64,000 nt of DNA from Marivita lacus (GTDB lineage Bacteria > Pseudomonadota > Alphaproteobacteria > Rhodobacterales > Rhodobacteraceae). The stretch lies in assembly GCF_014637725.1 (NCBI RefSeq), contig NZ_BMFC01000001.1, positions 250,632 to 314,631 on the forward strand, written 5' to 3'. This document shows, one piece after another, positions 1-64,000 of the stretch (its first letter is position 1; the number at the start of each line of letters is the position of its first letter). The position numbers and the translations under genes were made by a program. Under the pieces are notes generated by a model. It was not told the origin of the DNA, did not search any database, and saw only the letters and a program-made list of their open reading frames with translations.

Positions 1-586
1 AGTCGGAGAAGCCCATTTCAGACAGCCAGCCGCCACCCCACTGCCAGGACCCGGAGATCGGGTACATGAGGCCGGTCAGGACAACCACGAAGGCAAGGAA
101 GGGCCACAGCTTGATGCGTTCGGCCACGGCACCGGACACGATGGACGCGGTTGCGGCAACGAAAACCAACTGGAAGAAGAAGTCGGACCCGACGGACGCA
201 TAGTCAAGTGCTGCATCGGCTGCCGAGACGCCCACCGCATCAAGCACGGTCTGGCCGCCGATGGCGAAGTAGCCGTTGAAGTCGCCCGGATACATCGTGT
301 TGAAGCCAACGAGCCAGTACATGATGGCCGCGATCGAGAAGAGCGCGATGTTCTTGGTCAGCTGCATCGCCACGTTCTTGGAGCGCACGAGGCCCGCTTC
401 GAGCATCGCAAAGCCTGCGGCCATGAAGAACACGAGGAAGCCTGCCATCAGGAACAGCAGCGTTGTGAAGATATACGGACCGACTTCGTCCATTGTCGGC
501 GCGGCGGCCTCAGCTTCCTGAGCCATGCCCATGACCGGCAACGCGATCAGCGCAGCGGCGGGCAGGAGTGTCTTGAGTAGTTTCAT
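1..586 (-). CDS. amt: Ammonium transporter Amt (N-terminal part, cut by window edge)
   Basis: Membrane channel that imports ammonium. About 195 codons of the N-terminal part are present and the rest lies before position 1. The protein starts at ATG 586 with a cleavable signal peptide (MKLLKTLLPAAALIALPVMG, cut near MA|QE), as in other secreted-N-terminus Amt proteins. It continues through several hydrophobic segments with the Amt signatures FMAAGFAMLEAGLVRSKN, the DFNGYFAIGGQ region and SGAVAERIKLWPF. It lies 36 bp after glnK on the same strand, the classic glnK-amt operon in which the PII protein docks on the channel and blocks it when nitrogen is plentiful. Identification is firm. Confidence 0.95.
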   Translation of the reverse strand, partial: MKLLKTLLPAAALIALPVMGMAQEAEAAAPTMDEVGPYIFTTLLFLMAGFLVFFMAAGFAMLEAGLVRSKNVAMQLTKNIALFSIAAIMYWLVGFNTMYPGDFNGYFAIGGQTVLDAVGVSAADAALDYASVGSDFFFQLVFVAATASIVSGAVAERIKLWPFLAFVVVLTGLMYPISGSWQWGGGWLSEMGFSD

Positions 587-622
587 CTGTATGTGTCCCC
601 TAATCTCTGTCACAGCGCCGGT

Positions 623-961
623 TCAGAGCGCATCCCCATTGGTTTCGCCTGTGCGCACGCGGATGGCCTGCTGCGCATCGAGTACGAAGATCTTGCCGTC
701 GCCGATCTTGCCGGTCCGGGCTGTCTTGGTGATGGTCTCGATCACCTGATCCGCCATGTCCGAGGCGACCACGATTTCGAGCTTGATTTTCGGCACGAAG
801 TTCACGGCATATTCCGCGCCACGGTAAATCTCGGTATGGCCGGACTGAGAGCCGAACCCCTTGATCTCGGTTACCATCATGCCGCGGACGCCAATGTCTG
901 TGAGCGCCTCGCGGACTTCTTCAAGCTTGAACGGCTTGATCGTCGCTATGATGAACTTCAC
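623..961 (-). CDS. glnK: Nitrogen regulatory protein PII (GlnK)
   Basis: Trimeric signal protein that senses 2-oxoglutarate and ATP/ADP and controls AmtB, GlnE and NtrB. It has 112 residues, the exact family length. The start is GTG 961 (protein begins MKFIIATIKPFKLEEVREAL) behind a purine-rich AAGGGAAAGGGACC; the frame stays open upstream but the added residues do not match the family. The T-loop YRGAEYAV carries the uridylylation tyrosine Y51, and the C-terminal TGKIGDGKIFV and RVRTGE motifs are intact. The gene precedes amt, which supports GlnK over GlnB. Direct repeats upstream (1072-1119) may be its regulatory sites. Confidence 0.95.
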   Translation of the reverse strand: MKFIIATIKPFKLEEVREALTDIGVRGMMVTEIKGFGSQSGHTEIYRGAEYAVNFVPKIKLEIVVASDMADQVIETITKTARTGKIGDGKIFVLDAQQAIRVRTGETNGDAL

Positions 962-1071
962 CTTGGTCCCTTTCCCTTGCAGGTCGATCTTGTTTGCAAG
1001 CGCAGAAAAGAGGCACAAGGGAGGGTAAGGGAAGGTCTGGGACCAGGAGGATCGGGCCGCACATCGGTAAA

Positions 1072-1119
1072 TTGCACAAATTTTGCACAATTTAATAAGT
1101 TTGATGCTTTTTTGTGCGA
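1072..1119 (-). promoter_or_regulatory. Repeated TTGCACAA motif upstream of glnK
   Basis: TTGCACAA occurs twice in tandem, 11 bp apart (1072-1079 and 1083-1090), and an inverted relative TTGTGCGA lies at 1112-1119. The block sits between the divergent glnK and penicillin-binding-protein genes, 111-158 bp upstream of the glnK start. NtrC sites in proteobacteria are built from GCAC/GTGC half-sites, so NtrC binding is a reasonable guess. No clear sigma-54 -24/-12 element was seen. Alphaproteobacterial NtrC can also act with the housekeeping sigma factor. Confidence 0.4.
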
Positions 1120-1211
1120 TTAAAAAACAAGATAACGTCTTCTTGAGCGGTCCACATCGACAGCAAAAGTCATTAAATTGATAAAAAAGAGCAGCAATAC
1201 AGGCGGGCGCC

Positions 1212-3383
1212 ATGACTGATTCACGACGCGGGAAAAGTCGTCTGGTCGCGGACCGACGTTATTCCAAGACACAGACCAAGACGTCCAAGTCACGCAAGGC
1301 GGCCCCCGCCAAGCGCCGGACGCGGCGTGCCACACCAAAGCGCGGCGGGATCATCGGGTTTTTCACCGGCATCATCGGCTGGGTCTTCCGCTTCTTCCTG
1401 CGCCTGTTTATTCGCGCCGGGATCGTCGCGGGCCTGATCCTCGCGGCCTTTGTAGGGTACGAATACTCGACGCTGCCAAATGTCAGCGAAGCGCTGGACG
1501 GGCGCGCCCGCGGTTCGGTTCAGCTTCTGGATCGGGACGGCGTGGCATTTGCGTGGCGCGGGGACCAGTTCGGCGGCGTCGTGACGGCGGATACGGTCTC
1601 GCCACACCTCAAGAACGCGGTGATCGCCACCGAAGACCAACGGTTCTACAGCCATCTCGGCATTTCCCCGCGCGGCGTTGCGTCTGCCGTCAGGATAAAC
1701 CTGTCCGAAGGGCGCGGGCCCTTGTCCGGGCATGGCGGGTCGACGATCACGCAACAGACAGCGAAACTGCTGTGCCTGGGAGTGAGGTACGATCCAGACA
1801 ATTGGACAAACGAGGCTGAGTACATTGCCGACTGCCGTCGGGGGTCGCTTTACCGCAAAGGCAAAGAAGCGGTCTACGCGATTGCGATGGAACTGAAATA
1901 CACAAAGGACGAGATCCTTTCGATCTATCTGAACCGCGCCTATATGGGCGGCGGTGCCTATGGTGCCTCGGCGGCCGCAGAGCGGTATTTCTCGAAACCG
2001 GCATCGGCGCTGACCCCGCAGGAAGGTGCGATGATCGCGGGTCTTTTGACCGCCCCGTCAACGCTGGCACCGACATCGAACCTCGAACGGTCGCAGGCAA
2101 GGGCCGCCACCGTGTTGCGGTTGATGAATGAGCAAGGCTATCTCTCGGACGAGCAGACCCGCGCGGCGCAGGCCAATCCCGCGATGCTGTCGGACAAGGC
2201 CAAGACCCAGACCGGCGGGTACTTTGCCGATTGGGTGATGCAGTCCGGGCCGGATTTCTTTACCCGCGACACGACCGAGGACGTTATCATCTCGACGACG
2301 CTCGACCAGCGTATCCAGAAAGCGCTCGACGAGACCATAAAGGAGGTCTTCGCCACAAAGGTCCGTGAAGGATCGAAGGCGCAGGCCGCAATTGTCGTCA
2401 TGTCCGCCGATGGCGCCGTGCGGGGCATGGTGGGCGGACGAGAGACCAACGTGTCCGGTGTCTTCAATCGCGCGACGCAGGCTCAGCGACAGACCGGATC
2501 GGCTTTCAAACCCTTCGTCTATGCCACCGCGCTGGAGCTTGGATACAGCCCTTATGACACGGTGTTGGATGAGCCGTTCTGCATGAACATCCCCGGCTCG
2601 GGTCGATGGTGCCCGGGGAACTATTCCAACCAGCATTACGGGCAGGTGACGCTTTTCGATGCGCTGGCAAGAAGCTTGAACGTCCCGGCGGTCAAGGTGT
2701 CCGAATCCGTCGGCCGCGACCTCGTGCGCAAAGTGTCCGAAGACTTTGGCATCGTGAGCGCCCTGAGGGACACACCGGCCCTCGCACTTGGTGCGTCCGA
2801 GGCATCGCTGCTGGAAATGACCGGTGCCTATGCGGGCATTCTGAATGGCGGATCATCGGTCACGCCGTACGGCTTGCGCGAATTGCGGCTTGTGGGTGAA
2901 GACCAGCCGATGATGGGTGCAGGCGGCGGCATTGGGGAACGGGTCATCAACGAAGAGGCGGCGCGCCAGCTGATCTGGATGATGGAAAAGGTCATCACCC
3001 AGGGCACAGGGGGGCGGGCCAAGCTGCCGGATCGCCAGGCCGCGGGCAAGACCGGCACATCCCAAGAGGCGCGCGACGCGTGGTTCATCGGCTTTACCGC
3101 CGATTACGTGGCCGGTGTCTGGATGGGCTACGATGACAACACGCCGCTGGCGGGCGTCACCGGAAGCGGCCTGCCTGCCGAGATCTGGCACGAAGCGATG
3201 CTGCGCGTTCACGAAGGATTGCCGGTGCGCCCCTTGCCGATGATCGAACCCACGCCGCCGCGACAGGTCGCGCAACCTCAGCCCCAGCAGCAGCAACAAC
3301 CGGCCCAGCCGGGATCGCAGGGCGGCAATGCTCTCGAGAACACGATCAACGACTTGCTGCAGAGCATCTTTGGCCAGAACTGA
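1212..3383 (+). CDS. Class A penicillin-binding protein (transglycosylase/transpeptidase, PBP1A-like)
   Basis: Bifunctional peptidoglycan synthase anchored in the inner membrane and active in the periplasm. The 723 residues begin with a very basic cytoplasmic tail (1-46) and a hydrophobic segment (about 47-83). The GT51 transglycosylase domain follows, with the catalytic glutamate in ATEDQRFY (E141) and the GGSTITQQ motif. The transpeptidase domain has S430-x-x-K433 (GSAFKP), S488-L-N490 and K613-T-G615. The tail is proline/glutamine-rich (QPQPQQQQQP). It lacks the long insertion typical of enterobacterial PBP1A, so I leave the symbol blank. It stands alone, divergent from glnK. Confidence 0.93.
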   Translation: MTDSRRGKSRLVADRRYSKTQTKTSKSRKAAPAKRRTRRATPKRGGIIGFFTGIIGWVFRFFLRLFIRAGIVAGLILAAFVGYEYSTLPNVSEALDGRARGSVQLLDRDGVAFAWRGDQFGGVVTADTVSPHLKNAVIATEDQRFYSHLGISPRGVASAVRINLSEGRGPLSGHGGSTITQQTAKLLCLGVRYDPDNWTNEAEYIADCRRGSLYRKGKEAVYAIAMELKYTKDEILSIYLNRAYMGGGAYGASAAAERYFSKPASALTPQEGAMIAGLLTAPSTLAPTSNLERSQARAATVLRLMNEQGYLSDEQTRAAQANPAMLSDKAKTQTGGYFADWVMQSGPDFFTRDTTEDVIISTTLDQRIQKALDETIKEVFATKVREGSKAQAAIVVMSADGAVRGMVGGRETNVSGVFNRATQAQRQTGSAFKPFVYATALELGYSPYDTVLDEPFCMNIPGSGRWCPGNYSNQHYGQVTLFDALARSLNVPAVKVSESVGRDLVRKVSEDFGIVSALRDTPALALGASEASLLEMTGAYAGILNGGSSVTPYGLRELRLVGEDQPMMGAGGGIGERVINEEAARQLIWMMEKVITQGTGGRAKLPDRQAAGKTGTSQEARDAWFIGFTADYVAGVWMGYDDNTPLAGVTGSGLPAEIWHEAMLRVHEGLPVRPLPMIEPTPPRQVAQPQPQQQQQPAQPGSQGGNALENTINDLLQSIFGQN

Positions 3384-3464
3384 GATCGGCCCCTCGGTGG
3401 AATCGCCTCTTCCCATTTCGTACCGCGCGCAATAGCGTCCCGGCACATGAACAGGGGAGACACC

Positions 3465-3926
3465 ATGACCGACGCCATCGAAGCCCGCCTTGCAGAGCTT
3501 GGCCTGACCTTGCCCGACGCGCCCGCACCGGCCGCGAACTACGTGCCTTTCGTGCAGACCGGCGCGCAGATCTATGTCTCGGGCCAGTTGCCGACCGGCC
3601 CGGACGGGCTGATCAAGGGCAAGCTGGGCGATGATCTGGACGCTCAGGCAGGTGCCGAAGCCGCGAAATACTGTGCCCTCGCGCTTCTGTCGCAGGCGCG
3701 CAAGGCAGCGGGGGGCGATCTGAGCCGGGTGCGCGTGGTCAAGCTGGTGGGCTTCGTGAACTCCACCGCCGATTTCGGAGACCAGCCCAAGGTGGTGAAC
3801 GGCGCGTCCGACCTGATGGTCAACGTGCTGGGCGAAAACGGGCGTCATGCGCGGTCTGCCGTGTCCGCCGCATCCTTGCCATTTGGCGTCGCGGTCGAGA
3901 TCGAAGGGATCTTCGAACTTCTATGA
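3465..3926 (+). CDS. RidA/YjgF-family protein
   Basis: Member of the Rid superfamily of small trimeric enamine/imine deaminases or relatives; the substrate is unknown. The 153 residues start at ATG 3465 (MTDAIEARLAELG), 5 bp after AGGGGAG; an in-frame ATG at 3447 is less likely. Recognisable stretches are the FVQTGAQIYVSGQLPTG strand pair and the C-terminal VAVEIEGIFE. The longer N-terminus places it with the roughly 150-residue Rid subgroup instead of archetypal RidA. Its TGA overlaps the ATG of the next gene, so the two are translationally coupled. Confidence 0.85.
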   Translation: MTDAIEARLAELGLTLPDAPAPAANYVPFVQTGAQIYVSGQLPTGPDGLIKGKLGDDLDAQAGAEAAKYCALALLSQARKAAGGDLSRVRVVKLVGFVNSTADFGDQPKVVNGASDLMVNVLGENGRHARSAVSAASLPFGVAVEIEGIFELL

Positions 3927-4678
3927 CACGGTTGCCAACCGATTTCCTGACGCGCCCAATTGCGCATCGCGGGTATCACAACAAGGCCGAGGGGGTTGTC
4001 GAAAACAGCCTTTCGGCATTTGCTGCGGCTATTGCGGCGCGCTATCCGATCGAACTGGACCTGCAACTGTCCCGCGATGGCGTGGCCATGGTGTTTCACG
4101 ATGACCGGCTGGACCGGCTGACATCCGAAACCGGCCCTGTCCGCGCGCGGGATGCCGCCGAACTGGAAACGATGGGGCTCAAGGGCGGGACCGACCGGAT
4201 CGCCACCCTTGCCACCGTTCTCAAACAGGTGAACGGTGCAGTCCCCCTGCTGATCGAACTCAAGGACCAGCATGGCGCGATGGGCGAAACAGATGGTGCG
4301 CTGGAAACGGCAACTCTGCGCGCCCTCGACGATTATCGCGGCCCCGTGGCGCTGATGTCGTTCAATCCGCATATGGTCGCCAAGGTGGCGGAGCTGTCTC
4401 CGGACATTCCACGCGGTCTGATCGGATGCGCCTGGCGCAAGATCGACGAGCCGGATGTTTCGGTGGACCGGCGCGCCGAACTGGCGACGATCCCGGATTT
4501 CGACCGTGTCGGCGCGGATTTCCTCAGCCATGATCACACCAATCTGGATGCGGCGCGGGTCGAGCAACTCAAGTCCCGTGGCGTGCAGATTCTGTGCTGG
4601 ACCATTCGCAGCCCGGAGCAGGAACAGCAGGCGCGCCGCATCGCCGATAACATCACCTTCGAGAATTACGCGGCTTGA
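3923..4678 (+). CDS. Glycerophosphodiester phosphodiesterase family protein
   Basis: Likely hydrolyses glycerophosphodiesters to glycerol-3-phosphate and an alcohol. The 251 residues include the GDPD signatures IAHRGYHN (catalytic His-Arg), ENSLSAF (metal-binding Glu-Asn), IELDLQLSRDGVAMVFHDD (metal Glu/Asp and second catalytic His) and the late ELKDQHG strand. No signal peptide is present, so it is cytoplasmic and resembles UgpQ. The start codon overlaps the stop of the RidA-like gene (ATGA). Confidence 0.9.
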   Translation: MTRLPTDFLTRPIAHRGYHNKAEGVVENSLSAFAAAIAARYPIELDLQLSRDGVAMVFHDDRLDRLTSETGPVRARDAAELETMGLKGGTDRIATLATVLKQVNGAVPLLIELKDQHGAMGETDGALETATLRALDDYRGPVALMSFNPHMVAKVAELSPDIPRGLIGCAWRKIDEPDVSVDRRAELATIPDFDRVGADFLSHDHTNLDAARVEQLKSRGVQILCWTIRSPEQEQQARRIADNITFENYAA

Positions 4679-4726
4679 TCCTCGGCTGAAGCAAACCAAG
4701 TAAACCTGCGTAACCAAGGAACGGAC

Positions 4727-5926
4727 ATGTCCGACCCAACCGACGCGCCCACAATCGCCATTTCGATGCACGGCTCCCTGTCGCAGATCGCACCGGAGGA
4801 CTGGGATGCCTGCGCCTGCCCCGAGGTCGCGGATGGCGGGCGGGCCCATGACCCGTTCACCACCTACAGGTTCCTCAAGGCCTTCGAGGACAGCCGCTCC
4901 GTGGGCGCAGGCACCGGCTGGGATCCACGTTACATGACCGCCGAGATGGACGGTCAGATCATCGCCTGCACGCCGCTTTACGCGAAAAGCCACAGTCAGG
5001 GCGAATACATCTTCGACCACAACTGGGCCAATGCGTGGGAACGCGCGGGCGGGCGCTACTATCCCAAACTGCAGATCGCCGTGCCGTTCACCCCTGCCAC
5101 TGGACGCCGGTTCCTGACCCGTCCAGGTTTCGAGGTCGAAGGCATGAGCGCGCTGGTGCAGGGCGCTGTTCAGGTGGCCTCCGAGAACCAGCTGTCCTCG
5201 CTGCATGTCACCTTCTGCACAGAAGCCGAGGCGATTGCCGGTGAACGGGTCGGCCTCCTGCGAAGGCGCACCCAGCAATACCATTGGGAAAACCGGGGCT
5301 ATGCCGATTTCGACGGCTTCCTGGGCGACCTGAGTTCGCGCAAACGCAAGACCATCCGCAAGGAACGCGAACGCGCACAAGCTTTCGGCGGCACCATCCA
5401 TCACTTCACCGGAGACCAGATCAAGCCCGATCACTGGGATGCGTTCTGGGAGTTCTACCAGGACACCGGCGCGCGCAAATGGGGCACGCCCTACCTGACG
5501 CGCAAGTTCTTCGACATCGCGCAGGAGCATCTGCGCGACGACATCCTTCTGGTGCTGGCCGAACGCGATGGCGCATGGGTCGCAGGAGCGCTGAACGTGA
5601 TCGGACGCGACACGCTCTACGGGCGCTACTGGGGCTGCACCGAAGACCATCCCTGTCTGCATTTTGAACTGTGCTACTATCAGGCGATGGATTACGCGAT
5701 TGCGCATGACCTCTCGCGCGTCGAGGCGGGCGCGCAGGGGGAACACAAGCTGGCACGCGGATATCTGCCGGTTTACACCCATTCGCTGCACTGGATCCGC
5801 GACCCCGGTTTCACCGAGGCCATCGCGCGTTATCTTGAGGCAGAGGCAGAGGCCGTGGATCAGGACATCGAAGTCCTCACCAGCTATGGCCCCTTCCGCA
5901 AAGTCACCACGGAGGACGACCAATGA
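4727..5926 (+). CDS. GNAT/FemAB-like acyltransferase (DUF482 type)
   Basis: A 399-residue protein of the GNAT-fold, peptidoglycan-biosynthesis-associated DUF482 family, which is conserved in proteobacteria but poorly characterised. Typical stretches are [13 protein letters not shown] near the N-terminus, [15 protein letters not shown], the basic [20 protein letters not shown] linker and the C-terminal [13 protein letters not shown] / [14 protein letters not shown]. No signal peptide is visible. Translation is coupled to phhB, whose ATG overlaps its TGA. The reaction is not known. Confidence 0.85.
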
Positions 5927-6213
5927 CCGAAAAGCTATCCGACACAGCCCGCAAGACCGTTCTGGACCCGTTGCTGGAGGCCGGATGGACGCTCTTGGAA
6001 GACCGCGATGCGATTTCCAAGACGTACAAGTTCGAGGATTTCACCGAGGCGTTCGGCTGGATGACACGGGCCGCGATGTGGGCGGAAAAATGGAACCATC
6101 ACCCGGAATGGTCCAACGTCTATAACCGCGTCGAGGTAACGCTGACGACGCATGACGTGGACGGTCTGTCCTCGCTCGATGCGAAACTGGCGCGCAAGCT
6201 CGACGCGCTTTGA
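5923..6213 (+). CDS. phhB: 4a-hydroxytetrahydrobiopterin dehydratase (pterin-4a-carbinolamine dehydratase)
   Basis: Dehydrates 4a-hydroxytetrahydropterin to recycle the pterin cofactor; homologues also serve as DCoH-like proteins. The 96 residues match the family length. The signature [16 protein letters not shown] followed by TLTTHD is complete, giving the catalytic His-His plus late His. It is the last gene of the RidA/GDPD/GNAT operon and is followed by two GC hairpins. No aromatic amino-acid hydroxylase gene is in the window, so its pterin partner is elsewhere. Confidence 0.93.
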
Positions 6214-6259
6214 GAAGGCGCAGGTCTGGCGCCTTCGGGGTCCGCTGCGGACCCCATTT
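6214..6259 (+). terminator. Tandem GC hairpins after phhB
   Basis: Two adjacent perfect stems follow phhB directly. The first is GAAGGCGC / GCGCCTTC (6214-6221 and 6229-6236, 7-nt loop). The second is GGGGTCCG / CGGACCCC (6237-6244 and 6248-6255, loop CTG), followed by ATTTCTTT. The second is a plausible intrinsic terminator with a poor U-run; the first abuts it with no spacer. The ABC permease gene starts 45 bp downstream. Confidence 0.6.
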
Positions 6260-6303
6260 CTTTGCCGTTCCCATCGGACCTCGCTTGGCCTAACCTGCGC
6301 GCA

Positions 6304-7251
6304 ATGCTGGGCTACATCGTCAAACGACTGGTCTCACTTGCCATCAGCCTGATCGTGGCCTCGGTGGTCATCTTTGTCGTTGTCGAAGTGGCCCCCGGCG
6401 ATCCGGCAAGCTTCATGCTGGGCCTCAACGCACAGCCCGACACGGTTGCGGCGCTGCGTGCTGAACTGGGGCTCGATCAGTCGAAAGTCGAACGCTACCT
6501 CAGCTGGGTCGGTGGAATGCTGACCGGCGATTTCGGCACGTCGTACACATACCGCACGCCCGTCGCCCAGATGATCGCGGACCGGATGTGGGTGTCGCTG
6601 CCGCTGGCGCTCTTCGCGCTGACGCTGTCGACGCTCATCGCCTTCCCGGCAGGCATCTTCGCAGCCGCGCGTCGGGGCGCTCCGAGCGATCTGGCGGTCA
6701 CGGGGGCGACACAGCTTGGCGTCGCGATCCCGAATTTCTGGTTCGCCATGATGCTGGTCCTGATCTTTGCCATCAATCTGCGCTGGTTCAACGCCGGAGG
6801 CTTTCCCGGCTGGGAGGCGGGGTTCTGGGCCGGGATGAAAGCGCTGACCCTGCCCGCCATCGCGCTGGCGCTGCCGCAAGCCGCGATCCTGACGCGGGTG
6901 ATGCGGTCCTCCTTGCTCGACATTCTGGGCGAGGATTTCATGCGCACCGCCCGCGCCAAGGGGCTTACGGCGCGGCAGGCGCTTTGGCGGCACGGGCTGC
7001 GCAATGCGCTGATCCCGGTGCTGACCATCATCGGGCTGCAATTCGCCTTCCTGATGGCCGGGGCCATCATCATCGAACAGGTGTTCTTTCTGCCCGGCCT
7101 CGGGCGGTTGATCTTTCAGGCCATCACCCAGCGCGACCTGATCGTGGTGGAATCCGTTGTGATGCTGCTCGTCTTTGCCGTCATCATGGTGAATTTCCTT
7201 GTCGATCTGGCCTATGCCGCCGTTGATCCCCGGCTGAGAACCCGCACATGA
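6304..7251 (+). CDS. ABC transporter permease, DppB/OppB type
   Basis: Inner-membrane subunit of a peptide/nickel-class ABC importer. The 315 residues start at ATG 6304 (MLGYIVKRLVSLAISLIVAS). An upstream in-frame ATG at 6262 adds non-family sequence. It has the expected six hydrophobic segments, the N-terminal APGDPASFMLG motif after TM1, and the EAA-type coupling loop DFMRTARAKGLTARQALWRHGLRNA. It is first in a six-gene operon and overlaps the next permease (ATGA). No solute-binding protein gene is adjacent; the nearest is at 44345. Confidence 0.93.
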   Translation: MLGYIVKRLVSLAISLIVASVVIFVVVEVAPGDPASFMLGLNAQPDTVAALRAELGLDQSKVERYLSWVGGMLTGDFGTSYTYRTPVAQMIADRMWVSLPLALFALTLSTLIAFPAGIFAAARRGAPSDLAVTGATQLGVAIPNFWFAMMLVLIFAINLRWFNAGGFPGWEAGFWAGMKALTLPAIALALPQAAILTRVMRSSLLDILGEDFMRTARAKGLTARQALWRHGLRNALIPVLTIIGLQFAFLMAGAIIIEQVFFLPGLGRLIFQAITQRDLIVVESVVMLLVFAVIMVNFLVDLAYAAVDPRLRTRT

Positions 7252-8063
7252 GCCGCAATCTTGTCCTTGGCGGACTGCTCACCAGCGTCTTTGTCATTGC
7301 GGCGCTTCTGTCCTTCGTCTGGACGCCCGACAGCGTCGAGGCGATGAACATCGCGGGCCGCCTGAAACCGCCCAGCGCCGACAACCTGTTGGGCACTGAC
7401 CATTTCGGACGCGACATCCTGTCGATGCTGATGGTCGGCGCGCGCACATCGATTGCCGTGGCACTGGTGGCGGTGGGCATCGGCATGGGCCTCGGCGTGC
7501 CTGTGGGACTTGCCGCCGCCGCGCGGCGCGGAGGGATGCTGGACGAGGTGATCATGCGCCTGAACGACCTGATCTTCGCCTTTCCGTCGCTGGTCATCGC
7601 GATCCTGATCACCGCCGTGTTCGGTCCCTCGGCCACCAACGCGATCATCGCCATCGGCATCTTCAACATTCCCGTCTTCGCCCGCATCACGCGCGGTGCA
7701 GCGCTCAGCCTTTGGAAACGCGAATTCATCATGGCAGCACGGGTGGCAGGCAAGACCCGCACCCGCATCAGCGTCGAACACATTCTGCCCAACGTGGCCA
7801 ACCTGCTGATCGTGCAGGGCACCATCCAGTTCAGCCTTGGCATCCTCGCCGAAGCGGGGCTGAGCTATGTGGGCCTTGGCGCACAGCCCCCGACCCCAAG
7901 CTGGGGGCGCATGCTGGCCGATGCGCAGACCATGGCGTCGCTCGCCCCGCATGTGGCGCTGATCCCCGGCCTGACCATCGTGGCGATGGTGCTGGGGCTC
8001 AACCTTTTGGGCGACGGGCTGCGCGACGCGCTTGATCCCCGCCTCAAGGTGGTGCGCGCATGA
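7248..8063 (+). CDS. ABC transporter permease, DppC/OppC type
   Basis: Second channel subunit of the importer. The 271 residues contain the DppC-type LLGTDHFGRDILSMLMVGARTS motif after the first transmembrane segment and the coupling loop REFIMAARVAGKTRTRISVEHILPN. The C-terminal GDGLRDALDPRLK is typical of this permease class. It overlaps both the upstream permease and the downstream ATPase by 4 bp, indicating tight translational coupling. Confidence 0.94.
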   Translation: MSRNLVLGGLLTSVFVIAALLSFVWTPDSVEAMNIAGRLKPPSADNLLGTDHFGRDILSMLMVGARTSIAVALVAVGIGMGLGVPVGLAAAARRGGMLDEVIMRLNDLIFAFPSLVIAILITAVFGPSATNAIIAIGIFNIPVFARITRGAALSLWKREFIMAARVAGKTRTRISVEHILPNVANLLIVQGTIQFSLGILAEAGLSYVGLGAQPPTPSWGRMLADAQTMASLAPHVALIPGLTIVAMVLGLNLLGDGLRDALDPRLKVVRA

Positions 8064-9676
8064 GCCTCCTGAGCATTGAGGATCTGTCCCTTGCGATAAA
8101 CGGCACGCCGATCCTGCATGGTATATCGCTGAAGATCGGTGAAGGCGAAATCTCCGCGCTGACCGGCGAAAGCGGGTCGGGCAAATCCATGACCGCGTTT
8201 GCCACGATGGGCCTGTTGCCCAAGGGCGCGACGACCAGTGGCGCCATTCGTTTCGACGGCACCAACCTGCTCACCCTGCCCGAACCAAAGATGTGCGACC
8301 TGCGCGGTCGCGAGATCGGCATGGTCTTTCAGGAACCGATGACCGCGCTCAACCCGGTCCAGACCATCGGTGCGCAGGTGATGGAGACGATCCTCGTGCA
8401 TAAAGCGATGACGCCCGAAAGGGCGGAAGAGCGCGCCCGCGAGGTCTTGGACCGTGTCGGTCTGCCGCCTGATCGGTTTCCCCTGTCACGCTACCCGCAC
8501 GAACTCAGCGGCGGTCAGCGTCAGCGCGTGGTCATCGCAATGGCCATCGCCTTGCGCCCCCGCCTGCTGATCGCGGATGAGCCGACAACCGCCCTCGATG
8601 TCACGACACAGGCGCAGATCCTCGACCTGCTCAAGCGGCTGGTCAAGGAAGACGGCATGGCCCTGATGATGATCACCCATGATCTGGCCGTGGTCAGCGA
8701 CATGGCCGACAGGCTCAACGTCATGCGCCACGGAGAGATTGTCGAAAGCGGCCCGACCTCAGACGTGCTGCGCGAGATGCGCCACCCCTATACCCGGCAA
8801 CTCTTCGAAGCATCGCGCCATCAGGCCGATCTGGGCGACGCCAAAGCCGATGCCCCTATGCTTTCCGTTCAGAACGTCAGCCGTGATTATCCCCTGCCCC
8901 GCAAATCCCCCTTCGGCCCCCGCCCGATCTTCCGCGCGGTCAAGACTGTCAGCTTCGAGATCCGTCGCGGCGAACGTGTTGGCCTCGTGGGCGAATCCGG
9001 CTGTGGCAAATCCACCCTCACCCGCGCCATCCTTGGGTTGGAGCCGGTGCAGGAGGGACAGATCACGCTCGACGGCGACCCGGTCTGGCAGGACGGCCAC
9101 CCCAACCTCACTGTACGCCGCAAGATGCAGGTTGTGTTCCAGGACCCCTATGGCAGCTTCAACCCCCGCCACCGGGTGGCACGCCTGATCACCGAACCTT
9201 TCCACCTGCTGCCCGATCCACCCCAAGGGGCCGCACGGGATGCCGCGATTGCCGAGGCCCTTACCGCCGTTGGCCTGAAACCCGAGGATGCCGACCGCCA
9301 CATCCACGCTTTCTCGGGTGGTCAGCGTCAACGCATCGCCATCGCCCGCGCGCTCATCATCAAGCCTGACCTGATCGTTTTCGACGAAGCCGTGTCGGCC
9401 CTCGACGTGCGCGTGCGGGCACAGATCCTAGACCTGATGGCAGAGCTCAGCCGCGCCTATGGCCTCACCTATCTCTTCATCAGCCACGACCTGAGCGTCG
9501 TGCGTTCGATCACCGACCGCGTCATGGTGATGCGCGCGGGAGAGATCGTAGAGGACCGGCCCACAAAGGCCATCTTCGACGCGCCCCAGCACCCGTACAC
9601 CCGGACCCTGATGGAGGCCGCCCCCCGCTTGCCCGAATTCCCGGAGGCCCAAGATGCTCCCCAGCCTGCCCTTTGA
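8060..9676 (+). CDS. ABC transporter ATP-binding protein, DppD-DppF fusion
   Basis: A 538-residue protein carrying both nucleotide-binding domains of a peptide-class importer. Domain 1 has Walker A GESGSGKS, signature LSGGQRQRV and Walker B LLIADEPTTALD. Domain 2 has Walker A GESGCGKST, signature FSGGQRQRIA and Walker B LIVFDEAVSALD. An oligopeptide-transporter C-terminal extension (HPYTRQL / HPYTRTLMEA) follows each domain. One gene thus supplies both ATPases for the two permeases. The next gene begins inside its 3' end. Confidence 0.95.
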   Translation: MSLLSIEDLSLAINGTPILHGISLKIGEGEISALTGESGSGKSMTAFATMGLLPKGATTSGAIRFDGTNLLTLPEPKMCDLRGREIGMVFQEPMTALNPVQTIGAQVMETILVHKAMTPERAEERAREVLDRVGLPPDRFPLSRYPHELSGGQRQRVVIAMAIALRPRLLIADEPTTALDVTTQAQILDLLKRLVKEDGMALMMITHDLAVVSDMADRLNVMRHGEIVESGPTSDVLREMRHPYTRQLFEASRHQADLGDAKADAPMLSVQNVSRDYPLPRKSPFGPRPIFRAVKTVSFEIRRGERVGLVGESGCGKSTLTRAILGLEPVQEGQITLDGDPVWQDGHPNLTVRRKMQVVFQDPYGSFNPRHRVARLITEPFHLLPDPPQGAARDAAIAEALTAVGLKPEDADRHIHAFSGGQRQRIAIARALIIKPDLIVFDEAVSALDVRVRAQILDLMAELSRAYGLTYLFISHDLSVVRSITDRVMVMRAGEIVEDRPTKAIFDAPQHPYTRTLMEAAPRLPEFPEAQDAPQPAL

Positions 9677-11099
9677 CCCCAGTCACGTCCTGATCGGTGG
9701 CGCATGGCGCGCCACGCCCGACACGCTGCCGCTCGTCAACCCCTCCGATGGCAGCACGCTGTGCCGGATCGCCCGCAGCACTGATGCGGATGTGGACACT
9801 GCTGTCAGCGCCGCCCAGACCGCTTTGGACGGCCCTTGGGGCAAGATGAGCGCGCTGGAGCGAGGCCGTTGCCTCACCCGCCTCGGCCAGCTTGTGCTGG
9901 ACCACGCTGACCTGCTGACGACACTTGAAACCCTCGACGTCGGAAAACCCGTCACCCAAGCCCGCGCCGATGCAATCGCCCTTGCGCGCTACTGCGAATT
10001 CTACGGCGGCGCGGCGGATAAGGTACATGGCCAGACCATCCCTTATCTCGACGGCTACACCGTCTATACCCTGCGCGAACCGCATGGCGTGACGGGGCAT
10101 ATCGTGCCGTGGAATTATCCGATGCAGATCATCGGCCGATCGGTCGGCGCAGCCCTTGCCATGGGCAATGCCTGCGTTCTGAAACCCGCCGAGGATGCCT
10201 GCCTGACCGCGCTGATGTTCGCCTATCTGGCCAGGGAGGCTGGCTTTCCCAATGGCGCACTGAACGTGGTTCCAGGCCTCGGCATCGAAGCGGGTGCGGC
10301 ATTGGCCCGCCATCCCGGCGTTCACCACCTGAGCTTTACCGGCTCGGTCGAGACCGGCAAGACGATCCAGGGGCTTGCCGCGCAAAACGTCGTGCCGGTC
10401 ACGCTGGAGCTTGGCGGAAAATCCCCCCAGATCGTGTTCGACGATGCCGATCTGGACGACGCGCTGCCTTTCCTTGTCAATGCAGGCCTTCAGAATGCGG
10501 GTCAGACCTGTTCAGCCGCCTCGCGCATCCTGATCCAGCGAAGTGTTTACGAGACCGTCGCCCGCCGCATGGCCGACGCCTACCGCGGCAAGACCATGGG
10601 TCCGGCCAGCAGCGACCCCGATATCGGGCCCTTGATTTCAACCAAACAAAAGGCGCGGCTCGAAAGCCTGCTGCAAGCGGACCACGACCTGACCTGCCTT
10701 GCCGAAACACCCATGCCGGATGACCTGCCTCCAGATGGCGCCTATGTTCAACCGCGCCTCTACGGCCCTGTGCCGCCAGATCACCCGATGGCGCAGGACG
10801 AGCTTTTCGGCCCGGTGCAGGTGCTCATCCCCTTCGACACTGAAGACGAGGCGATCCGCATCGCCAACGGCACGATCTACGGCCTTGTCGCCGGGGTCTG
10901 GACCGCCAATGGCGCGCGGCAGATGCGGCTGGCCAAGGCTCTGAAAACCGGGCAGGTTTTCCTCAACAATTACGGCGCGGGCGGTGGGGTGGAACTGCCC
11001 TTCGGCGGTGTCGGCAAATCTGGCCATGGCCGCGAAAAGGGGTTCGAGGCGCTCTACGGCTTCTCGACCCTCAAAACCGTCGCCGCGAAACACGGATAG
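9654..11099 (+). CDS. Aldehyde dehydrogenase (NAD(P)-dependent, betaine-aldehyde-dehydrogenase-like)
   Basis: Oxidises an aldehyde to the acid; 481 residues, the usual length. ATG 9654 lies 6 bp after GGAGG and 23 bp inside the ATPase gene. The active site is complete: glutamate in VTLELGGKSPQIV and cysteine in NAGQTCSAASR, plus the VPWNYPMQ and FTGSVETGK motifs of the NAD-binding fold. Its place between an ABC importer and an SDR suggests that it oxidises an aldehyde derived from the imported compound. The substrate cannot be told from sequence alone. Confidence 0.93.
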   Translation: MLPSLPFDPSHVLIGGAWRATPDTLPLVNPSDGSTLCRIARSTDADVDTAVSAAQTALDGPWGKMSALERGRCLTRLGQLVLDHADLLTTLETLDVGKPVTQARADAIALARYCEFYGGAADKVHGQTIPYLDGYTVYTLREPHGVTGHIVPWNYPMQIIGRSVGAALAMGNACVLKPAEDACLTALMFAYLAREAGFPNGALNVVPGLGIEAGAALARHPGVHHLSFTGSVETGKTIQGLAAQNVVPVTLELGGKSPQIVFDDADLDDALPFLVNAGLQNAGQTCSAASRILIQRSVYETVARRMADAYRGKTMGPASSDPDIGPLISTKQKARLESLLQADHDLTCLAETPMPDDLPPDGAYVQPRLYGPVPPDHPMAQDELFGPVQVLIPFDTEDEAIRIANGTIYGLVAGVWTANGARQMRLAKALKTGQVFLNNYGAGGGVELPFGGVGKSGHGREKGFEALYGFSTLKTVAAKHG

Positions 11100-11114
11100 A
11101 TCGGGAGGAAACAC

Positions 11115-11855
11115 ATGAGGCTCAACGGCAAAACCGCCATCGTCACCGGGGGCGCCTCCGGCTTTGGCGCAGGCATCGCGCGCAAATTCGCCGCCGAAGG
11201 CGCAACCGTCATGGTGGTCGATCTGAACACCGACGCGGCCACGGCCATCGCAGATGAAATCGGCGGCATCGCCCACAGGACGGATGTGTCCAATGGCGAT
11301 CAGGTGGCCGACATGATCGAAACGGCGATCCGCCAGATGGGCCATGTCGACATCATGGTCAACAACGCCGGCATCACCCACCTGCCCGCACGGATGGAAG
11401 ACATCACCGAAGAGGATTTCGACCGCGTCTTTGCGGTGAACTGCAAATCCGTCTATCTCAGCGCGCGCAGCCTTGTGCCGCATTTCAAGCACCGCGGATC
11501 AGGCAACATCCTCAACATCGCCTCCACCGCAGGTGTTTCGCCGCGGCCGCGCCTGAACTGGTACAACGCCTCCAAGGGGTGGATGATCACCGCGACGCGC
11601 ACGATGGCGGTCGAACTCGCACCGGACGGCATCCGCGTGAACGCGCTCAACCCGGTGGCGGGCGAAACGCCGCTGCTCAAAAGCTTCATGGGTGAGGACA
11701 CACCGGAAATCCGCGCCAAGTTCCTCTCCACAATCCCGCTGGGCCGCTTTTCCCAACCCGAGGACCTTGGCAATGCCGCTGCGTTTCTCTGCTCCGATGA
11801 GGCCAGCATGATCACCGGCGTCTGCATGGAAGTGGACGGGGGCCGCTGCATATGA
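11115..11855 (+). CDS. SDR-family oxidoreductase
   Basis: Classical short-chain dehydrogenase of 246 residues. It has the cofactor motif TGGASGFGAG, then VVDLN, NNAG, the catalytic serine in NIASTAG and the catalytic pair in YNASK. The acidic residue in VVDLN favours NAD(H) over NADP(H). A clear GGGAGGAAACAC precedes the ATG. With the aldehyde dehydrogenase 15 bp upstream, it could supply the aldehyde by oxidising an alcohol, a common two-step arrangement; this is inference. Confidence 0.93.
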   Translation: MRLNGKTAIVTGGASGFGAGIARKFAAEGATVMVVDLNTDAATAIADEIGGIAHRTDVSNGDQVADMIETAIRQMGHVDIMVNNAGITHLPARMEDITEEDFDRVFAVNCKSVYLSARSLVPHFKHRGSGNILNIASTAGVSPRPRLNWYNASKGWMITATRTMAVELAPDGIRVNALNPVAGETPLLKSFMGEDTPEIRAKFLSTIPLGRFSQPEDLGNAAAFLCSDEASMITGVCMEVDGGRCI

Positions 11856-11859
11856 CCCC

Positions 11860-11915
11860 GGCTTCTCTGGTTCCCAAATACCGCGGGGAGTGTGAGGGGC
11901 TGGCCCCTCACTCCG
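11860..11915 (+). repeat. Intergenic repeat element, copy 1
   Basis: A 56-bp element starting GGCTTCTCTGGTT and continuing through CAAATACCGCGGGGAG. It ends in a hairpin with arms GGAGTG-TG-AGGGG (11887-11899) and CCCCTCACTCC (11904-11914) and a two-base bulge. The same design occurs at 44194-44250 after another catabolic gene. It sits 4 bp after the SDR stop codon and 25 bp before the peptidase gene, so it could end or attenuate transcription. No U-run follows. Confidence 0.8.
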
Positions 11916-11940
11916 ACGCGACCAAAGGCGGCACGCTGGC

Positions 11941-12948
11941 ATGATCCCCGGCGCCCGCAACCTGATCACCGATGTTCCGGGCCTCGCCGTTGGCAATGCA
12001 CAGGACGACAGGCTCAAATCCGGCAGCACTGTCCTTTTGTCCGAAGACGGCCCCATGACCACCAGCTACGCCGTGATGGGCGGCGCGCCGGGCACGCGCG
12101 ACACAGACCTGCTGGAGCCGGACAAGACGGTTCCCGGCATCGATGCCATCGTGCTCTCGGGTGGATCGGCCTTTGGTCTGGCCGCGGCACAGGGCGTGAT
12201 GGATGCGCTGGCCGAACAGGGGCGCGGGTTTCAGATCCATTCCGCCCGCGTGCCCATCGTTCCTGCCGCGATCATCTTCGATCTGCTGAACAACGGCGAA
12301 AAGGGCTGGTCACAAAACCCCTATCCCGCGCTTGGCCGCAAGGCGCTGGCGCATGCCCGCCACGACTTCACCCTTGGCACCATCGGTGCGGGCACCGGCG
12401 CGACCGAGGCGCAATTCAAAGGCGGGCTTGGCTCTGCGTCCCTCGTGTTGCCCGGTGGCACCATAATCGGCGCACTGGTGGTGGTCAACGCGTTAGGAAG
12501 CGCGACAACACCATCCGGCACGCATTTCTGGGCCGCCCCTTTTGAAATCGGGGAGGAGTTCGGCGGGCTTGGCCCTGACACAGCAAAGGGCTTGCAACCG
12601 TTGCGCCCAAGTCGCAAAGCCGCCGCGATGGCGCAGCATGGCAACACGACCATCGGCATCGTTGCAACAGATGCCACACTCGACAAGGCAGGCTGCAAAC
12701 GGCTCGCCACGGCCGCGCATGACGGGTTTGCCCGCGCGCTGGTGCCGTCGCACACGCCTTATGACGGCGATCTGATCTTTGCCTCAAGCACCGCGCGGCG
12801 CGGTCCGCCGTCAGTGGAGGTGATGCCGATGCTGGGCCACTACGCGGCGGTCTGCATGGCCCGTGCCATTGCGCGGGCTGTCTGGGAAGCCACGCCGAGC
12901 GACGGGGATGCCTTGCCGATCTTTCGGCAGCAGAGTTTGCAAACCTGA
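11941..12948 (+). CDS. P1-family peptidase (DmpA/NylC-like, self-processing)
   Basis: N-terminal-nucleophile hydrolase of the DmpA group, which includes D-aminopeptidase, beta-peptidyl aminopeptidase and nylon-oligomer hydrolase. The 335 residues show the N-terminal GARNLITDVPGLAVGNAQD, the GGSAFGLAAAQGVMDAL helix, and GTIGAGTGATEAQFKGGLG. The expected autocleavage site is NALGS|A-type, with serine as the new N-terminus of the small subunit. No signal peptide is seen, so it is cytoplasmic. As the last gene of the ABC operon it may cleave an amide or peptide bond of the imported substrate. Confidence 0.88.
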   Translation: MIPGARNLITDVPGLAVGNAQDDRLKSGSTVLLSEDGPMTTSYAVMGGAPGTRDTDLLEPDKTVPGIDAIVLSGGSAFGLAAAQGVMDALAEQGRGFQIHSARVPIVPAAIIFDLLNNGEKGWSQNPYPALGRKALAHARHDFTLGTIGAGTGATEAQFKGGLGSASLVLPGGTIIGALVVVNALGSATTPSGTHFWAAPFEIGEEFGGLGPDTAKGLQPLRPSRKAAAMAQHGNTTIGIVATDATLDKAGCKRLATAAHDGFARALVPSHTPYDGDLIFASSTARRGPPSVEVMPMLGHYAAVCMARAIARAVWEATPSDGDALPIFRQQSLQT

Positions 12949-12968
12949 CCCGCAAGTTTGCAAACTCT
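12932..12968. terminator. 13-bp perfect inverted repeat between convergent genes
   Basis: AGAGTTTGCAAAC (12932-12944) and GTTTGCAAACTCT (12956-12968) form a perfect 13-bp stem with an 11-nt loop that contains the peptidase stop codon. Each arm also contains the palindrome GTTTGCAAAC. It lies where the peptidase gene and the minus-strand sseB-like gene converge and could act as a two-way transcription end. There is no U-run on either side, so a protein-binding site is also possible. Confidence 0.55.
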
Positions 12969-12983
12969 ATCGCCTTGCCGCAG

Positions 12984-13775
12984 TCAGCGCAGGATCGGCG
13001 GTTTCGCCGGATCACCGCCCGGGGCCAACCGCTCCATCCGGACAGGTTGCTCGGGCTCTGGCAGGTCGAACCGCAATCCGACCCGCGCCAGCTGGGCCGT
13101 CACCGGGTCGCTGTCGCGCAGGAACACCACGTCGAGCGCGGCCGCCTCCAGCCCCGAGAACACCAGCGCCTCCTGAATGGCCCGCGCCAAGGCGCCTTCC
13201 GCACCGGGCACAGCGCCCGTGAACCCGATCAGGTGCCCGCGCACTCCGGTGTCGTACTTCACTTCGGCCAGATACCCGCGCCGGGCCAGACCGGTTGTTG
13301 TGCGCAGCTTGGCATCGATTGCCTCCAGCAACCCGTCGGGCAGGCCCCCGGGTGCACGAAACTCTTCCGGGCGCGCTTCGGCCTCTGATGGGCCTTGCGC
13401 GACGGTCTCCGCCAGCCAATCCACCGCCTCCGACGGCAACAGGATCGACGAGGGTGCCACCTCGGGGTTCAAGGCGATGCCGATGCCCTGCCCGGCCAGC
13501 ATGCCGACAACGGACCGCCCGGACAGCGCTGCGTAGGGCACGGCGCGCCCGGCAAATCCGCTCAGCCGGTCCTCGGTATCAAAGACAAGCACGAAGCGGG
13601 CATCGCCCAGATCGAACAGCTCAGGCTCTGCCTGATCCCCCTCGGCCTCGCGCGCCAGCATCAGGAACAGTTCCGCCTCGGCCAGCCGGTCGTAGAACCG
13701 CAGACGCGGAGCATCGGCGTCGGGTGCCGCCTCCATTGCCGCATGGGCGTGATCCAGCGGGGTTTGCAACATCAT
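12984..13775 (-). CDS. SseB-family protein
   Basis: A 263-residue protein related to enhanced-serine-sensitivity protein SseB, whose function is not established. The ATG at 13775 overlaps the TGA of the upstream uracil-DNA glycosylase gene (ATGATG) behind AAGAGGTG. The open frame extends 41 codons upstream inside that gene, but the overlap start is preferred. The N-terminal SseB domain runs roughly from RFYDRLAEAELFLML to ILLPSEAVDWLAE; the C-terminal half (AKLRTTTGLARRGYLAEV onward) resembles the second SseB domain. It is last in a four-gene minus-strand operon. Confidence 0.78.
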   Translation of the reverse strand: MMLQTPLDHAHAAMEAAPDADAPRLRFYDRLAEAELFLMLAREAEGDQAEPELFDLGDARFVLVFDTEDRLSGFAGRAVPYAALSGRSVVGMLAGQGIGIALNPEVAPSSILLPSEAVDWLAETVAQGPSEAEARPEEFRAPGGLPDGLLEAIDAKLRTTTGLARRGYLAEVKYDTGVRGHLIGFTGAVPGAEGALARAIQEALVFSGLEAAALDVVFLRDSDPVTAQLARVGLRFDLPEPEQPVRMERLAPGGDPAKPPILR

Positions 13776-14353
13776 CTCATCACCTCTTGTACCCGCGCGC
13801 GCAAGGCAGGCAGGACCTCGGCCTCGAACCACGGGTTTTTCTTCAGCCAAGCGGTATTGCGCCAGCTTGGATGCGGCAAGGGCAGAACGCCCGGCCAATG
13901 GTCGCGCCAGTTGCGCACAATCTCGGTCACACCCGCCTTGGTGCCAAGATGATACTTTTGCGCATAACCGCCAATCACGAGCTTCAGCGGGACATCGCCA
14001 ACATGATCCAGCACTTCGGAATGCCAGGTCTGCCGGCAGATCGCGGGAGGTGGCAGGTCCGACCCAGCTGCGTCATAGCCGGGAAAGCAGAAGCCCATCG
14101 GCACGATCGCCACGCGATCCTGATCGTAGAACGCATCCCGGTCCAGCCCCAGCCAGTCGCGCAGGCGGTCCCCCGAGGGGTCATCGAACGGGATGCGGCT
14201 GGTATGGGCGCGCAGCCCCGGCGCCTGCGAACAGATCATGAGCCGCGCTCCGGGTCGGAACCAGACAACGGGTTTCGGCCTGTGACGGGTGGCGGTTGCG
14301 GCAAAGCGGTCTGCGCACAGCACGCAGTTGGTAAGTCGTTGCTGAACGGTCAT
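13772..14353 (-). CDS. Uracil-DNA glycosylase family protein
   Basis: Probable base-excision-repair enzyme of 193 residues. It has family-type motifs: LMICSQAPG followed by GDRLRDWLGLDRDAF (substrate loop) and the late HPSWRN. The pair of cysteines near the start (NCVLCADRF) could form part of an iron-sulfur or zinc site as in family 4/5-like enzymes, but later cysteines are few, so a cluster is doubtful. It is coupled by ATGA overlap to the sseB-like gene. Confidence 0.8.
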   Translation of the reverse strand: MTVQQRLTNCVLCADRFAATATRHRPKPVVWFRPGARLMICSQAPGLRAHTSRIPFDDPSGDRLRDWLGLDRDAFYDQDRVAIVPMGFCFPGYDAAGSDLPPPAICRQTWHSEVLDHVGDVPLKLVIGGYAQKYHLGTKAGVTEIVRNWRDHWPGVLPLPHPSWRNTAWLKKNPWFEAEVLPALRARVQEVMR

Positions 14354-14378
14354 GCGGTCAGATGTAATGTGCCGAGGC

Positions 14379-14885
14379 TCAGATCAAAGATGCGGGCACG
14401 ATCAGACGTGTCTCGTAGCGGATCAATTGCGCGATCCGCAGCAGGTGATCGGGGCGAAACGCGACGCAGCCCTCAGTAGGATAGCCGGGCCTGCGCCAGC
14501 GGTGCAGAAAGATCGCCGATCCCCGGCCCTTTTCCGCGCGCGGCCAGTTCCAGTCGGTCAAGAGTACCAGATCATAAAGCCGATCCCCCCGGCGCAGAGC
14601 CTCAAAGCTGTGCGGATAAGGCGCGCGGACCATAAGGTTGTAATCCTCGTGGGTCGGATCGTCCGACCACAGGTCACCGGGCCGGATCGGCACCGCCCAA
14701 TCGGTAGGCCGCGCCATGCGGTCGGGGCGGTAGAGCAGGCCGACGATCCGGTGCACGCCAACTGGCGTTGCGCCATCCCCCTCGCGCTTGTCAGCACGGA
14801 TGCCCCCCTTGCCGATGCTACAGGGCCACATCCGCCCCATGAAGCGAAGACCCTGCCGCTTCAGGACCATGTCGGACCGCGTCAC
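14379..14885 (-). CDS. L,D-transpeptidase family protein (YkuD-like)
   Basis: A 168-residue protein with the YkuD catalytic motif: H128 (FLHRW) and C140 in PTEGCVAF. The GTG at 14885 overlaps the TGA of ribA; ATG 14870 is an alternative. L,D-transpeptidases cross-link peptidoglycan or attach lipoproteins to it in the periplasm, but no signal peptide or membrane segment can be seen here. Either export uses another route, or this short form acts on a cytoplasmic peptide. The family call rests on the motif. Confidence 0.82.
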   Translation of the reverse strand: MTRSDMVLKRQGLRFMGRMWPCSIGKGGIRADKREGDGATPVGVHRIVGLLYRPDRMARPTDWAVPIRPGDLWSDDPTHEDYNLMVRAPYPHSFEALRRGDRLYDLVLLTDWNWPRAEKGRGSAIFLHRWRRPGYPTEGCVAFRPDHLLRIAQLIRYETRLIVPASLI

Positions 14886-15970
14886 AGCAGATGCCCGGAC
14901 TTGCGGGCCTTGGTGGCCAGATAGCCGCTGTTGTGCGGGTTCTCGCCAACCTTCAGGGGCACGCGTTCTGCAACGGTGATGCCGTGCTTTTCCATCATCG
15001 TGATCTTTGCAGGGTTGTTGGTCATCAGCCGCACCGCGCCAAAGCCAAGCTTGCGCAACAATTCGGCCCCGATGCGGAAATCGCGTTCGTCATCCTCGAA
15101 CCCGAGGCGGTGATTGGCCTCAACCGTGTCAAAGCCCTGATCCTGCAACGCATAGGCGCGCATCTTGTTGGCCAGACCGATGCCGCGCCCTTCCTGGTTG
15201 AGATAGAGCAGAACGCCTTCGCCCGAAGCCCCCATCGCTGCCAAGGCACCGTTCAGTTGCGGCCCGCAATCGCATTTCAGGCTGCCCAGCAGGTCCCCGG
15301 TGAAACAGGCGGAATGCAGGCGCGCCAGCACTGGCTTGGCGCGATCCGGGCGTCCGATCTCGATGGCGTAATGCTCTTCCGATCCGTCTTCGGGGCGAAA
15401 CACGTGCAACCGCGCGTTCTGCGCCGCACGCAGCGGCACCCGTGCCGACACGACGCTGTCAAAGACCACCGATGCCCCGAGCCTCGGCGCGGCAGCAACG
15501 GGATCGATCAGGGTCAGCGCATGGTCCGCCGCGAACGCCCTCACGTCGGTCAGAGGTGCCACGATCACCGCCGGCAACAAACGGGCCGATTTGGCAAGGG
15601 TGACCGCCAGACGGTGCAGCGTCGGATCGCCTTCGCGGCGCGTGACCAGCGGCCCCTTCATCGGATGCGACAGATCATCGGCGGGGTCCGCGACCGCCTG
15701 TACCCAGCGCAGCGTCGCATCCTTGGGCAGCGCCACCCGTGCGACGTCACCATCATAAGCCCGCGCCTTGAGCGTTGCCGCCCTGCGTCCGGTCAGCACC
15801 AGATCGGCCTCGGTGCCCAAAGCGATCACATCCGCCAGTCGTTCAGCACCAAGAGATTCGACAGCCAGCACCAGAAGACCGTGCACACCGCCCAGCACGA
15901 TCGGCACGCCCATGCGCAGATCAGACCGCGCACGGGCCAGCAGATCGGTGATGTCAGGCGCAAGTGTCAT
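14882..15970 (-). CDS. ribA: GTP cyclohydrolase II with degenerate N-terminal DHBP-synthase-like domain
   Basis: First committed enzyme of riboflavin synthesis (GTP to a diaminopyrimidine). The 362 residues start at ATG 15970; a TTG three codons upstream is also open. The C-terminal half (about 200-362) is complete GCH II, with zinc ligands in HSACFTGDLLGSLKCDCG, catalytic LNQEGRGIGL and the TNNPAK motif. The N-terminal 165 residues look like a worn RibB domain: the stretch LHRLAVTLAKSARLLPAVIV fits RibB's helix after its HTE motif, but the acidic DDEDRE-type cluster and RPGHTE are missing. It is first in a four-gene operon. Confidence 0.92.
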   Translation of the reverse strand: MTLAPDITDLLARARSDLRMGVPIVLGGVHGLLVLAVESLGAERLADVIALGTEADLVLTGRRAATLKARAYDGDVARVALPKDATLRWVQAVADPADDLSHPMKGPLVTRREGDPTLHRLAVTLAKSARLLPAVIVAPLTDVRAFAADHALTLIDPVAAAPRLGASVVFDSVVSARVPLRAAQNARLHVFRPEDGSEEHYAIEIGRPDRAKPVLARLHSACFTGDLLGSLKCDCGPQLNGALAAMGASGEGVLLYLNQEGRGIGLANKMRAYALQDQGFDTVEANHRLGFEDDERDFRIGAELLRKLGFGAVRLMTNNPAKITMMEKHGITVAERVPLKVGENPHNSGYLATKARKSGHLL

Positions 15971-16129
15971 GAAATCCAAGGCTTCCCAGAGGGGCCGTTT
16001 GCAACAAAAGACCCAGATTTATGTAACAATTGGCCCCTGCATACACGAGGCCGTGAAACACTTGCAGCAATTCTTGTCCACGTGCAACGTCTTGACCATC
16101 TGTCTTGAAACCGACGGAGAGACAACACG

Positions 16130-16816
16130 ATGGCACAGCTCAAGAATATCCTTCTGGTCGACGACGACGACGATCTGCGCGAGGCGTTGGCCGAGCAGCT
16201 TGTGATGACCGAAGACTTCGAAGTGTTCGAAGCCGATTGCGGCACCGCCGCCATGGGCCGCATCAAGGAACAGCTTTACGACCTCGTCATCCTTGATGTC
16301 GGCCTTCCCGATACCGATGGCCGCGAGCTGTGCCGCCTGATGCGCAAGCAGGGTGTCAAGGCTCCGATCCTCATGCTGACCGGCCACGATTCGGACGCGG
16401 ACACGATCCTGGGCCTGGATGCCGGGGCCAATGATTACGTGACCAAGCCCTTCAAGTTCCCGGTGTTGCTGGCCCGCATCCGCGCCCAGTTGCGCCAGCA
16501 CGAGCAATCCGAAGACGCGGTGTTCACGCTTGGGCCGTACACGTTCAAGCCTTCGATGAAGCTGTTGATGACCGAAGACGACAAGAAAATCCGTCTGACC
16601 GAAAAAGAGACCAACATCCTCAAGTTCCTCTATCGCTCCACCGATGGTGTGGTGGCCCGCGACACGCTCCTGCACGAGGTCTGGGGTTACAATGCCGGTG
16701 TCACGACCCACACGCTGGAAACCCACATCTACCGCCTGAGACAGAAAATTGAACCAGATCCCTCCAACGCGCGTTTGCTGGTCACAGAGTCAGGTGGCTA
16801 TCGCCTCGTGTCATGA
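16130..16816 (+). CDS. OmpR-family response regulator (orphan)
   Basis: DNA-binding response regulator of 228 residues. The receiver domain has the acidic pocket DDDDD (11-15), phosphoacceptor D56 (VILDVGLPD), T84 and K106. The C-terminal winged helix runs from about residue 130 with the typical LTEKETNILKFLY, ARDTLLHEVWGY and HTLETHIYRLRQKIE. GGAG lies 9 bp before the ATG. No histidine kinase gene is next to it. The ribA-regulator intergenic region (159 bp) must hold both promoters. Essential orphan OmpR-type regulators of envelope genes (CenR) exist in this family; I cannot confirm identity with them. Confidence 0.92.
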   Translation: MAQLKNILLVDDDDDLREALAEQLVMTEDFEVFEADCGTAAMGRIKEQLYDLVILDVGLPDTDGRELCRLMRKQGVKAPILMLTGHDSDADTILGLDAGANDYVTKPFKFPVLLARIRAQLRQHEQSEDAVFTLGPYTFKPSMKLLMTEDDKKIRLTEKETNILKFLYRSTDGVVARDTLLHEVWGYNAGVTTHTLETHIYRLRQKIEPDPSNARLLVTESGGYRLVS

Positions 16817-16830
16817 GACCTTGGTCTATT

Positions 16831-16844
16831 TTGATCCAGATCAA
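16831..16844 (+). promoter_or_regulatory. FNR/FnrL-type box
   Basis: TTGATCCAGATCAA is a perfect match to the FNR consensus TTGAT-N4-ATCAA. It begins 15 bp after the response-regulator stop codon. The box centre (16837.5) plus 41.5 predicts a start near 16879, with TTATCT at 16867-16872 in the expected -10 position. The only thing downstream on this strand before a strong terminator is the candidate RNA; the next gene is convergent. Confidence 0.72.
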
Positions 16845-16877
16845 AGAAGCATGGGATGCACATCTTTTATCTGGAGC

Positions 16878-16962
16878 CTGACAGTTCCCGTCGCATATGC
16901 GGGTTATCATATGCACCTCCCTGTTGGACCTGGCCCCGGATTTGATCCGGGGTCTTTTTTTT
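16878..16962 (+). ncRNA. Candidate FNR-controlled small RNA (about 85 nt)
   Basis: Predicted transcript from the FNR-box promoter to the terminator. It would contain a 7-bp hairpin GCATATG / CATATGC (16893-16899 and 16908-16914, 8-nt loop), then a single-stranded stretch ACCTCCCTG (16915-16923) complementary to Shine-Dalgarno sequences, then the terminator stem with eight U. This is the standard build of a trans-acting, Hfq-type sRNA. The 5' end is inferred from box geometry only. Alternatively the terminator merely ends the regulator transcript. Confidence 0.5.
16934..16962 (+). terminator. Strong Rho-independent terminator
   Basis: CCCCGGAT (16934-16941), loop TTG, ATCCGGGG (16945-16952), then TC and eight T. 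This is a textbook intrinsic terminator on the plus strand. It ends transcription from the response regulator and/or the FNR-box promoter just before the convergent CIA30 gene. Confidence 0.9.
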
Positions 16963-16988
16963 GCGGAGGCTCGGCGTCTGCCGTTGCC

Positions 16989-17528
16989 TCAATAGAGCGT
17001 GATCCGGCCCACCGTCACATCCGCCTCGTAATCCGCGCCATAGGCGACGATGGCAAGGCTGTTCACCTGTGACGGGTCGAAGGATTGCGGCATCCCGTCG
17101 TGGGACGCCATGAAGTCCCGGAACGGCAGCTTAACGGTCCGCCAGCCCTCGGCGGCAACGAAAGACGCCCGGTAGGAATACCAGACGCGTGACAGGTTGG
17201 GTGTCTTGAGAAAGACGAAATAGGTCTCTTCATTGCCGCGCACCTGCAATTCCAGCCCCTGTGCGGAACTTGGCCACGGATCGGAGAACCTGCGCCTGAC
17301 CTGGATGAAGCCGCCATTGTTGTCGGTGCTCACGGTCCCCATCAGTCGGATTTGCGCATCGGCTCCGGCCCCGTTGATCTCGGCCCGGCCTGACGACACC
17401 CCGCCCATCACGCGGTCCGCGACATAATCCCATCGCGTCCCGGCATCACCGGAAAAGTCGTCAAAAATCACGTCCGCCATCGCATGCCCCGCCAGTGTTG
17501 TCGCAAAGATCAGTGTCATCATCCGCAT
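16989..17528 (-). CDS. CIA30-family secreted protein
   Basis: A 179-residue protein of the CIA30 family, named for a mitochondrial complex I assembly factor, with a carbohydrate-binding-like beta fold. The N-terminus is a signal peptide (TLIFATTLAGHAMA|DVIFDD), so the bacterial protein is exported and is unlikely to assemble complex I. Motifs are DRVMGGVSSG, STDNNGGFIQVRRRF and the late WRTVKLPFRDF. ATG 17528 is used; ATG codons two and three codons inside are equally possible. It is separated from pnp upstream by the pnp terminator, so it probably has its own promoter. Confidence 0.82.
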   Translation of the reverse strand: MRMMTLIFATTLAGHAMADVIFDDFSGDAGTRWDYVADRVMGGVSSGRAEINGAGADAQIRLMGTVSTDNNGGFIQVRRRFSDPWPSSAQGLELQVRGNEETYFVFLKTPNLSRVWYSYRASFVAAEGWRTVKLPFRDFMASHDGMPQSFDPSQVNSLAIVAYGADYEADVTVGRITLY

Positions 17529-17555
17529 GGCCGGAACCTAGCACAAAGCCGCAAC

Positions 17556-17586
17556 GAAAAAAGGCGCCCCGGTCGGGACGCCTTTC
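17556..17586 (-). terminator. Rho-independent terminator of pnp
   Basis: On the minus strand AAGGCGTCCC, loop GACC, then GGGGCGCCTT followed by a run of T (plus-strand A-run 17557-17562). One mismatch lies in a 10-bp stem. It stands 22 bp after the pnp stop codon. Confidence 0.85.
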
Positions 17587-17607
17587 AAACGTAACCTGAT
17601 CAGCCGA

Positions 17608-19752
17608 TCATTCGGCGTCTTCGGTCTTTTTTTCCTGCTCGACTTCTTCGCCGGTTTCCTGATCGACCATCTTCATCGCAAGGCGAACCTTGCCACGGTC
17701 GTCAAAGCCCAGAAGCTTCACATAGACTTCCTGACCTTCCTTGAGAACATCCGACGGATGGTTCAGGCGGCGGTTCTCGATCTGGGACACGTGCACCAGA
17801 CCATCGCGCTTGCCGAAGAAGTTCACGAAGGCGCCGAAATCGACAATCTTCACGACCTTGCCCTTGTAGACATTGCCTTCCTCCGGCTCTGCCACGATCG
17901 AGTAGATCATGTCATAGGCCGTCTTGATGGCTTCGCCGTTCGGGGACGCGATCTTGATGATGCCGTCATCGTTGATGTCGACCTTGGCGCCGGAAACCTC
18001 GACGATCTCGCGGATGACCTTGCCGCCCGACCCGATCACTTCACGGATCTTGTCGGTCGGGATCTGCATGGTCTCGATGCGCGGCGCGTGAACGCTGAAT
18101 TCCGCGGCACCCGTGAGGGCCTTGGACATTTCGCCGAGGATATGCAGACGGCCTTCCCTGGCTTGCGCAAGGGCCTTCTTCATGATCTCGGGCGTGATGC
18201 CCGCCACCTTGATGTCCATCTGGAGCGACGTGATACCGTTCTCGGTACCGGCCACCTTGAAGTCCATGTCGCCAAGGTGGTCTTCGTCACCCAGGATATC
18301 GGTCAGAACCGCATAGGATCCATCCTCTTCGAGGATGAGGCCCATTGCGACACCGGCCACCGCGGATTTGAGCGGAACGCCCGCATCCATCATCGACAGG
18401 GAGCCACCGCAGACCGACGCCATCGAGGACGAGCCGTTGGATTCCGTGATCTCGGACACCACACGCACGGTATACGGGAAATCCGTAGTCGCAGGCAGAA
18501 CCGCCTGAAGCGCGCGCCATGCGAGTTTGCCGTGACCGATTTCGCGACGTCCCGGAGGGCCCACGCGACCGGCTTCACCAACCGAATAGGGCGGGAAGTT
18601 GTAATGCAGCAGGAAGTTCGACCGGTGATTGCCGTGCAGCGCGTCGATGATCTGCTCATCGTCGCCGGTGCCCAGCGTGGTCACCACGAGCCCTTGCGTT
18701 TCACCTCGGGTGAACAGGGCAGACCCGTGCGTCCTCGGCAGCAGGCCGGTTTCACACACGATGTCGCGCACTTTATCAAGTGCACGACCGTCGATCCGCT
18801 TGCCGGTTTTCACGACATCGCCGCGCAGCACGGAGGCTTCGAGCTTTTTCAACGCCGACCCGAGGTTCGCATCTTCGCGCTGCTCTTCGTTCAGCGCCTG
18901 GACGATCTCTTCCTTGGCCTTGGACACGGCGCTGGTGCGCTCCTGCTTGTCCGCGATTGCATAGGCGGCACGGATCTTGTCCTCGCCATGCTTTTTCACA
19001 TCGGCATAGAGGATCGAATAATCCGGCGGCTGGAAATCGAACGGCTCTTTCGCGGCGTCTTCGGCCAGGTCGATGATCAGGTCGATCACCGGCTGGATCT
19101 GCTCGTGCGCAAAGGTTACGGCACCCAGCATCTCGTCCTCGGTCAGCTCGTAAGCTTCCGATTCCACCATCATCACGGCGTCCTTGGTGCCCGCGACAAC
19201 CAGATCGAGCCGCTGCTCGGGGTTGTTGCGCAGCTGGTCCATATCCTCGACTTCGGGGTTGAGGATGTATTCGCCATCGACATAACCGACGCGGCAACCG
19301 GCAATCGGGCCCATGAACGGCGCGCCGGAAATGGTCAGCGCGGCGGAGGCGGCGATCATCGCCACGATATCCGGGTCATTGACCAGATCGTGGCTCAGCA
19401 CGGTACACATGACCAGCACTTCGTTCTTGAAGCCCGGCACGAAAAGCGGACGGATCGGACGGTCGATCAGGCGCGCGGTCAGCGTTTCCTTTTCGGAAGG
19501 ACGCGCCTCGCGCTTGAAGAAGCCACCCGGCACCTTGCCGGCAGCATAGTATTTTTCCTGGTAGTGGACGGTCAGCGGAAAGAAATCCTGACCGGGTTTC
19601 GGCTGCTTGGCGAACGTCACGTTGGCCATGACCGAGGTCTCACCGAGGGTGGCAATCACGCTGCCATCGGCCTGACGGGCAACCTTGCCCGTTTCCAGCG
19701 TGAGCGTTTCCTCGCCCCACTGCATTGTTTTCGTCGTAATGTTGAACATCAT
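17608..19752 (-). CDS. pnp: Polynucleotide phosphorylase
   Basis: 3'-5' phosphorolytic exoribonuclease and RNA polymerase, core of the degradosome; 714 residues, full length. Two RNase PH domains are separated by an alpha-helical domain; the second carries the active-site region [22 protein letters not shown] domain [15 protein letters not shown] and S1 domain [17 protein letters not shown] follow, then an acidic tail. Two ATG codons are adjacent: 19752 is 4 bp after AGGA, 19749 is 7 bp after and is the more likely start. It follows rpsO as in most bacteria. The ribosome-binding site lies in an inverted repeat (19755-19887) that suggests leader control. Confidence 0.97.
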
Positions 19753-19754
19753 CG

Positions 19755-19887
19755 TTTCCTGTAAGGGAGCACTCCCGGCCCTCCGGGTCTCCCGTTTTCA
19801 TGGCGGCCCCATTGCCGCCGACCCTTTCATCATGCCATGCGCCAAGGTCGAAGCGTCACGTCTCAGATAGGTGGGCCTTACAGGAAA
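19755..19887 (-). promoter_or_regulatory. pnp leader with SD-sequestering inverted repeat
   Basis: In the minus-strand transcript TTTCCTGTAAGG (19887-19876) is perfectly complementary to CCTTACAGGAAA (19766-19755), which contains the pnp ribosome-binding site 2 nt before the first ATG. The 109 nt between could fold into smaller stems, for example GGCGGC / GCCGCC (plus 19802-19819), CGGG / CCCG and GGGAG / CTCCC. A stem of this kind would block translation until cut or opened. In enterobacteria pnp controls itself through an RNase III-cut leader hairpin; a similar logic is inferred here. Confidence 0.55.
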
Positions 19888-19980
19888 TCGGGATCAAAGA
19901 AAACACTTCCTTTTGTCGCTGCACTGAAGGGTGATCCGGCGCGAAATCTTGGCAAAACAAGGTCGCAGCCAAAGCGTGCG

Positions 19981-20012
19981 AAAAAGAAAAGGGCCCGCAC
20001 AGCGAGCCCCTT
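19981..20012 (-). terminator. Terminator/attenuator between rpsO and pnp
   Basis: Minus-strand AAGGGGCTCGC, loop TGT, GCGGGCCCTTTT with U-rich tail TTTTCTTTTT; 11 pairs including two G-U. It begins 22 nt after the rpsO stop codon. It ends rpsO messages and lets only part of the transcription reach pnp, unless pnp has its own promoter in the 19753-19980 gap. Confidence 0.85.
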
Positions 20013-20034
20013 CGAAATGTTATGTCGGCAAGCC

Positions 20035-20304
20035 TTAGCGGCGAATGCCCAGGCGCTGGATCAGGTTCTGATAGCGCGCTTCGTCCTTGACCTTGGTGTA
20101 GTCCAGCAGCTTACGACGCAGGGCAACGAGCTTGAGAAGACCACGACGCGAATGGTTGTCTTTTTTGTGGGTCTTGAAATGCTCGGTCAGGGTGGAAATG
20201 CGGCTGGTCAGGATGGCGACCTGAACTTCGGGCGACCCTGTGTCGCCGTCTTTCGTCGCGAATTCCTTGATCAGGCGGTTCTTTTCTTCAACGGTGATCG
20301 ACAT
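20035..20304 (-). CDS. rpsO: 30S ribosomal protein S15
   Basis: Small-subunit protein that binds 16S rRNA helices 20-22 early in assembly. Exactly 89 residues ([20 protein letters not shown] to QRLGIRR), the family length, with the conserved DTGSPEVQ and [12 protein letters not shown] segments. ATG 20304 is preceded by AAAGGAGAT. The longer open frame upstream is spurious. It lies between truB-side genes and pnp, the standard neighbourhood. Confidence 0.97.
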
Positions 20305-20413
20305 CGGGATCTCCTTTCGAAGGTTGGAGTGAATGGCGCAAGCCGGGATGTCGTCCAGCAGGGCCCATGGAGAATCTCCGCAGCCAGTGCGGATGCGGGC
20401 GTATAGGCGATAA

Positions 20414-20884
20414 TCACACCCTTGGAAAGCCTTTTGCGTTCCGATTGAGGCTGCGCTTTTCGCTGCTGGTCGTGCAGGCGGCCATCTGCCCTTGTCGCGC
20501 AATCAGACTGCCGGTTGCGACCTGCGCGACACAGATGTCATCCAGCAGCACATCCGTCCAGTCAGGCCCGTCAGCGGACAGGCGCAGGGCAATGCGTGGC
20601 GGATCGGGCGCGCTTGGGTTCACCAGACCGAGCACATGATCCTGCGCCGCATCGAACGACGCCAGCCGAATGGGCGGGGACGGTCGCGCGCCGGGCTGAT
20701 TGATCCGGCCGGAGGCCCGAAACAGACCAAGGGTGTCCACCGGAATGTCAGGCCAATCCGCGGGCGGCCGGGCATACTTGGCGCGCCCCGGCATCCGTAT
20801 TGGAGCCGGGGCCAGGAAGGTCAGCAACGACAGGCCGACCAGACCAAGAAGGGAGAGCGTGAAGACAAGCATGGAGACCAACAC
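20414..20884 (-). CDS. Hypothetical membrane-anchored protein
   Basis: Up to 156 residues, not recognised. It opens with one hydrophobic segment ([20 protein letters not shown]), followed by a proline-rich soluble part with a plausible strand pattern ([20 protein letters not shown]). This suggests a single-pass inner-membrane protein with a small periplasmic domain. The start is uncertain: GTG 20884 or ATG 20872, both with poor ribosome-binding sites. It fills the only gap between the DUF1643 gene and rpsO in an otherwise continuous minus-strand row, which favours a real gene. Confidence 0.5.
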
Positions 20885-20980
20885 CGTGAACTGTGCCGAT
20901 CCACGTTAGTCCGAAGCCGTAAAGAAACGATTGTCGCCAGCCACCGCCAAGGGGAAATCCCCTTCAAATTCGACGGATTG

Positions 20981-21532
20981 TCATTCCGGATAGCGATCCG
21001 CCAACCGCCATTCCCGAGGTGCGGTGGCAAAAGACACGTAGAGCGGATGGCGCGGGTGTCCGTCCTTGGTCAGGCCCAGATGAGACATCGACCCGTCCAG
21101 CCCGCGCGCCATGGCTGCCGCCCGGCCCTGATGCCCGCCATGCACCCCCCATGCCGCGATCGTCAGACCGGCGCGCGCTGTCCAGTGCGCCAAAACTGCA
21201 TCATTCGCCTCACCCACAGGCGTTTTAGCACGCTTGAGATCCTGCGGGCGCGTGGCGCGATAGGCAAAAAGATTGGCGATCATGACGCCGCCGAACCCCA
21301 TGGACCGCGCCCGGGTTTCACAGCGCGCAACGGTCGGGTCATTGGTGAGCTCATCCGCCGTCGAGGGGTTGAGCATGATGAACAAGACAGCTGGTTGGGC
21401 AACATCCCAGACCCGCGAGAGACCATAGCGATAAAGGTCACACTTCGAATACCAGACCCGCGACAGACACCCATCCGCCTCGTGCGCGCGGTGGACCAAG
21501 GACTCGTGAATGGCACGCGGCAGGTCCGTCAT
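20981..21532 (-). CDS. DUF1643 domain-containing protein
   Basis: A 183-residue protein of unknown function. The DUF1643 core is clear: [37 protein letters not shown] and the late AWGVHG...HPLY. ATG 21532 overlaps the TGA of truB (ATGA), so it is translated with that tRNA-modifying enzyme. The coupling hints at a nucleic-acid-related role but proves nothing. Confidence 0.85.
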
Positions 21533-22437
21533 TCGATGACGAACACTCGCGACGGGTGCACTTCGCCGGACTTGTACTGCCCGACCGCCACAGGCACCCC
21601 GCCGCAGGACACCCAGCACTCATCCCCGTATTCGACACCCGAGGCGATCACCATCGCCGGATTGCCGTTGCGCAGTTTTACCGCTGCCTCGGGCGTGCAG
21701 GTCAGTTCGGGCAGGTCGACAAGCCCCTGCTCCAACGGTCTGAGATAGCTGTCCAGTTCCGCCGTGCGCGCCATCGCGTCGATCTGGTCGAGGGTCAGAC
21801 CGTCTTCGGCGTCAAACGGGCCGGACCACACCCTGCGCAGCCGCAGCACGTGGCCAAGGCAGCCAAGCGCCTCACCCAGATCGCGGGCGACGGACCGGAC
21901 ATATCCACCCTTGCCACAGACCAGCATGAGCACCGCATGGTCTGCATCGGGACGGTCCAGAAGAGTCAATTCGTCGACGAACAAGGGGCGCGCCGCAATG
22001 TCCATTTCTTCGCCATCGCGGGCACGTTTATAGGCGCGTTCGCCGTCGATCATGACAGCCGAGAACTGGGGCGGCACCTGCAGGATGTCGCCAACGAATT
22101 TGTGCAGCGCTTCCTTGATCTCGTCATCCGTGGGGCGCAGATCGGAGGTGGCGATCACGTCACCTTCGGCATCATCCGTACGGGTCGCCTGCCCGAACCG
22201 TACGGTAAACTCGTAGGCCTTGAGAGCGTCGGTGATATAGGGAACGGTCTTGGTCGCCTCGCCCAGTGCCACGGCCAGCACACCGGTCGCATCGGGATCA
22301 AGCGTTCCGGCATGACCCGCCTTTTTCGCGTCGAACGCCCAGCGGACCTTGTTGACCACGGCGGTCGAAGTCAGGCCCGCCGGCTTGTCCACCACCAGCC
22401 ATCCGGAAATGTCACGGCCCTTGCGTTTGCGTCCCAT
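21529..22437 (-). CDS. truB: tRNA pseudouridine(55) synthase
   Basis: Makes pseudouridine 55 in the T-loop of tRNAs. It has 302 residues from ATG 22437 ([21 protein letters not shown]) after AAGGGGC. The catalytic aspartate is in [13 protein letters not shown]. The other family motifs, [34 protein letters not shown] and a C-terminal PUA-like part, are present. In many bacteria truB precedes rpsO and pnp, as here with two small genes inserted. Confidence 0.96.
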
Positions 22438-22510
22438 ACTGCCCCTTGCCTGCCTGAAAGACCGGCGAGGTATCGCAGGGGGCAAGTCCTGTCAATTCGG
22501 CAAGGGTCGT

Positions 22511-22693
22511 TCAGTCGATCTCGCGGGCCTCGTCGATCAGCATGATCGGAATACCGTCGCGGATCGGATAGGCCAGATGCGCGGAGCGGCTGATCAGTTC
22601 CTGCCGGGCGGCATCGTATTCGAGCCGCCCCTGCGTTTGCGGGCAGACCAGAGCCTCTAGCATCTTGCGGTCATATCCCGGCGTTTCTGTCAT
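22511..22693 (-). CDS. Trm112-family protein
   Basis: A 60-residue Trm112-like protein ([20 protein letters not shown], then [18 protein letters not shown]). In eukaryotes Trm112 activates methyltransferases; bacterial forms are uncharacterised partners of unknown enzymes. Of the cysteines seen in zinc-binding members only one remains (VCPQTQG), so it probably binds no zinc. Its ATG overlaps the TGA of the Lon-N gene upstream. Confidence 0.88.
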
Positions 22694-23334
22694 TGCAGGA
22701 TGTCCTCGGACTGGCCACCGCGCAGGGCGTATTCGATCAGCGTCACAAGCGTTTCGCGCCGTGTCGACAACGACGGAGCTTCAAGCAGTGCCTGTTTCTC
22801 TTCGGGTTCGAAATCCAGCAGCATGGACAGCGAGTTGATCAGCAGCTCGTTGTCCGCGTCCTTGAGGGTGTCCCAGTCTGCAGACAGATCGCGCGCCGCA
22901 AAATACCGATCCAACAGGTTCAGAAACTTGTCCCGGTCGAAATTGCGGTCATGCTCGGGCCCGCCCTGATCGCGGTCGAACCCGTCCCAATTCACATCGA
23001 AGCGGCGGTAGGGCGTGAAGCCTTCCACCTCGGAACCGAGCCGAAACCGGGAGATGCCCGACAGGGTCACCATGTAGCGGCCGTCTTCGGTTTCCGAAAA
23101 CTGCGTGACCCGCCCGGCGCAGCCGATCCGGTGCAGTGCATCCTTGTCGCCCTTGGGGCGGGCGTTCGGTTGCACCATGCCGATCAATCGAGCAGGGGTT
23201 TTGAGAGCATCTTCAAGCATTTGCAGGTAGCGCGGCTCGAACAGATGCAGCGGAAGCCGTGCGCGGGGCAGCAAAAGCGCCCCGGGCAGCGGGAACACGG
23301 GGATGGACCCCGGCAATTCGGTGACTCGTATCAT
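22690..23334 (-). CDS. Lon N-terminal-domain protein (LON substrate-binding domain only)
   Basis: A 214-residue stand-alone Lon N-domain ([34 protein letters not shown] at residues 10-42, then [29 protein letters not shown]). It has no ATPase or protease domain. Proteins of this type are common in alphaproteobacteria, sometimes called PUA-like or ATP-dependent protease La domain proteins. The role is unknown; substrate recognition is guessed from the domain. It forms a coupled pair with the Trm112-like gene. Confidence 0.88.
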
Positions 23335-23361
23335 GCGAGACGACCTAGCCTGAGGATACGA

Positions 23362-24285
23362 TCAGGCAAATATCATCGAGCTCAAACGACGACGTCCGTT
23401 CAGGGCAATCGGATCATTCGGTTTCAGCGCCTCGAAAATCGTCATCAACTGTGCCTTTGCAGCCTGCTCTTTCCACTCCCGATCACGGCGGAACAGCTCG
23501 AGCAGGTGATCGACAGCGGCCTGCCCATCGCCCTTGGCATAAAGCGCCTGCGCAAGATCGAAACGCGCCTGGTGATCGTCGGGATCAGCCTCGACCGCCG
23601 CCTCCAATTCGGCCACCGGGCCGGAGTTGCTGGCCTGCTTGGCAAGCTCGAGCTGCGCGTGCACCGCCTCAAGCTCCGGCTTGCCGGAGATCTCCGCGGG
23701 GGCACCGTTCAGGATGGCTTCGGCCTGTTCCAGATCGCCTGCGGCAATCGCACAGCGCACCAGACCAGCATAGGCGCGGGCATGTGTGGGGTCTTCTTCG
23801 AGTACCGCCGCGAAGGTCTGCATCGCATCCGCTGCGGCACCGGCCTCGAGCATGTCTTCTGCAGCCTCGACAGCGTCATCCAGACCACCGCTGGCATCGC
23901 CACCACCCGCCTTGACGACACGTTCGACAAAAGCCTTGACCTCTGATCCGGGCTGCGCGCCCTGGAACATGTCGACGGGACGCCCTTTGACAAAGGCCAC
24001 GACGGTCGGGATCGACTGGATCGGCAGACCCTGCTGCCCCAGCGCCTGCACGAGGCCTTGCGCCTCGTCCACGTTGACCTTGGCCATCTTGACCGCGCCG
24101 CGTGCGCCCGTCACCTCGGCTTCGAGCATCGGTCCAAGCGTCTTGCAGGGTCCGCACCACGGCGCCCAGAAATCGACGATCACAGGGGTCTCCATGCTGC
24201 CGTCGATCACTTCGGCCATGAAGTCCTCTTGGGATACGTCCTTGATCAGGTCGGCCTGTGCCGGGCTTTGTCCGAGTTCGATCAT
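23362..24285 (-). CDS. Thioredoxin/TPR co-chaperone (CnoX/YbbN-like)
   Basis: A 307-residue protein with an N-terminal thioredoxin domain (FWAPWCGPCKTLGP, redox-active CGPC) and a C-terminal helical repeat region of TPR type (about 130-307). This is the build of CnoX/YbbN, a holdase that protects proteins from oxidation and passes them to GroEL. ATG 24285 sits 6 bp after AGGAG; the ATG two codons upstream touches the ribosome-binding site and is unlikely. It probably forms one row with the Lon-N and Trm112-like genes. Confidence 0.9.
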   Translation of the reverse strand: MIELGQSPAQADLIKDVSQEDFMAEVIDGSMETPVIVDFWAPWCGPCKTLGPMLEAEVTGARGAVKMAKVNVDEAQGLVQALGQQGLPIQSIPTVVAFVKGRPVDMFQGAQPGSEVKAFVERVVKAGGGDASGGLDDAVEAAEDMLEAGAAADAMQTFAAVLEEDPTHARAYAGLVRCAIAAGDLEQAEAILNGAPAEISGKPELEAVHAQLELAKQASNSGPVAELEAAVEADPDDHQARFDLAQALYAKGDGQAAVDHLLELFRRDREWKEQAAKAQLMTIFEALKPNDPIALNGRRRLSSMIFA

Positions 24286-24355
24286 CTGCATCTCCTGTCG
24301 CGGTTACCGTCCGGTCACGGCGTAAATGGCGCACCGGACCCCGTCTTGCAAGGGG

Positions 24356-25159
24356 TCAGCCCGTGATCAGGTCGTCGATCAGGGCCGCAACCGCATCCGG
24401 GTGCGTGATCGGCACCATATGCCCCGCTCCGGGGACGACGCTGTCATTTGCACCGGGTATCCGCCGCGCAAGCGTCGCATGGATTGCCGCGATCACCGGT
24501 TCGGACTCTGCCCCCCGGATCAAGCGCGTGGGACAGCGGATCGCTTCGGGTCGACCGGCCGCCAGCAGCCCGTTGGAATCCTCCACCAGACAGGGTTCGG
24601 TTTCCCGAATGAACGGCATCTGCGCACTGAATTGGCTGCGCTCCTTTTCACTCAACTCGGTCCACGGGCGTCCGTCGCCCCAGATACGAATGAACTCAGC
24701 CGCCGCTGTCGCCCAGTCTTCCTGCTCCAAAGCGGTGCCAAACCCGCGCGATGTGTCGAGGTAGGTTTGAAACGCTGCTTCATCGCTTTCTCGGGCAGCC
24801 GCGAAAAGCACCGGTTCGATCAGCGTCAGGCTGTGCACCTTTTCGGGTATCTCCATCGCCAGCCTGAGCGCGACTGTCGCCCCGAAGCTGTGGCCGATCA
24901 CATGCCCGCCGTCGCCCAGACAATCCCGCGCGATGGCTGTCACCTGACCAAGCAGATCGCTCCGGCCGTCCCATGGCGCGCTGCGACCGTGCCCGGGCAT
25001 ATCCGGTGCAACCATCGTCAGACGGTCGGACAATCGCGTTGCAAGAGGCAACCAGATCTTTGAATGGGCAAGAGCGCAATGCAGGAGGAGGGCCGGTTCC
25101 GGACCGGTCCCGAAAGACCGGGTGTAGACCGGAAACCCGCCCCTAAGAGCATCCAGCAT
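24356..25159 (-). CDS. Alpha/beta-fold hydrolase
   Basis: A 267-residue hydrolase with nucleophile elbow GHSFGA, oxyanion strand LLLHCALAHSKIW, acid in the LIRGAESEPV region and final histidine in GAGHMVP. The usual HG of the oxyanion motif is HC here. The substrate is unknown. ATG 25159 shares its A with the TGA of the upstream isomerase gene, so the two are coupled and may work in one degradation path. Confidence 0.85.
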   Translation of the reverse strand: MLDALRGGFPVYTRSFGTGPEPALLLHCALAHSKIWLPLATRLSDRLTMVAPDMPGHGRSAPWDGRSDLLGQVTAIARDCLGDGGHVIGHSFGATVALRLAMEIPEKVHSLTLIEPVLFAAARESDEAAFQTYLDTSRGFGTALEQEDWATAAAEFIRIWGDGRPWTELSEKERSQFSAQMPFIRETEPCLVEDSNGLLAAGRPEAIRCPTRLIRGAESEPVIAAIHATLARRIPGANDSVVPGAGHMVPITHPDAVAALIDDLITG

Positions 25160-25758
25160 CAAATCTTGCCGGCGAGATGCAGCTCCAGGTCCTCGATCCG
25201 GTCCTGCCCCCAGAACCGCTCATCCGTGTCGGTGACATAGAACGGTGCGCCGAACACGCCGCGCGAAGCCGCTTCTTCGAGGTTGGCGGCATAGGTTTCG
25301 GCACCGCTGAGCAATCCGCTGTCGGCCAGCGACGGATCAAACCCCGCCTCTGTCAGCGCCGCGCGCACCACCTCGTCCTGGGCGATGTCCTTTTCCTCGG
25401 CCCAGACTGCGCGCAGGATTGCATGAGCAAGGATGCCGAGATCGCCGCCGCCCGCGTTTTGCGCTGCAATGATCGCATACGATGCCGGAGCCCCGTTGGT
25501 GGGCCAGAAGGCCGGTTTCAGGTTGAACGGCATTCCCAGTTTCTTCGACTGCCGCGTCAGTTCCTGCGCGCGCAATTCCATGCGGCTGGGATGCCGGTCC
25601 TTTGGGGGTGTGCCGCCTGTGCGGGCGAACAGCGCGACCACATCGAGGGGCTTGTAGGTGATGCTGGCACCGTGTTTGGCAGCCGCCTCTTCCAGTCGTG
25701 TGCCCGCAAGATACGCGTAAGGAGAGAGTGTGGAGAAAAAGTAATCAATATGGGCCAT
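25159..25758 (-). CDS. 2-hydroxychromene-2-carboxylate isomerase family protein (DsbA fold)
   Basis: A 199-residue kappa-class-GST/DsbA-fold protein. The start [19 protein letters not shown] has the glutathione-site S-P-Y of HCCA isomerases, and [19 protein letters not shown] with cis-Pro is typical of the C-terminus. HCCA isomerase acts in naphthalene breakdown, but most chromosomal homologues have other unknown glutathione-linked roles. No aromatic-degradation genes are nearby. Confidence 0.87.
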
Positions 25759-25864
25759 TCGGGTGCTCCGTGCCTCTGTTGCTTTGCGCGACCGTAGGCC
25801 CATGCTAAGGCGAGCGCAACGTCACGAATCTGTCATAACCGACCGCCCAATGGAGCCTGCCGCC

Positions 25865-26875
25865 ATGCCCAGCATTGTTGAACCCAAACTGATTTCCGGC
25901 AATGCGAACATGCCACTTGCCAAGGCCATCGCGCGTCGCATGACCATGTATCGCGGCATGAGCGTCGGGCTGGTCGATGCCCGCGTCGAACGCTTCAACG
26001 ACCAGGAAATCTTTGTCGAGGTCTACGAGAACGTGCGCGGCGAGGACATGTTCATCATCCAGCCCACATCGAACCCGGCCAACGACAACCTGATGGAGTT
26101 GCTCATCATGTCGGACGCGCTGCGCCGGTCGTCTGCTGCACGCATCACCGCCGTAATCCCCTATTTCGGCTATGCCCGTCAGGACCGCCGGTCAAAGGCC
26201 CGTACGCCGATCACCGCCAAACTGGTCGCCAACATGATCGCCGAAGCCGGGATTGAGCGCGTTCTGACGATGGACCTGCACGCGGCGCAGATTCAGGGGT
26301 TCTTCGACATCCCGGTCGACAACCTCTATGCCTCGCCGATCTTCGCGCTCGATATCCTCGAGCAGTTCAAGGGCAACACGTCGGATATCATGGTGGTGTC
26401 GCCGGATGTCGGCGGCGTGGCCCGTGCGCGTGAACTCGCCAAGCGGATCAACGCGCCGCTGTCGATCGTGGACAAGCGCCGCGAGAAACCTGGCGAGATT
26501 GCCGAGATGACCGTGATCGGTGAGGTGGCCGGAAAGACATGCATCATCGTGGATGACATCTGCGACACGGCCGGAACGCTGTGCAAAGCCGCCGAAGTCC
26601 TGATGGAGCATGGTGCGACCGAGGTGCATTCCTACATCACGCATGGCGTTCTGTCGGGACCGGCGGTGGAGCGGATCACCAAATCGGTGATGAAATCGCT
26701 GGTGATCACCGACTCCATTCAGGCCACTGGAGCGGTGTCTGGCGCCACGAATATCCGGATCGTTCCAACGGCACCGATGTTCGCGCAGGCGATCCTGAAC
26801 ATCTGGAACGGCACATCGGTATCGTCGCTCTTCGAGACCGAAACGCTGGGCCCGATCTACGAGGGTATCCTGTAA
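25865..26875 (+). CDS. prs: Ribose-phosphate pyrophosphokinase
   Basis: Makes PRPP for purine, pyrimidine, histidine and tryptophan synthesis. It has 336 residues from ATG 25865 ([15 protein letters not shown]) with TGGAGCC upstream; further upstream start codons add no family sequence. Intact motifs are [27 protein letters not shown] (catalytic loop), [11 protein letters not shown] and the PRPP loop [11 protein letters not shown]. It stands alone on the plus strand, divergent from the isomerase gene. Confidence 0.96.
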
Positions 26876-26898
26876 GTCCAAACCAACACGCGAGATCG

Positions 26899-26916
26899 GG
26901 TGGGCCTGCGCCCACC
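26899..26916 (+). terminator. Possible terminator of prs
   Basis: GGTGGGC, loop CTGC, GCCCACC is a perfect 7-bp GC stem 23 bp after the prs stop codon, between convergent genes. Only TGTT follows, so it is a weak intrinsic terminator or needs Rho. Confidence 0.4.
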
Positions 26917-26951
26917 TGTTGCATGTCGGGTTCAAGCTTAGGATCCGGGCT

Positions 26952-27302
26952 TCAGATGACGTCCCAATCGTCGTCATGGATCACCGCGCCCATCGCCATC
27001 CACGAAATCCGAACCCGTGCGACGCGGGTGTCCAGCCAGGTGCGGAACACCGCGTCGAATCCGGTTTCCGTCACGTTCTCAGCGGCCAGATCTGCACGGA
27101 CATTGCGGGCGCTGTCCATATCCCAAAGCGTCAGAGACACGTGAACCATGGGCGGCACGGCAAAGGGCCGATCAAACGCGATCCACTGACTGCGCGCCCG
27201 CGAGCCTTCGCCGGTCCACATGTCGCCGCCTTCCTCGAAATCCGAGAACAGGTCAACCGAACCTTGTGCGACCCCAATGCGGGAGCTGTTGAAGATCTGC
27301 AT
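26952..27302 (-). CDS. H-type lectin domain protein
   Basis: A 116-residue protein consisting of one H-type lectin domain, the sugar-binding beta-sandwich of snail agglutinins and discoidin I. Features: the WIAFDRPFAVPPMVHVSL edge, DMDSARN, NVTETGFDAVFRTW and RVRISWMAMG, which fit the family. There is no signal peptide or anchor, so where it meets a glycan is unclear. It lies beyond the atp operon terminator and must have its own promoter. Confidence 0.8.
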   Translation of the reverse strand: MQIFNSSRIGVAQGSVDLFSDFEEGGDMWTGEGSRARSQWIAFDRPFAVPPMVHVSLTLWDMDSARNVRADLAAENVTETGFDAVFRTWLDTRVARVRISWMAMGAVIHDDDWDVI

Positions 27303-27357
27303 AGGAAAGCCCCATTGCGTCTGGCCGTTCTACCGCAAGGCGAAGGCGGGAAAAACG

Positions 27358-27386
27358 AAAAAAGCCCCGCATCCTCGCGGGGCTTT
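27358..27386 (-). terminator. Rho-independent terminator of the atp operon
   Basis: AAAGCCCCGC, 6-nt loop, GCGGGGCTTT followed by T-run on the minus strand (plus A-run 27358-27363). Perfect 10-bp stem 22 bp after the atpC stop codon. Confidence 0.92.
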
Positions 27387-27408
27387 CATTCTGGAAACGG
27401 ACGCGCTC

Positions 27409-27843
27409 TCAGAGCGACGGTTGTTTCGGTGACAGGCCGATATGCGTGCCCACGGCGACCATGTCAGCCAGCAGCTTGGCCGCGTCATCGACGGGACCCG
27501 TGTCGTTCTTGAAGGTTTCCTTGGTCTTGTTGTACGCGGCCTGCGCCTCGTCCACCATCGCCTCATAGGTGGCCTGGTCGACATCGGCCCTGGGAACTGC
27601 GCGTTCGGCAAGAACCGACAGGCTTTCACCGAGTTCGGCAAAGCCGCCTGTCACGACGAATTCCTCTATGCCCTTGTCCGTTTCGACCTTGAGAACACCG
27701 GGACGCAGCGTCGTGATGAGCGGCGCATGGTTCGGCATGGCGGTCATGTCGCCATCGGCACCCGGGATCTGCACAGATTTGACCTGCGCCGACATCAGGC
27801 TGCGCTCGGGGCTGACCAGATCGAATTGCATGGTCTCTGCCAT
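27409..27843 (-). CDS. atpC: ATP synthase F1 subunit epsilon
   Basis: Central-stalk subunit that couples rotation and inhibits hydrolysis; 144 residues. The N-terminal beta-sandwich has [38 protein letters not shown] (residues 7-44) and the VVTGGFAEL motif. The C-terminal helical part is short and alphaproteobacterial in style. AAAGGAGAT precedes the ATG. Two strong hairpins separate it from atpD. Confidence 0.95.
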
Positions 27844-27874
27844 GTGTGATCTCCTTTTGGGTGGTGCGCTCGTC

Positions 27875-27912
27875 TGCCCCTACGGGCACCCTCGCGAGGA
27901 AGCCCGCGAGGG
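27875..27912 (-). promoter_or_regulatory. Two GC hairpins in the atpD-atpC gap
   Basis: On the minus strand CCCTCGCG / CGCGAGGG (27912-27905 and 27896-27889, 8-nt loop) is followed at once by TGCCC / GGGCA (27888-27884 and 27879-27875, 4-nt loop). They stand 16 bp after the atpD stop and about 20 nt before the atpC ribosome-binding site. There is no U-run, so RNA processing, stability or translation control is more likely than termination. Confidence 0.6.
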
Positions 27913-27928
27913 CTGAAGAGCGCCCGGA

Positions 27929-30251
<2,323 letters not shown>

Positions 30252-30263
30252 TGCCTCGTCTCC

Positions 30264-31802
<1,539 letters not shown>

Positions 31803-32363
31803 TTATCCGACCTCTTTCATAGCATTTTGAAGGGAGTTGAGCTTGGAGCGGATCGACGTGTCGATCATCTTCGAGCCCACCTTAACGACAAGACCGCCGA
31901 TGAGGGATTCATCAACGGTCGCATTGATCTTGACGGCCTTGCCAACCTTCGCCGTCAGCGTGCTGGCAAGCTCTTTGGATTGTGCGGCGGTCAATTTGAC
32001 AGCGGACACGACATCCGCAGTCACTTCGCCTTTTTCTTCCGCGATCAGGTCGCGCAGACGGTTGATCATCTGCGGCAGGACGAACAGACGCCGCTTGGAC
32101 GCCATCAGCGCGAGGACGTTCTGCATCGTCTTTGTCAAACCCATCTTGGCGGCAACCGCTGTGATCGCATTCGATTGCGCATCACGGCTGTATACAGGCG
32201 AGTGGATCAAGTCGGTCAGGTCCGGGCTGCTGGCAAGTGCGGCCGACAGATCGTCGAGATTCTCTTCGAGCTTGTCGAGCTCTTTACCCTCTTTGGCGAG
32301 GTCGAAGACCGCCATGGCATAGCGATCCGCGATGCCAGAGGAAATGGATGCTGTTTCAGACAC
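31803..32363 (-). CDS. atpH: ATP synthase F1 subunit delta
   Basis: Peripheral-stalk subunit linking F1 to subunit b; 186 residues. The start is GTG 32363 (reads [20 protein letters not shown]) with GGAAGGG 5 bp upstream; the frame stays open further but the extra residues do not fit. The [16 protein letters not shown] and C-terminal [22 protein letters not shown] segments are typical. It is the first gene of an F1-only operon; the F0 genes lie elsewhere, as is usual in alphaproteobacteria. Confidence 0.95.
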
Positions 32364-32704
32364 GTCCACCCTTCCGCTATTCTGTCTCCGATCCCCCGAA
32401 TGCCGGTGGTCAGAGACGTTTTCAGTTTGGCAAATGCCGCAAGGCATAGAAATCAGCGCGGATGTAGCAGAGGCTTCCTCAACCGGCAACACGGTATGGT
32501 GATTTTGAAATCCGCCACATCCTTATTGTTTACAGTAGCTTAACCGTTAGTGCGACCTAATGCGCGCAAGAAAGTTGCATCTTTTCCGAGAGGATTGGTC
32601 ATGTTTGGCGATTCCTGTGCGCACAAAGCACCCGGTTCTGCCTGTTTTTGCATCTCCGAGCAGGTGCTGCATCTGCACAAAAAGCGGGCAGTGTGAAAAC
32701 ACTC
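32364..32704 (-). other. 341-bp intergenic region upstream of atpH
   Basis: It lies between the methyltransferase stop and the atpH start, both on the minus strand. It must hold the atp operon promoter, but I could not pick a convincing -35/-10 pair. Reading it on both strands I found no conserved-looking protein and no clear terminator. The stretch at 32620-32690 can fold (AGCACC...GGTGCT) but weakly. Confidence 0.5.
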
Positions 32705-33493
32705 TCAGGATTTTCGGGAGTCAAATGCCGTCGTCTTGCCCTGAACCCGCGCTCTCGCCGGTTTTGCCGATGGCGTCGGAACGAGGCTGCCCAGAGGTTT
32801 GAGGATGCGGCTTTCCGCCCGCGTGCCTCTTGGCGTCGGGTTGGTCTTGGTCACCTCGACCATCAGCACCCCGCCTGCGATCAGCGCCGACACGCTGCGC
32901 CCCATCTTTTCCCAGAATGGTCCTGTCTTCATCCAGAACCGTCGGGTCGAGGGCGGCTGATACAGCACCGCCGTATGCCGCTGCGGTGCAAAGTTGTGCG
33001 CCTTCAGCTGCGCCTCGAGCTGGCCCATCGAATAGGGTCGCCCAAAGCCGAACGGTGTCGCATCGGAGCGCGCCCAAAGCCCCGAACGGTTGGGCACGAT
33101 GAAGAGCGCCTTGCCCCCCGGACCAAGAACCCGCCAACATTCTTCCAAAAGCGCCGATGGCCGTTCAGAGGTTTCCAGACCGTGCATCAGGATCAGCTTG
33201 TCAAAACGGCCATTCTCGATCGGCCAAAGCGTTTCTTCGCAAAGCACGGACACATTTGGCAGACCTGCGGGCCAAGGCATCACGCCCTGCTGCGCGGGCA
33301 TCAAGCCGATGACGCGTCGCGCATCTGCCAGATAGGGCCGCAGCAAGGGTGCGGCGAACCCGAAACCGCCGACCGATTGCTGCTTGGCCTCGGGCCAGAA
33401 GGTCGTCACCTGGTCCCGCACCACGCGCTGCGCCACCCGACCGATCGCACTGCGATAGTAGAAGCTGTGCAGTCGATGAACGTCGAGATGCAT
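32705..33493 (-). CDS. SAM-dependent methyltransferase (class I)
   Basis: A 262-residue protein with a methyltransferase fold of type 11: a modified SAM region ([24 protein letters not shown]), [39 protein letters not shown], and a C-terminal tail with basic residues. ATG 33493 has GGAGG 5 bp upstream. In related genomes this gene is divergent from gloB, as here. The substrate is not known; the weak glycine motif (no GxGxG) is worth noting. Confidence 0.82.
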
Positions 33494-33555
33494 TTGGGCC
33501 TCCGAAACTTTTGGCCTAGATTGACCCAAGTGTAACCACCACGGAAAGAAACGCC

Positions 33556-34323
33556 ATGCCCCTTGAACTTGTCACCTTGCCCGCGCTGTCGGACAATTAC
33601 ACCTTTCTTCTTCATGACAGTGACAGCGGCGCAACGGCGTGTATCGATGTGCCCGACGCGGCACCCATTCTGGCCGAACTCGACAGGCGCGGCTGGGCGT
33701 TGACCGAGATCTGGCTGACCCATCATCACCATGACCATATCGGCGGGGTCGAGGATCTGCTCAAGAAACACGATGCAAAGATCACCGGTGCGGCTGCGGA
33801 CAGGCACCGTCTGCCCCCCCTCAACCGCGAGGTGGCCGAGGGTGACGCGTTCGAATTCGGTGGCGAGACAGTGGATGTTCTGGATGTGTCCGGCCACACC
33901 ATCGGGCATATCGCATTCGTCGTTCCGGCCTCAGGCTATGCCTTTACTGCCGACAGCCTCATGGCGCTTGGGTGCGGACGTCTGTTCGAAGGCACGGCGG
34001 CGCAGATGTGGAACAGCTTGCAAAAGCTGGCCGCGCTCGATCCCGAAACCCTGATTTGTTCGGGCCACGAATACACCCAGGCCAACGCCCGCTTCGCAAT
34101 CAGCATCGACCCCGACAATCCCGACTTGAAAGCGCGGATAGAGAGTATAAGTTCATTGCGTGAAAGCAACGAACCAACAGTTCCGAGCAAACTCTCCGAA
34201 GAAGTGGCAACCAATCCGTTCTTGCGCGCCGCTGATCCCGCGATCCAAGCCCATCTGGACATGATCGGTGAAGATCCGGTCGACGTATTCGCCGAAATTC
34301 GAGCCCGCAAGGATCGCTTCTGA
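33556..34323 (+). CDS. gloB: Hydroxyacylglutathione hydrolase (glyoxalase II)
   Basis: Splits S-lactoylglutathione to D-lactate and glutathione in methylglyoxal detoxification. The 255 residues have the metallo-beta-lactamase metal motif [10 protein letters not shown], then GHTIGH, the bridging D in [17 protein letters not shown] and the [10 protein letters not shown] ligand. The C-terminal [10 protein letters not shown]...[17 protein letters not shown] is the glutathione-binding part. It starts 63 bp from the divergent methyltransferase gene. Confidence 0.96.
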
Positions 34324-34431
34324 GGCAAATTCACAAGAACTTGTGGGCAATCGCGCATGTGTACCCTGTCAAGACGAAGAAAAAACTTGAAGGTTTGCAA
34401 GTAACGACCACAGTTTAAGACTAAGATGACA

Positions 34432-34456
34432 GTTGTGTCGTACCCCGCGATACAAC
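34432..34456 (+). promoter_or_regulatory. Hairpin in the clpA 5' leader
   Basis: GTTGTGTCG and CGATACAAC pair over 9 bp (one G-U) around the loop TACCCCG. It lies 9 nt before the clpA Shine-Dalgarno AAGGAG. Upstream at 34332-34345 a second inverted repeat CACAAG-AA-CTTGTG follows gloB. Both could affect clpA expression; nothing shows how. Confidence 0.4.
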
Positions 34457-34480
34457 ACACAAAAGAAGGAGCACTCAACC

Positions 34481-36805
34481 GTGCCTTCATTTTCGAATAC
34501 CCTTGAGCAGGCAATCCACTCGGCTTTGGCGCTGGCCAATTCGAGGTCACATGAGTTCGCAACGCTGGAGCATCTGCTGCTGGCGCTGATCGACGAACCC
34601 GACGCGGTTCGCGTGATGAAAGCGTGCTCGGTCGACACAGAGGAACTGCGCACGACGCTTGTCGATTACATCGATGACGATCTGTCCAACCTCGTGACCG
34701 ACATCGAAGGCTCCGAGGCGGTTCCGACCGCCGCGTTCCAGCGCGTCATCCAGCGCGCCGCGATCCACGTCCAAAGCTCGGGCCGCAGCGAAGTGACCGG
34801 CGCCAATGTGCTGGTCGCCATCTTTGCCGAACGCGAATCGAACGCCGCCTATTTCCTGCAGGATCAGGACATGACCCGTTACGATGCGGTCAACTTCATC
34901 GCACATGGCGTTGCCAAGAACCCGGCTTATGGCGAAAGCCGCCCGGTCACTGGTGCCTCGGAAAACGAGGAAGAACCGCAGACGCAGGAACCGCAGGGCG
35001 AACAGAAGGAATCGGCGCTCGCCAAGTATTGCGTCGACCTGAACAAGAAGTCGCGCAAGGGCGATATCGACCCCCTGATCGGCCGCGACTCCGAAGTCGA
35101 ACGCTGCATCCAGGTGCTCTGCCGCCGCCGCAAGAACAACCCGCTTCTTGTGGGGGATCCCGGTGTTGGCAAGACGGCGATCGCCGAAGGTCTGGCCCGC
35201 AAGATCGTGTCGGGCGAAACGCCAGAGGTTCTGTCCAAGACCACGATCTACTCGCTCGACATGGGTGCTCTGCTGGCAGGCACCCGCTATCGTGGCGACT
35301 TCGAAGAGCGTCTCAAGGCCGTCATGACGGAACTCGAAGACCACGACGATGCCGTCTTGTTCATCGACGAAATCCACACTGTGATCGGTGCGGGTGCCAC
35401 ATCTGGCGGCGCCATGGATGCCTCCAACCTGCTGAAGCCCGCGCTTCAGGGCGGCAAACTGCGCTGCATGGGCTCCACCACCTACAAGGAATTCCGTCAG
35501 CACTTCGAAAAGGATCGCGCACTCAGCCGCAGGTTCCAGAAGATTGACGTGAACGAACCTTCGGTCGAAGACACGATCAAGATCCTCAAGGGCCTCAAGC
35601 CCTATTTCGAGGAACATCATGGCGTGAAATACACGGCCGAAGCGATCAAGACCGCTGTGGAACTGTCGGCACGCTACATCAACGATCGCAAGCTGCCCGA
35701 CAAGGCCATCGATGTGATCGATGAGGCCGGCGCGGCACAGCACTTGCTCGCGGAATCGAAGCGGCGCAAGTCGCTGGGTGCCAAGGAGATCGAGGCCGTT
35801 GTCGCCAAGATCGCCCGCATTCCGCCAAAGAACGTGTCCAAGGACGACACCGAACTGCTCAAGGATCTCGAGGCCAGCCTCAAGCGCGTGGTGTTCGGTC
35901 AGGATGCCGCCATCGAGGCGCTGTCATCGGCGATCAAGCTGGCACGCGCCGGTCTGCGGGAACCGGAAAAGCCCATCGGCAACTACCTTTTCGCCGGACC
36001 GACCGGTGTGGGTAAAACCGAAGTGGCGAAACAGCTGGCGGATACTCTGGGTGTGGAACTGCTGCGCTTCGACATGTCCGAATACATGGAGAAGCACGCG
36101 GTCAGCCGTCTGATCGGTGCGCCTCCGGGGTATGTCGGGTTCGACCAGGGTGGTCAGCTGACCGATGGTGTGGACCAGCATCCGCATTGCGTGTTGCTGC
36201 TTGACGAGATGGAAAAGGCGCACCCGGATGTCTACAACATCCTGTTGCAGGTCATGGATCACGGGTCGCTGACCGATCACAACGGTCGCACTGTCAACTT
36301 CCGTAACGTGATCCTGATCATGACGTCCAACGCGGGTGCCTCGGAACAGGCGAAGGCGGCCATCGGCTTTGGCCGCGACCGTCGCGAGGGCGAGGATACG
36401 GCGGCGATCGAACGCACGTTCACGCCGGAATTCCGCAACCGTCTGGATGCGGTGATTTCCTTTGCGCCGCTGCCGAAGTCCACGATCCTGCAAGTGGTCG
36501 AAAAGTTCGTGCTTCAGCTCGAAGCACAGCTGATGGATCGCAACGTGACCATCGAACTGACCAAGCCTGCGGCCGAATGGCTCGCCGACAAGGGTTACGA
36601 CGACAAGATGGGCGCGCGCCCCTTGGGTCGCGTGATCCAGGAGCACATCAAGAAGCCGCTCGCGGAAGAACTGCTTTTCGGCAAACTGGCAAAGGGTGGC
36701 GTCGTCCGTGTTTCGGTCGAGGACGGCAAGCTGCTCCTGGAAACGGCCGGGCCGGACAATCCGCGCCTGTCGAGCAAGAAACCCCCGCTTTTGACGGCGG
36801 AGTGA
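34481..36805 (+). CDS. clpA: ATP-dependent Clp protease ATP-binding subunit ClpA
   Basis: Unfoldase that feeds proteins into ClpP. It has 774 residues from GTG 34481 (reads VPSFSNTLEQAIHSALALAN) behind AAGGAG; an upstream in-frame ATG at 34433 adds non-family residues. The N-domain binds the ClpS adaptor. AAA module 1 has Walker A GDPGVGKTA and VLFIDEIH; module 2 has GPTGVGKTE and VLLLDEMEKAHPD. The ClpP-docking loop is IGF (AAIGFGRDRREGED), where E. coli has IGL. No clpS is next to it. The M23 peptidase gene starts inside its stop codon. Confidence 0.96.
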   Translation: MPSFSNTLEQAIHSALALANSRSHEFATLEHLLLALIDEPDAVRVMKACSVDTEELRTTLVDYIDDDLSNLVTDIEGSEAVPTAAFQRVIQRAAIHVQSSGRSEVTGANVLVAIFAERESNAAYFLQDQDMTRYDAVNFIAHGVAKNPAYGESRPVTGASENEEEPQTQEPQGEQKESALAKYCVDLNKKSRKGDIDPLIGRDSEVERCIQVLCRRRKNNPLLVGDPGVGKTAIAEGLARKIVSGETPEVLSKTTIYSLDMGALLAGTRYRGDFEERLKAVMTELEDHDDAVLFIDEIHTVIGAGATSGGAMDASNLLKPALQGGKLRCMGSTTYKEFRQHFEKDRALSRRFQKIDVNEPSVEDTIKILKGLKPYFEEHHGVKYTAEAIKTAVELSARYINDRKLPDKAIDVIDEAGAAQHLLAESKRRKSLGAKEIEAVVAKIARIPPKNVSKDDTELLKDLEASLKRVVFGQDAAIEALSSAIKLARAGLREPEKPIGNYLFAGPTGVGKTEVAKQLADTLGVELLRFDMSEYMEKHAVSRLIGAPPGYVGFDQGGQLTDGVDQHPHCVLLLDEMEKAHPDVYNILLQVMDHGSLTDHNGRTVNFRNVILIMTSNAGASEQAKAAIGFGRDRREGEDTAAIERTFTPEFRNRLDAVISFAPLPKSTILQVVEKFVLQLEAQLMDRNVTIELTKPAAEWLADKGYDDKMGARPLGRVIQEHIKKPLAEELLFGKLAKGGVVRVSVEDGKLLLETAGPDNPRLSSKKPPLLTAE

Positions 36806-37755
36806 TCCGCAGCGTCATCGCACTGATCATCACGTCCGCCACACCTGCTGTGGCGGACGTTTCCTTTTTGAGCATGCCGCTGGACTGCGTGTTGGGCGAA
36901 ACCTGCGTGATCGAGGATTACCCGGATGTTGACCCGACCGGGGGAGCGTCCGATTTCCATTGCGGCCTCAAGACAAGGGATGGGCACAGCGGCACCGATT
37001 TTGCCTTGCTCAGCTTTGACCAGATGGACACCGGCGTGCGCGTGATCGCCGCAGCCGATGGCCGGGTCGAGGCGATCCGCAACACCCGCCCGGACCAGCC
37101 ATACATCCTCGGAACCGATCTGAACGGCCAGGAATGCGGCAACGCGGTCAGGATCGACCACGGCAACGGCTACCAGTCCGTTTATTGCCACATGAAGCTC
37201 GGATCGGTGCGCGTCACCCCCGGTCAGCGCGTTCTCAGAGGTCAAATTCTGGGCGAGGTCGGGCTTAGCGGCCTGACCAATTATCCGCATCTGCACCTGA
37301 CGATCACCCGCGGGGTCGAGGTCATAGACCCGTTTGCCCCCGAACAGGACAACGCGTGCAGCATCCCGGTCGACACGCTCTGGCTCGACACGCCAAAATA
37401 CACAGACGCCGGATTGTTCACCGTTGGCATGTCGGATGCGGTTCCCGAACTGAGCGCGGTGCAATCCGGCGCTGCACGTCGGACCACTTTGTCCCCACAA
37501 GACTCGATGGTGCTTTATGCCCACGCCTTTCATGGCAATCGCTATGACAGGATCGAAATGACCCTGACTGGCCCGGATGGTTCGGTTTTTGAGCATACCG
37601 CACGGATTGACACGGATCAGGCGCAGGCGATGCGTGCTTACGGTCTGCGCGCGCCAGTGACCGGATGGGCCAAGGGCGACTATCGGGGCTACGTTCGGAT
37701 GATCCGGGGCAACGAGATCATTGCCGTGCGCCATGCCGACGTGACGGTCGAATAG
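36802..37755 (+). CDS. M23-family metallopeptidase (exported)
   Basis: Probable peptidoglycan endopeptidase or inactive relative. It has 317 residues from GTG 36802 (GTGA overlap with clpA). The signal peptide is VIRSVIALIITSATPAVA|DVSF. The LytM domain has HSGTDFALL (H-x3-D, first metal ligands), the HGNGYQSVYCHM strand and HLHLTI (third ligand). A C-terminal beta-rich region of about 110 residues follows. Two or three cysteine pairs suggest disulfides in the periplasm. Coupling to a cytoplasmic protease gene is unusual but probably only positional. Confidence 0.85.
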   Translation: MIRSVIALIITSATPAVADVSFLSMPLDCVLGETCVIEDYPDVDPTGGASDFHCGLKTRDGHSGTDFALLSFDQMDTGVRVIAAADGRVEAIRNTRPDQPYILGTDLNGQECGNAVRIDHGNGYQSVYCHMKLGSVRVTPGQRVLRGQILGEVGLSGLTNYPHLHLTITRGVEVIDPFAPEQDNACSIPVDTLWLDTPKYTDAGLFTVGMSDAVPELSAVQSGAARRTTLSPQDSMVLYAHAFHGNRYDRIEMTLTGPDGSVFEHTARIDTDQAQAMRAYGLRAPVTGWAKGDYRGYVRMIRGNEIIAVRHADVTVE

Positions 37756-37758
37756 CGC

Positions 37759-40023
37759 TTACTGCTCGGTCAGTTTCAGTTCGATCCGCCGATTCTGCGC
37801 CCGCGCCTCTGCTGTGCTGTCGGTGTTGACAGGCTGGTATTCCCCAAACCCGTTGGCAGACAAACGTCGGGGCGGAATACCCAGATTTTCGATCATGTAG
37901 CGCACGACCGACAGCGCCCGCGCCTGAGACAATTCCCAGTTATCTGCGTAAAGCCCCTGCCCCGAAAGCGGCAGGTTGTCCGTGTGCCCGTCCACCCGGA
38001 TGATCCAGTTGATGCCCTCTGGGATCTCCTGTGCGACATCGCGCAGAATGGCGGCCACATTCGCGATCTGAGCGCGTCCGCCCTCGGACAAACCGGCACC
38101 ACCCGGCGGAAACAGCACTTCGGAGGAAAACACGAAGCGGTCCCCTTCGATCCGCACGCCCTCGCGGTCGCCCAGAACCTCGCGGAGACGACCAAAGAAC
38201 TCGGACCTGTACCGTTCCAGATCCTGGTTCTGCCCTGCCAGCCGCAGCTTTTCCGCTTCGAGCCTCTGCCGTTCTTCCTCCAGCCGCTGGCGCTCCGCCT
38301 CTTCAAGCTGCCGCCGCCGCCGTTCTTCGGACGCGACACGCGCTAGGGCGGTGTTCAGCTCGGTGCCAAGACTTTCCAACTGGACCTGCGCCGCGGTATC
38401 GCGCGCCTTGGAATCGTCCAGAAGACTTTGCAAACTCGCCAACTGGCGGCGCAACGCGCCAACCTGTTGGTTGAGCAATTCTGTCTGCCGCTGCGCCTCG
38501 GTCGCGCGCTGGGTTTCGGCATCCAAACGGTCCCGCGCCTGTTCCAGCAAAAGCTGGCGCTGCTCGGTTTCGGACAGTCGGTCCTCCAACGCGGTTTCCG
38601 CGGCAATCTGGGCAGCCAGCGCCGCAGCCAACTGATCGCGTGTTTCTGCCAGCGTGGTCTCGGTCGCGCTTTGCTGGGCAAGCGCGGCGGCAAGGCTTTG
38701 CTCCAGTGTCTGTGCGCTCTCGATCCGCTGTGCGGCATCCGCCTGTGCCTCTGCCAGCGCCTGTCGCAGGGCATCCAGCGTCGCCTGCATTTCGGCGGTG
38801 GTTTGTTCCTGATCCGTCAGGTCGGTCGTCAAGGCCGCATTCTCGGCGCGCAACTGATCCAGCCGCGCCTCGAGCGCGTTTGCCTCTGACACGCGGACCA
38901 AGGCCTCGGACAGCCGCGCCTCGAGCGAGGACAGCGTCGTGCGATCGCCCTGTGACGTTTCTATGTCCCGTTCCAGAGTCGCGATCCGGTTGGCCTGCTC
39001 CGCCAATTGCGCCCGCAGGTCGGCTTCGGTTTCATCGCCTTGCTCGACCGTTGCCTCCAATTGCGCCTGCAACGCGGCGAGTCTCTGCTCACTATCTGCC
39101 AGTGCCGCATCAAGCCGCGCCTGCACCGCGGCAGTCGACTCGCGCCCTTCCAGAAGTGCTGCGGCCAATCGCGCGTTCAGATCATCCTCGGCCTCGCGCG
39201 CCGCAGCCAGAAGTGTCAGCGTCTCCTCGGCCCGCGCCCGCTGCTCCTCGAGAGCCATGGTCATCGCGGTCAGTTCGGCATCCGCGCTTTCCAACCGGGC
39301 GCGCAATGCCTCCGCAGCAGCGGCCTCTGCCAGCTTCGCTGCCTCTTCCTCGGTCAGCGCGGCTTCAAGATCGGCAACCTGCGCGGCAAGCGTTCCGACC
39401 TGTTCCGTCGTTTCCGCATTCTCGGCGCGCAGATCCGCCAGCAATGCTTCAAGCGCCTCACGCCGGGCCGCCGCCAGACGCGCCGCCTCGACCTGTTCGT
39501 CGATCTCGCCACGCGCAGTGGCCAGCGCAAGGTTCAGCGCCTCTTGTTCCGAGAGCAACTGGTTCCGCGTCTCCGTCAGATCGGCCACCTGCTCCCGCGC
39601 GGTATCCCGGTCAGACAACAACCCGGCCACCTGTTCCTCGAACGACGCGATCCGCGCATCCGCCGCCTCAAGCGCTGCCGCCTGCCGATCCCGCGTGGCC
39701 GACAGGGAGGCAATGATCGCGTCCTGCTCGGTCAACCGCGCCTGCGTGTCATCCAGCGTGGCGTTCAACGCGCCCAACTGGTTGGTCAGCGATGCCGTGC
39801 GCTGTTGTTCCACGCCCAGCGCGAGGGCCAATTCGGCAATATCCGAGGACAGCGTGTTCAGTTCGTTCTCCTGCCCGGTGATCGTGTCGCGCAGCACCGC
39901 CTGCACCACCATGAAGATGGTCAACACGAACATCAGCACCAGCAAAAGCCCGGTCATCGCATCCACGAAGCCGGGCCAGATCGAGGCCTGAAACCGGGCT
40001 CCGGTGCGACGTGACAGGGCCAT
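37759..40023 (-). CDS. MotB/OmpA-like protein with very long coiled coil
   Basis: A 754-residue protein. The N-terminus has one membrane helix (FVDAMTGLLLVLMFVLTIFMVVQ, residues 20-42) of the MotB/ExbD kind, with D21 placed as the proton-channel aspartate. Residues about 50-610 are an almost unbroken, Ala/Glu/Gln/Leu-rich coiled coil. The C-terminus (about 615-754) is an OmpA-type peptidoglycan-binding domain (RVDGHTDNLPLSG, ELSQARALSVVRYM, RRLSANGFGEYQPV). It would reach from the inner membrane across the periplasm to the wall. It is coupled, 3 bp apart, to the ExbB/MotA-like gene. Function unknown. Confidence 0.85.
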   Translation of the reverse strand: MALSRRTGARFQASIWPGFVDAMTGLLLVLMFVLTIFMVVQAVLRDTITGQENELNTLSSDIAELALALGVEQQRTASLTNQLGALNATLDDTQARLTEQDAIIASLSATRDRQAAALEAADARIASFEEQVAGLLSDRDTAREQVADLTETRNQLLSEQEALNLALATARGEIDEQVEAARLAAARREALEALLADLRAENAETTEQVGTLAAQVADLEAALTEEEAAKLAEAAAAEALRARLESADAELTAMTMALEEQRARAEETLTLLAAAREAEDDLNARLAAALLEGRESTAAVQARLDAALADSEQRLAALQAQLEATVEQGDETEADLRAQLAEQANRIATLERDIETSQGDRTTLSSLEARLSEALVRVSEANALEARLDQLRAENAALTTDLTDQEQTTAEMQATLDALRQALAEAQADAAQRIESAQTLEQSLAAALAQQSATETTLAETRDQLAAALAAQIAAETALEDRLSETEQRQLLLEQARDRLDAETQRATEAQRQTELLNQQVGALRRQLASLQSLLDDSKARDTAAQVQLESLGTELNTALARVASEERRRRQLEEAERQRLEEERQRLEAEKLRLAGQNQDLERYRSEFFGRLREVLGDREGVRIEGDRFVFSSEVLFPPGGAGLSEGGRAQIANVAAILRDVAQEIPEGINWIIRVDGHTDNLPLSGQGLYADNWELSQARALSVVRYMIENLGIPPRRLSANGFGEYQPVNTDSTAEARAQNRRIELKLTEQ

Positions 40024-40026
40024 GTC

Positions 40027-41214
40027 TCAGCCCTCGCCTTTGTCGGTCTTGCGCCCTGCGTTGCGGGCCATGCGGTCGAGCGCACGGGCAATGGCGTTCA
40101 GGTCGGTGCGCAGTTCCGCCATGGTTTCCTGACGCCCGGCGGCCACCTCTTCGAGGATGCGCAACATCTGCACATCGATCGACCGCAGCCGCATGCGGCT
40201 TTCTGCATCCAGCCCTTCGTTCTCGGTCTTGTGGGTCAGCACGTCGATCAGACGATCCTGACTGTCGGCAATGCGCGCAAAGGCGGTGGCACTGGGTGCG
40301 GTCGCTTCCATCCGTTCGGTCATGCGTTCCAGCGTATCGCTCAGCTGCCCCAGACGGTATTCAACCTCGGACCGGCCCTCTTCGGACCGGGCGAACAAAA
40401 GCTGCATCGCCTCCATCTGCTCGACCATCTGGTCAAGGATGACGCCGGTGGTGCCCATGTCGCCGCCTTCGGCATCGCCACTGGAAAAGCCCAGCTTGGT
40501 GATCGTGCTGAGCCATTCTTCCAGTTCGCGGTAAAACCGGTTCTGGCCATGCCCGGCGAAGAGTTCCAGCAATCCGACAACGAGCGACCCGGCGAGCCCG
40601 AGCAAGGACGACGCAAAGGCAACGCCCATTCCCGAAAGCTGCTGGTCCATCCCGTCCATCAGACGCGCGAACACCTCGACCCCGCTTTCGCCGTCTTCGG
40701 GCGCAAGCCCCCGGATCGTATCGACAAGCGCGGGCACCGTTGTGGCAAGCCCGTAGAATGTGCCCAAAAGGCCAAGGAAGATCAGCAGGTTGACGATGTA
40801 GCGCGTGATCTCGCGCGCCTCGTCGATCCGGGTCGCCACGGAATCGAGAATCGACCGTGTCGACGCAGTGTTGATCTGCATCCGCTTGTTGCGCGACCGC
40901 AGAAGTGTCGCCAAGGGCGCAAGCAAAAGAGGTGCCTTGCTCTGGAACCCGCGCTCGCGCTCCTGCGCGAAATGCTCGATCCAGCGCACCGACTGGATCA
41001 ACTGCCAGACCTGCCAGAAACAGGCAACGACACCGATGGCAAAGACGAACAGGATGAACCCGTTCAGATAGGGGTTCGCCTCGAACACGGGCAAGACCCG
41101 TGGCAAGGCCAGAAAGCCGCCAAAGCCTGTGAGCCCCAGAACAAGGAGCATCATCAGCACCTGTCGCACAGGCTGGGAGAATTGTGGCTCGGCCTCGATG
41201 TCCGGCTGATCCAT
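40027..41214 (-). CDS. MotA/TolQ/ExbB-type proton channel protein
   Basis: A 395-residue partner of the coiled-coil protein. Hydrophobic segments lie near residues 17-40 and 50-70, and a MotA/ExbB-like pair of helices at about 140-230 (YIVNLLIFLGLLGTFYGLATTV and SGMGVAFASSLLGLAGSLVVGLLELF). A long cytoplasmic helical tail (RLGQLSDTLERMTERMEATA onward) ends the protein. The second and third conserved helices have the small-residue pattern of the 5:2 stator motors. The pair therefore resembles a proton-driven motor acting on peptidoglycan. Confidence 0.85.
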   Translation of the reverse strand: MDQPDIEAEPQFSQPVRQVLMMLLVLGLTGFGGFLALPRVLPVFEANPYLNGFILFVFAIGVVACFWQVWQLIQSVRWIEHFAQERERGFQSKAPLLLAPLATLLRSRNKRMQINTASTRSILDSVATRIDEAREITRYIVNLLIFLGLLGTFYGLATTVPALVDTIRGLAPEDGESGVEVFARLMDGMDQQLSGMGVAFASSLLGLAGSLVVGLLELFAGHGQNRFYRELEEWLSTITKLGFSSGDAEGGDMGTTGVILDQMVEQMEAMQLLFARSEEGRSEVEYRLGQLSDTLERMTERMEATAPSATAFARIADSQDRLIDVLTHKTENEGLDAESRMRLRSIDVQMLRILEEVAAGRQETMAELRTDLNAIARALDRMARNAGRKTDKGEG

Positions 41215-41286
41215 TCGGACAGTTCCTGACGCGTTTCTTGTTCTTCGCTAGGCACACTAGGCGGTTCGCCGCCAATCGCCAAGCCG

Positions 41287-41817
41287 TTAAGCGACCAAGG
41301 CCCTCACGCGCGTGCAAAGCCAGTCGAGTTCTGCATCAGGAATGCCCAACTCGGACAAATGTGACGCCGTATTGAACAGGTATTCGCTGTTCGGCCCGCG
41401 TCCGCCGACCGCCGACGCGATGATCTGCGCCTGCTCTTCGAGATCAAGCGCACCGCAATACTGCACGTGATCCGGATCGATCACGTAGGTGACCGCCATG
41501 ACCTCACGCCCGTCCTTGAATGTCAGCGGCAGGATCTTTTCCAGATAGGCCGACGACACCAGTTCCCGGTCGCGCAGATAGGCCATCGTGGCCTCGTATT
41601 CCGCCTCGTGCATCTGCATCGCAAGCCCGTCACAGGCCGCGTCCGGCTGCGCATCCAGCGCCAACACAAGGCCGGGGTCTTGCTCTGTGCCGCGATGGTG
41701 GATCGACCGCATGCAAAAACTGCGCGCATAGCCTTTCAGCGTGGCATGTGCTGTTTCGACCGGAGTGAAGCCGGGGTTCCACAAAAGCGATCCGTACCCG
41801 AATACCCAAAGCGTCAT
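41287..41817 (-). CDS. chaC: Gamma-glutamylcyclotransferase (ChaC-like)
   Basis: Degrades glutathione to 5-oxoproline and Cys-Gly. It has 176 residues from ATG 41817 (MTLWVFGYGSLLWNPGF), with the substrate loop YGSLLW, FCMRSIHHRGTEQDPGLVLAL and the catalytic glutamate region LRDRELVSSAYLEKILPL. It lies 72 bp downstream of the proton-channel gene. Glutathione use links it loosely to gloB and the HCCA isomerase, without co-location. Confidence 0.9.
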   Translation of the reverse strand: MTLWVFGYGSLLWNPGFTPVETAHATLKGYARSFCMRSIHHRGTEQDPGLVLALDAQPDAACDGLAMQMHEAEYEATMAYLRDRELVSSAYLEKILPLTFKDGREVMAVTYVIDPDHVQYCGALDLEEQAQIIASAVGGRGPNSEYLFNTASHLSELGIPDAELDWLCTRVRALVA

Positions 41818-41884
41818 GATGCTGGTCCTGCCTTTCTCGGCGCGGTAAACACCAAAGGCGCGGCGGAAAAAAGGGGGTGCGCGG

Positions 41885-42862
41885 GTGAAACGTCTTCTGG
41901 TGGCGATCATTTTGGCCACATTGGCCTATAGCGGCTGGTGGTTCTACGCGGCCCATGATCTGCGCAGCAGCGTTGCGGACTGGTTCGCGGGTCAACGCGC
42001 CGCCGGTCTTCAGGCGGAGTATGCCGACCTGACCGTGCGCGGTTTTCCGAACCGTACCGACCTCACCATCACCGACCCTCAGCTTGCCGCCGGGGATGGC
42101 GGCATGGGCTGGCAGGCCCAGTTCCTGCAAATCCTCGCCCTCAGCTATAAACAAGGTCACGTGATCGTAGCATGGCCCGATGCGCAAACCCTGACCACAC
42201 CTCAAGGCGACATCGCCATCACATCGGATGGACTGCGCGCCAGCGTGGTACACGAGGACGGCATGCTGATCCGCACCAATCTCGAGGCGACGGTTCTCAA
42301 TCTGACGGGTCAGGATCAGGCGCTCGCCATGGCCGACGTCAACGCAGCCCTTCAAAAGATCGAAACAACGCCCTCGACCTACCGGATTGCACTGTCCATC
42401 GGCAGCATGGCCGCAACCTCGCCGCAGTCCGTTCCGCAGATCGGACCGGACTCTCTTGCCTCGCTTCGGGCTGAAGTCGACCTTGGCCTTGACCAGCCCC
42501 TGTCCTTCGACGCGTTGACAGGTGGGCCGGCACAGATCACCGACATCACCCTGCACCGCTCCGAGATCACCTATGGTTCGGTCACCTTCAAGGTGACCGG
42601 CGACGCCACACTGGACAGCGACGGGCGTGCCAGTGGTGAAATCACCCTAAGTGCCGAAAACTGGCGTGAGGCCATCGCCGCCGCCCGCGACAGCAGCGCT
42701 CTTCCACCTGCGCTCAGCGATGGGCTGATCGACCTGCTGTCGATGCTGTCGACCTTCAACGGCGCGCGCGATGCGCTGGACGTGACCCTCGGGTTGAACC
42801 GAGGGACCGTCCTGCTGGGGCCGATCCCGATCGGAACACTGCCACCCCTCCAGTGGCGCTGA
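41885..42862 (+). CDS. DUF2125 domain-containing protein
   Basis: A 325-residue protein of a family found mainly in alphaproteobacteria and of unknown function. GTG 41885 is behind AGGGGG. One N-terminal membrane helix (LLVAIILATLAYSGWWFY) is followed by a beta-rich periplasmic part that resembles AsmA-like lipid-transfer proteins in pattern (repeated strands, GPIPIGTLPPLQWR end). It is divergent from chaC and 57 bp before the M20 gene. Confidence 0.82.
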   Translation: MKRLLVAIILATLAYSGWWFYAAHDLRSSVADWFAGQRAAGLQAEYADLTVRGFPNRTDLTITDPQLAAGDGGMGWQAQFLQILALSYKQGHVIVAWPDAQTLTTPQGDIAITSDGLRASVVHEDGMLIRTNLEATVLNLTGQDQALAMADVNAALQKIETTPSTYRIALSIGSMAATSPQSVPQIGPDSLASLRAEVDLGLDQPLSFDALTGGPAQITDITLHRSEITYGSVTFKVTGDATLDSDGRASGEITLSAENWREAIAAARDSSALPPALSDGLIDLLSMLSTFNGARDALDVTLGLNRGTVLLGPIPIGTLPPLQWR

Positions 42863-42919
42863 GCCTTGCCAAGCCCGCCAACCACCGCGACACTGGCCGC
42901 GAAAGCGAGGTAGTAGCAG

Positions 42920-44194
42920 ATGGGCGACGGGCTTTTTAACCGGATCGATGATGCGCGCGATGACCTGATCGCGCTGACGCAAGAGCTGATCCGCATTCCA
43001 ACCCTGAACCCGCCGGGCGAAAACTATGCAGCGATCTGCGATCTGCTGGACAGTCGGCTTTCCCGTTCAGGTTTCGAGACCACATGGATCCGGGCCGAAG
43101 GTGCCCCCGGCGACAGCGACCGCTATCCGCGCTGGAACCTTGTGGCCCGCCATGAAGGCACCCTTCCCGGCCCCTGCGTGCATTTCAATTCCCACACCGA
43201 TGTGGTCGAAATCGGTCACGGCTGGACCCGCGATCCGTTCGGCGGCGCGGTCGAGGATGACAGGATCTACGGTCGCGGCGCCTGCGACATGAAGGGCGGT
43301 CTTGCCGCGTCGATCATTGCCGCCGAGGCGTTCATCGCCCATCATCCGGACTATGCCGGTTCCATCGAAATCAGCGGCACAGCAGACGAGGAATCCGGCG
43401 GCTATGGTGGTGTCGCCTACCTGGCCGAACAGGGCTGGTTCGCGCCTGAGCGCGTGCAGCACGTGATCATCCCCGAACCGCTCAACAAGGATCGCATCTG
43501 CCTGGGTCATCGCGGCGGCTGGTGGGCCGAGATCGAAACCAAGGGCGAGATTGCCCACGGCTCCATGCCCTTCCTCGGCGATTGCGCAGTCCGGCATATG
43601 GGCGCTGTGCTGCACGCGTTCGAGGAAACGCTTTACTCAGCGATGGCGTCGCGCTGGACCGACATGCCAGTGGTCCCCGAAGGCGCGCGGCAATCGACCA
43701 TGAACATCAATTCGATCCATGGCGGTCAGCCAGAACAGCCCAGCGACTACACTGGCTTGCCCGCGCACTGCGTGCCCGACAGCTGCCGCATCGTCATCGA
43801 CCGCCGTTTCCTGATGGAAGAACCCATCGACGCGGTCCGGCAAGAGGTGATCGACCTGCTCGATGACCTGAAGGCGCGGCGCGCAAATTTCAACTACGAG
43901 ATTCGGGAGATCAACCGCGTGATCCCGTCAATGACCGACAAGTCCGCGCCCATCGTCACCACCGTGCATGACGCGATCCGCGATGTGCTGGGCCAGGACC
44001 CGACCTACGTCGCCTCGCCCGGCAGCTACGACCAGAAACATATCGACCGGATCGGCAAGCTGAAGAACTGCATCGCCTACGGTCCCGGCGTGCTGGAACT
44101 AGCGCACAAACCGGATGAATGGATCGGCATCACCGACATGCTCGACAGCGCCAAGGTCATGGGTCGTGCGTTGGAGACCCTGCTGCTCCCCTAG
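42920..44194 (+). CDS. ArgE/DapE-family deacylase (M20 metallopeptidase)
   Basis: A 424-residue zinc amidohydrolase. The metal and catalytic motifs are complete: NSHTDVVEIG (His and catalytic Asp), GRGACDMKGGLA (bridging Asp), GTADEESGG (general-base Glu and ligand Glu) and the late YDQKHIDR (His). The lid domain lies in the middle. Family members remove acyl, carbamoyl or formyl groups from amino acids or amines. The binding-protein gene follows after a repeat, which points to an imported amide as substrate. The exact compound cannot be inferred. Confidence 0.92.
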   Translation: MGDGLFNRIDDARDDLIALTQELIRIPTLNPPGENYAAICDLLDSRLSRSGFETTWIRAEGAPGDSDRYPRWNLVARHEGTLPGPCVHFNSHTDVVEIGHGWTRDPFGGAVEDDRIYGRGACDMKGGLAASIIAAEAFIAHHPDYAGSIEISGTADEESGGYGGVAYLAEQGWFAPERVQHVIIPEPLNKDRICLGHRGGWWAEIETKGEIAHGSMPFLGDCAVRHMGAVLHAFEETLYSAMASRWTDMPVVPEGARQSTMNINSIHGGQPEQPSDYTGLPAHCVPDSCRIVIDRRFLMEEPIDAVRQEVIDLLDDLKARRANFNYEIREINRVIPSMTDKSAPIVTTVHDAIRDVLGQDPTYVASPGSYDQKHIDRIGKLKNCIAYGPGVLELAHKPDEWIGITDMLDSAKVMGRALETLLLP

Positions 44195-44250
44195 GCTTCT
44201 CTGGTTGATAAATACCTCGGGGAGCGCGAGGGGCAGAGCCCCTCGCTCCG
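44194..44250 (+). repeat. Intergenic repeat element, copy 2
   Basis: Starts with the last base of the M20 gene: GGCTTCTCTGGTTGATAAAT, then ACCTCGGGGAG, then a hairpin with arms GGAGCG-CG-AGGGGC (44221-44234) and GCCCCTCGCTCC (44238-44249). It is the same orientation and design as 11860-11915, with the same two-base bulge. It precedes the binding-protein gene by about 95 bp. Confidence 0.82.
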
Positions 44251-44344
44251 CCGCAAGACCACAAGCCGACCCCACACGAAAAAGCAGAGGCTTGATCGCG
44301 GCGTGATTTGACGTGACACTCACCGCAACAACTGGAGGGACACC

Positions 44345-45820
44345 ATGACCGCTCATTTCCTTCGCGGGGCCGCCTTGGCCGCGCTGCTGACAACTCCTGC
44401 TCTGGCGCAGCAAACCGACCTCACCATCGCGCTGCAGCTCGAACCACCGCATCTCGACCCGACCAGCGCTGCTGCCGGGGCCATCGACTCGGTGCTTTAT
44501 TCCAACGTGTTCGAAGGGCTGACGCGGTTCATGTCCGATGGCTCGGTCGTGGCCGGACTGGCGGAAAGCTGGGAGATCAACGCGGACGGCACCTCCTACA
44601 CCTTCACCCTGCGCGACGGCGTCACCTTCCACGACGGCACCACCATGGATGCCGAGGATGTCAAGTTCACCCTCGACCGCGCCCGCGCCGAAGACAGCGC
44701 CAATGCGCAGAAACCGCTGTTCGAAGGCATCGAAGAGGTGGCGGTCATCGACCCCACAACGGTCGAGGTGAAACTCTCTGCACCCGATGGCAATTTCCTG
44801 TTCAACATGGCCTGGGGCGATGCCGTGATCGTGGCGCCGGAAAGCATCGAAGACATCAAGCAGACGCCAATTGGCACCGGTCCGTTCACGTTCCAGCAAT
44901 GGGTGCAGGGCGACTGCATCGAGCTTGCCCGCAATCCCGATTATTGGGGCGACGCGCCTGCGCTCGAAGCAGCCACGTTCAAGTTCATCTCCGATCCAAC
45001 CGCCGCCTTTGCCGCGATGATGGCACAGGATATCGACGCCTTCGCGGGCTTCCCTGCGCCGGAAAACCTGCCGCAATTCGAAGCCGATCCGCGTTTTCAG
45101 GTGCTTGTCGGATCGACCGAGGGCGAAACAATCCTTGCGATGAACAACAAGCTGCCGCCCTTTGACAACGTGAAAGTGCGTCAGGCCGTGTCCCATGCCA
45201 TCGACCGCCAAATGGTCATAGACGGTGCGATGTTCGGGCTTGGCACGCCCATCGGCACACATTTCGCGCCGCACAATCCCGACTATGTAGACCTGACCGC
45301 GCAATCGAACCACGACCCGGAAAAGGCCAAGGCGCTTCTGGCCGAGGCAGGGTTTGCCGACGGCTTTACCACGACGCTGAAACTGCCACCCCCCTCCTAT
45401 GCGCGGCGCGGTGGTGAGATCATCGCGGCACAGCTGCGTGCGGTGGGGATCGAGACCGAGATCACCAATCTCGAATGGGCGCAATGGCTCGAAGAGGTGT
45501 TCCGTGGCAAGGATTTCGGCCTGACCATCGTCAGCCACACCGAACCCTTCGACATCGGGATCTATGCGCGGCCCGACTACTATTTCCAGTATGACAATCC
45601 GGCCTTCCAGGACCTGATGAAGACGCTGGGCACGACAAGCGATCCGGCTCTGCGATCCGAGCTTGTCGCACAGGCGCAAACGATGATCGCGGATGATTAC
45701 GTCAACGGCTACCTGTTCCAACTGGCCTTTCCGACCGTGGCAGACGCACGGATCAAAGGGCTCTGGCTGAACGCGCCGACGCAGGCCACGGACCTGACCG
45801 GCGTGAGCTGGTCCGAATAA
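44345..45820 (+). CDS. ABC transporter solute-binding protein (SBP family 5, peptide class)
   Basis: Periplasmic receptor for a peptide/nickel-class importer. The 491 residues begin with a signal peptide (MTAHFLRGAALAALLTTPALA|QQ). The family 5 signature LAESWEINADGTSYTFTLRDGVTFHDGTTMDAEDV is at residues 71-105. No permease or ATPase gene is adjacent. The incomplete importer at 6304-9676 is of the right class and is the likely partner. GGAGGGACACC precedes the ATG. Confidence 0.93.
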   Translation: MTAHFLRGAALAALLTTPALAQQTDLTIALQLEPPHLDPTSAAAGAIDSVLYSNVFEGLTRFMSDGSVVAGLAESWEINADGTSYTFTLRDGVTFHDGTTMDAEDVKFTLDRARAEDSANAQKPLFEGIEEVAVIDPTTVEVKLSAPDGNFLFNMAWGDAVIVAPESIEDIKQTPIGTGPFTFQQWVQGDCIELARNPDYWGDAPALEAATFKFISDPTAAFAAMMAQDIDAFAGFPAPENLPQFEADPRFQVLVGSTEGETILAMNNKLPPFDNVKVRQAVSHAIDRQMVIDGAMFGLGTPIGTHFAPHNPDYVDLTAQSNHDPEKAKALLAEAGFADGFTTTLKLPPPSYARRGGEIIAAQLRAVGIETEITNLEWAQWLEEVFRGKDFGLTIVSHTEPFDIGIYARPDYYFQYDNPAFQDLMKTLGTTSDPALRSELVAQAQTMIADDYVNGYLFQLAFPTVADARIKGLWLNAPTQATDLTGVSWSE

Positions 45821-45837
45821 GGCGCTTTGACACCAAT

Positions 45838-45872
45838 GACTCGGATGGGGGGCATTCCATCTCATCCGTGTC
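45838..45872 (+). terminator. Possible terminator after the binding-protein gene
   Basis: GACTCGGATG and CATCCGTGTC form a 10-bp stem with one mismatch around a 15-nt loop, 17 bp after the stop codon. No U-run follows. The remaining gap up to 45986 holds the promoter of the MocR-type gene; no clear direct repeats for its binding were picked out. Confidence 0.4.
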
Positions 45873-45986
45873 TTCCGTACCACCTTAACGAAATCTCAAG
45901 AACTGCGCGCGTGAAACATCGCGTCCCGCTATTTCCCGGCGTAAGACCAGATTGCCAAGCCGATAAGTCCAATCTAGACTCCCCTC

Positions 45987-47456
45987 ATGGCGATCCCGGT
46001 CGAAAACTTTTTTCTCAAGCCCGACACCAAGGGCACGCTGCAGGCCCGCATTCAACAGATGGTGGCCGAAGGCATCCTGTCGGGCCGCTTCCGCCGTGGC
46101 GAAAAACTCCCCTCCAGCCGCAAACTCGCGCAGCATCTGGGGGTCAGCCGCATCACCGTGACGCTGGCCTATACCGAACTGCTCGCAAATGACTACCTGA
46201 CCTCGCGGGGTCGCTCCGGGTATTACGTGTCCGACGACGCACCGGAACCGCCACATTTCGAAGACACGCCCCGCAAGGAAGACGCAGTGGACTGGTCGCG
46301 CGCTCTGGGCCAGAGGTTCACCGGCACCGCGACGCTGGTCAAACCGCAGGACTGGGCGCAATATCGCTATCCCTTCCTCTATGGTCAGACCGATCCGCAG
46401 CTTTTCGACCACGCCAACTGGCGGCTCTGCGCGCTGCAGGCTTTGGGCGCAAAGGATTTCGGAGCGCTGACCCGCGACTATTTCGATCAGGACGACCCGC
46501 AACTGGTCGAATTCATCCTTCGCCACACCCTTCCCCGGCGCGGGATCACCGCCAACCCCGACGAGGTGCTGATCACCATGGGCGCGCAGAACGCGCTCTG
46601 GATGACCAGCCAGGTCCTGCTCACGCAGCGGCGACGCGCGGTGATCGAGAATCCCTGCTACCCGTCCCTGCGCGGGGTCCTGACCCAGTCCCGCTGCCAT
46701 CTCAGCGCCGTCGATGTCGATCAGGACGGCTTGCCCCCTCAACACATCCCCGAACAAACCGACGTGATCTTCACCACGCCCAGCCATCAATGCCCCACCT
46801 CCTACACGATGCCGCTGGCGCGGCGGCAGGCGCTGCTGGCACGCGCCCGCGCTCTTGATGCGCTGATCGTCGAGGATGATTACGAATTCGAGATGGCCTA
46901 TCTCAAGCCGCCCATGCCTGCCCTCAAAAGCCTCGATGCGGATGGGCGGGTGATCTATGTCGGCAGCTTTTCCAAATCGCTCTTTCCCGGTCTGCGCCTC
47001 GGCTACCTTGTCGGATCGGCTCCCTTTATCCGCGAGGCCCGCGCGCTTCGGGCGTCCGTCCTGCGGCACCCGCCGGGCCTGACCCAGCGCACCACCGCCT
47101 ATTTCCTCAGCCTTGGCCATTACGACAGCCTGATCCGCCGCACTGGAAAGGCGCTCAACGACCGTCGGGTGATCATGGAACACGCGATCCGAAAACACGG
47201 GCTGACCATCGCCGGCAAAGGCACCCATGGCGGATCGAGCTTCTGGATGCGCGCGCCGGATCATGTCGACTGCGAGGACTTGGCCAAACGCCTGAGCAGC
47301 GTCAGCGTGCTGATCGAACCGGGCACCGCGTTTTTCGCGGGCGAGGACCCGCCGCGCAACTATTACCGGTTGGCTTACAGCTCCATCGCACAAGCGCGCA
47401 TCGACCCTGGTGTGGCCGAAATAGCGCGTGCCATCGAAGCAACACCGGTCACATAG
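45987..47456 (+). CDS. MocR-type transcriptional regulator (GntR-aminotransferase fusion, PdxR-like)
   Basis: A 489-residue fusion of a GntR winged helix (about 10-80; KLPSSRKLAQHLGVSRITVTLAYTEL) and a fold-type I aminotransferase domain that binds PLP as effector. The lysine expected to bind PLP is in YVGSFSKSLFPGLRLGY, with the aspartate region LIVEDDYEFEMAYL. MocR proteins control vitamin B6, GABA, taurine or ectoine genes. Here the neighbours suggest the upstream deacylase/binding-protein unit as target, or a divergent site. Its 3' end overlaps the convergent oxidoreductase gene by 8 bp. Confidence 0.9.
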   Translation: MAIPVENFFLKPDTKGTLQARIQQMVAEGILSGRFRRGEKLPSSRKLAQHLGVSRITVTLAYTELLANDYLTSRGRSGYYVSDDAPEPPHFEDTPRKEDAVDWSRALGQRFTGTATLVKPQDWAQYRYPFLYGQTDPQLFDHANWRLCALQALGAKDFGALTRDYFDQDDPQLVEFILRHTLPRRGITANPDEVLITMGAQNALWMTSQVLLTQRRRAVIENPCYPSLRGVLTQSRCHLSAVDVDQDGLPPQHIPEQTDVIFTTPSHQCPTSYTMPLARRQALLARARALDALIVEDDYEFEMAYLKPPMPALKSLDADGRVIYVGSFSKSLFPGLRLGYLVGSAPFIREARALRASVLRHPPGLTQRTTAYFLSLGHYDSLIRRTGKALNDRRVIMEHAIRKHGLTIAGKGTHGGSSFWMRAPDHVDCEDLAKRLSSVSVLIEPGTAFFAGEDPPRNYYRLAYSSIAQARIDPGVAEIARAIEATPVT

Positions 47457-48489
47457 ACGCCTCGACACGAAACCCGTCGGGGATGCTGTCGCGGCCCTCG
47501 AGCACCAGATCGGCCATCACCTCGGCGACCTTGGGTGCCATGCCGAACCCGATCTTGAACCCGCCATTGGCGATGAAATGCCCGTCGCGGCCCGGCCACG
47601 CGCCCAGCATCGGCGCTCGGGAGCGCGCCCGTGGCCGCACCCCTGCCCAGCGGTCCACGACCGGCGCATCTGCAAGCATGGGCATGGCCGCAACGGCGCG
47701 GGCGATCAGGTCCTCGCATTGCGCGTCCAGACCGTCCGGCGTGTCAAAGTCCCGTTCGCTGGTCGATCCGATGGCAACGGTTCCGTTGGCATGGGGGATG
47801 ATGTGCAAGCCGTCGACAAACACCTGCGGCACCGAACCGGCATCATGGGCCAAGGCTGCCGACTGCCCCTTGATCCCGGCGCCCACGGGTTTGGCGAAGG
47901 CCTCAGACAGGTCCAGCAACCCGCGCCAGCCTGTCGCCCAGATCACCGCGCCCCGGTCTGGAGCCTCGGGCACCACGTCAACACCCTTTGCCCGCAAGGC
48001 AGCGACCAGCGCGGCACAGGCCTGACGCGGATGCATGCGGCCGGTCAACGTATCGCGGATCAGGTAACCGCTTGGCGAGAGCGGCGCGAAATCCCCGGCG
48101 TCTTCGACGCGGATCACCTCCCACACGGCTCGCCCTTGCCACAGGTCGCGCGCGCCGTGGGTCCGTGCCCGCGCCAGTCCAAGCGCCTGATCGTCACCGA
48201 TCGGCTGCACCCGCCCCGTGCGGGCGTAGCCCGGATCGACGCCGCCTGCCACCTGCACTTCGGCCCAGAAGGCTTCGGCCATCAGCAGGCTGTCCAACTG
48301 AAATGCCTTCTTGTCGTTCCAGTTTTCCGGCACATGCGGAGCCAGTGCACCGACCAATCCGCCGCTCGATCCCGACCCTGGGCCATAGAGGTCGACCACC
48401 CGCACCGATGCACCGCGTCGGGTCAGAACCCATGCGATGCTCAGGCCGAAGATCCCGGCCCCGCGCACTGTGATTTCAGGCATTGCCAT
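47449..48489 (-). CDS. FAD-dependent oxidoreductase (DAO family; likely the MnmC oxidase half)
   Basis: A 346-residue DAO-family flavoprotein. It has the FAD-binding GAGIFGLSIAWVLTRRGASV, SSGGLVGALAPHVPENW and the C-terminal GGFKIGFGMAPKVAEVMADL. The ATG at 48489 follows GGAG by 8 bp. It is divergent, 47 bp apart, from mnmD. In E. coli, MnmC joins a methyltransferase (MnmD-like) and an FAD oxidase that turns cmnm5U34 into nm5U34. Here the two halves seem to be separate genes. A glycine/D-amino-acid oxidase role cannot be excluded. Confidence 0.8.
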   Translation of the reverse strand: MAMPEITVRGAGIFGLSIAWVLTRRGASVRVVDLYGPGSGSSGGLVGALAPHVPENWNDKKAFQLDSLLMAEAFWAEVQVAGGVDPGYARTGRVQPIGDDQALGLARARTHGARDLWQGRAVWEVIRVEDAGDFAPLSPSGYLIRDTLTGRMHPRQACAALVAALRAKGVDVVPEAPDRGAVIWATGWRGLLDLSEAFAKPVGAGIKGQSAALAHDAGSVPQVFVDGLHIIPHANGTVAIGSTSERDFDTPDGLDAQCEDLIARAVAAMPMLADAPVVDRWAGVRPRARSRAPMLGAWPGRDGHFIANGGFKIGFGMAPKVAEVMADLVLEGRDSIPDGFRVEASM

Positions 48490-48536
48490 TCCGTCTACTC
48501 CTCGCCAAGGTCGCGCCGTCGCTAAGGTATGTCATC

Positions 48537-49214
48537 ATGAAACTCCAGACGGAACCGCTCGACTGGCGCGATGGGGATGTCCCTGTCTCTCGCCGGTTCG
48601 ACGACCCCTATTTTTCGCTCGACAACGGGCTGGCCGAGACACGGCACGTGTTCCTGACGGGCAACGACCTGCCTGCGCGGTTCAGTGACGGGTTCCATGT
48701 CGCCGAACTCGGATTCGGCACGGGCCTGAACCTTTTGGCGACACTCGACCTCTGGCGGTCCAGCGGGCAGACAGGCACGCTGCATTTCACCAGTTTCGAA
48801 GCGTTCCCGATGAATGCCAACGACATGATCCGCGCGCAGCAGGCCTTCCCAGAGATCAAACCCATCGCCGACGAGCTTGCTCCGTTCTGGGCTGACCATG
48901 CGCGCAAAATCACCCTGCCCGACCTTAAGTTCACACTGGTCAAGGGGGATGCCCGCGACACCCTGCACAGCATGACCCGACCCGCAGACGCGTGGTTCCT
49001 CGACGGGTTTTCCCCTGCAAAGAACCCTGAGCTTTGGCAACCCGATCTGCTGAGTCTCGTGGCGCAGAATACTGCCCCGAACGGCACTGCGGCCACCTAT
49101 ACTGCTGCGGGTCATGTCCGACGTGCGCTGGACGCAGCGGGTCTGATCACCACGCGCATCCCCGGCTTCGGCCGCAAACGCCACATGACCATCGCGCGGA
49201 AAGCCGACACATGA
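48537..49214 (+). CDS. mnmD: tRNA 5-methylaminomethyl-2-thiouridine methyltransferase (MnmD type)
   Basis: Methylates nm5U34 to mnm5U34 in the wobble position of tRNAs. It has 225 residues from ATG 48537 (MKLQTEPLDWRDGDVPVSRR); 18 extra upstream codons are not family sequence. Motifs: FDDPYFSLDNGLAETRHVFL, SAM-binding VAELGFGTGLN, the DAWFLDGFSPAKNPELW catalytic loop and RRALDAAG. It is the methyltransferase half of MnmC without the fused oxidase. It overlaps the DMT transporter gene (ATGA). Confidence 0.92.
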   Translation: MKLQTEPLDWRDGDVPVSRRFDDPYFSLDNGLAETRHVFLTGNDLPARFSDGFHVAELGFGTGLNLLATLDLWRSSGQTGTLHFTSFEAFPMNANDMIRAQQAFPEIKPIADELAPFWADHARKITLPDLKFTLVKGDARDTLHSMTRPADAWFLDGFSPAKNPELWQPDLLSLVAQNTAPNGTAATYTAAGHVRRALDAAGLITTRIPGFGRKRHMTIARKADT

Positions 49215-50077
49215 CCGAGACCAACAACCGCCTCGGCGTCTGGCTCATGGTGGCGACCACCTTTGTCTTTGCCATGCAGGACGGCCTGTCGCAGCATCTG
49301 GCCAGCGAATACAACGTGCTGATGGTCGTAATGATCCGTTACTGGTTCTTCGCGGCCTTCGTGATGTTCGTCGCCAGCCGCCGCGCCGGAGGCCTGCGGG
49401 CCGCCGCCGCCACCACGCAACCGTGGCTGCAAGGCTTTCGCGGGCTGCTGCTGGCGGCCGAGATCTGCGTGATGGTACTTGGCTTCACCTATCTGGGCCT
49501 TGTCGAAAGCCACGCGATCTTTGCCTGCTATCCCCTGCTCATTGCGGCCCTCTCCGGCCCGATCCTGGGCGAACAGGTGGGCTGGCGGCGATGGGCGGCT
49601 ATCGGCGTCGGCTTTGTCGGTATCCTGTTCATCCTGCAACCCGGCTTCGGCGTGTTTACGCCGCTTGCCATCATACCAACTATCGCCGCCTTCATGTTCG
49701 CGCTTTACGGCCTGCTCACCCGATATGCCGCCCGCAAGGACAGCGCCGCGACCAGCTTTTTCTGGACCGGCACGGTGGGAGCCGTGTTCATGACCGCCAT
49801 AGGCATCTGGTTCTGGGAACCCATGGTGCCCATCGACTGGGCCATGATGGCGCTCTTGTGCGTCACGGGCGCCACCGGGCATTACCTGCTGATCCAATGC
49901 TACGACGTGGCCGAAGCCAGCGCGGTGCAGCCCTTTGCCTACCTGCAACTGCCCTTTGCGGCGAGCCTCGGCATCCTGGTGTTCGGAGAGGCGATCCGCC
50001 CCAATGTGGTCTTCGGCGCAAGCCTGATCGTGGGTGCCGGTCTATTCACCCTGTGGCGTCAGCGGCAGAAGCGTTGA
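49211..50077 (+). CDS. DMT-superfamily transporter (EamA type)
   Basis: A 288-residue membrane protein with about ten hydrophobic segments in two EamA repeats; probable metabolite exporter. The first repeat has MVVMIRYWFFAAFVMF and ESHAIFACYPLLIAALSGPILGE; the second ends with AVQPFAYLQLPFAASLGILVFGE. The substrate is unknown. ATG 49211 overlaps the mnmD stop, so the real start is there and not the long upstream extension. Its 3' end overlaps the convergent transglycosylase gene by 36 bp. Confidence 0.9.
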   Translation: MTETNNRLGVWLMVATTFVFAMQDGLSQHLASEYNVLMVVMIRYWFFAAFVMFVASRRAGGLRAAAATTQPWLQGFRGLLLAAEICVMVLGFTYLGLVESHAIFACYPLLIAALSGPILGEQVGWRRWAAIGVGFVGILFILQPGFGVFTPLAIIPTIAAFMFALYGLLTRYAARKDSAATSFFWTGTVGAVFMTAIGIWFWEPMVPIDWAMMALLCVTGATGHYLLIQCYDVAEASAVQPFAYLQLPFAASLGILVFGEAIRPNVVFGASLIVGAGLFTLWRQRQKR

Positions 50078-52015
50078 GCCTTTCAGCTCTTCCAAAAACG
50101 GCACCGGGTGCGGATCGCGCCCAAGACGCGCACGGTAGATCGGCAAGCTTTCTGTGACCCGCATCACGTAGTTCCGGGTTTCGGTGAACGGGATATGCTC
50201 GATCCAGTCGATGATATCCATCTCGCCGCGCCTTGGATCTCCACGTTCCTCCATCCAGCGAACCGGCCGGCTGGGCCCTGCGTTGTACCCAGCGGCCATC
50301 ATCACCGCGTTGCCGTCGAACTGCCGCGCCAGCCGCTCGAGATAGGCTGCACCCAACACGGCGTTGTAGACGGGATCGGACAACAGCCGGCTTTCGGAAT
50401 AGTCCACACCGAGCCAGTCCGACACTTCCTCGGCGGTGCGTGGCATCACCTGCATCAACCCGCGCGCGCCGACAGGAGACACCACCCGGGGATCGAATTC
50501 GGATTCCCGCCGTGCAATCGCGAGCACCAGTTCGGTCGGCACCGGATGATCCACCTCGGCCAGCGGATGCAGCGCATAGTAGGGACCGTGCAGTTCATGC
50601 CCGAATTGCGCCGCCCGCTTGCCAAGCATCACCTGCACATGCGGCAGCCCCAGATCACCAAGCATCTGGCCCATCTGGCCGATCTGCCCGCGGTCCAGCG
50701 ATTCCGCGAGATGGGTCAGAAACCTCTCCGCCAGCACATTTTCCTCGGCATCGAGCAAGAGGATCGCAGCGGTAAAGACCGAGGACTGCGTGAACGCCGC
50801 ATCACGCCAGTCGGGAAACATCTCTGTTCCGGCCAAGAGCGGATCGGGCGGCAGACCGCCCGCCTCGGCCGCCAACAGCCCGTAGAACGACGTCTGGTAT
50901 TGCGCGCCAAACGCATAGGCATCCGCCGCACCCGCCGCATCATCCGAAGCCTCGAGCGCCCGGCCCAGCCAGTACCCGGCCCGGCCCAGCGAGATCGGCG
51001 ATTCGACACCACCGCGCAGCGCGCGGAAATGCGTCACGGCACGCTCGGGCGCATCCAGAAACCGCAGGGACAGGTAGCCCGCCAGCCATTCGAGATCGGC
51101 AAAGGACGATCCTTCCGTCAGGTGATGATTGGCAGCCAGGTCATAGGCGGTCCTGTACTGCCCGTCCCACATCAGACGCCGAACGAGGTCGTTGCGCTGC
51201 CGCGCCCAGATATCCGGACGCCCCAACGCTTCGGTCGAGGCGGACCGCTCCTGCAAAAGTGAAACCGCGTCATCGGTGCGCCCCTTGCGCACGCGCCACG
51301 CGAACCTTTCATAGGCCAGCCCGGCATCCGAACTCAGCGCGGCAGGCACGGCCTCGATAAGTGTGTCGACCCCGGGCGCATCCTCGCGCAGTGCAATTCG
51401 CGCCTCGGCCAGCGCGCGCCAATCCTCGCTGACCAGCGGCAGCATGGCGCGGGCATTGCTGGTACTTCCACGCCACAGCATCGCGTCCAGCCGCGCGGCG
51501 TGATGCGGCCTGAGCAGGTCACTATGCTGGGCTGCAAATGTGTCCTGCTCTTGCGATGTGAGGGTGAGCGTTGTCCACGCCCGCAGGATCACGGCATCTG
51601 CTGCTGCGCGGTCATCCGCCGTCAACAGCGCACGCGCCAAGGACAACGCCCCCGCCCCGGTTTCCGGCACATGATCGGCAAAAAAGGCCCGGATTGCTTC
51701 GGCTGAGGCGGCGGTCATCGCGCCTTCGCTCTTTTCCTTGAGAAACGGCAGCCCCGGCCAATCGGGATTGCGCGACAGAAAATCCTGCACCTCGCGGGGC
51801 GATCCCAGACCGGCGCGCAGATAATGCCACAGGATCACGTCCAGCGCCGCCTGCCCATCACCGCGCGCCTCGATCTGGGCGGCGGCCCAATTGCCGCCGC
51901 GCATGAGGTCCATCGCGCGTTCCAGCGGGCGGCCATTGCCCTGCGCCAGAACGCTGAAGGGCATAGCCAGAAGAACCACCGTCAGGATCGCGATACGCCG
52001 AAACATGGCTTGCAT
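50042..52015 (-). CDS. slt: Soluble lytic murein transglycosylase
   Basis: Cuts peptidoglycan glycan strands with 1,6-anhydro-product formation. The 657 residues have a signal peptide (IAILTVVLLAMPFSVLA|QG), a long alpha-superhelical region of TPR-like pairs (about 25-480) and a C-terminal SLT domain: AIARRESEFDPRVVSPVGARGLMQVMP (catalytic Glu in RRES-E) and AAGYNAGPSRPVRW. ATG 52015 is 3 bp after GGAG; ATG three codons later is possible. The domain order is that of Slt70. Confidence 0.92.
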   Translation of the reverse strand: MQAMFRRIAILTVVLLAMPFSVLAQGNGRPLERAMDLMRGGNWAAAQIEARGDGQAALDVILWHYLRAGLGSPREVQDFLSRNPDWPGLPFLKEKSEGAMTAASAEAIRAFFADHVPETGAGALSLARALLTADDRAAADAVILRAWTTLTLTSQEQDTFAAQHSDLLRPHHAARLDAMLWRGSTSNARAMLPLVSEDWRALAEARIALREDAPGVDTLIEAVPAALSSDAGLAYERFAWRVRKGRTDDAVSLLQERSASTEALGRPDIWARQRNDLVRRLMWDGQYRTAYDLAANHHLTEGSSFADLEWLAGYLSLRFLDAPERAVTHFRALRGGVESPISLGRAGYWLGRALEASDDAAGAADAYAFGAQYQTSFYGLLAAEAGGLPPDPLLAGTEMFPDWRDAAFTQSSVFTAAILLLDAEENVLAERFLTHLAESLDRGQIGQMGQMLGDLGLPHVQVMLGKRAAQFGHELHGPYYALHPLAEVDHPVPTELVLAIARRESEFDPRVVSPVGARGLMQVMPRTAEEVSDWLGVDYSESRLLSDPVYNAVLGAAYLERLARQFDGNAVMMAAGYNAGPSRPVRWMEERGDPRRGEMDIIDWIEHIPFTETRNYVMRVTESLPIYRARLGRDPHPVPFLEELKGSTLLPLTPQGE

Positions 52016-52049
52016 TTTCTCCGATGAAACAGGATAGACGGCTCGCTAA

Positions 52050-52077
52050 AGGATAACCCGCATACCGCGACCTTCAA
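52050..52077 (-). promoter_or_regulatory. Possible sigma-70 promoter of slt
   Basis: Minus-strand TTGAAG (52077-52072), 16-bp spacer, TATCCT (52055-52050). The predicted start near 52043 gives a leader of about 28 nt. This is a consensus-based guess only. Confidence 0.35.
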
Positions 52078-52135
52078 CTCACATTCGCGGGACGGGCGCA
52101 ACGGCGCAAAGCCACACACGAAAAGGAGCGTGACG

Positions 52136-53011
52136 ATGTTCAAAGGGTCGATGCCTGCACTGGTCACACCGTTCAAGAACGGTGCAGTGGATTTTGACAC
52201 GCTCAAACAGCTTGTGGACTGGCATGTCGATCAGGGCAGCCACGGCCTTGTGCCGGTCGGCACCACCGGCGAAAGCCCGACGCTGAGCCATACCGAACAC
52301 GAAGAGGTCGTGACCTTCGTGATCGAGGCCGCCGCCGGGCGCATCCCAGTCATCGCCGGTGCCGGTTCGAACAACACCGACGAAGCGATCCGTTTTCTGC
52401 AGCATGCGGAAAAGGCGGGCGCGCAGGCGGGTCTGGTGGTGACGCCCTACTACAACAAGCCGACGCAGGACGGGCTGATCCGGCATTTCACCATGCTGCA
52501 CGACAGCTGTGACCTGCCGATCATCATCTACAACATCCCCGGCCGGTCGGTCGTCGACATGCTGCCCAGGACGATGGGCGAACTGGCGAAACTGTCGCGC
52601 ATCATCGGCGTCAAGGATGCAACCGGCGATCTGGCCCGCGTCTGCGCCCAGCGCATCACCTGCGGTCCGGATTTCGTCCAGCTTTCGGGCGAGGACGCCA
52701 CCGCGCACGGCTTCAACGCGCAAGGCGGCATGGGCATGATCTCGGTCACGGCCAATGTGGCTCCGGCGCTGTGTTCACAGATGCAGGAGGCGACGCTTGC
52801 GGGCGACTACATCACCGCTCTGGAGCTTCAGGATCGCCTGATGCCGTTGCACCACAGCATCTTCGTGGAACCGGGCCTGTGCGGTGCGAAATACGCGATG
52901 AGCCGTCTGGGGCTCTGTGACGAAGAAATGCGCCCGCCGCTTTTCCCGGTGTCGCAGCCGACGCGCGACCTGATCGACAACGGCCTGCGTCATGCGGGTC
53001 TGTTGAACTGA
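52136..53011 (+). CDS. dapA: 4-hydroxy-tetrahydrodipicolinate synthase
   Basis: Condenses pyruvate and aspartate semialdehyde, the first step of the lysine/diaminopimelate path. It has 291 residues from ATG 52136, 7 bp after AAGGAG; GTG 52130 is too close to that site. Motifs: [30 protein letters not shown] (tyrosine region YYNKPT), and the Schiff-base lysine in [11 protein letters not shown]. dapB of the same pathway is at 62372, not co-transcribed. Confidence 0.97.
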
Positions 53012-53033
53012 CCCGAGGCAGATCGACAACGAA

Positions 53034-53067
53034 AAAGGTCGCGCCCTTGCAGCGCGGCCTTTCTTTT
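53034..53067 (+). terminator. Rho-independent terminator of dapA
   Basis: AAAGGTCGCGC and GCGCGGCCTTT pair over 11 bp (one T-G) around a 7-nt loop, followed by CTTTT. It starts 22 bp after the stop codon. Confidence 0.88.
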
Positions 53068-53082
53068 ACCAACCGGTAAAAT

Positions 53083-54390
53083 TCAGGAATCGAGCCCCTC
53101 GGGTTGACCGACCACCACAAATCGCAGCGCTTCGGGCTTGAGGATACGCGCCGCGACCCGCTTGATATCCTCGAGCGTGATTGCCTCCACCTGCGCATTG
53201 CGGGTGTTCACATAGTCAACCGGAAGACCGTCCATCTGCATTCCGACAAGGATATTCGCGATCGGACCATTGCCGTCGAACCGCAGCGGATAGGCTCCGG
53301 TCAGATAGGTCTTGGCACCGTCCAGTTCCTCTTGAGTGACACCGTTTTCAGCCATCTTGGACCACTCGTCACGGATCACCGCGATGGCCTCCGCGATGCG
53401 GTCATTGGCGCTTGATACGCGGCCAAGGTAAAGCGCGGCATGATCCTTGGGAACAAGGTAGCTGTACACGCCATAGGTCAGCCCGCGTTTCTCGCGCACC
53501 TCTTCCATCAGCCGCGCCTCGAACCCGCCACCGCCCAAGATCTCGTTCAGCACGAAGGCGGCGAAGAAATCGGGATCGTCCCGCGCAATGCCTTCGTGCC
53601 CAAAGATCGCCACCGATTGCGGAACGTCAAAAGGCACAACGGTCACACCCGCTTCGGTCGACACGTCTATATCCGGCGCTTGCGGAAGACCGGTCTCGGG
53701 CAAGTCCTCCAGCAGCTTGTCCATCAGCGCGGCCAGACCTTCGGCGGAAATGTCACCGGCCGCACCCACGTAAACCCGGTCCCGTGCAAGCGCGCCCTTG
53801 TAGGCCGACAGCAGATCGTCACGGGTCAGGGCCGCCACGCTCTCCTCGGTACCCTCGATGGAGGATCCGTAGGGATGGTCTCCGAACACCATGCTGTCGA
53901 ATGCAGCGCCTACCAGATCGTCGGGGTCCTGCGCATCCGACCGAATGCCCGACACGATCTGGGCCTTGACCCGGTCAATCGCCGCCTGGTCGAACCGCGG
54001 CTGCGTGATCGCGTCGCGCAACAGGGCCAGCGCCTCGTCCTGGTTTTCGGTCAGGAACCGCGCCGAGATCGAGACCGCGTCGTCGCTGATGTCAAAGTCG
54101 AAACTCGCCGCCAGCGATTCGGCACGTTCGGCAAATTCACGGGCATCGAGGTCTCCGGCCCCTTCTTCGAGCAGACCGACCATCAGGTTCGTCGCGCCAC
54201 GCTTGCCCGGCAGATCGAGTGACCCGCCGCCCTTGAACCGCAGCTCCAACGCCACGAAGGGGATCGTCTCTTCCTGCACCAGCCATGCGTTCACACCGCC
54301 GGGGCTGGTCACTTCCGTGATGTCGATTTCCGCCCGCAGAGGTGCCGCTGCAATCAGCAGGGCCGCGATCAGGGAACCAAAGGCCTTCAT
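53083..54390 (-). CDS. M16-family peptidase-like protein (non-catalytic partner)
   Basis: A 435-residue pitrilysin-fold protein with a signal peptide (GSLIAALLIAAAPLRA|EI). Where the active subunit has HFLEH this one has TNLMVGLLEEG, so the zinc site is absent. The C-terminal half (YGVYSYLVPKDHAALYLGRV) supplies the Arg/Tyr-type substrate-binding side. Such a protein pairs with an active M16 subunit, as in mitochondrial processing peptidase. Its ATG overlaps the TGA of that active gene. Confidence 0.9.
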   Translation of the reverse strand: MKAFGSLIAALLIAAAPLRAEIDITEVTSPGGVNAWLVQEETIPFVALELRFKGGGSLDLPGKRGATNLMVGLLEEGAGDLDAREFAERAESLAASFDFDISDDAVSISARFLTENQDEALALLRDAITQPRFDQAAIDRVKAQIVSGIRSDAQDPDDLVGAAFDSMVFGDHPYGSSIEGTEESVAALTRDDLLSAYKGALARDRVYVGAAGDISAEGLAALMDKLLEDLPETGLPQAPDIDVSTEAGVTVVPFDVPQSVAIFGHEGIARDDPDFFAAFVLNEILGGGGFEARLMEEVREKRGLTYGVYSYLVPKDHAALYLGRVSSANDRIAEAIAVIRDEWSKMAENGVTQEELDGAKTYLTGAYPLRFDGNGPIANILVGMQMDGLPVDYVNTRNAQVEAITLEDIKRVAARILKPEALRFVVVGQPEGLDS

Positions 54391-55730
54391 TGTGTCACCT
54401 CCTCGGCCGTCCGAAGAAACCCGGTTACGGCATTGTCGCGGTCAAACACCGCCTGCGCGGCGGCAATGATTTCTTCCGGCGTTATGGATTGCAGGATGCC
54501 CGGCCATGCGTGCACATCCTCGACCGTCAAACCCGAGGTCAGCGCCGCGCCATAGCGGCGGGCCAGCGAATTGGAGCTGTCCAGTTCATAGACCTGCGAC
54601 GCGCGCAGCTGGAACTTGATGCGGTCCAACTGAACGGGATCGACACCTGTCTCGATGAAGTCCGCTATCACGCGGTCCATATCTGCCTCGGCCTCCTCAA
54701 GGGTGACTCCGGGCACCGGAACATTCACAACTCCGAATGTCGTATCGTCGAGCGACAGCCCACTGTAGAACGCCCCGGCATAGACGGCACGCTTTTCGTC
54801 GAATTGCAGTTTCTGCGGCAGAACCGAGGTTTGCGAGCCGCCCAGAACTTCGGCCAGCAAGGTCAAGGCCGCTGCGGTGCGCTGGTCGCCCGGATCACGT
54901 TCCGGAGCAAGATAGCTGCGCATTACATAGGGTTGCGCCACGCGCGGATCGCTGAAAGACAGGCGCCGTTCGGCCATCTGCGGCGGCTCTGCCGGACGCG
55001 CGCGTTCAGGCAAAGCCTCATTGCGCGGGATCGGGCCGTAGTGCTGCTGCGCCAGCGCCAGTACTTCGTCGGGCATCACGTCACCGGCCACCACGAGAAC
55101 CGCGTTGTTGGGCGAATAGAACTGTTGGTAATAGGCCAGCGCATCGTCCAGATCGAGGTTCACCATCTCGTGCCGCCAGCCGATGATCGGCGTGCCGTAG
55201 GGATGGTTGAGGTATTGCGCGGCCATGGTCTGCTCGCGGAACAGCGCTGCCGGATCGTTCTCGACCCGCTGGTTGCGTTCCTCGATGATCACGTCGCGTT
55301 CGGTGAGGATGTCTTCGCGGTCAAGCTGGATGTTTTTCATCCTGTCCGCTTCCATTTCCATCATGAGTCCCAGACGGTCCGTTGCGATGCGCTGGAAATA
55401 GCCGGTATAGTCGTAGCTGGTGAACGCGTTGTCGGTGCCGCCATTGGCCTTGACGATCTCGCTGAATTCACCCGGCTCCAGCTTTTCGGTTCCCTTGAAC
55501 AGCAGGTGCTCGAGGAAGTGCGCCACACCCGACACGCCCGGCTGTTCGTCCGCCGAACCGGCGCGATACCAGAGCATGTGAACAACGGCAGGGGCACGGT
55601 GGTCTTCGATCACCACGACATCCATACCGTTCTCAAGCTGGAAGGTGGTGACCTGGTCCTCGATGGTTTGCGCGCGCAACGGCGCTGCAGCAAGAATGAA
55701 CGCCCCGGCGAGGGCAATCAGGCGGCGCAT
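54387..55730 (-). CDS. M16-family zinc metallopeptidase (catalytic subunit, exported)
   Basis: A 447-residue protease from ATG 55730 (MRRLIALAGAFILAAAPLRA|QT signal peptide) after AAGGAG. The zinc motif HFLEH (VAHFLEHLLFKGTEKL) and the downstream glutamate of the HxxEH-x76-E set (region NERDVIIEERNQRVEN) are present. It works in the periplasm, probably as a heterodimer with the following gene product. The substrate is unknown; PqqL/PMPB-type peptide clearance is a possibility. Confidence 0.93.
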   Translation of the reverse strand: MRRLIALAGAFILAAAPLRAQTIEDQVTTFQLENGMDVVVIEDHRAPAVVHMLWYRAGSADEQPGVSGVAHFLEHLLFKGTEKLEPGEFSEIVKANGGTDNAFTSYDYTGYFQRIATDRLGLMMEMEADRMKNIQLDREDILTERDVIIEERNQRVENDPAALFREQTMAAQYLNHPYGTPIIGWRHEMVNLDLDDALAYYQQFYSPNNAVLVVAGDVMPDEVLALAQQHYGPIPRNEALPERARPAEPPQMAERRLSFSDPRVAQPYVMRSYLAPERDPGDQRTAAALTLLAEVLGGSQTSVLPQKLQFDEKRAVYAGAFYSGLSLDDTTFGVVNVPVPGVTLEEAEADMDRVIADFIETGVDPVQLDRIKFQLRASQVYELDSSNSLARRYGAALTSGLTVEDVHAWPGILQSITPEEIIAAAQAVFDRDNAVTGFLRTAEEVTQ

Positions 55731-55832
55731 CGGCAAATCTCCTTGGTTTTGAAGTAAGGTACGACGTGCGCAGCCAACTTCAAGCATCCCAACGGTTTCG
55801 TGAGCATTTGCGGCGCCCGAAGGCGCACTCTG

Positions 55833-56360
55833 TCACTCTGGCGGGGCCGAGGGAGTCAACGCGCCGGCACGACGCGCCGCTTCGAGCGAAGCGTACGGAT
55901 CAAGCGCCTGATCGCGATACGCACGATTATAGGTATCCTCGGGCACAATCCGCCAGTTGAACAGCCTCCGGCGTTCGCGGAAGGCCTGATCCGCCACGGC
56001 AAGCTCTGCACGGATGTCGGATTCCCGGCCAAAGCGCGAGGCCCGTGTCACCAGCGCCTGATCACCCGCGCCGATCCCGGCCTGCGGATCTAGACGGGAC
56101 GGGTTTCCACCCAGCACTGCAACCGCATCCTGAAGCGGGGTCTGATCCGTCCGGTTCGTGCCGCCCGGTGTGGGCGGCGGCAGTTCGGCAAGGGTTTCGG
56201 GCGCTTGCAACGGCTTGTTGGGCACGATCGAGAATTCCTCGGGCGAGCCTGAAGAATTGCGCAATTGGCGCAGGTTGGTGTCCCGATCCGCCGTGTCCTG
56301 ACGGGATCCGCAGGCGGTCAATGCCACCAGTGCCACTATGATCAATGCGCGCGGCATCAT
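55833..56360 (-). CDS. DUF3035 lipoprotein (possible BamF-like)
   Basis: A 175-residue lipoprotein. The signal peptide ends in the lipobox LTAC|GS (C17 or C18, depending on which of two adjacent ATG codons is used). Conserved DUF3035 features are PEEFSIVPNKPLQAPETLAELPPPTPG, DPQAGIGAGDQALVTRASRFG, and the C-terminal RRRLFNWRIVPEDTYNRAYRDQALDPYAS. The family has been linked to the outer-membrane assembly complex as BamF in alphaproteobacteria; I state this from memory. It directly follows lspA, the enzyme that processes lipoproteins. Confidence 0.85.
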   Translation of the reverse strand: MMPRALIIVALVALTACGSRQDTADRDTNLRQLRNSSGSPEEFSIVPNKPLQAPETLAELPPPTPGGTNRTDQTPLQDAVAVLGGNPSRLDPQAGIGAGDQALVTRASRFGRESDIRAELAVADQAFRERRRLFNWRIVPEDTYNRAYRDQALDPYASLEAARRAGALTPSAPPE

Positions 56361-56419
56361 GTTGTCTGCCCGCCTCCGTATTCGCCTCAGTTCCGCTTTA
56401 ACCCATCCTGCCGCGCCCG

Positions 56420-56890
56420 TCACGAGGCGTTTTTCCCGCCCGAGAACAGTGCCAGCCCGATTGCGCCCACAAACACCGAAATGTCAGCAACATTGAAAGC
56501 ATAGGGATTGGTGAAACCGCAACAGGACATGTTCAGAAAATCTGCCACAGCGCCATAAAGCAGGCGGTCCACCACGTTTCCCAGCGCGCCGCCGATCAGC
56601 AGACCCGCAAAGATCAGCCCGGTGCGGCCCGGCGGGTCACGGCGCATCCAGACCACGACAAAAAGCACGATCCCCAGCGCGACCGCGATCAGAATCCAGC
56701 GCGTCCAATCGGCCTGCCCCGACAGCAGCCCGAAATTGATACCGGTGTTCCACGCCATGCGAAAGTTCAGGTAGGGCGGGAAAACGTCGATCGCGCCGAC
56801 GCGGGCAAGCTCCATCACGTGCACAACCCACCACTTGGTGAGTTGGTCGATCACAAACACCGCCGCCGCGACGATGGCCACCAGACGCAT
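56420..56890 (-). CDS. lspA: Lipoprotein signal peptidase (signal peptidase II)
   Basis: Inner-membrane aspartyl protease that removes lipoprotein signal peptides. It has 156 residues with four hydrophobic helices; catalytic aspartates are in [15 protein letters not shown] and [11 protein letters not shown]. The conserved N-terminal [12 protein letters not shown]-like segment ([12 protein letters not shown]) is present. AAGGAG precedes the ATG. It lies between purH and the lipoprotein gene. Confidence 0.95.
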
Positions 56891-56935
56891 GTTGTCTCCT
56901 TTGCCCTGCTCCGGAATTTTACCGGATGGTCAAAT

Positions 56936-58525
56936 TCAGTGCCGGAAGTGGCGCATTCCCGTCAGGACCATCGCCAGACCGGCCTCATCCGCCGCCTTGA
57001 TCACTTCGTCATCGCGCATCGACCCACCCGGCTGAATAACGCAGGACGCGCCTGCGGCAGCGGCTTCCATCAGGCCGTCCGCAAAGGGGAAGAACGCATC
57101 CGAGGCCACGGCGCTGCCTTTGGTCAGCGGTTCCGGAAGGCCCAGCGCCTCGGCCATGCGCTCGGCCTTCTTGGCGGCAATGAGGGCGCTGTCCAGACGG
57201 CTCATCTGACCAGCACCAACGCCCACGGTTGCGCCGTCCTTGACGTAGACGATCGCGTTGGATTTGACGTGTTTTGCCACCGTCCAGGCGAACAGCAGAT
57301 CCCGCATCTGGTCATCGGTCGGTGCGATCCTGGTGACCACCTTGAGGTCATTCATTTCGAGCCGCCCGTTGTCGCGGTCTTGCACAAGAATGCCGCCGGA
57401 CACCTGTTTCCAAGCGAGACCCGGCGCGGCGGTGTTGGCCAGACCCGGCGCCATCAAGAGGCGGAGGTTCTTCTTGGCCGCGAACACGTCCTTGGCATCC
57501 TGATCGACACCAGGGGCAATCACCACCTCGGTGAAGATCTCGGCAATCGCTTCGGCAGTTTCACCATCCAGCGTCGAATTCAGCGCAACAATGCCCCCAA
57601 AAGCCGAGGTGCGGTCACAGTCGAACGCCTTTTGGTAGGCCTCTTTCAACGTCCGGCCCGTCGCAACGCCACAGGGGTTGGCGTGCTTGATGATCGCGCA
57701 GGCATAGCCGTTGCGCGGCAGGAATTCCGACACCAGTTCAAACGCGGCATCGGTGTCGTTGATGTTGTTGTAGCTCAGCTCCTTGCCCTGAAGCTGTTCC
57801 GCCATCGCGACACCCGGACGGTTGGAGCCGTCATGATAGAACGCAGCCCCCTGATGCGGGTTTTCGCCGTAACGCAGCGGTTGCGCCAGAGTCCCGGCAA
57901 AGACGCGGCGGCGCGGGGTCTTTGCGTTGATGGCTTCCGCCATCCACGTGCTGACGGCAGCGTCATACGCACCAGTGCGCGCATAGGCGATCTGGGCCAG
58001 ACGCTGGCGGAAGGCCAGAGTGGTATGGCCGTCATTGGCCTCGAGTTCCGCCAGCAGCACGTCGTAATCCTCGACATCCACAACCGTGCTCACAAAGGCA
58101 TGGTTCTTGGCCGCAGCGCGGATCATCGCGGGGCCGCCGATGTCGATATTCTCGATGCAGGTGTCATAATCGGCACCCTTGGCGACGGTTTCCTCGAACG
58201 GGTAGAGGTTGACCACCAAGAGGTCGATTGCCTTGATGTCGTGCTCGAACATCGCCGCGACGTGATCGTCATTGTCCCGCAGGGCCAGCAATCCGCCATG
58301 CACCATCGGGTGCAGGGTCTTCACCCGGCCATCCATCATTTCCGGAAAGCCGGTTACTTCGGACACGTCCTTGACCGGCACGCCCGCGTCGCGCAGCGTT
58401 TTGGCCGATCCTCCGGTGGACAGCAGTTCCACACCCCGCGCATCCAGCGCCTTGGCAAGATCGACAAGTCCGGTCTTGTCGGAAACGGACAAAAGCGCAC
58501 GGCGGAGAGGGGCAAGATGGGTCAT
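56936..58525 (-). CDS. purH: Bifunctional AICAR transformylase / IMP cyclohydrolase
   Basis: Last two steps of IMP synthesis. The 529 residues start with the cyclohydrolase domain ([34 protein letters not shown]; about 1-200) and end with the transformylase domain, with [11 protein letters not shown] and the late [13 protein letters not shown] and [11 protein letters not shown]. Full length. It overlaps no neighbour; the gap to lspA is 45 bp. Confidence 0.97.
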
Positions 58526-58546
58526 GGCAACTGGGGATCCCGATAT

Positions 58547-60295
58547 TCAGTTCAGCAACGTCGCATCGTCCTGAACAAGATCGCGCACCGCGATTGCGGT
58601 TTCCTGCGCCTTGGCCAACGACCAGCGAACGCGGGTCGCATACTCCATTGCGCGGGCAGATAAAACGATCTGTTTCGTCGCGCGTGGCCGAAGCCGGCCT
58701 TTTTCAAGGTAAACCGACGGCTCCAGCGCAAGGTCACACGGACCATCAAAGCGGAAGACCCAGATTTCTCCGCTCCGCAACGCCATGCTGACAGCCGTGC
58801 CGTTCATGTCGATGGCGGTGTCGACCTCCGGGTGCAGGTGAAAGCGGATTTCGAACGGGACGCCGGCAAGTCGGCTGTCCTCGATTTTCTGATCAAACCG
58901 CGCCTTGGCAGGAGCATTCAAAGCGATCAGAAGGTCCTCTCCGACCACACCACGCCCGTCAAAGGTCATTTCCAGAATGCGGGCATGGGTTAGGCCATGT
59001 GTTCCGACATAGCCGTCATGCCCGCCTTCAAACCGCACGCCGTCCATGGCGCGGGACATTTCGACGGGGACGTTCCTGGGAATGTCATCCAGCAATTCGC
59101 GTTTGATCGGACCCATCTGGGATGTTTTTCCAAGCCGTGAACTGGAAAACCCGTCAAGGCACAGCGTCGAATGTGACGGCGTCGCCCGCCCGGCGCGGCG
59201 CCAGTCCTCGCCAAAGGTCGCGCCCGATCCGCAATTGACGATCAGCGGACGCCGCCCCGAGGTCAGCTCAAGCGCCAGCGTCGAGGCATGGGCATTGAAA
59301 CTCGCCGGCCCGCCCGGCGGTGCGGCCGCGTCGATCACCATTGTGGTACGTCCGGCAGACAGCCGGGCATATCCCATGGCCAGCCCCTTGGCCGGCTGCA
59401 CCTTGGTGTTCGCAGACGCCAGCACCGTGTCCAACCGCCCTTCCACGCCGCGCCCGCCCCCGTGAAACCGCGCCAGCCCACCATCGGCATGACGCAGCGC
59501 CCGCAAGGTCGGCACGATCCGTGCAATCGCCTGAAGATGCGCCGGATCAGGCGTCCGCGCGGTTTCCTCGAGCGCATCGCGCGCCCAGATCAAAAGCGTG
59601 CACACCTCGAGCAATTCCTCGGGGTTGCGCGTCGGGATGCCGCCTGCCTCGTTGATCTGACGCGCGCATTCCTGCCCAAGTGCCCTGATCGCGGGATCGG
59701 CCTGCGACTCCATTCCCTGCAGCGACAACCCCGCCGAGATGAGCCCGGTCAGCGCCTCGAAGCGGGGCAGACCGGGGGGTGAACTGTGCCAGCGGCGGTT
59801 CAGGAAAATCGTCTGCTGGGCAATCGAGCGAAAAAAGGCGCGCGAGTCTTCCGACGAACAGCCCCCCAGCAGGAAAAACGCGTGATGCAGCCACCGGATG
59901 ACCCGCCGTCCTGCCAGTTCAGGCGTCCAGCCAGGACCAGATCCGTTGCCGTAGCGTTTGATCCATGCGAACAGCCAGCGCTGCGCGGTCTTGCGGGTGG
60001 CCGCATCACCGACACTGGCCATGTCGTCCAGCCAGACAAACCCGTGGATTTCATCAAGAAACACGTCGTCCGGTGGCGTGATGTCCCACAAGATCGCGTC
60101 AGGCGCTTCGACCAGGTGCCCGGCGAACAGCAGATTGCCTGCCGTCAATTGACGCCCGCGCGCATAGGATCCGACGGTTCTCGGTTCAGGCTGTCCAACA
60201 AAGGCGGTTGCGGGCTTGGCACGCGCTGACAGTCGTGCGTGAACACGGTTCAAAATCCGGGTCTGCGCCCGCTTTGCGGCGTCCAGTCGGAACAT
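58547..60295 (-). CDS. Heparinase II/III family protein
   Basis: A 582-residue protein with an N-terminal alpha-helical toroid and a C-terminal beta-sheet domain of the heparinase II/III type (LIVNCGSGATFGEDWRRAGRATPSHSTLCLDG). Its location between rsmB and purH is typical of Rhodobacteraceae. Although the family cleaves uronic-acid polysaccharides, no signal peptide is visible, and the conserved place next to housekeeping genes suggests an intracellular or envelope role. ATG 60295 is used; a TTG ten codons upstream is open. Confidence 0.88.
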   Translation of the reverse strand: MFRLDAAKRAQTRILNRVHARLSARAKPATAFVGQPEPRTVGSYARGRQLTAGNLLFAGHLVEAPDAILWDITPPDDVFLDEIHGFVWLDDMASVGDAATRKTAQRWLFAWIKRYGNGSGPGWTPELAGRRVIRWLHHAFFLLGGCSSEDSRAFFRSIAQQTIFLNRRWHSSPPGLPRFEALTGLISAGLSLQGMESQADPAIRALGQECARQINEAGGIPTRNPEELLEVCTLLIWARDALEETARTPDPAHLQAIARIVPTLRALRHADGGLARFHGGGRGVEGRLDTVLASANTKVQPAKGLAMGYARLSAGRTTMVIDAAAPPGGPASFNAHASTLALELTSGRRPLIVNCGSGATFGEDWRRAGRATPSHSTLCLDGFSSSRLGKTSQMGPIKRELLDDIPRNVPVEMSRAMDGVRFEGGHDGYVGTHGLTHARILEMTFDGRGVVGEDLLIALNAPAKARFDQKIEDSRLAGVPFEIRFHLHPEVDTAIDMNGTAVSMALRSGEIWVFRFDGPCDLALEPSVYLEKGRLRPRATKQIVLSARAMEYATRVRWSLAKAQETAIAVRDLVQDDATLLN

Positions 60296-60380
60296 CAGCT
60301 CGGCCTCTATCTTGCGTTTTCGCAAGCATTCTTATCGTGCCGTTATAACCTTCAGAGAGCGCCAAGTCACGGTTCAAATG

Positions 60381-61661
60381 TCATTCCGGCGCCGGATCGG
60401 CCTTGCGCTGCAACACGGCCATATAAAACCCGTCCATCCCGCCGCTGTCGGCCCAGTAGTCTGGCCGCAGCCGCACGCCGCCTTCGGGGCTGATCCAGTC
60501 GGGATCAAGGCCCGGCGCAACTGGCTTTTGCACTTCAACAGCGTCGGTCTGCGACAGCAGCCACTTGATCTGGTCCTCACCTTCCTCGCGCAGCAGGCTG
60601 CAGGTGCAATAGACCAGGGTTCCGTGCGGTTTGAGGTGCTGAACCGCACGGGTCAGCATCGCGCGCTGAAGGTTCACAAGGTCGTCAATTCCGGTCTGTG
60701 ACTTGATGTAAGGCAGATCGGGATGCCGCCGGATCGTGCCCGTAGCCGAACAGGGCGCATCCAGCAGGACGGCATCGAAGAGACCGTCATCATAGGTCAG
60801 CGCATCCGCCACCACGGTTGCCGCTGGCAGCCCGGTGCGGGTCAGGTTCTCCGTCAGGCGCACCATGCGCGCCTCTGAGATATCGAGCGCGGTGACATCC
60901 GCACCCTTTGCCGCAAGCTGCATCGTCTTGCCGCCGGGGGCAGCGCAGATGTCGAGCACGCGCTTGCCCGCCACATCGCCCAAAAGCTGCACCGGCAGCG
61001 CTGCTGCGGCGTCCTGTACCCACCAATCGCCGGTCTCGAACCCCGGCAGCGCCGAAAGCTGCCCGCGCGCGGACAGACGCACGGAACCGGTCGGCAGAAG
61101 CGTGCCCTCCAGCTTTTCCGCCCAGCCTGCGGCATCGGATTTGACCGAAAGATCAACCGGTGGCGGAACGGCATGAGCGCGTTCGATCTGCGCCACGACA
61201 GGTTTGCTCCAGGCCTTTGCAAGCTTGGGACGCAGCCATTTCGGCAAAAGGGTGTCGGGCGCGTCGGCCCATGCCTCGGGTTCCTGCTCGGTCACACGGC
61301 GCAGCACGGCGTTGACCAGACCCTTCATCGGTGCGGTCTTCTTGTTCCGGCCCGCAAGTTTCACCGCCTCGTTCACCACGCCATGCGCAGCACCACCCGT
61401 GTTCAACTCGACCGTCGCCATGCGAAGCAGGTTCATCACGCGCAAGGGCGGTTGGCGTTGCAGATGCGGCGTCAGCAAATGATCGGCGCGACCAAGATAC
61501 CGCAGGGTTTCGGTGATGAGCCGTTGCGCCGTGGCGCGTTCGGCGGGTGTCAGGTCCTGCCAGACGGGATCGCTGGTGATCTCCGACAGCATGCGGCCTT
61601 CGCCGATGATCTGGCTGAGACCGTCCAGCGCGACAAGTCGGGGTGATGCGGGTGCGGGCAA
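60381..61661 (-). CDS. rsmB: 16S rRNA m5C methyltransferase (RsmB/NOP family)
   Basis: Methylates a cytosine of 16S rRNA (C967 in E. coli). It has 426 residues from TTG 61661, which is 6 bp after AGGAG; no ATG with a ribosome-binding site fits, and the frame further upstream runs into the divergent gene. The N-terminal NusB-like domain is at about 1-130 (ERATAQRLITETLRYLGRAD). The Rossmann part has VLDICAAPGGKTMQLAA, DAPCSATGTIRRHPD and the catalytic cysteine in VYCTCSLLREE. First gene of the rsmB-hep-purH-lspA row. Confidence 0.93.
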   Translation of the reverse strand: MPAPASPRLVALDGLSQIIGEGRMLSEITSDPVWQDLTPAERATAQRLITETLRYLGRADHLLTPHLQRQPPLRVMNLLRMATVELNTGGAAHGVVNEAVKLAGRNKKTAPMKGLVNAVLRRVTEQEPEAWADAPDTLLPKWLRPKLAKAWSKPVVAQIERAHAVPPPVDLSVKSDAAGWAEKLEGTLLPTGSVRLSARGQLSALPGFETGDWWVQDAAAALPVQLLGDVAGKRVLDICAAPGGKTMQLAAKGADVTALDISEARMVRLTENLTRTGLPAATVVADALTYDDGLFDAVLLDAPCSATGTIRRHPDLPYIKSQTGIDDLVNLQRAMLTRAVQHLKPHGTLVYCTCSLLREEGEDQIKWLLSQTDAVEVQKPVAPGLDPDWISPEGGVRLRPDYWADSGGMDGFYMAVLQRKADPAPE

Positions 61662-61741
61662 AAGGCACTCCTGATTGCGGGCCGGGGTTGTCCCGGACCG
61701 GCAGGCACGTATATCAGAAGGGAACGATATGGAAGACCGCG

Positions 61742-61924
61742 ATGAGTTCCGAGACATCAAAAGACCTGCCACCCGCCGCCCTACGTGCCCTGGCCGAAGC
61801 CGAGGAACGCCGCAAGAAGGCTGCAGCCGAAAAGCCGCTTCCGAAAGAACTGGGCGGACGCGACGGGCCTGAGCCCGTCCGCTACGGCGATTGGGAAAAG
61901 GGCGGTCTGGCGATCGACTTCTGA
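61742..61924 (+). CDS. DUF1674 protein (succinate dehydrogenase assembly factor 4-like)
   Basis: A 60-residue protein. The C-terminal signature GPEPVRYGDWEKGGLAIDF is that of SDHAF4, which helps the flavinylated SdhA subunit join SdhB and limits reactive oxygen. The N-terminal half is a charged helix (RALAEAEERRKKAAAEKPLP). It is divergent from rsmB with 80 bp between, and convergent with the next gene. Confidence 0.88.
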   Translation: MSSETSKDLPPAALRALAEAEERRKKAAAEKPLPKELGGRDGPEPVRYGDWEKGGLAIDF

Positions 61925-61927
61925 GCG

Positions 61928-62287
61928 TCAGCGCAACCGGAAATCGGCCACGTCCCCTGCGCCCTGATCTGCGATGAAGCGAACATCGGCACCATCGGCC
62001 AGAACGGCTTGGCAATTGTACCCAAGATCGTCGCCGCCCCAGTTCAGGTCACGGCAGAAATAACCGTTTTGCCAATCCCATGACCCGGTGATGTCCCACG
62101 TCGCTCCGCGCCCGGTGATCTTGCCATCGACAGTGACGTTCAACCGCACCAGAGGGCGAGACAAGGTCTTGCCCTGAACCAGCGATACGAATTCGGATTT
62201 GTTCTCGACCCGCTTCAACTCTGCCGCAGCAACATGCGGCAAAAGCAGGGTAGCGGTGGCAAAAAGTGCTGAAATGCGCTTGAACAT
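61928..62287 (-). CDS. Small secreted protein of unknown function
   Basis: A 119-residue protein from ATG 62287, which has GGAGG 5 bp upstream. The signal peptide is MFKRISALFATATLLLPHVAAA|EL. The mature part is beta-rich with a notable aromatic stretch (ATWDITGSWDWQNGYFCRDL) and two cysteines (C in YFCRD and YNCQA) that could form a disulfide. No family is recognised with certainty. It follows dapB on the same strand but its export rules out a lysine-pathway role. Confidence 0.78.
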   Translation of the reverse strand: MFKRISALFATATLLLPHVAAAELKRVENKSEFVSLVQGKTLSRPLVRLNVTVDGKITGRGATWDITGSWDWQNGYFCRDLNWGGDDLGYNCQAVLADGADVRFIADQGAGDVADFRLR

Positions 62288-62371
62288 GGGAACCTCCGAA
62301 CAAATGGCTTTATTTGGCATACGTTTGGAATGCTGGATCGGATCAAGTTGTTCCCGGGCAATGCGATGCGA

Positions 62372-63190
62372 TCAGCCGTCGGATAGGCCCAGAACATCCA
62401 GCATGTCATATTCGCCCGGTGCCTTGTCCTGTCCCCAAAGTGCAGCCTTGAGTGCACCTCGGGCAAAAAGCGCACGGTCGCTGGCGATATGGCGCAGGAT
62501 GATGCGTTCGCCTTCAGCGGCGAACAGCACGTCATGTTCACCGACGATATCGCCACCGCGAATGGCGCTGAAGCCGATGTCGCCCCGTGTGCGGGCACCG
62601 GTCAGGCCATCACGCCCCCGGTCCGAAACGTCGCGCAGATCGACGCCGCGCCCTTCGGCAGCCGCTTCGCCCAGCATCAGGGCAGTGCCAGAGGGCGCGT
62701 CCACCTTCTTGTTGTGGTGATATTCGATCACCTCGATGTCGTAATCGGCATCCAGCGCCGCCGCGACCTTGCGGGTCAGCACGGTCAGCAGGTTGACCCC
62801 GAGACTCATGTTGCCTGCACGCACCACAACGGCATGGCGGGCCGCAGCCTTGATCTTGGTCAGGTCATCGTCAGACAGTCCGGTGGTGCCGATCACATGT
62901 ACGGCGCGCGCCTGTGCCGCCAATTCGGCAAAGGCCACGGTCGCAGCAGGAGCGGTAAAGTCTATCACCGCCTGCGCGCGGGCAAAGCAATCCAGCGGAT
63001 CATCGGCCACGATCACACCGTTGGACGCGCCACCCATCGCGGTGCCGACATCCTTGCCCACCCAGTCATGGCCGTCGCGCTCGACCGCACCGGCAAGATA
63101 CATCCTTGGGTGTTTGGCAATCTCGGTCACCAGCATCTGCCCCATCCGCCCGGACACTCCGGTGACGACGACCCCGATCTCTTCGCTCAT
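62372..63190 (-). CDS. dapB: 4-hydroxy-tetrahydrodipicolinate reductase
   Basis: Second step of the dap pathway, NAD(P)H-dependent. It has 272 residues from ATG 63190 ([20 protein letters not shown]). The nucleotide-binding [22 protein letters not shown], and the substrate-site [16 protein letters not shown] motif with the catalytic His-His and Lys are intact. It is divergent from rbfA, 85 bp apart. Confidence 0.97.
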
Positions 63191-63275
63191 GACTTTACTC
63201 CACCCGTGGATTTTCGCCTGCATAGCGGCTGGCCACTGGCTTGGCAAAGCCCGCCAGACCGCTTATGTGCCGGAT

Positions 63276-63671
63276 ATGGCAAAAAACCGATCCCAAAGCT
63301 TTGACGGACCCAGCCAGCGACAGCTGCGCGTGGGTGAATTGGTCCGCCGGACGCTGTCCGATGTGCTGGCGCGTGGAGATGTTCACGATCCTGACCTGAA
63401 CCGCTACTCCATCACCGTGGGCGAAGTGCGCGTGTCACCCGATCTGCGGATGGCCACCGCCTTCGTCGTGCCGCTGGGCGGCAAGGGGCAGGAGGATGTC
63501 CTCGATTTGCTCAACCGCAATCGGGGCGAACTGCGCCGCCTCGTTGCCAAGAACATGACCCTGAAGTTCTCGCCGGACCTGCGGTTCAAGCTGGACGACA
63601 CGTTCGACCGCATGGACGACACCCGCCGCATGTTCGAGCAGGACGATGTGCGCCGTGATATCGAAGACTAG
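63276..63671 (+). CDS. rbfA: 30S ribosome-binding factor A
   Basis: Cold-shock and 16S maturation factor of the 30S subunit. It has 131 residues from ATG 63276 (MAKNRSQSF...[18 protein letters not shown]). The KH-like core includes [20 protein letters not shown] and the C-terminal [27 protein letters not shown]. The alphaproteobacterial C-terminal extension is present. The usual nusA-infB-rbfA context is absent; as in other Rhodobacteraceae, it sits next to dapB. The next gene starts inside its 3' end. Confidence 0.94.
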
Positions 63672-64000
63672 AACCGCGCTGACCGCGTTGGGGCTGGTTA
63701 TCTCCGGCACCGCGGCACAGTCAGAAGTGACCTGCACCGAACGCAGTTTCGACGGGCTGGCCTATACCGCCTGCGAGGTCGATCCGCGCACCGATGTGCT
63801 GCGATTGTTCCTTGATGCGCCCTCGGGCGAGAAATTCGGACAGTTCTCCTCGATAGACAACACCTTGCAAGACGAAAACAAAGTTCTGGCCTTCGCAATG
63901 AACGCGGGCATGTATCACGACGACCGCGCACCGGTGGGCCTCTACATAGAAGACGGCCAAGAGATCATGCGTGTGATCCCCAATGCCGGGCCGGGCAATT
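63655..64000 (+). CDS. Phosphodiester glycosidase family protein (start only, cut by window edge)
   Basis: An open frame runs from GTG 63655 to the edge of the window (115 codons). It reads [20 protein letters not shown], a short signal peptide, then [18 protein letters not shown], and later [20 protein letters not shown], which fits the phosphodiester-glycosidase (DUF2233) family of GlcNAc-1-P-oligosaccharide alpha-N-acetylglucosaminidase. It overlaps the rbfA 3' end by 17 bp and is probably coupled to it. The catalytic part lies mostly beyond position 64000. Confidence 0.78.

Follow-up and report, generated by a model that had tools for sequence, protein, structure and literature searches.

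What does an FNR box do when it follows a response regulator gene and faces no protein gene on its own strand? The question arises in a 64,000-nucleotide stretch of the Marivita lacus genome (the window; contig NZ_BMFC01000001.1), where a preliminary description proposed a candidate FNR-controlled small RNA. The perfect FNR box TTGATCCAGATCAA is indeed present at 16831–16844, and the next genes recognised downstream both lie on the minus strand. The box does follow the response regulator gene, at a distance of 14 nt past the stop codon and not the 15 bp given earlier.

The sRNA itself is real and is not new: it is SorX. A covariance-model match to SorX (RF02784) covers 16886–16960 on the plus strand with 71.6 bits (cut-off 46.6, E = 1.5e-15), extends over model positions 1–73 of 73 in the Rfam scan and is the only family above its Rfam cut-off in the window. 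The match lies downstream of an OmpR-type regulator gene whose stop codon ends at 16816. What had been missed is the known origin of this sRNA, which is derived from the 3′UTR of an OmpR-type mRNA. The locus is made up of the following parts:

16130–16816, plus strand: OmpR-type response regulator gene (Response_reg and Trans_reg_C domains), in the place of RSP_0847, the gene whose 3′UTR yields SorX in R. sphaeroides
16831–16844, plus strand: FNR box TTGATCCAGATCAA, exact match, conserved in genus and family
16868–16873, plus strand: −10-like element TATCTG, its TA beginning at offset 24 past the box
16880, plus strand: approximate +1 predicted from the box/TA spacing for an FNR class II promoter
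16886–16960, plus strand: SorX sRNA, RF02784, all 73 model positions
16887–16890, plus strand: proposed pseudoknot stem 1, 5′ strand CCCG
16893–16899, plus strand: stem 2, 5′ strand GCATATG (the hairpin of the preliminary description)
16900–16903, plus strand: proposed pseudoknot stem 1, 3′ strand CGGG, inside the hairpin loop
16908–16914, plus strand: stem 2, 3′ strand CATATGC
16915–16929, plus strand: core ACCTCCCTGTTGGAC with the anti-Shine-Dalgarno CCUCC, outside stem 2 and the terminator
16932–16962, plus strand: intrinsic terminator, stem 16932–16954 followed by a T run
16989–17528, minus strand: CIA30-domain gene, the next gene recognised downstream
17608–19752, minus strand: polynucleotide phosphorylase gene, downstream of the CIA30-domain gene

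The 7-bp hairpin (16893–16899 with 16908–16914), the ACCTCCCTG segment at 16915–16923, outside stem 2 and the terminator, and the strong terminator had all been described correctly. The terminator combines 10 pairs, of which 7 are G-C, with eight T; it is probably common to the regulator mRNA and SorX. Three terminator-like sites are found in 15500–18500 against 2.2 in shuffles, a scan that by itself is no evidence. RNA 16879–16962 folds with −30 kcal/mol (z = −2.3), a value equalled by 5 of 200 shuffles. The anti-Shine-Dalgarno core is that of SorX; CCTCCCTGTTGGA is identical in all 14 aligned sequences.

The M. lacus genome has four further SorX-like matches, all below the Rfam cut-off: L185 to L188, with 45.8, 45.1, 28.2 and 26.3 bits, at C3:233262–233334, C3:435651–435714, C4:181133–181186 and C2:459053–459124, all on the minus strand. 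L185 and L186 contain the CCTCCCTGTTGGA core and have no strict FNR box within 130 nt; in L187 and L188 the exact core is absent.

Within the window, TTGATCCAGATCAA is the only exact TTGAT-N4-ATCAA site; dinucleotide shuffles yield a mean of 0.03, with one site in 3 of 100 shuffles. When one mismatch is allowed, the window contains two FNR-box sites against 1.14 expected, and the M. lacus genome as a whole has 10 exact sites against one for the reversed pattern. At FNR class II promoters, the box is centred at −41.5, with the −10 hexamer about 23 nt past the box and +1 at 35. This spacing is present in the window, where TA at 16868 (offset 24) leads to a predicted +1 near 16880; the start near 16879 proposed earlier fits this conserved −10 position. 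Two results count against an FNR promoter: the −10 element TATCTG is weak, and a generic sigma-70 scan of 15500–18500 found no promoter.

To what extent is the box conserved? We surveyed 295 Rhodobacteraceae genomes, one per genus. SorX is found in 282 of them at E 0.001 or better and above the cut-off in 232, and the pattern of box and SorX core with 50–80 nt in between occurs in 46 of the 295, the reversed pattern in none. Detailed counts refer to 141 genera, one genome each, with an Rfam-hit locus and the C-terminal motif of the regulator upstream; these represent the better-scoring SorX places and not all 295. Left out were 8 of 188 loci without the exact core and 13 of 179 distinct core hits without the regulator motif, two of which had a box. 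G121 and G317 are outside the 141-genus count, having been obtained through the box pattern only (G317 also has no regulator motif), and the other 16 genomes of the window's genus were counted apart.

A strict box lies 55–85 nt before the core in 39 of the 141 genera, and a relaxed box in 11 more. Within the window's genus the strict box is present in 16 of 17 genomes, the exception (G012) having a single-mismatch box. A second, named set comprises the best 80 loci by regulator protein only, chosen blind to the box. Here the SorX core is found within 320 nt in 52 loci. The box is strict in 16 of these 52, and the number rises to 22 when relaxed boxes are counted too, compared to 0.025 and 0.155 loci in shuffles and none for the reversed pattern; the strict-box records include Ruegeria, Shimia, Tateyamaria and Roseovarius.

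In 37 of the 39 box loci, TA begins at offset 23 (27 loci) or 24 (10 loci) past the box, against a background of 9%; the next commonest offsets are 6 (9 loci) and 34 (8 loci). In the named set, TA occupies the same positions after 14 of the 16 strict boxes and 5 of the 6 relaxed ones. In the first set, where relaxed boxes were searched for as far as 95 nt from the core, it does so after 9 of 12, and two of the misses have TA at 22. The standard deviation of the box-to-TA offset is 1.2 (38 loci, TA sought between 19 and 30), and that of the TA-to-SorX distance is 4.0, similar to the 3.9 of the box-to-core gap. Since the offset of TA from the box is nearly constant and its distance to SorX variable, the box and the −10 shift as one unit. 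This joint movement is the strongest result of our analysis.

It also bears on the idea that the palindrome is no DNA box but serves the regulator mRNA as a hairpin or a signal for processing. As RNA, TTGATCCAGATCAA can pair into a hairpin of 5 bp, and it follows the regulator gene and precedes the terminator. A constant spacing from a −10-like TA, however, is characteristic of a promoter. Moreover, 23 of the 39 boxes read TTGAC-N4-ATCAA, which breaks the fifth pair (C-A) and keeps the outer half-site bases. We therefore rejected this idea, which we regard as very improbable.

We favor a different explanation, to which we assign a probability of roughly 0.75, namely that the locus is SorX with its own FNR-activated class II promoter. 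At low oxygen, an FNR-type regulator, most likely FnrL, would bind 16831–16844 and recruit RNA polymerase to the −10 at 16868. The RNA would start near 16880, giving a SorX of about 81 nt that is independent of the upstream OmpR-type gene; the same SorX would also be cut from the 3′UTR of that gene, as published for R. sphaeroides. We infer both the transcription and its FnrL dependence in M. lacus from the sequence, that is, from the conserved box and its fixed spacing to TA. What is new is the promoter architecture, a known sRNA with a conserved and probably functional FNR class II promoter.

Not all SorX loci have such a box. A strict box at class II distance is absent in 102 of the 141 genera, and 91 have no relaxed box either, which counts against the FNR promoter; in 28 of these 102 genera the stop-to-core distance is 60 nt or less. 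Among the box-less loci, some (e.g., L119, L124, L235, L248 and L257) have a common TTGnTGCC upstream of SorX. The motif occurs in 6 of 63 and 5 of 27 loci, compared to 0.47 and 0.26 in shuffles, and is possibly another promoter or regulator site. In 4 of these 6 and 4 of these 5 loci, TA stands at position 21 when counting begins with the first base of the motif. L114, L142 and L162 have a perfect FNR box that runs over the stop codon of the regulator gene and directly adjoins the 5′ end of SorX (36–37 nt to the core). This is too near for class II activation, and the box may be a relic that has shifted or a site for a repressor. The SorX core occurs a second time, 120–650 nt downstream of the first copy, in L108, L120, L121, L129, L133, L134, L159, L164 and L173; in L159, L164 and L173, the box sits at the copy farther from the regulator.

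SorX is best described in R. sphaeroides. According to the sections of the literature that we consulted, it exists there as a 75-nt mature and a 116-nt precursor form from the 3′UTR of the OmpR-type RSP_0847, with RNase E involved (PMC6238624), RNase E and another nuclease cutting it from the mRNA. The RNA, formerly named RSs2461 (PMC5036791), is RpoHI/RpoHII-dependent, Hfq binding has been published for it, and it represses potA; reviews use it to illustrate how an sRNA can be cut from the 3′ end of an mRNA. The two SorX loci share the full-length covariance match, the place after an OmpR-type regulator gene and the core ACCUCCCUGUUGGA, but whereas the R. sphaeroides RNA is described as 3′UTR-derived, M. 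lacus has a perfect conserved FNR box with class II spacing.

We took R. sphaeroides genome G091 as strain 2.4.1, its SorX and fnrL coordinates being equal to the published ones. It contains a degenerate box, TTGCGTGAGATCAA, at 2,598,148–2,598,161 with TATAAA at offset 23, which is the only site with two or fewer mismatches between −450 and +150 of the core. Its left half, TTGCG, is also that of the hemN site bound by FnrL (PMC2908626). In FnrL ChIP-seq under anoxygenic photosynthesis, a site was assigned to the putative promoter region of RSs2461, i.e., SorX (Imam et al., PMC4263372); it is one of 13 outside upstream regions of annotated genes, and according to that paper, the effect of FnrL on RSs2461 could not be established. 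In the sections consulted, this FnrL regulon study differs from ours in that family-wide conservation and class II spacing are not reported, and beyond it we found no report of FnrL control of SorX in the literature searched; papers that name both FnrL and SorX draw no connection between the two in the sections consulted. The table of the 2010 FnrL ChIP-chip study gives 27 peaks and 10 further predicted sites, none of them near 2.598 Mb (PMC2908626). The mapped pre-SorX 5′ end at 2,598,182 is 14 nt upstream of the predicted FNR start (around 2,598,196), which also counts against an FNR promoter, and the authors take both the pre-SorX and SorX ends as processing products (PMC6238624). Published TIER-Seq work on R. 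sphaeroides was carried out under microaerobic conditions. The FNR control claimed in the preliminary description is well supported by the conserved box, the fixed TA spacing and the ChIP-seq site at the R. sphaeroides locus, which is missing from the ChIP-chip list.

The same data allow us to weigh the view that SorX is only 3′UTR-derived, cut by RNase E and another nuclease from the OmpR-type mRNA, the box being a relic or unimportant. Such an origin agrees with the published precursor and mature forms, the absence of a ChIP-chip peak, the regulator motif upstream of 166 of 179 distinct core hits, and the many box-less genera, some with scant promoter room after the gene. A relic, however, would not retain TA at 23–24 nt in 37 of 39 genera with differing box-to-SorX distance. 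The 5′ ends are also informative. In 23 of the 39 box loci, the distance from the box to the first SorX C is 36–37 nt, and in these the predicted +1 coincides with the Rfam-modelled SorX 5′ end. Where the two meet, the end reads A[TA]CCC in 20 of 23 loci and GTTCCC in none, against 57 and 40 of the other 118 genera (Fisher p = 0.0005 for A[TA], relatedness ignored). GTTCCC could be an RNase E site, and its presence in 8 of the 16 loci whose box lies farther away, among them that of the window, is again in line with processing. On balance we consider processing as the sole source unlikely.

A dual origin, with SorX made by mRNA processing in oxidative stress and by its own transcription at low oxygen, is most likely. 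Since the window belongs to the longer-spacing group with GTTCCC, primary and trimmed forms are both plausible here, and processing is likelier in the 28 box-less genera, where a stop-to-core distance of up to 60 nt would hardly accommodate such a promoter. The 5′ GACAG (16880–16884) of the primary transcript predicted for the window can pair with CUGUU of the core (16921–16925). This pairing would be lost in the trimmed form, and the two forms may therefore differ in seed access.

Which regulator would use the promoter? The M. lacus genome encodes an FnrL-like protein, L271, with cysteines at positions 21, 24, 32, 35, 120 and 121; such cysteines hold the FNR cluster. A strict box with the perfect FNR consensus is found at the upstream end of fnrL, facing a gene that we take, by eye, to be hemN-like, and other strict boxes are near genes that, again by eye, presumably resemble ccoN, coxB and norC. 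We discarded the presence of FnrL as a predictor of the box, since an FnrL-like protein is too common (259 of 295 genomes at E 1e-40 or better). The box cannot separate FnrL from Dnr-type paralogs, and the sensor could be Dnr-like: seemingly three such proteins (L269, L270 and L273, assigned by eye) are present in the genome, and mixed boxes with a TTGCG left half occur in some genera. The promoter would then be real but driven by a nitric oxide regulator of the Dnr/NnrR type and not by the oxygen regulator FnrL, an explanation that overlaps with an FNR promoter and differs in the regulator alone. It is improbable given that the box in the window has the perfect FNR consensus, like that upstream of fnrL, and that an FnrL ChIP-seq site has been reported at the R. 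sphaeroides locus, where the only site near the core that resembles a box is a mixed one.

The 5′ part of SorX would fold as a hairpin, leaving ACCUCCCUGUUGGAC free for pairing with ribosome-binding sites. This hairpin, which is the Rfam structure of SorX (stem 2), probably also resembles an H-type pseudoknot. Most loops open with CGGG or GGGG, and at most loci CCCG or CCCC precedes stem 2 by 1–2 nt. Stem 2 is not parsable in 2 of 141 genera; stem 1 is found in 138 of the remaining 139, with at least four Watson–Crick pairs in 127, counts that are generous as stem 1 was sought. No nucleotide separates stem 2 from the 3′ strand of stem 1 in 130 of 138 genera, and the last loop has 4 nt in 107 of 138. 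In a fixed-window test, an exact four-base complement is present in 121 of 139 genera, whereas in 2000 shuffles of the partners the number averages 69.8 and never exceeds 88. Loop CGGG is accompanied by CCCG in 84 of 85 cases, and loop GGGG occurs without CCCG in 41 of 43.

Pairs were counted in gap-free subsets of 62 and 36 of the 111 loci with a stem of at least 7 bp and an 8-nt loop, the remaining 13 having another stem 1 spacing. Stem 1 is paired in 100% (53 distinct rows) and 99.2% (33 distinct rows) of cases; three of its four pairs are invariant, and the fourth shows only GC and UG types, with one row unpaired. For stem 2, 7 of 7 and 6 of 7 pairs vary on both strands. In the larger set, double-change pairs are not above shuffles (8 against 7.5), and the other four of five measures are. 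We set aside independent origins of the stem 1 switch: the minimum of 13 changes is unreliable given the low resolution of the regulator tree, in which 2 of 138 inner branches are starred, and only one independent pair is found on starred branches.

Mutually exclusive alternative hairpins fit the pairing data too, but the fixed junction favors the pseudoknot. Approximate energies are also better for the pseudoknot in 138 of 138 genera, although this estimate is biased, the stems having been picked by fit. Infernal models drop pseudoknots, and its absence from the Rfam match thus says nothing on Rfam's view; no paper naming both SorX and a pseudoknot was found in the literature searched. If true, a pseudoknot conserved at the 5′ end would be an unusual way of capping and stabilising a short sRNA.

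The preliminary description had also suggested target prediction with the core seed and repression of aerobic messages. The prediction failed to reveal a target conserved across genera in the 29 genomes read, and repression of aerobic genes is a guess. For four PotA-like ATPase genes, each read with several start codons, three GTG candidates of L324 were matched by only 1–4 of 200 shuffles; pairing with SorX is unremarkable for the other L324 starts and the other three genes. The pattern CARGGAGG-N3-10-ATG occurs 38 times forward and 40 times reverse in the M. lacus genome against 4 and 5 for the reversed pattern, sites that we take for plain Shine–Dalgarno sequences. The best real gene among 30 loci opened is L310/L332 (G000:C2:108960, minus strand), which has CCAACAGGGAGG before its ATG, with 12 nt complementary to the SorX core. 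Its product is presumably a UPF0173-like hydrolase. We dropped it as a target, a complement of at least 10 nt being present in 2 of 29 genomes (its own included; 10 nt in G065) and of at most 8 nt in the other 27. Likewise, pdhA was dropped with 0 of 29 genomes.

SorX would work like FnrS of E. coli in being an sRNA beside an FNR box that is made at low oxygen. FnrS, however, belongs to another family, which has no match above its Rfam cut-off in the window, and repression of aerobic genes by SorX is only putative. PcrZ of R. sphaeroides is also described, in the sections consulted, as an sRNA regulated by FnrL among others, but it is a distinct RNA that targets photosynthesis genes. SorY (RF02651) has the CCUCCCUGUUGGAC core in common with SorX and scores 31.1 bits in the window, well short of its cut-off (111); in R. 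sphaeroides, SorY is reported to have its own promoter (PMC6238624).

Our results also allow a tentative picture, for which we see a shade less than an even chance, in which SorX in much of the Rhodobacteraceae is mainly a stand-alone, FnrL-driven low-oxygen sRNA that starts at the known mature 5′ end. The 3′UTR-derived oxidative-stress form of R. sphaeroides would then be one state of a dual-origin RNA, with one pseudoknot-capped molecule serving low oxygen (primary) and reactive-oxygen stress (processed) and preparing cells for reoxygenation. A conserved FNR promoter whose +1 falls on this 5′ end or slightly upstream of it would mean that one sRNA arises both from processing and from its own promoter, under opposite oxygen conditions, and would also show lineages shifting between the two. 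Finally, it would give a reason for the FnrL ChIP-seq site at RSs2461, and it predicts a box, a −10 and a start in R. sphaeroides that are testable in this model organism.
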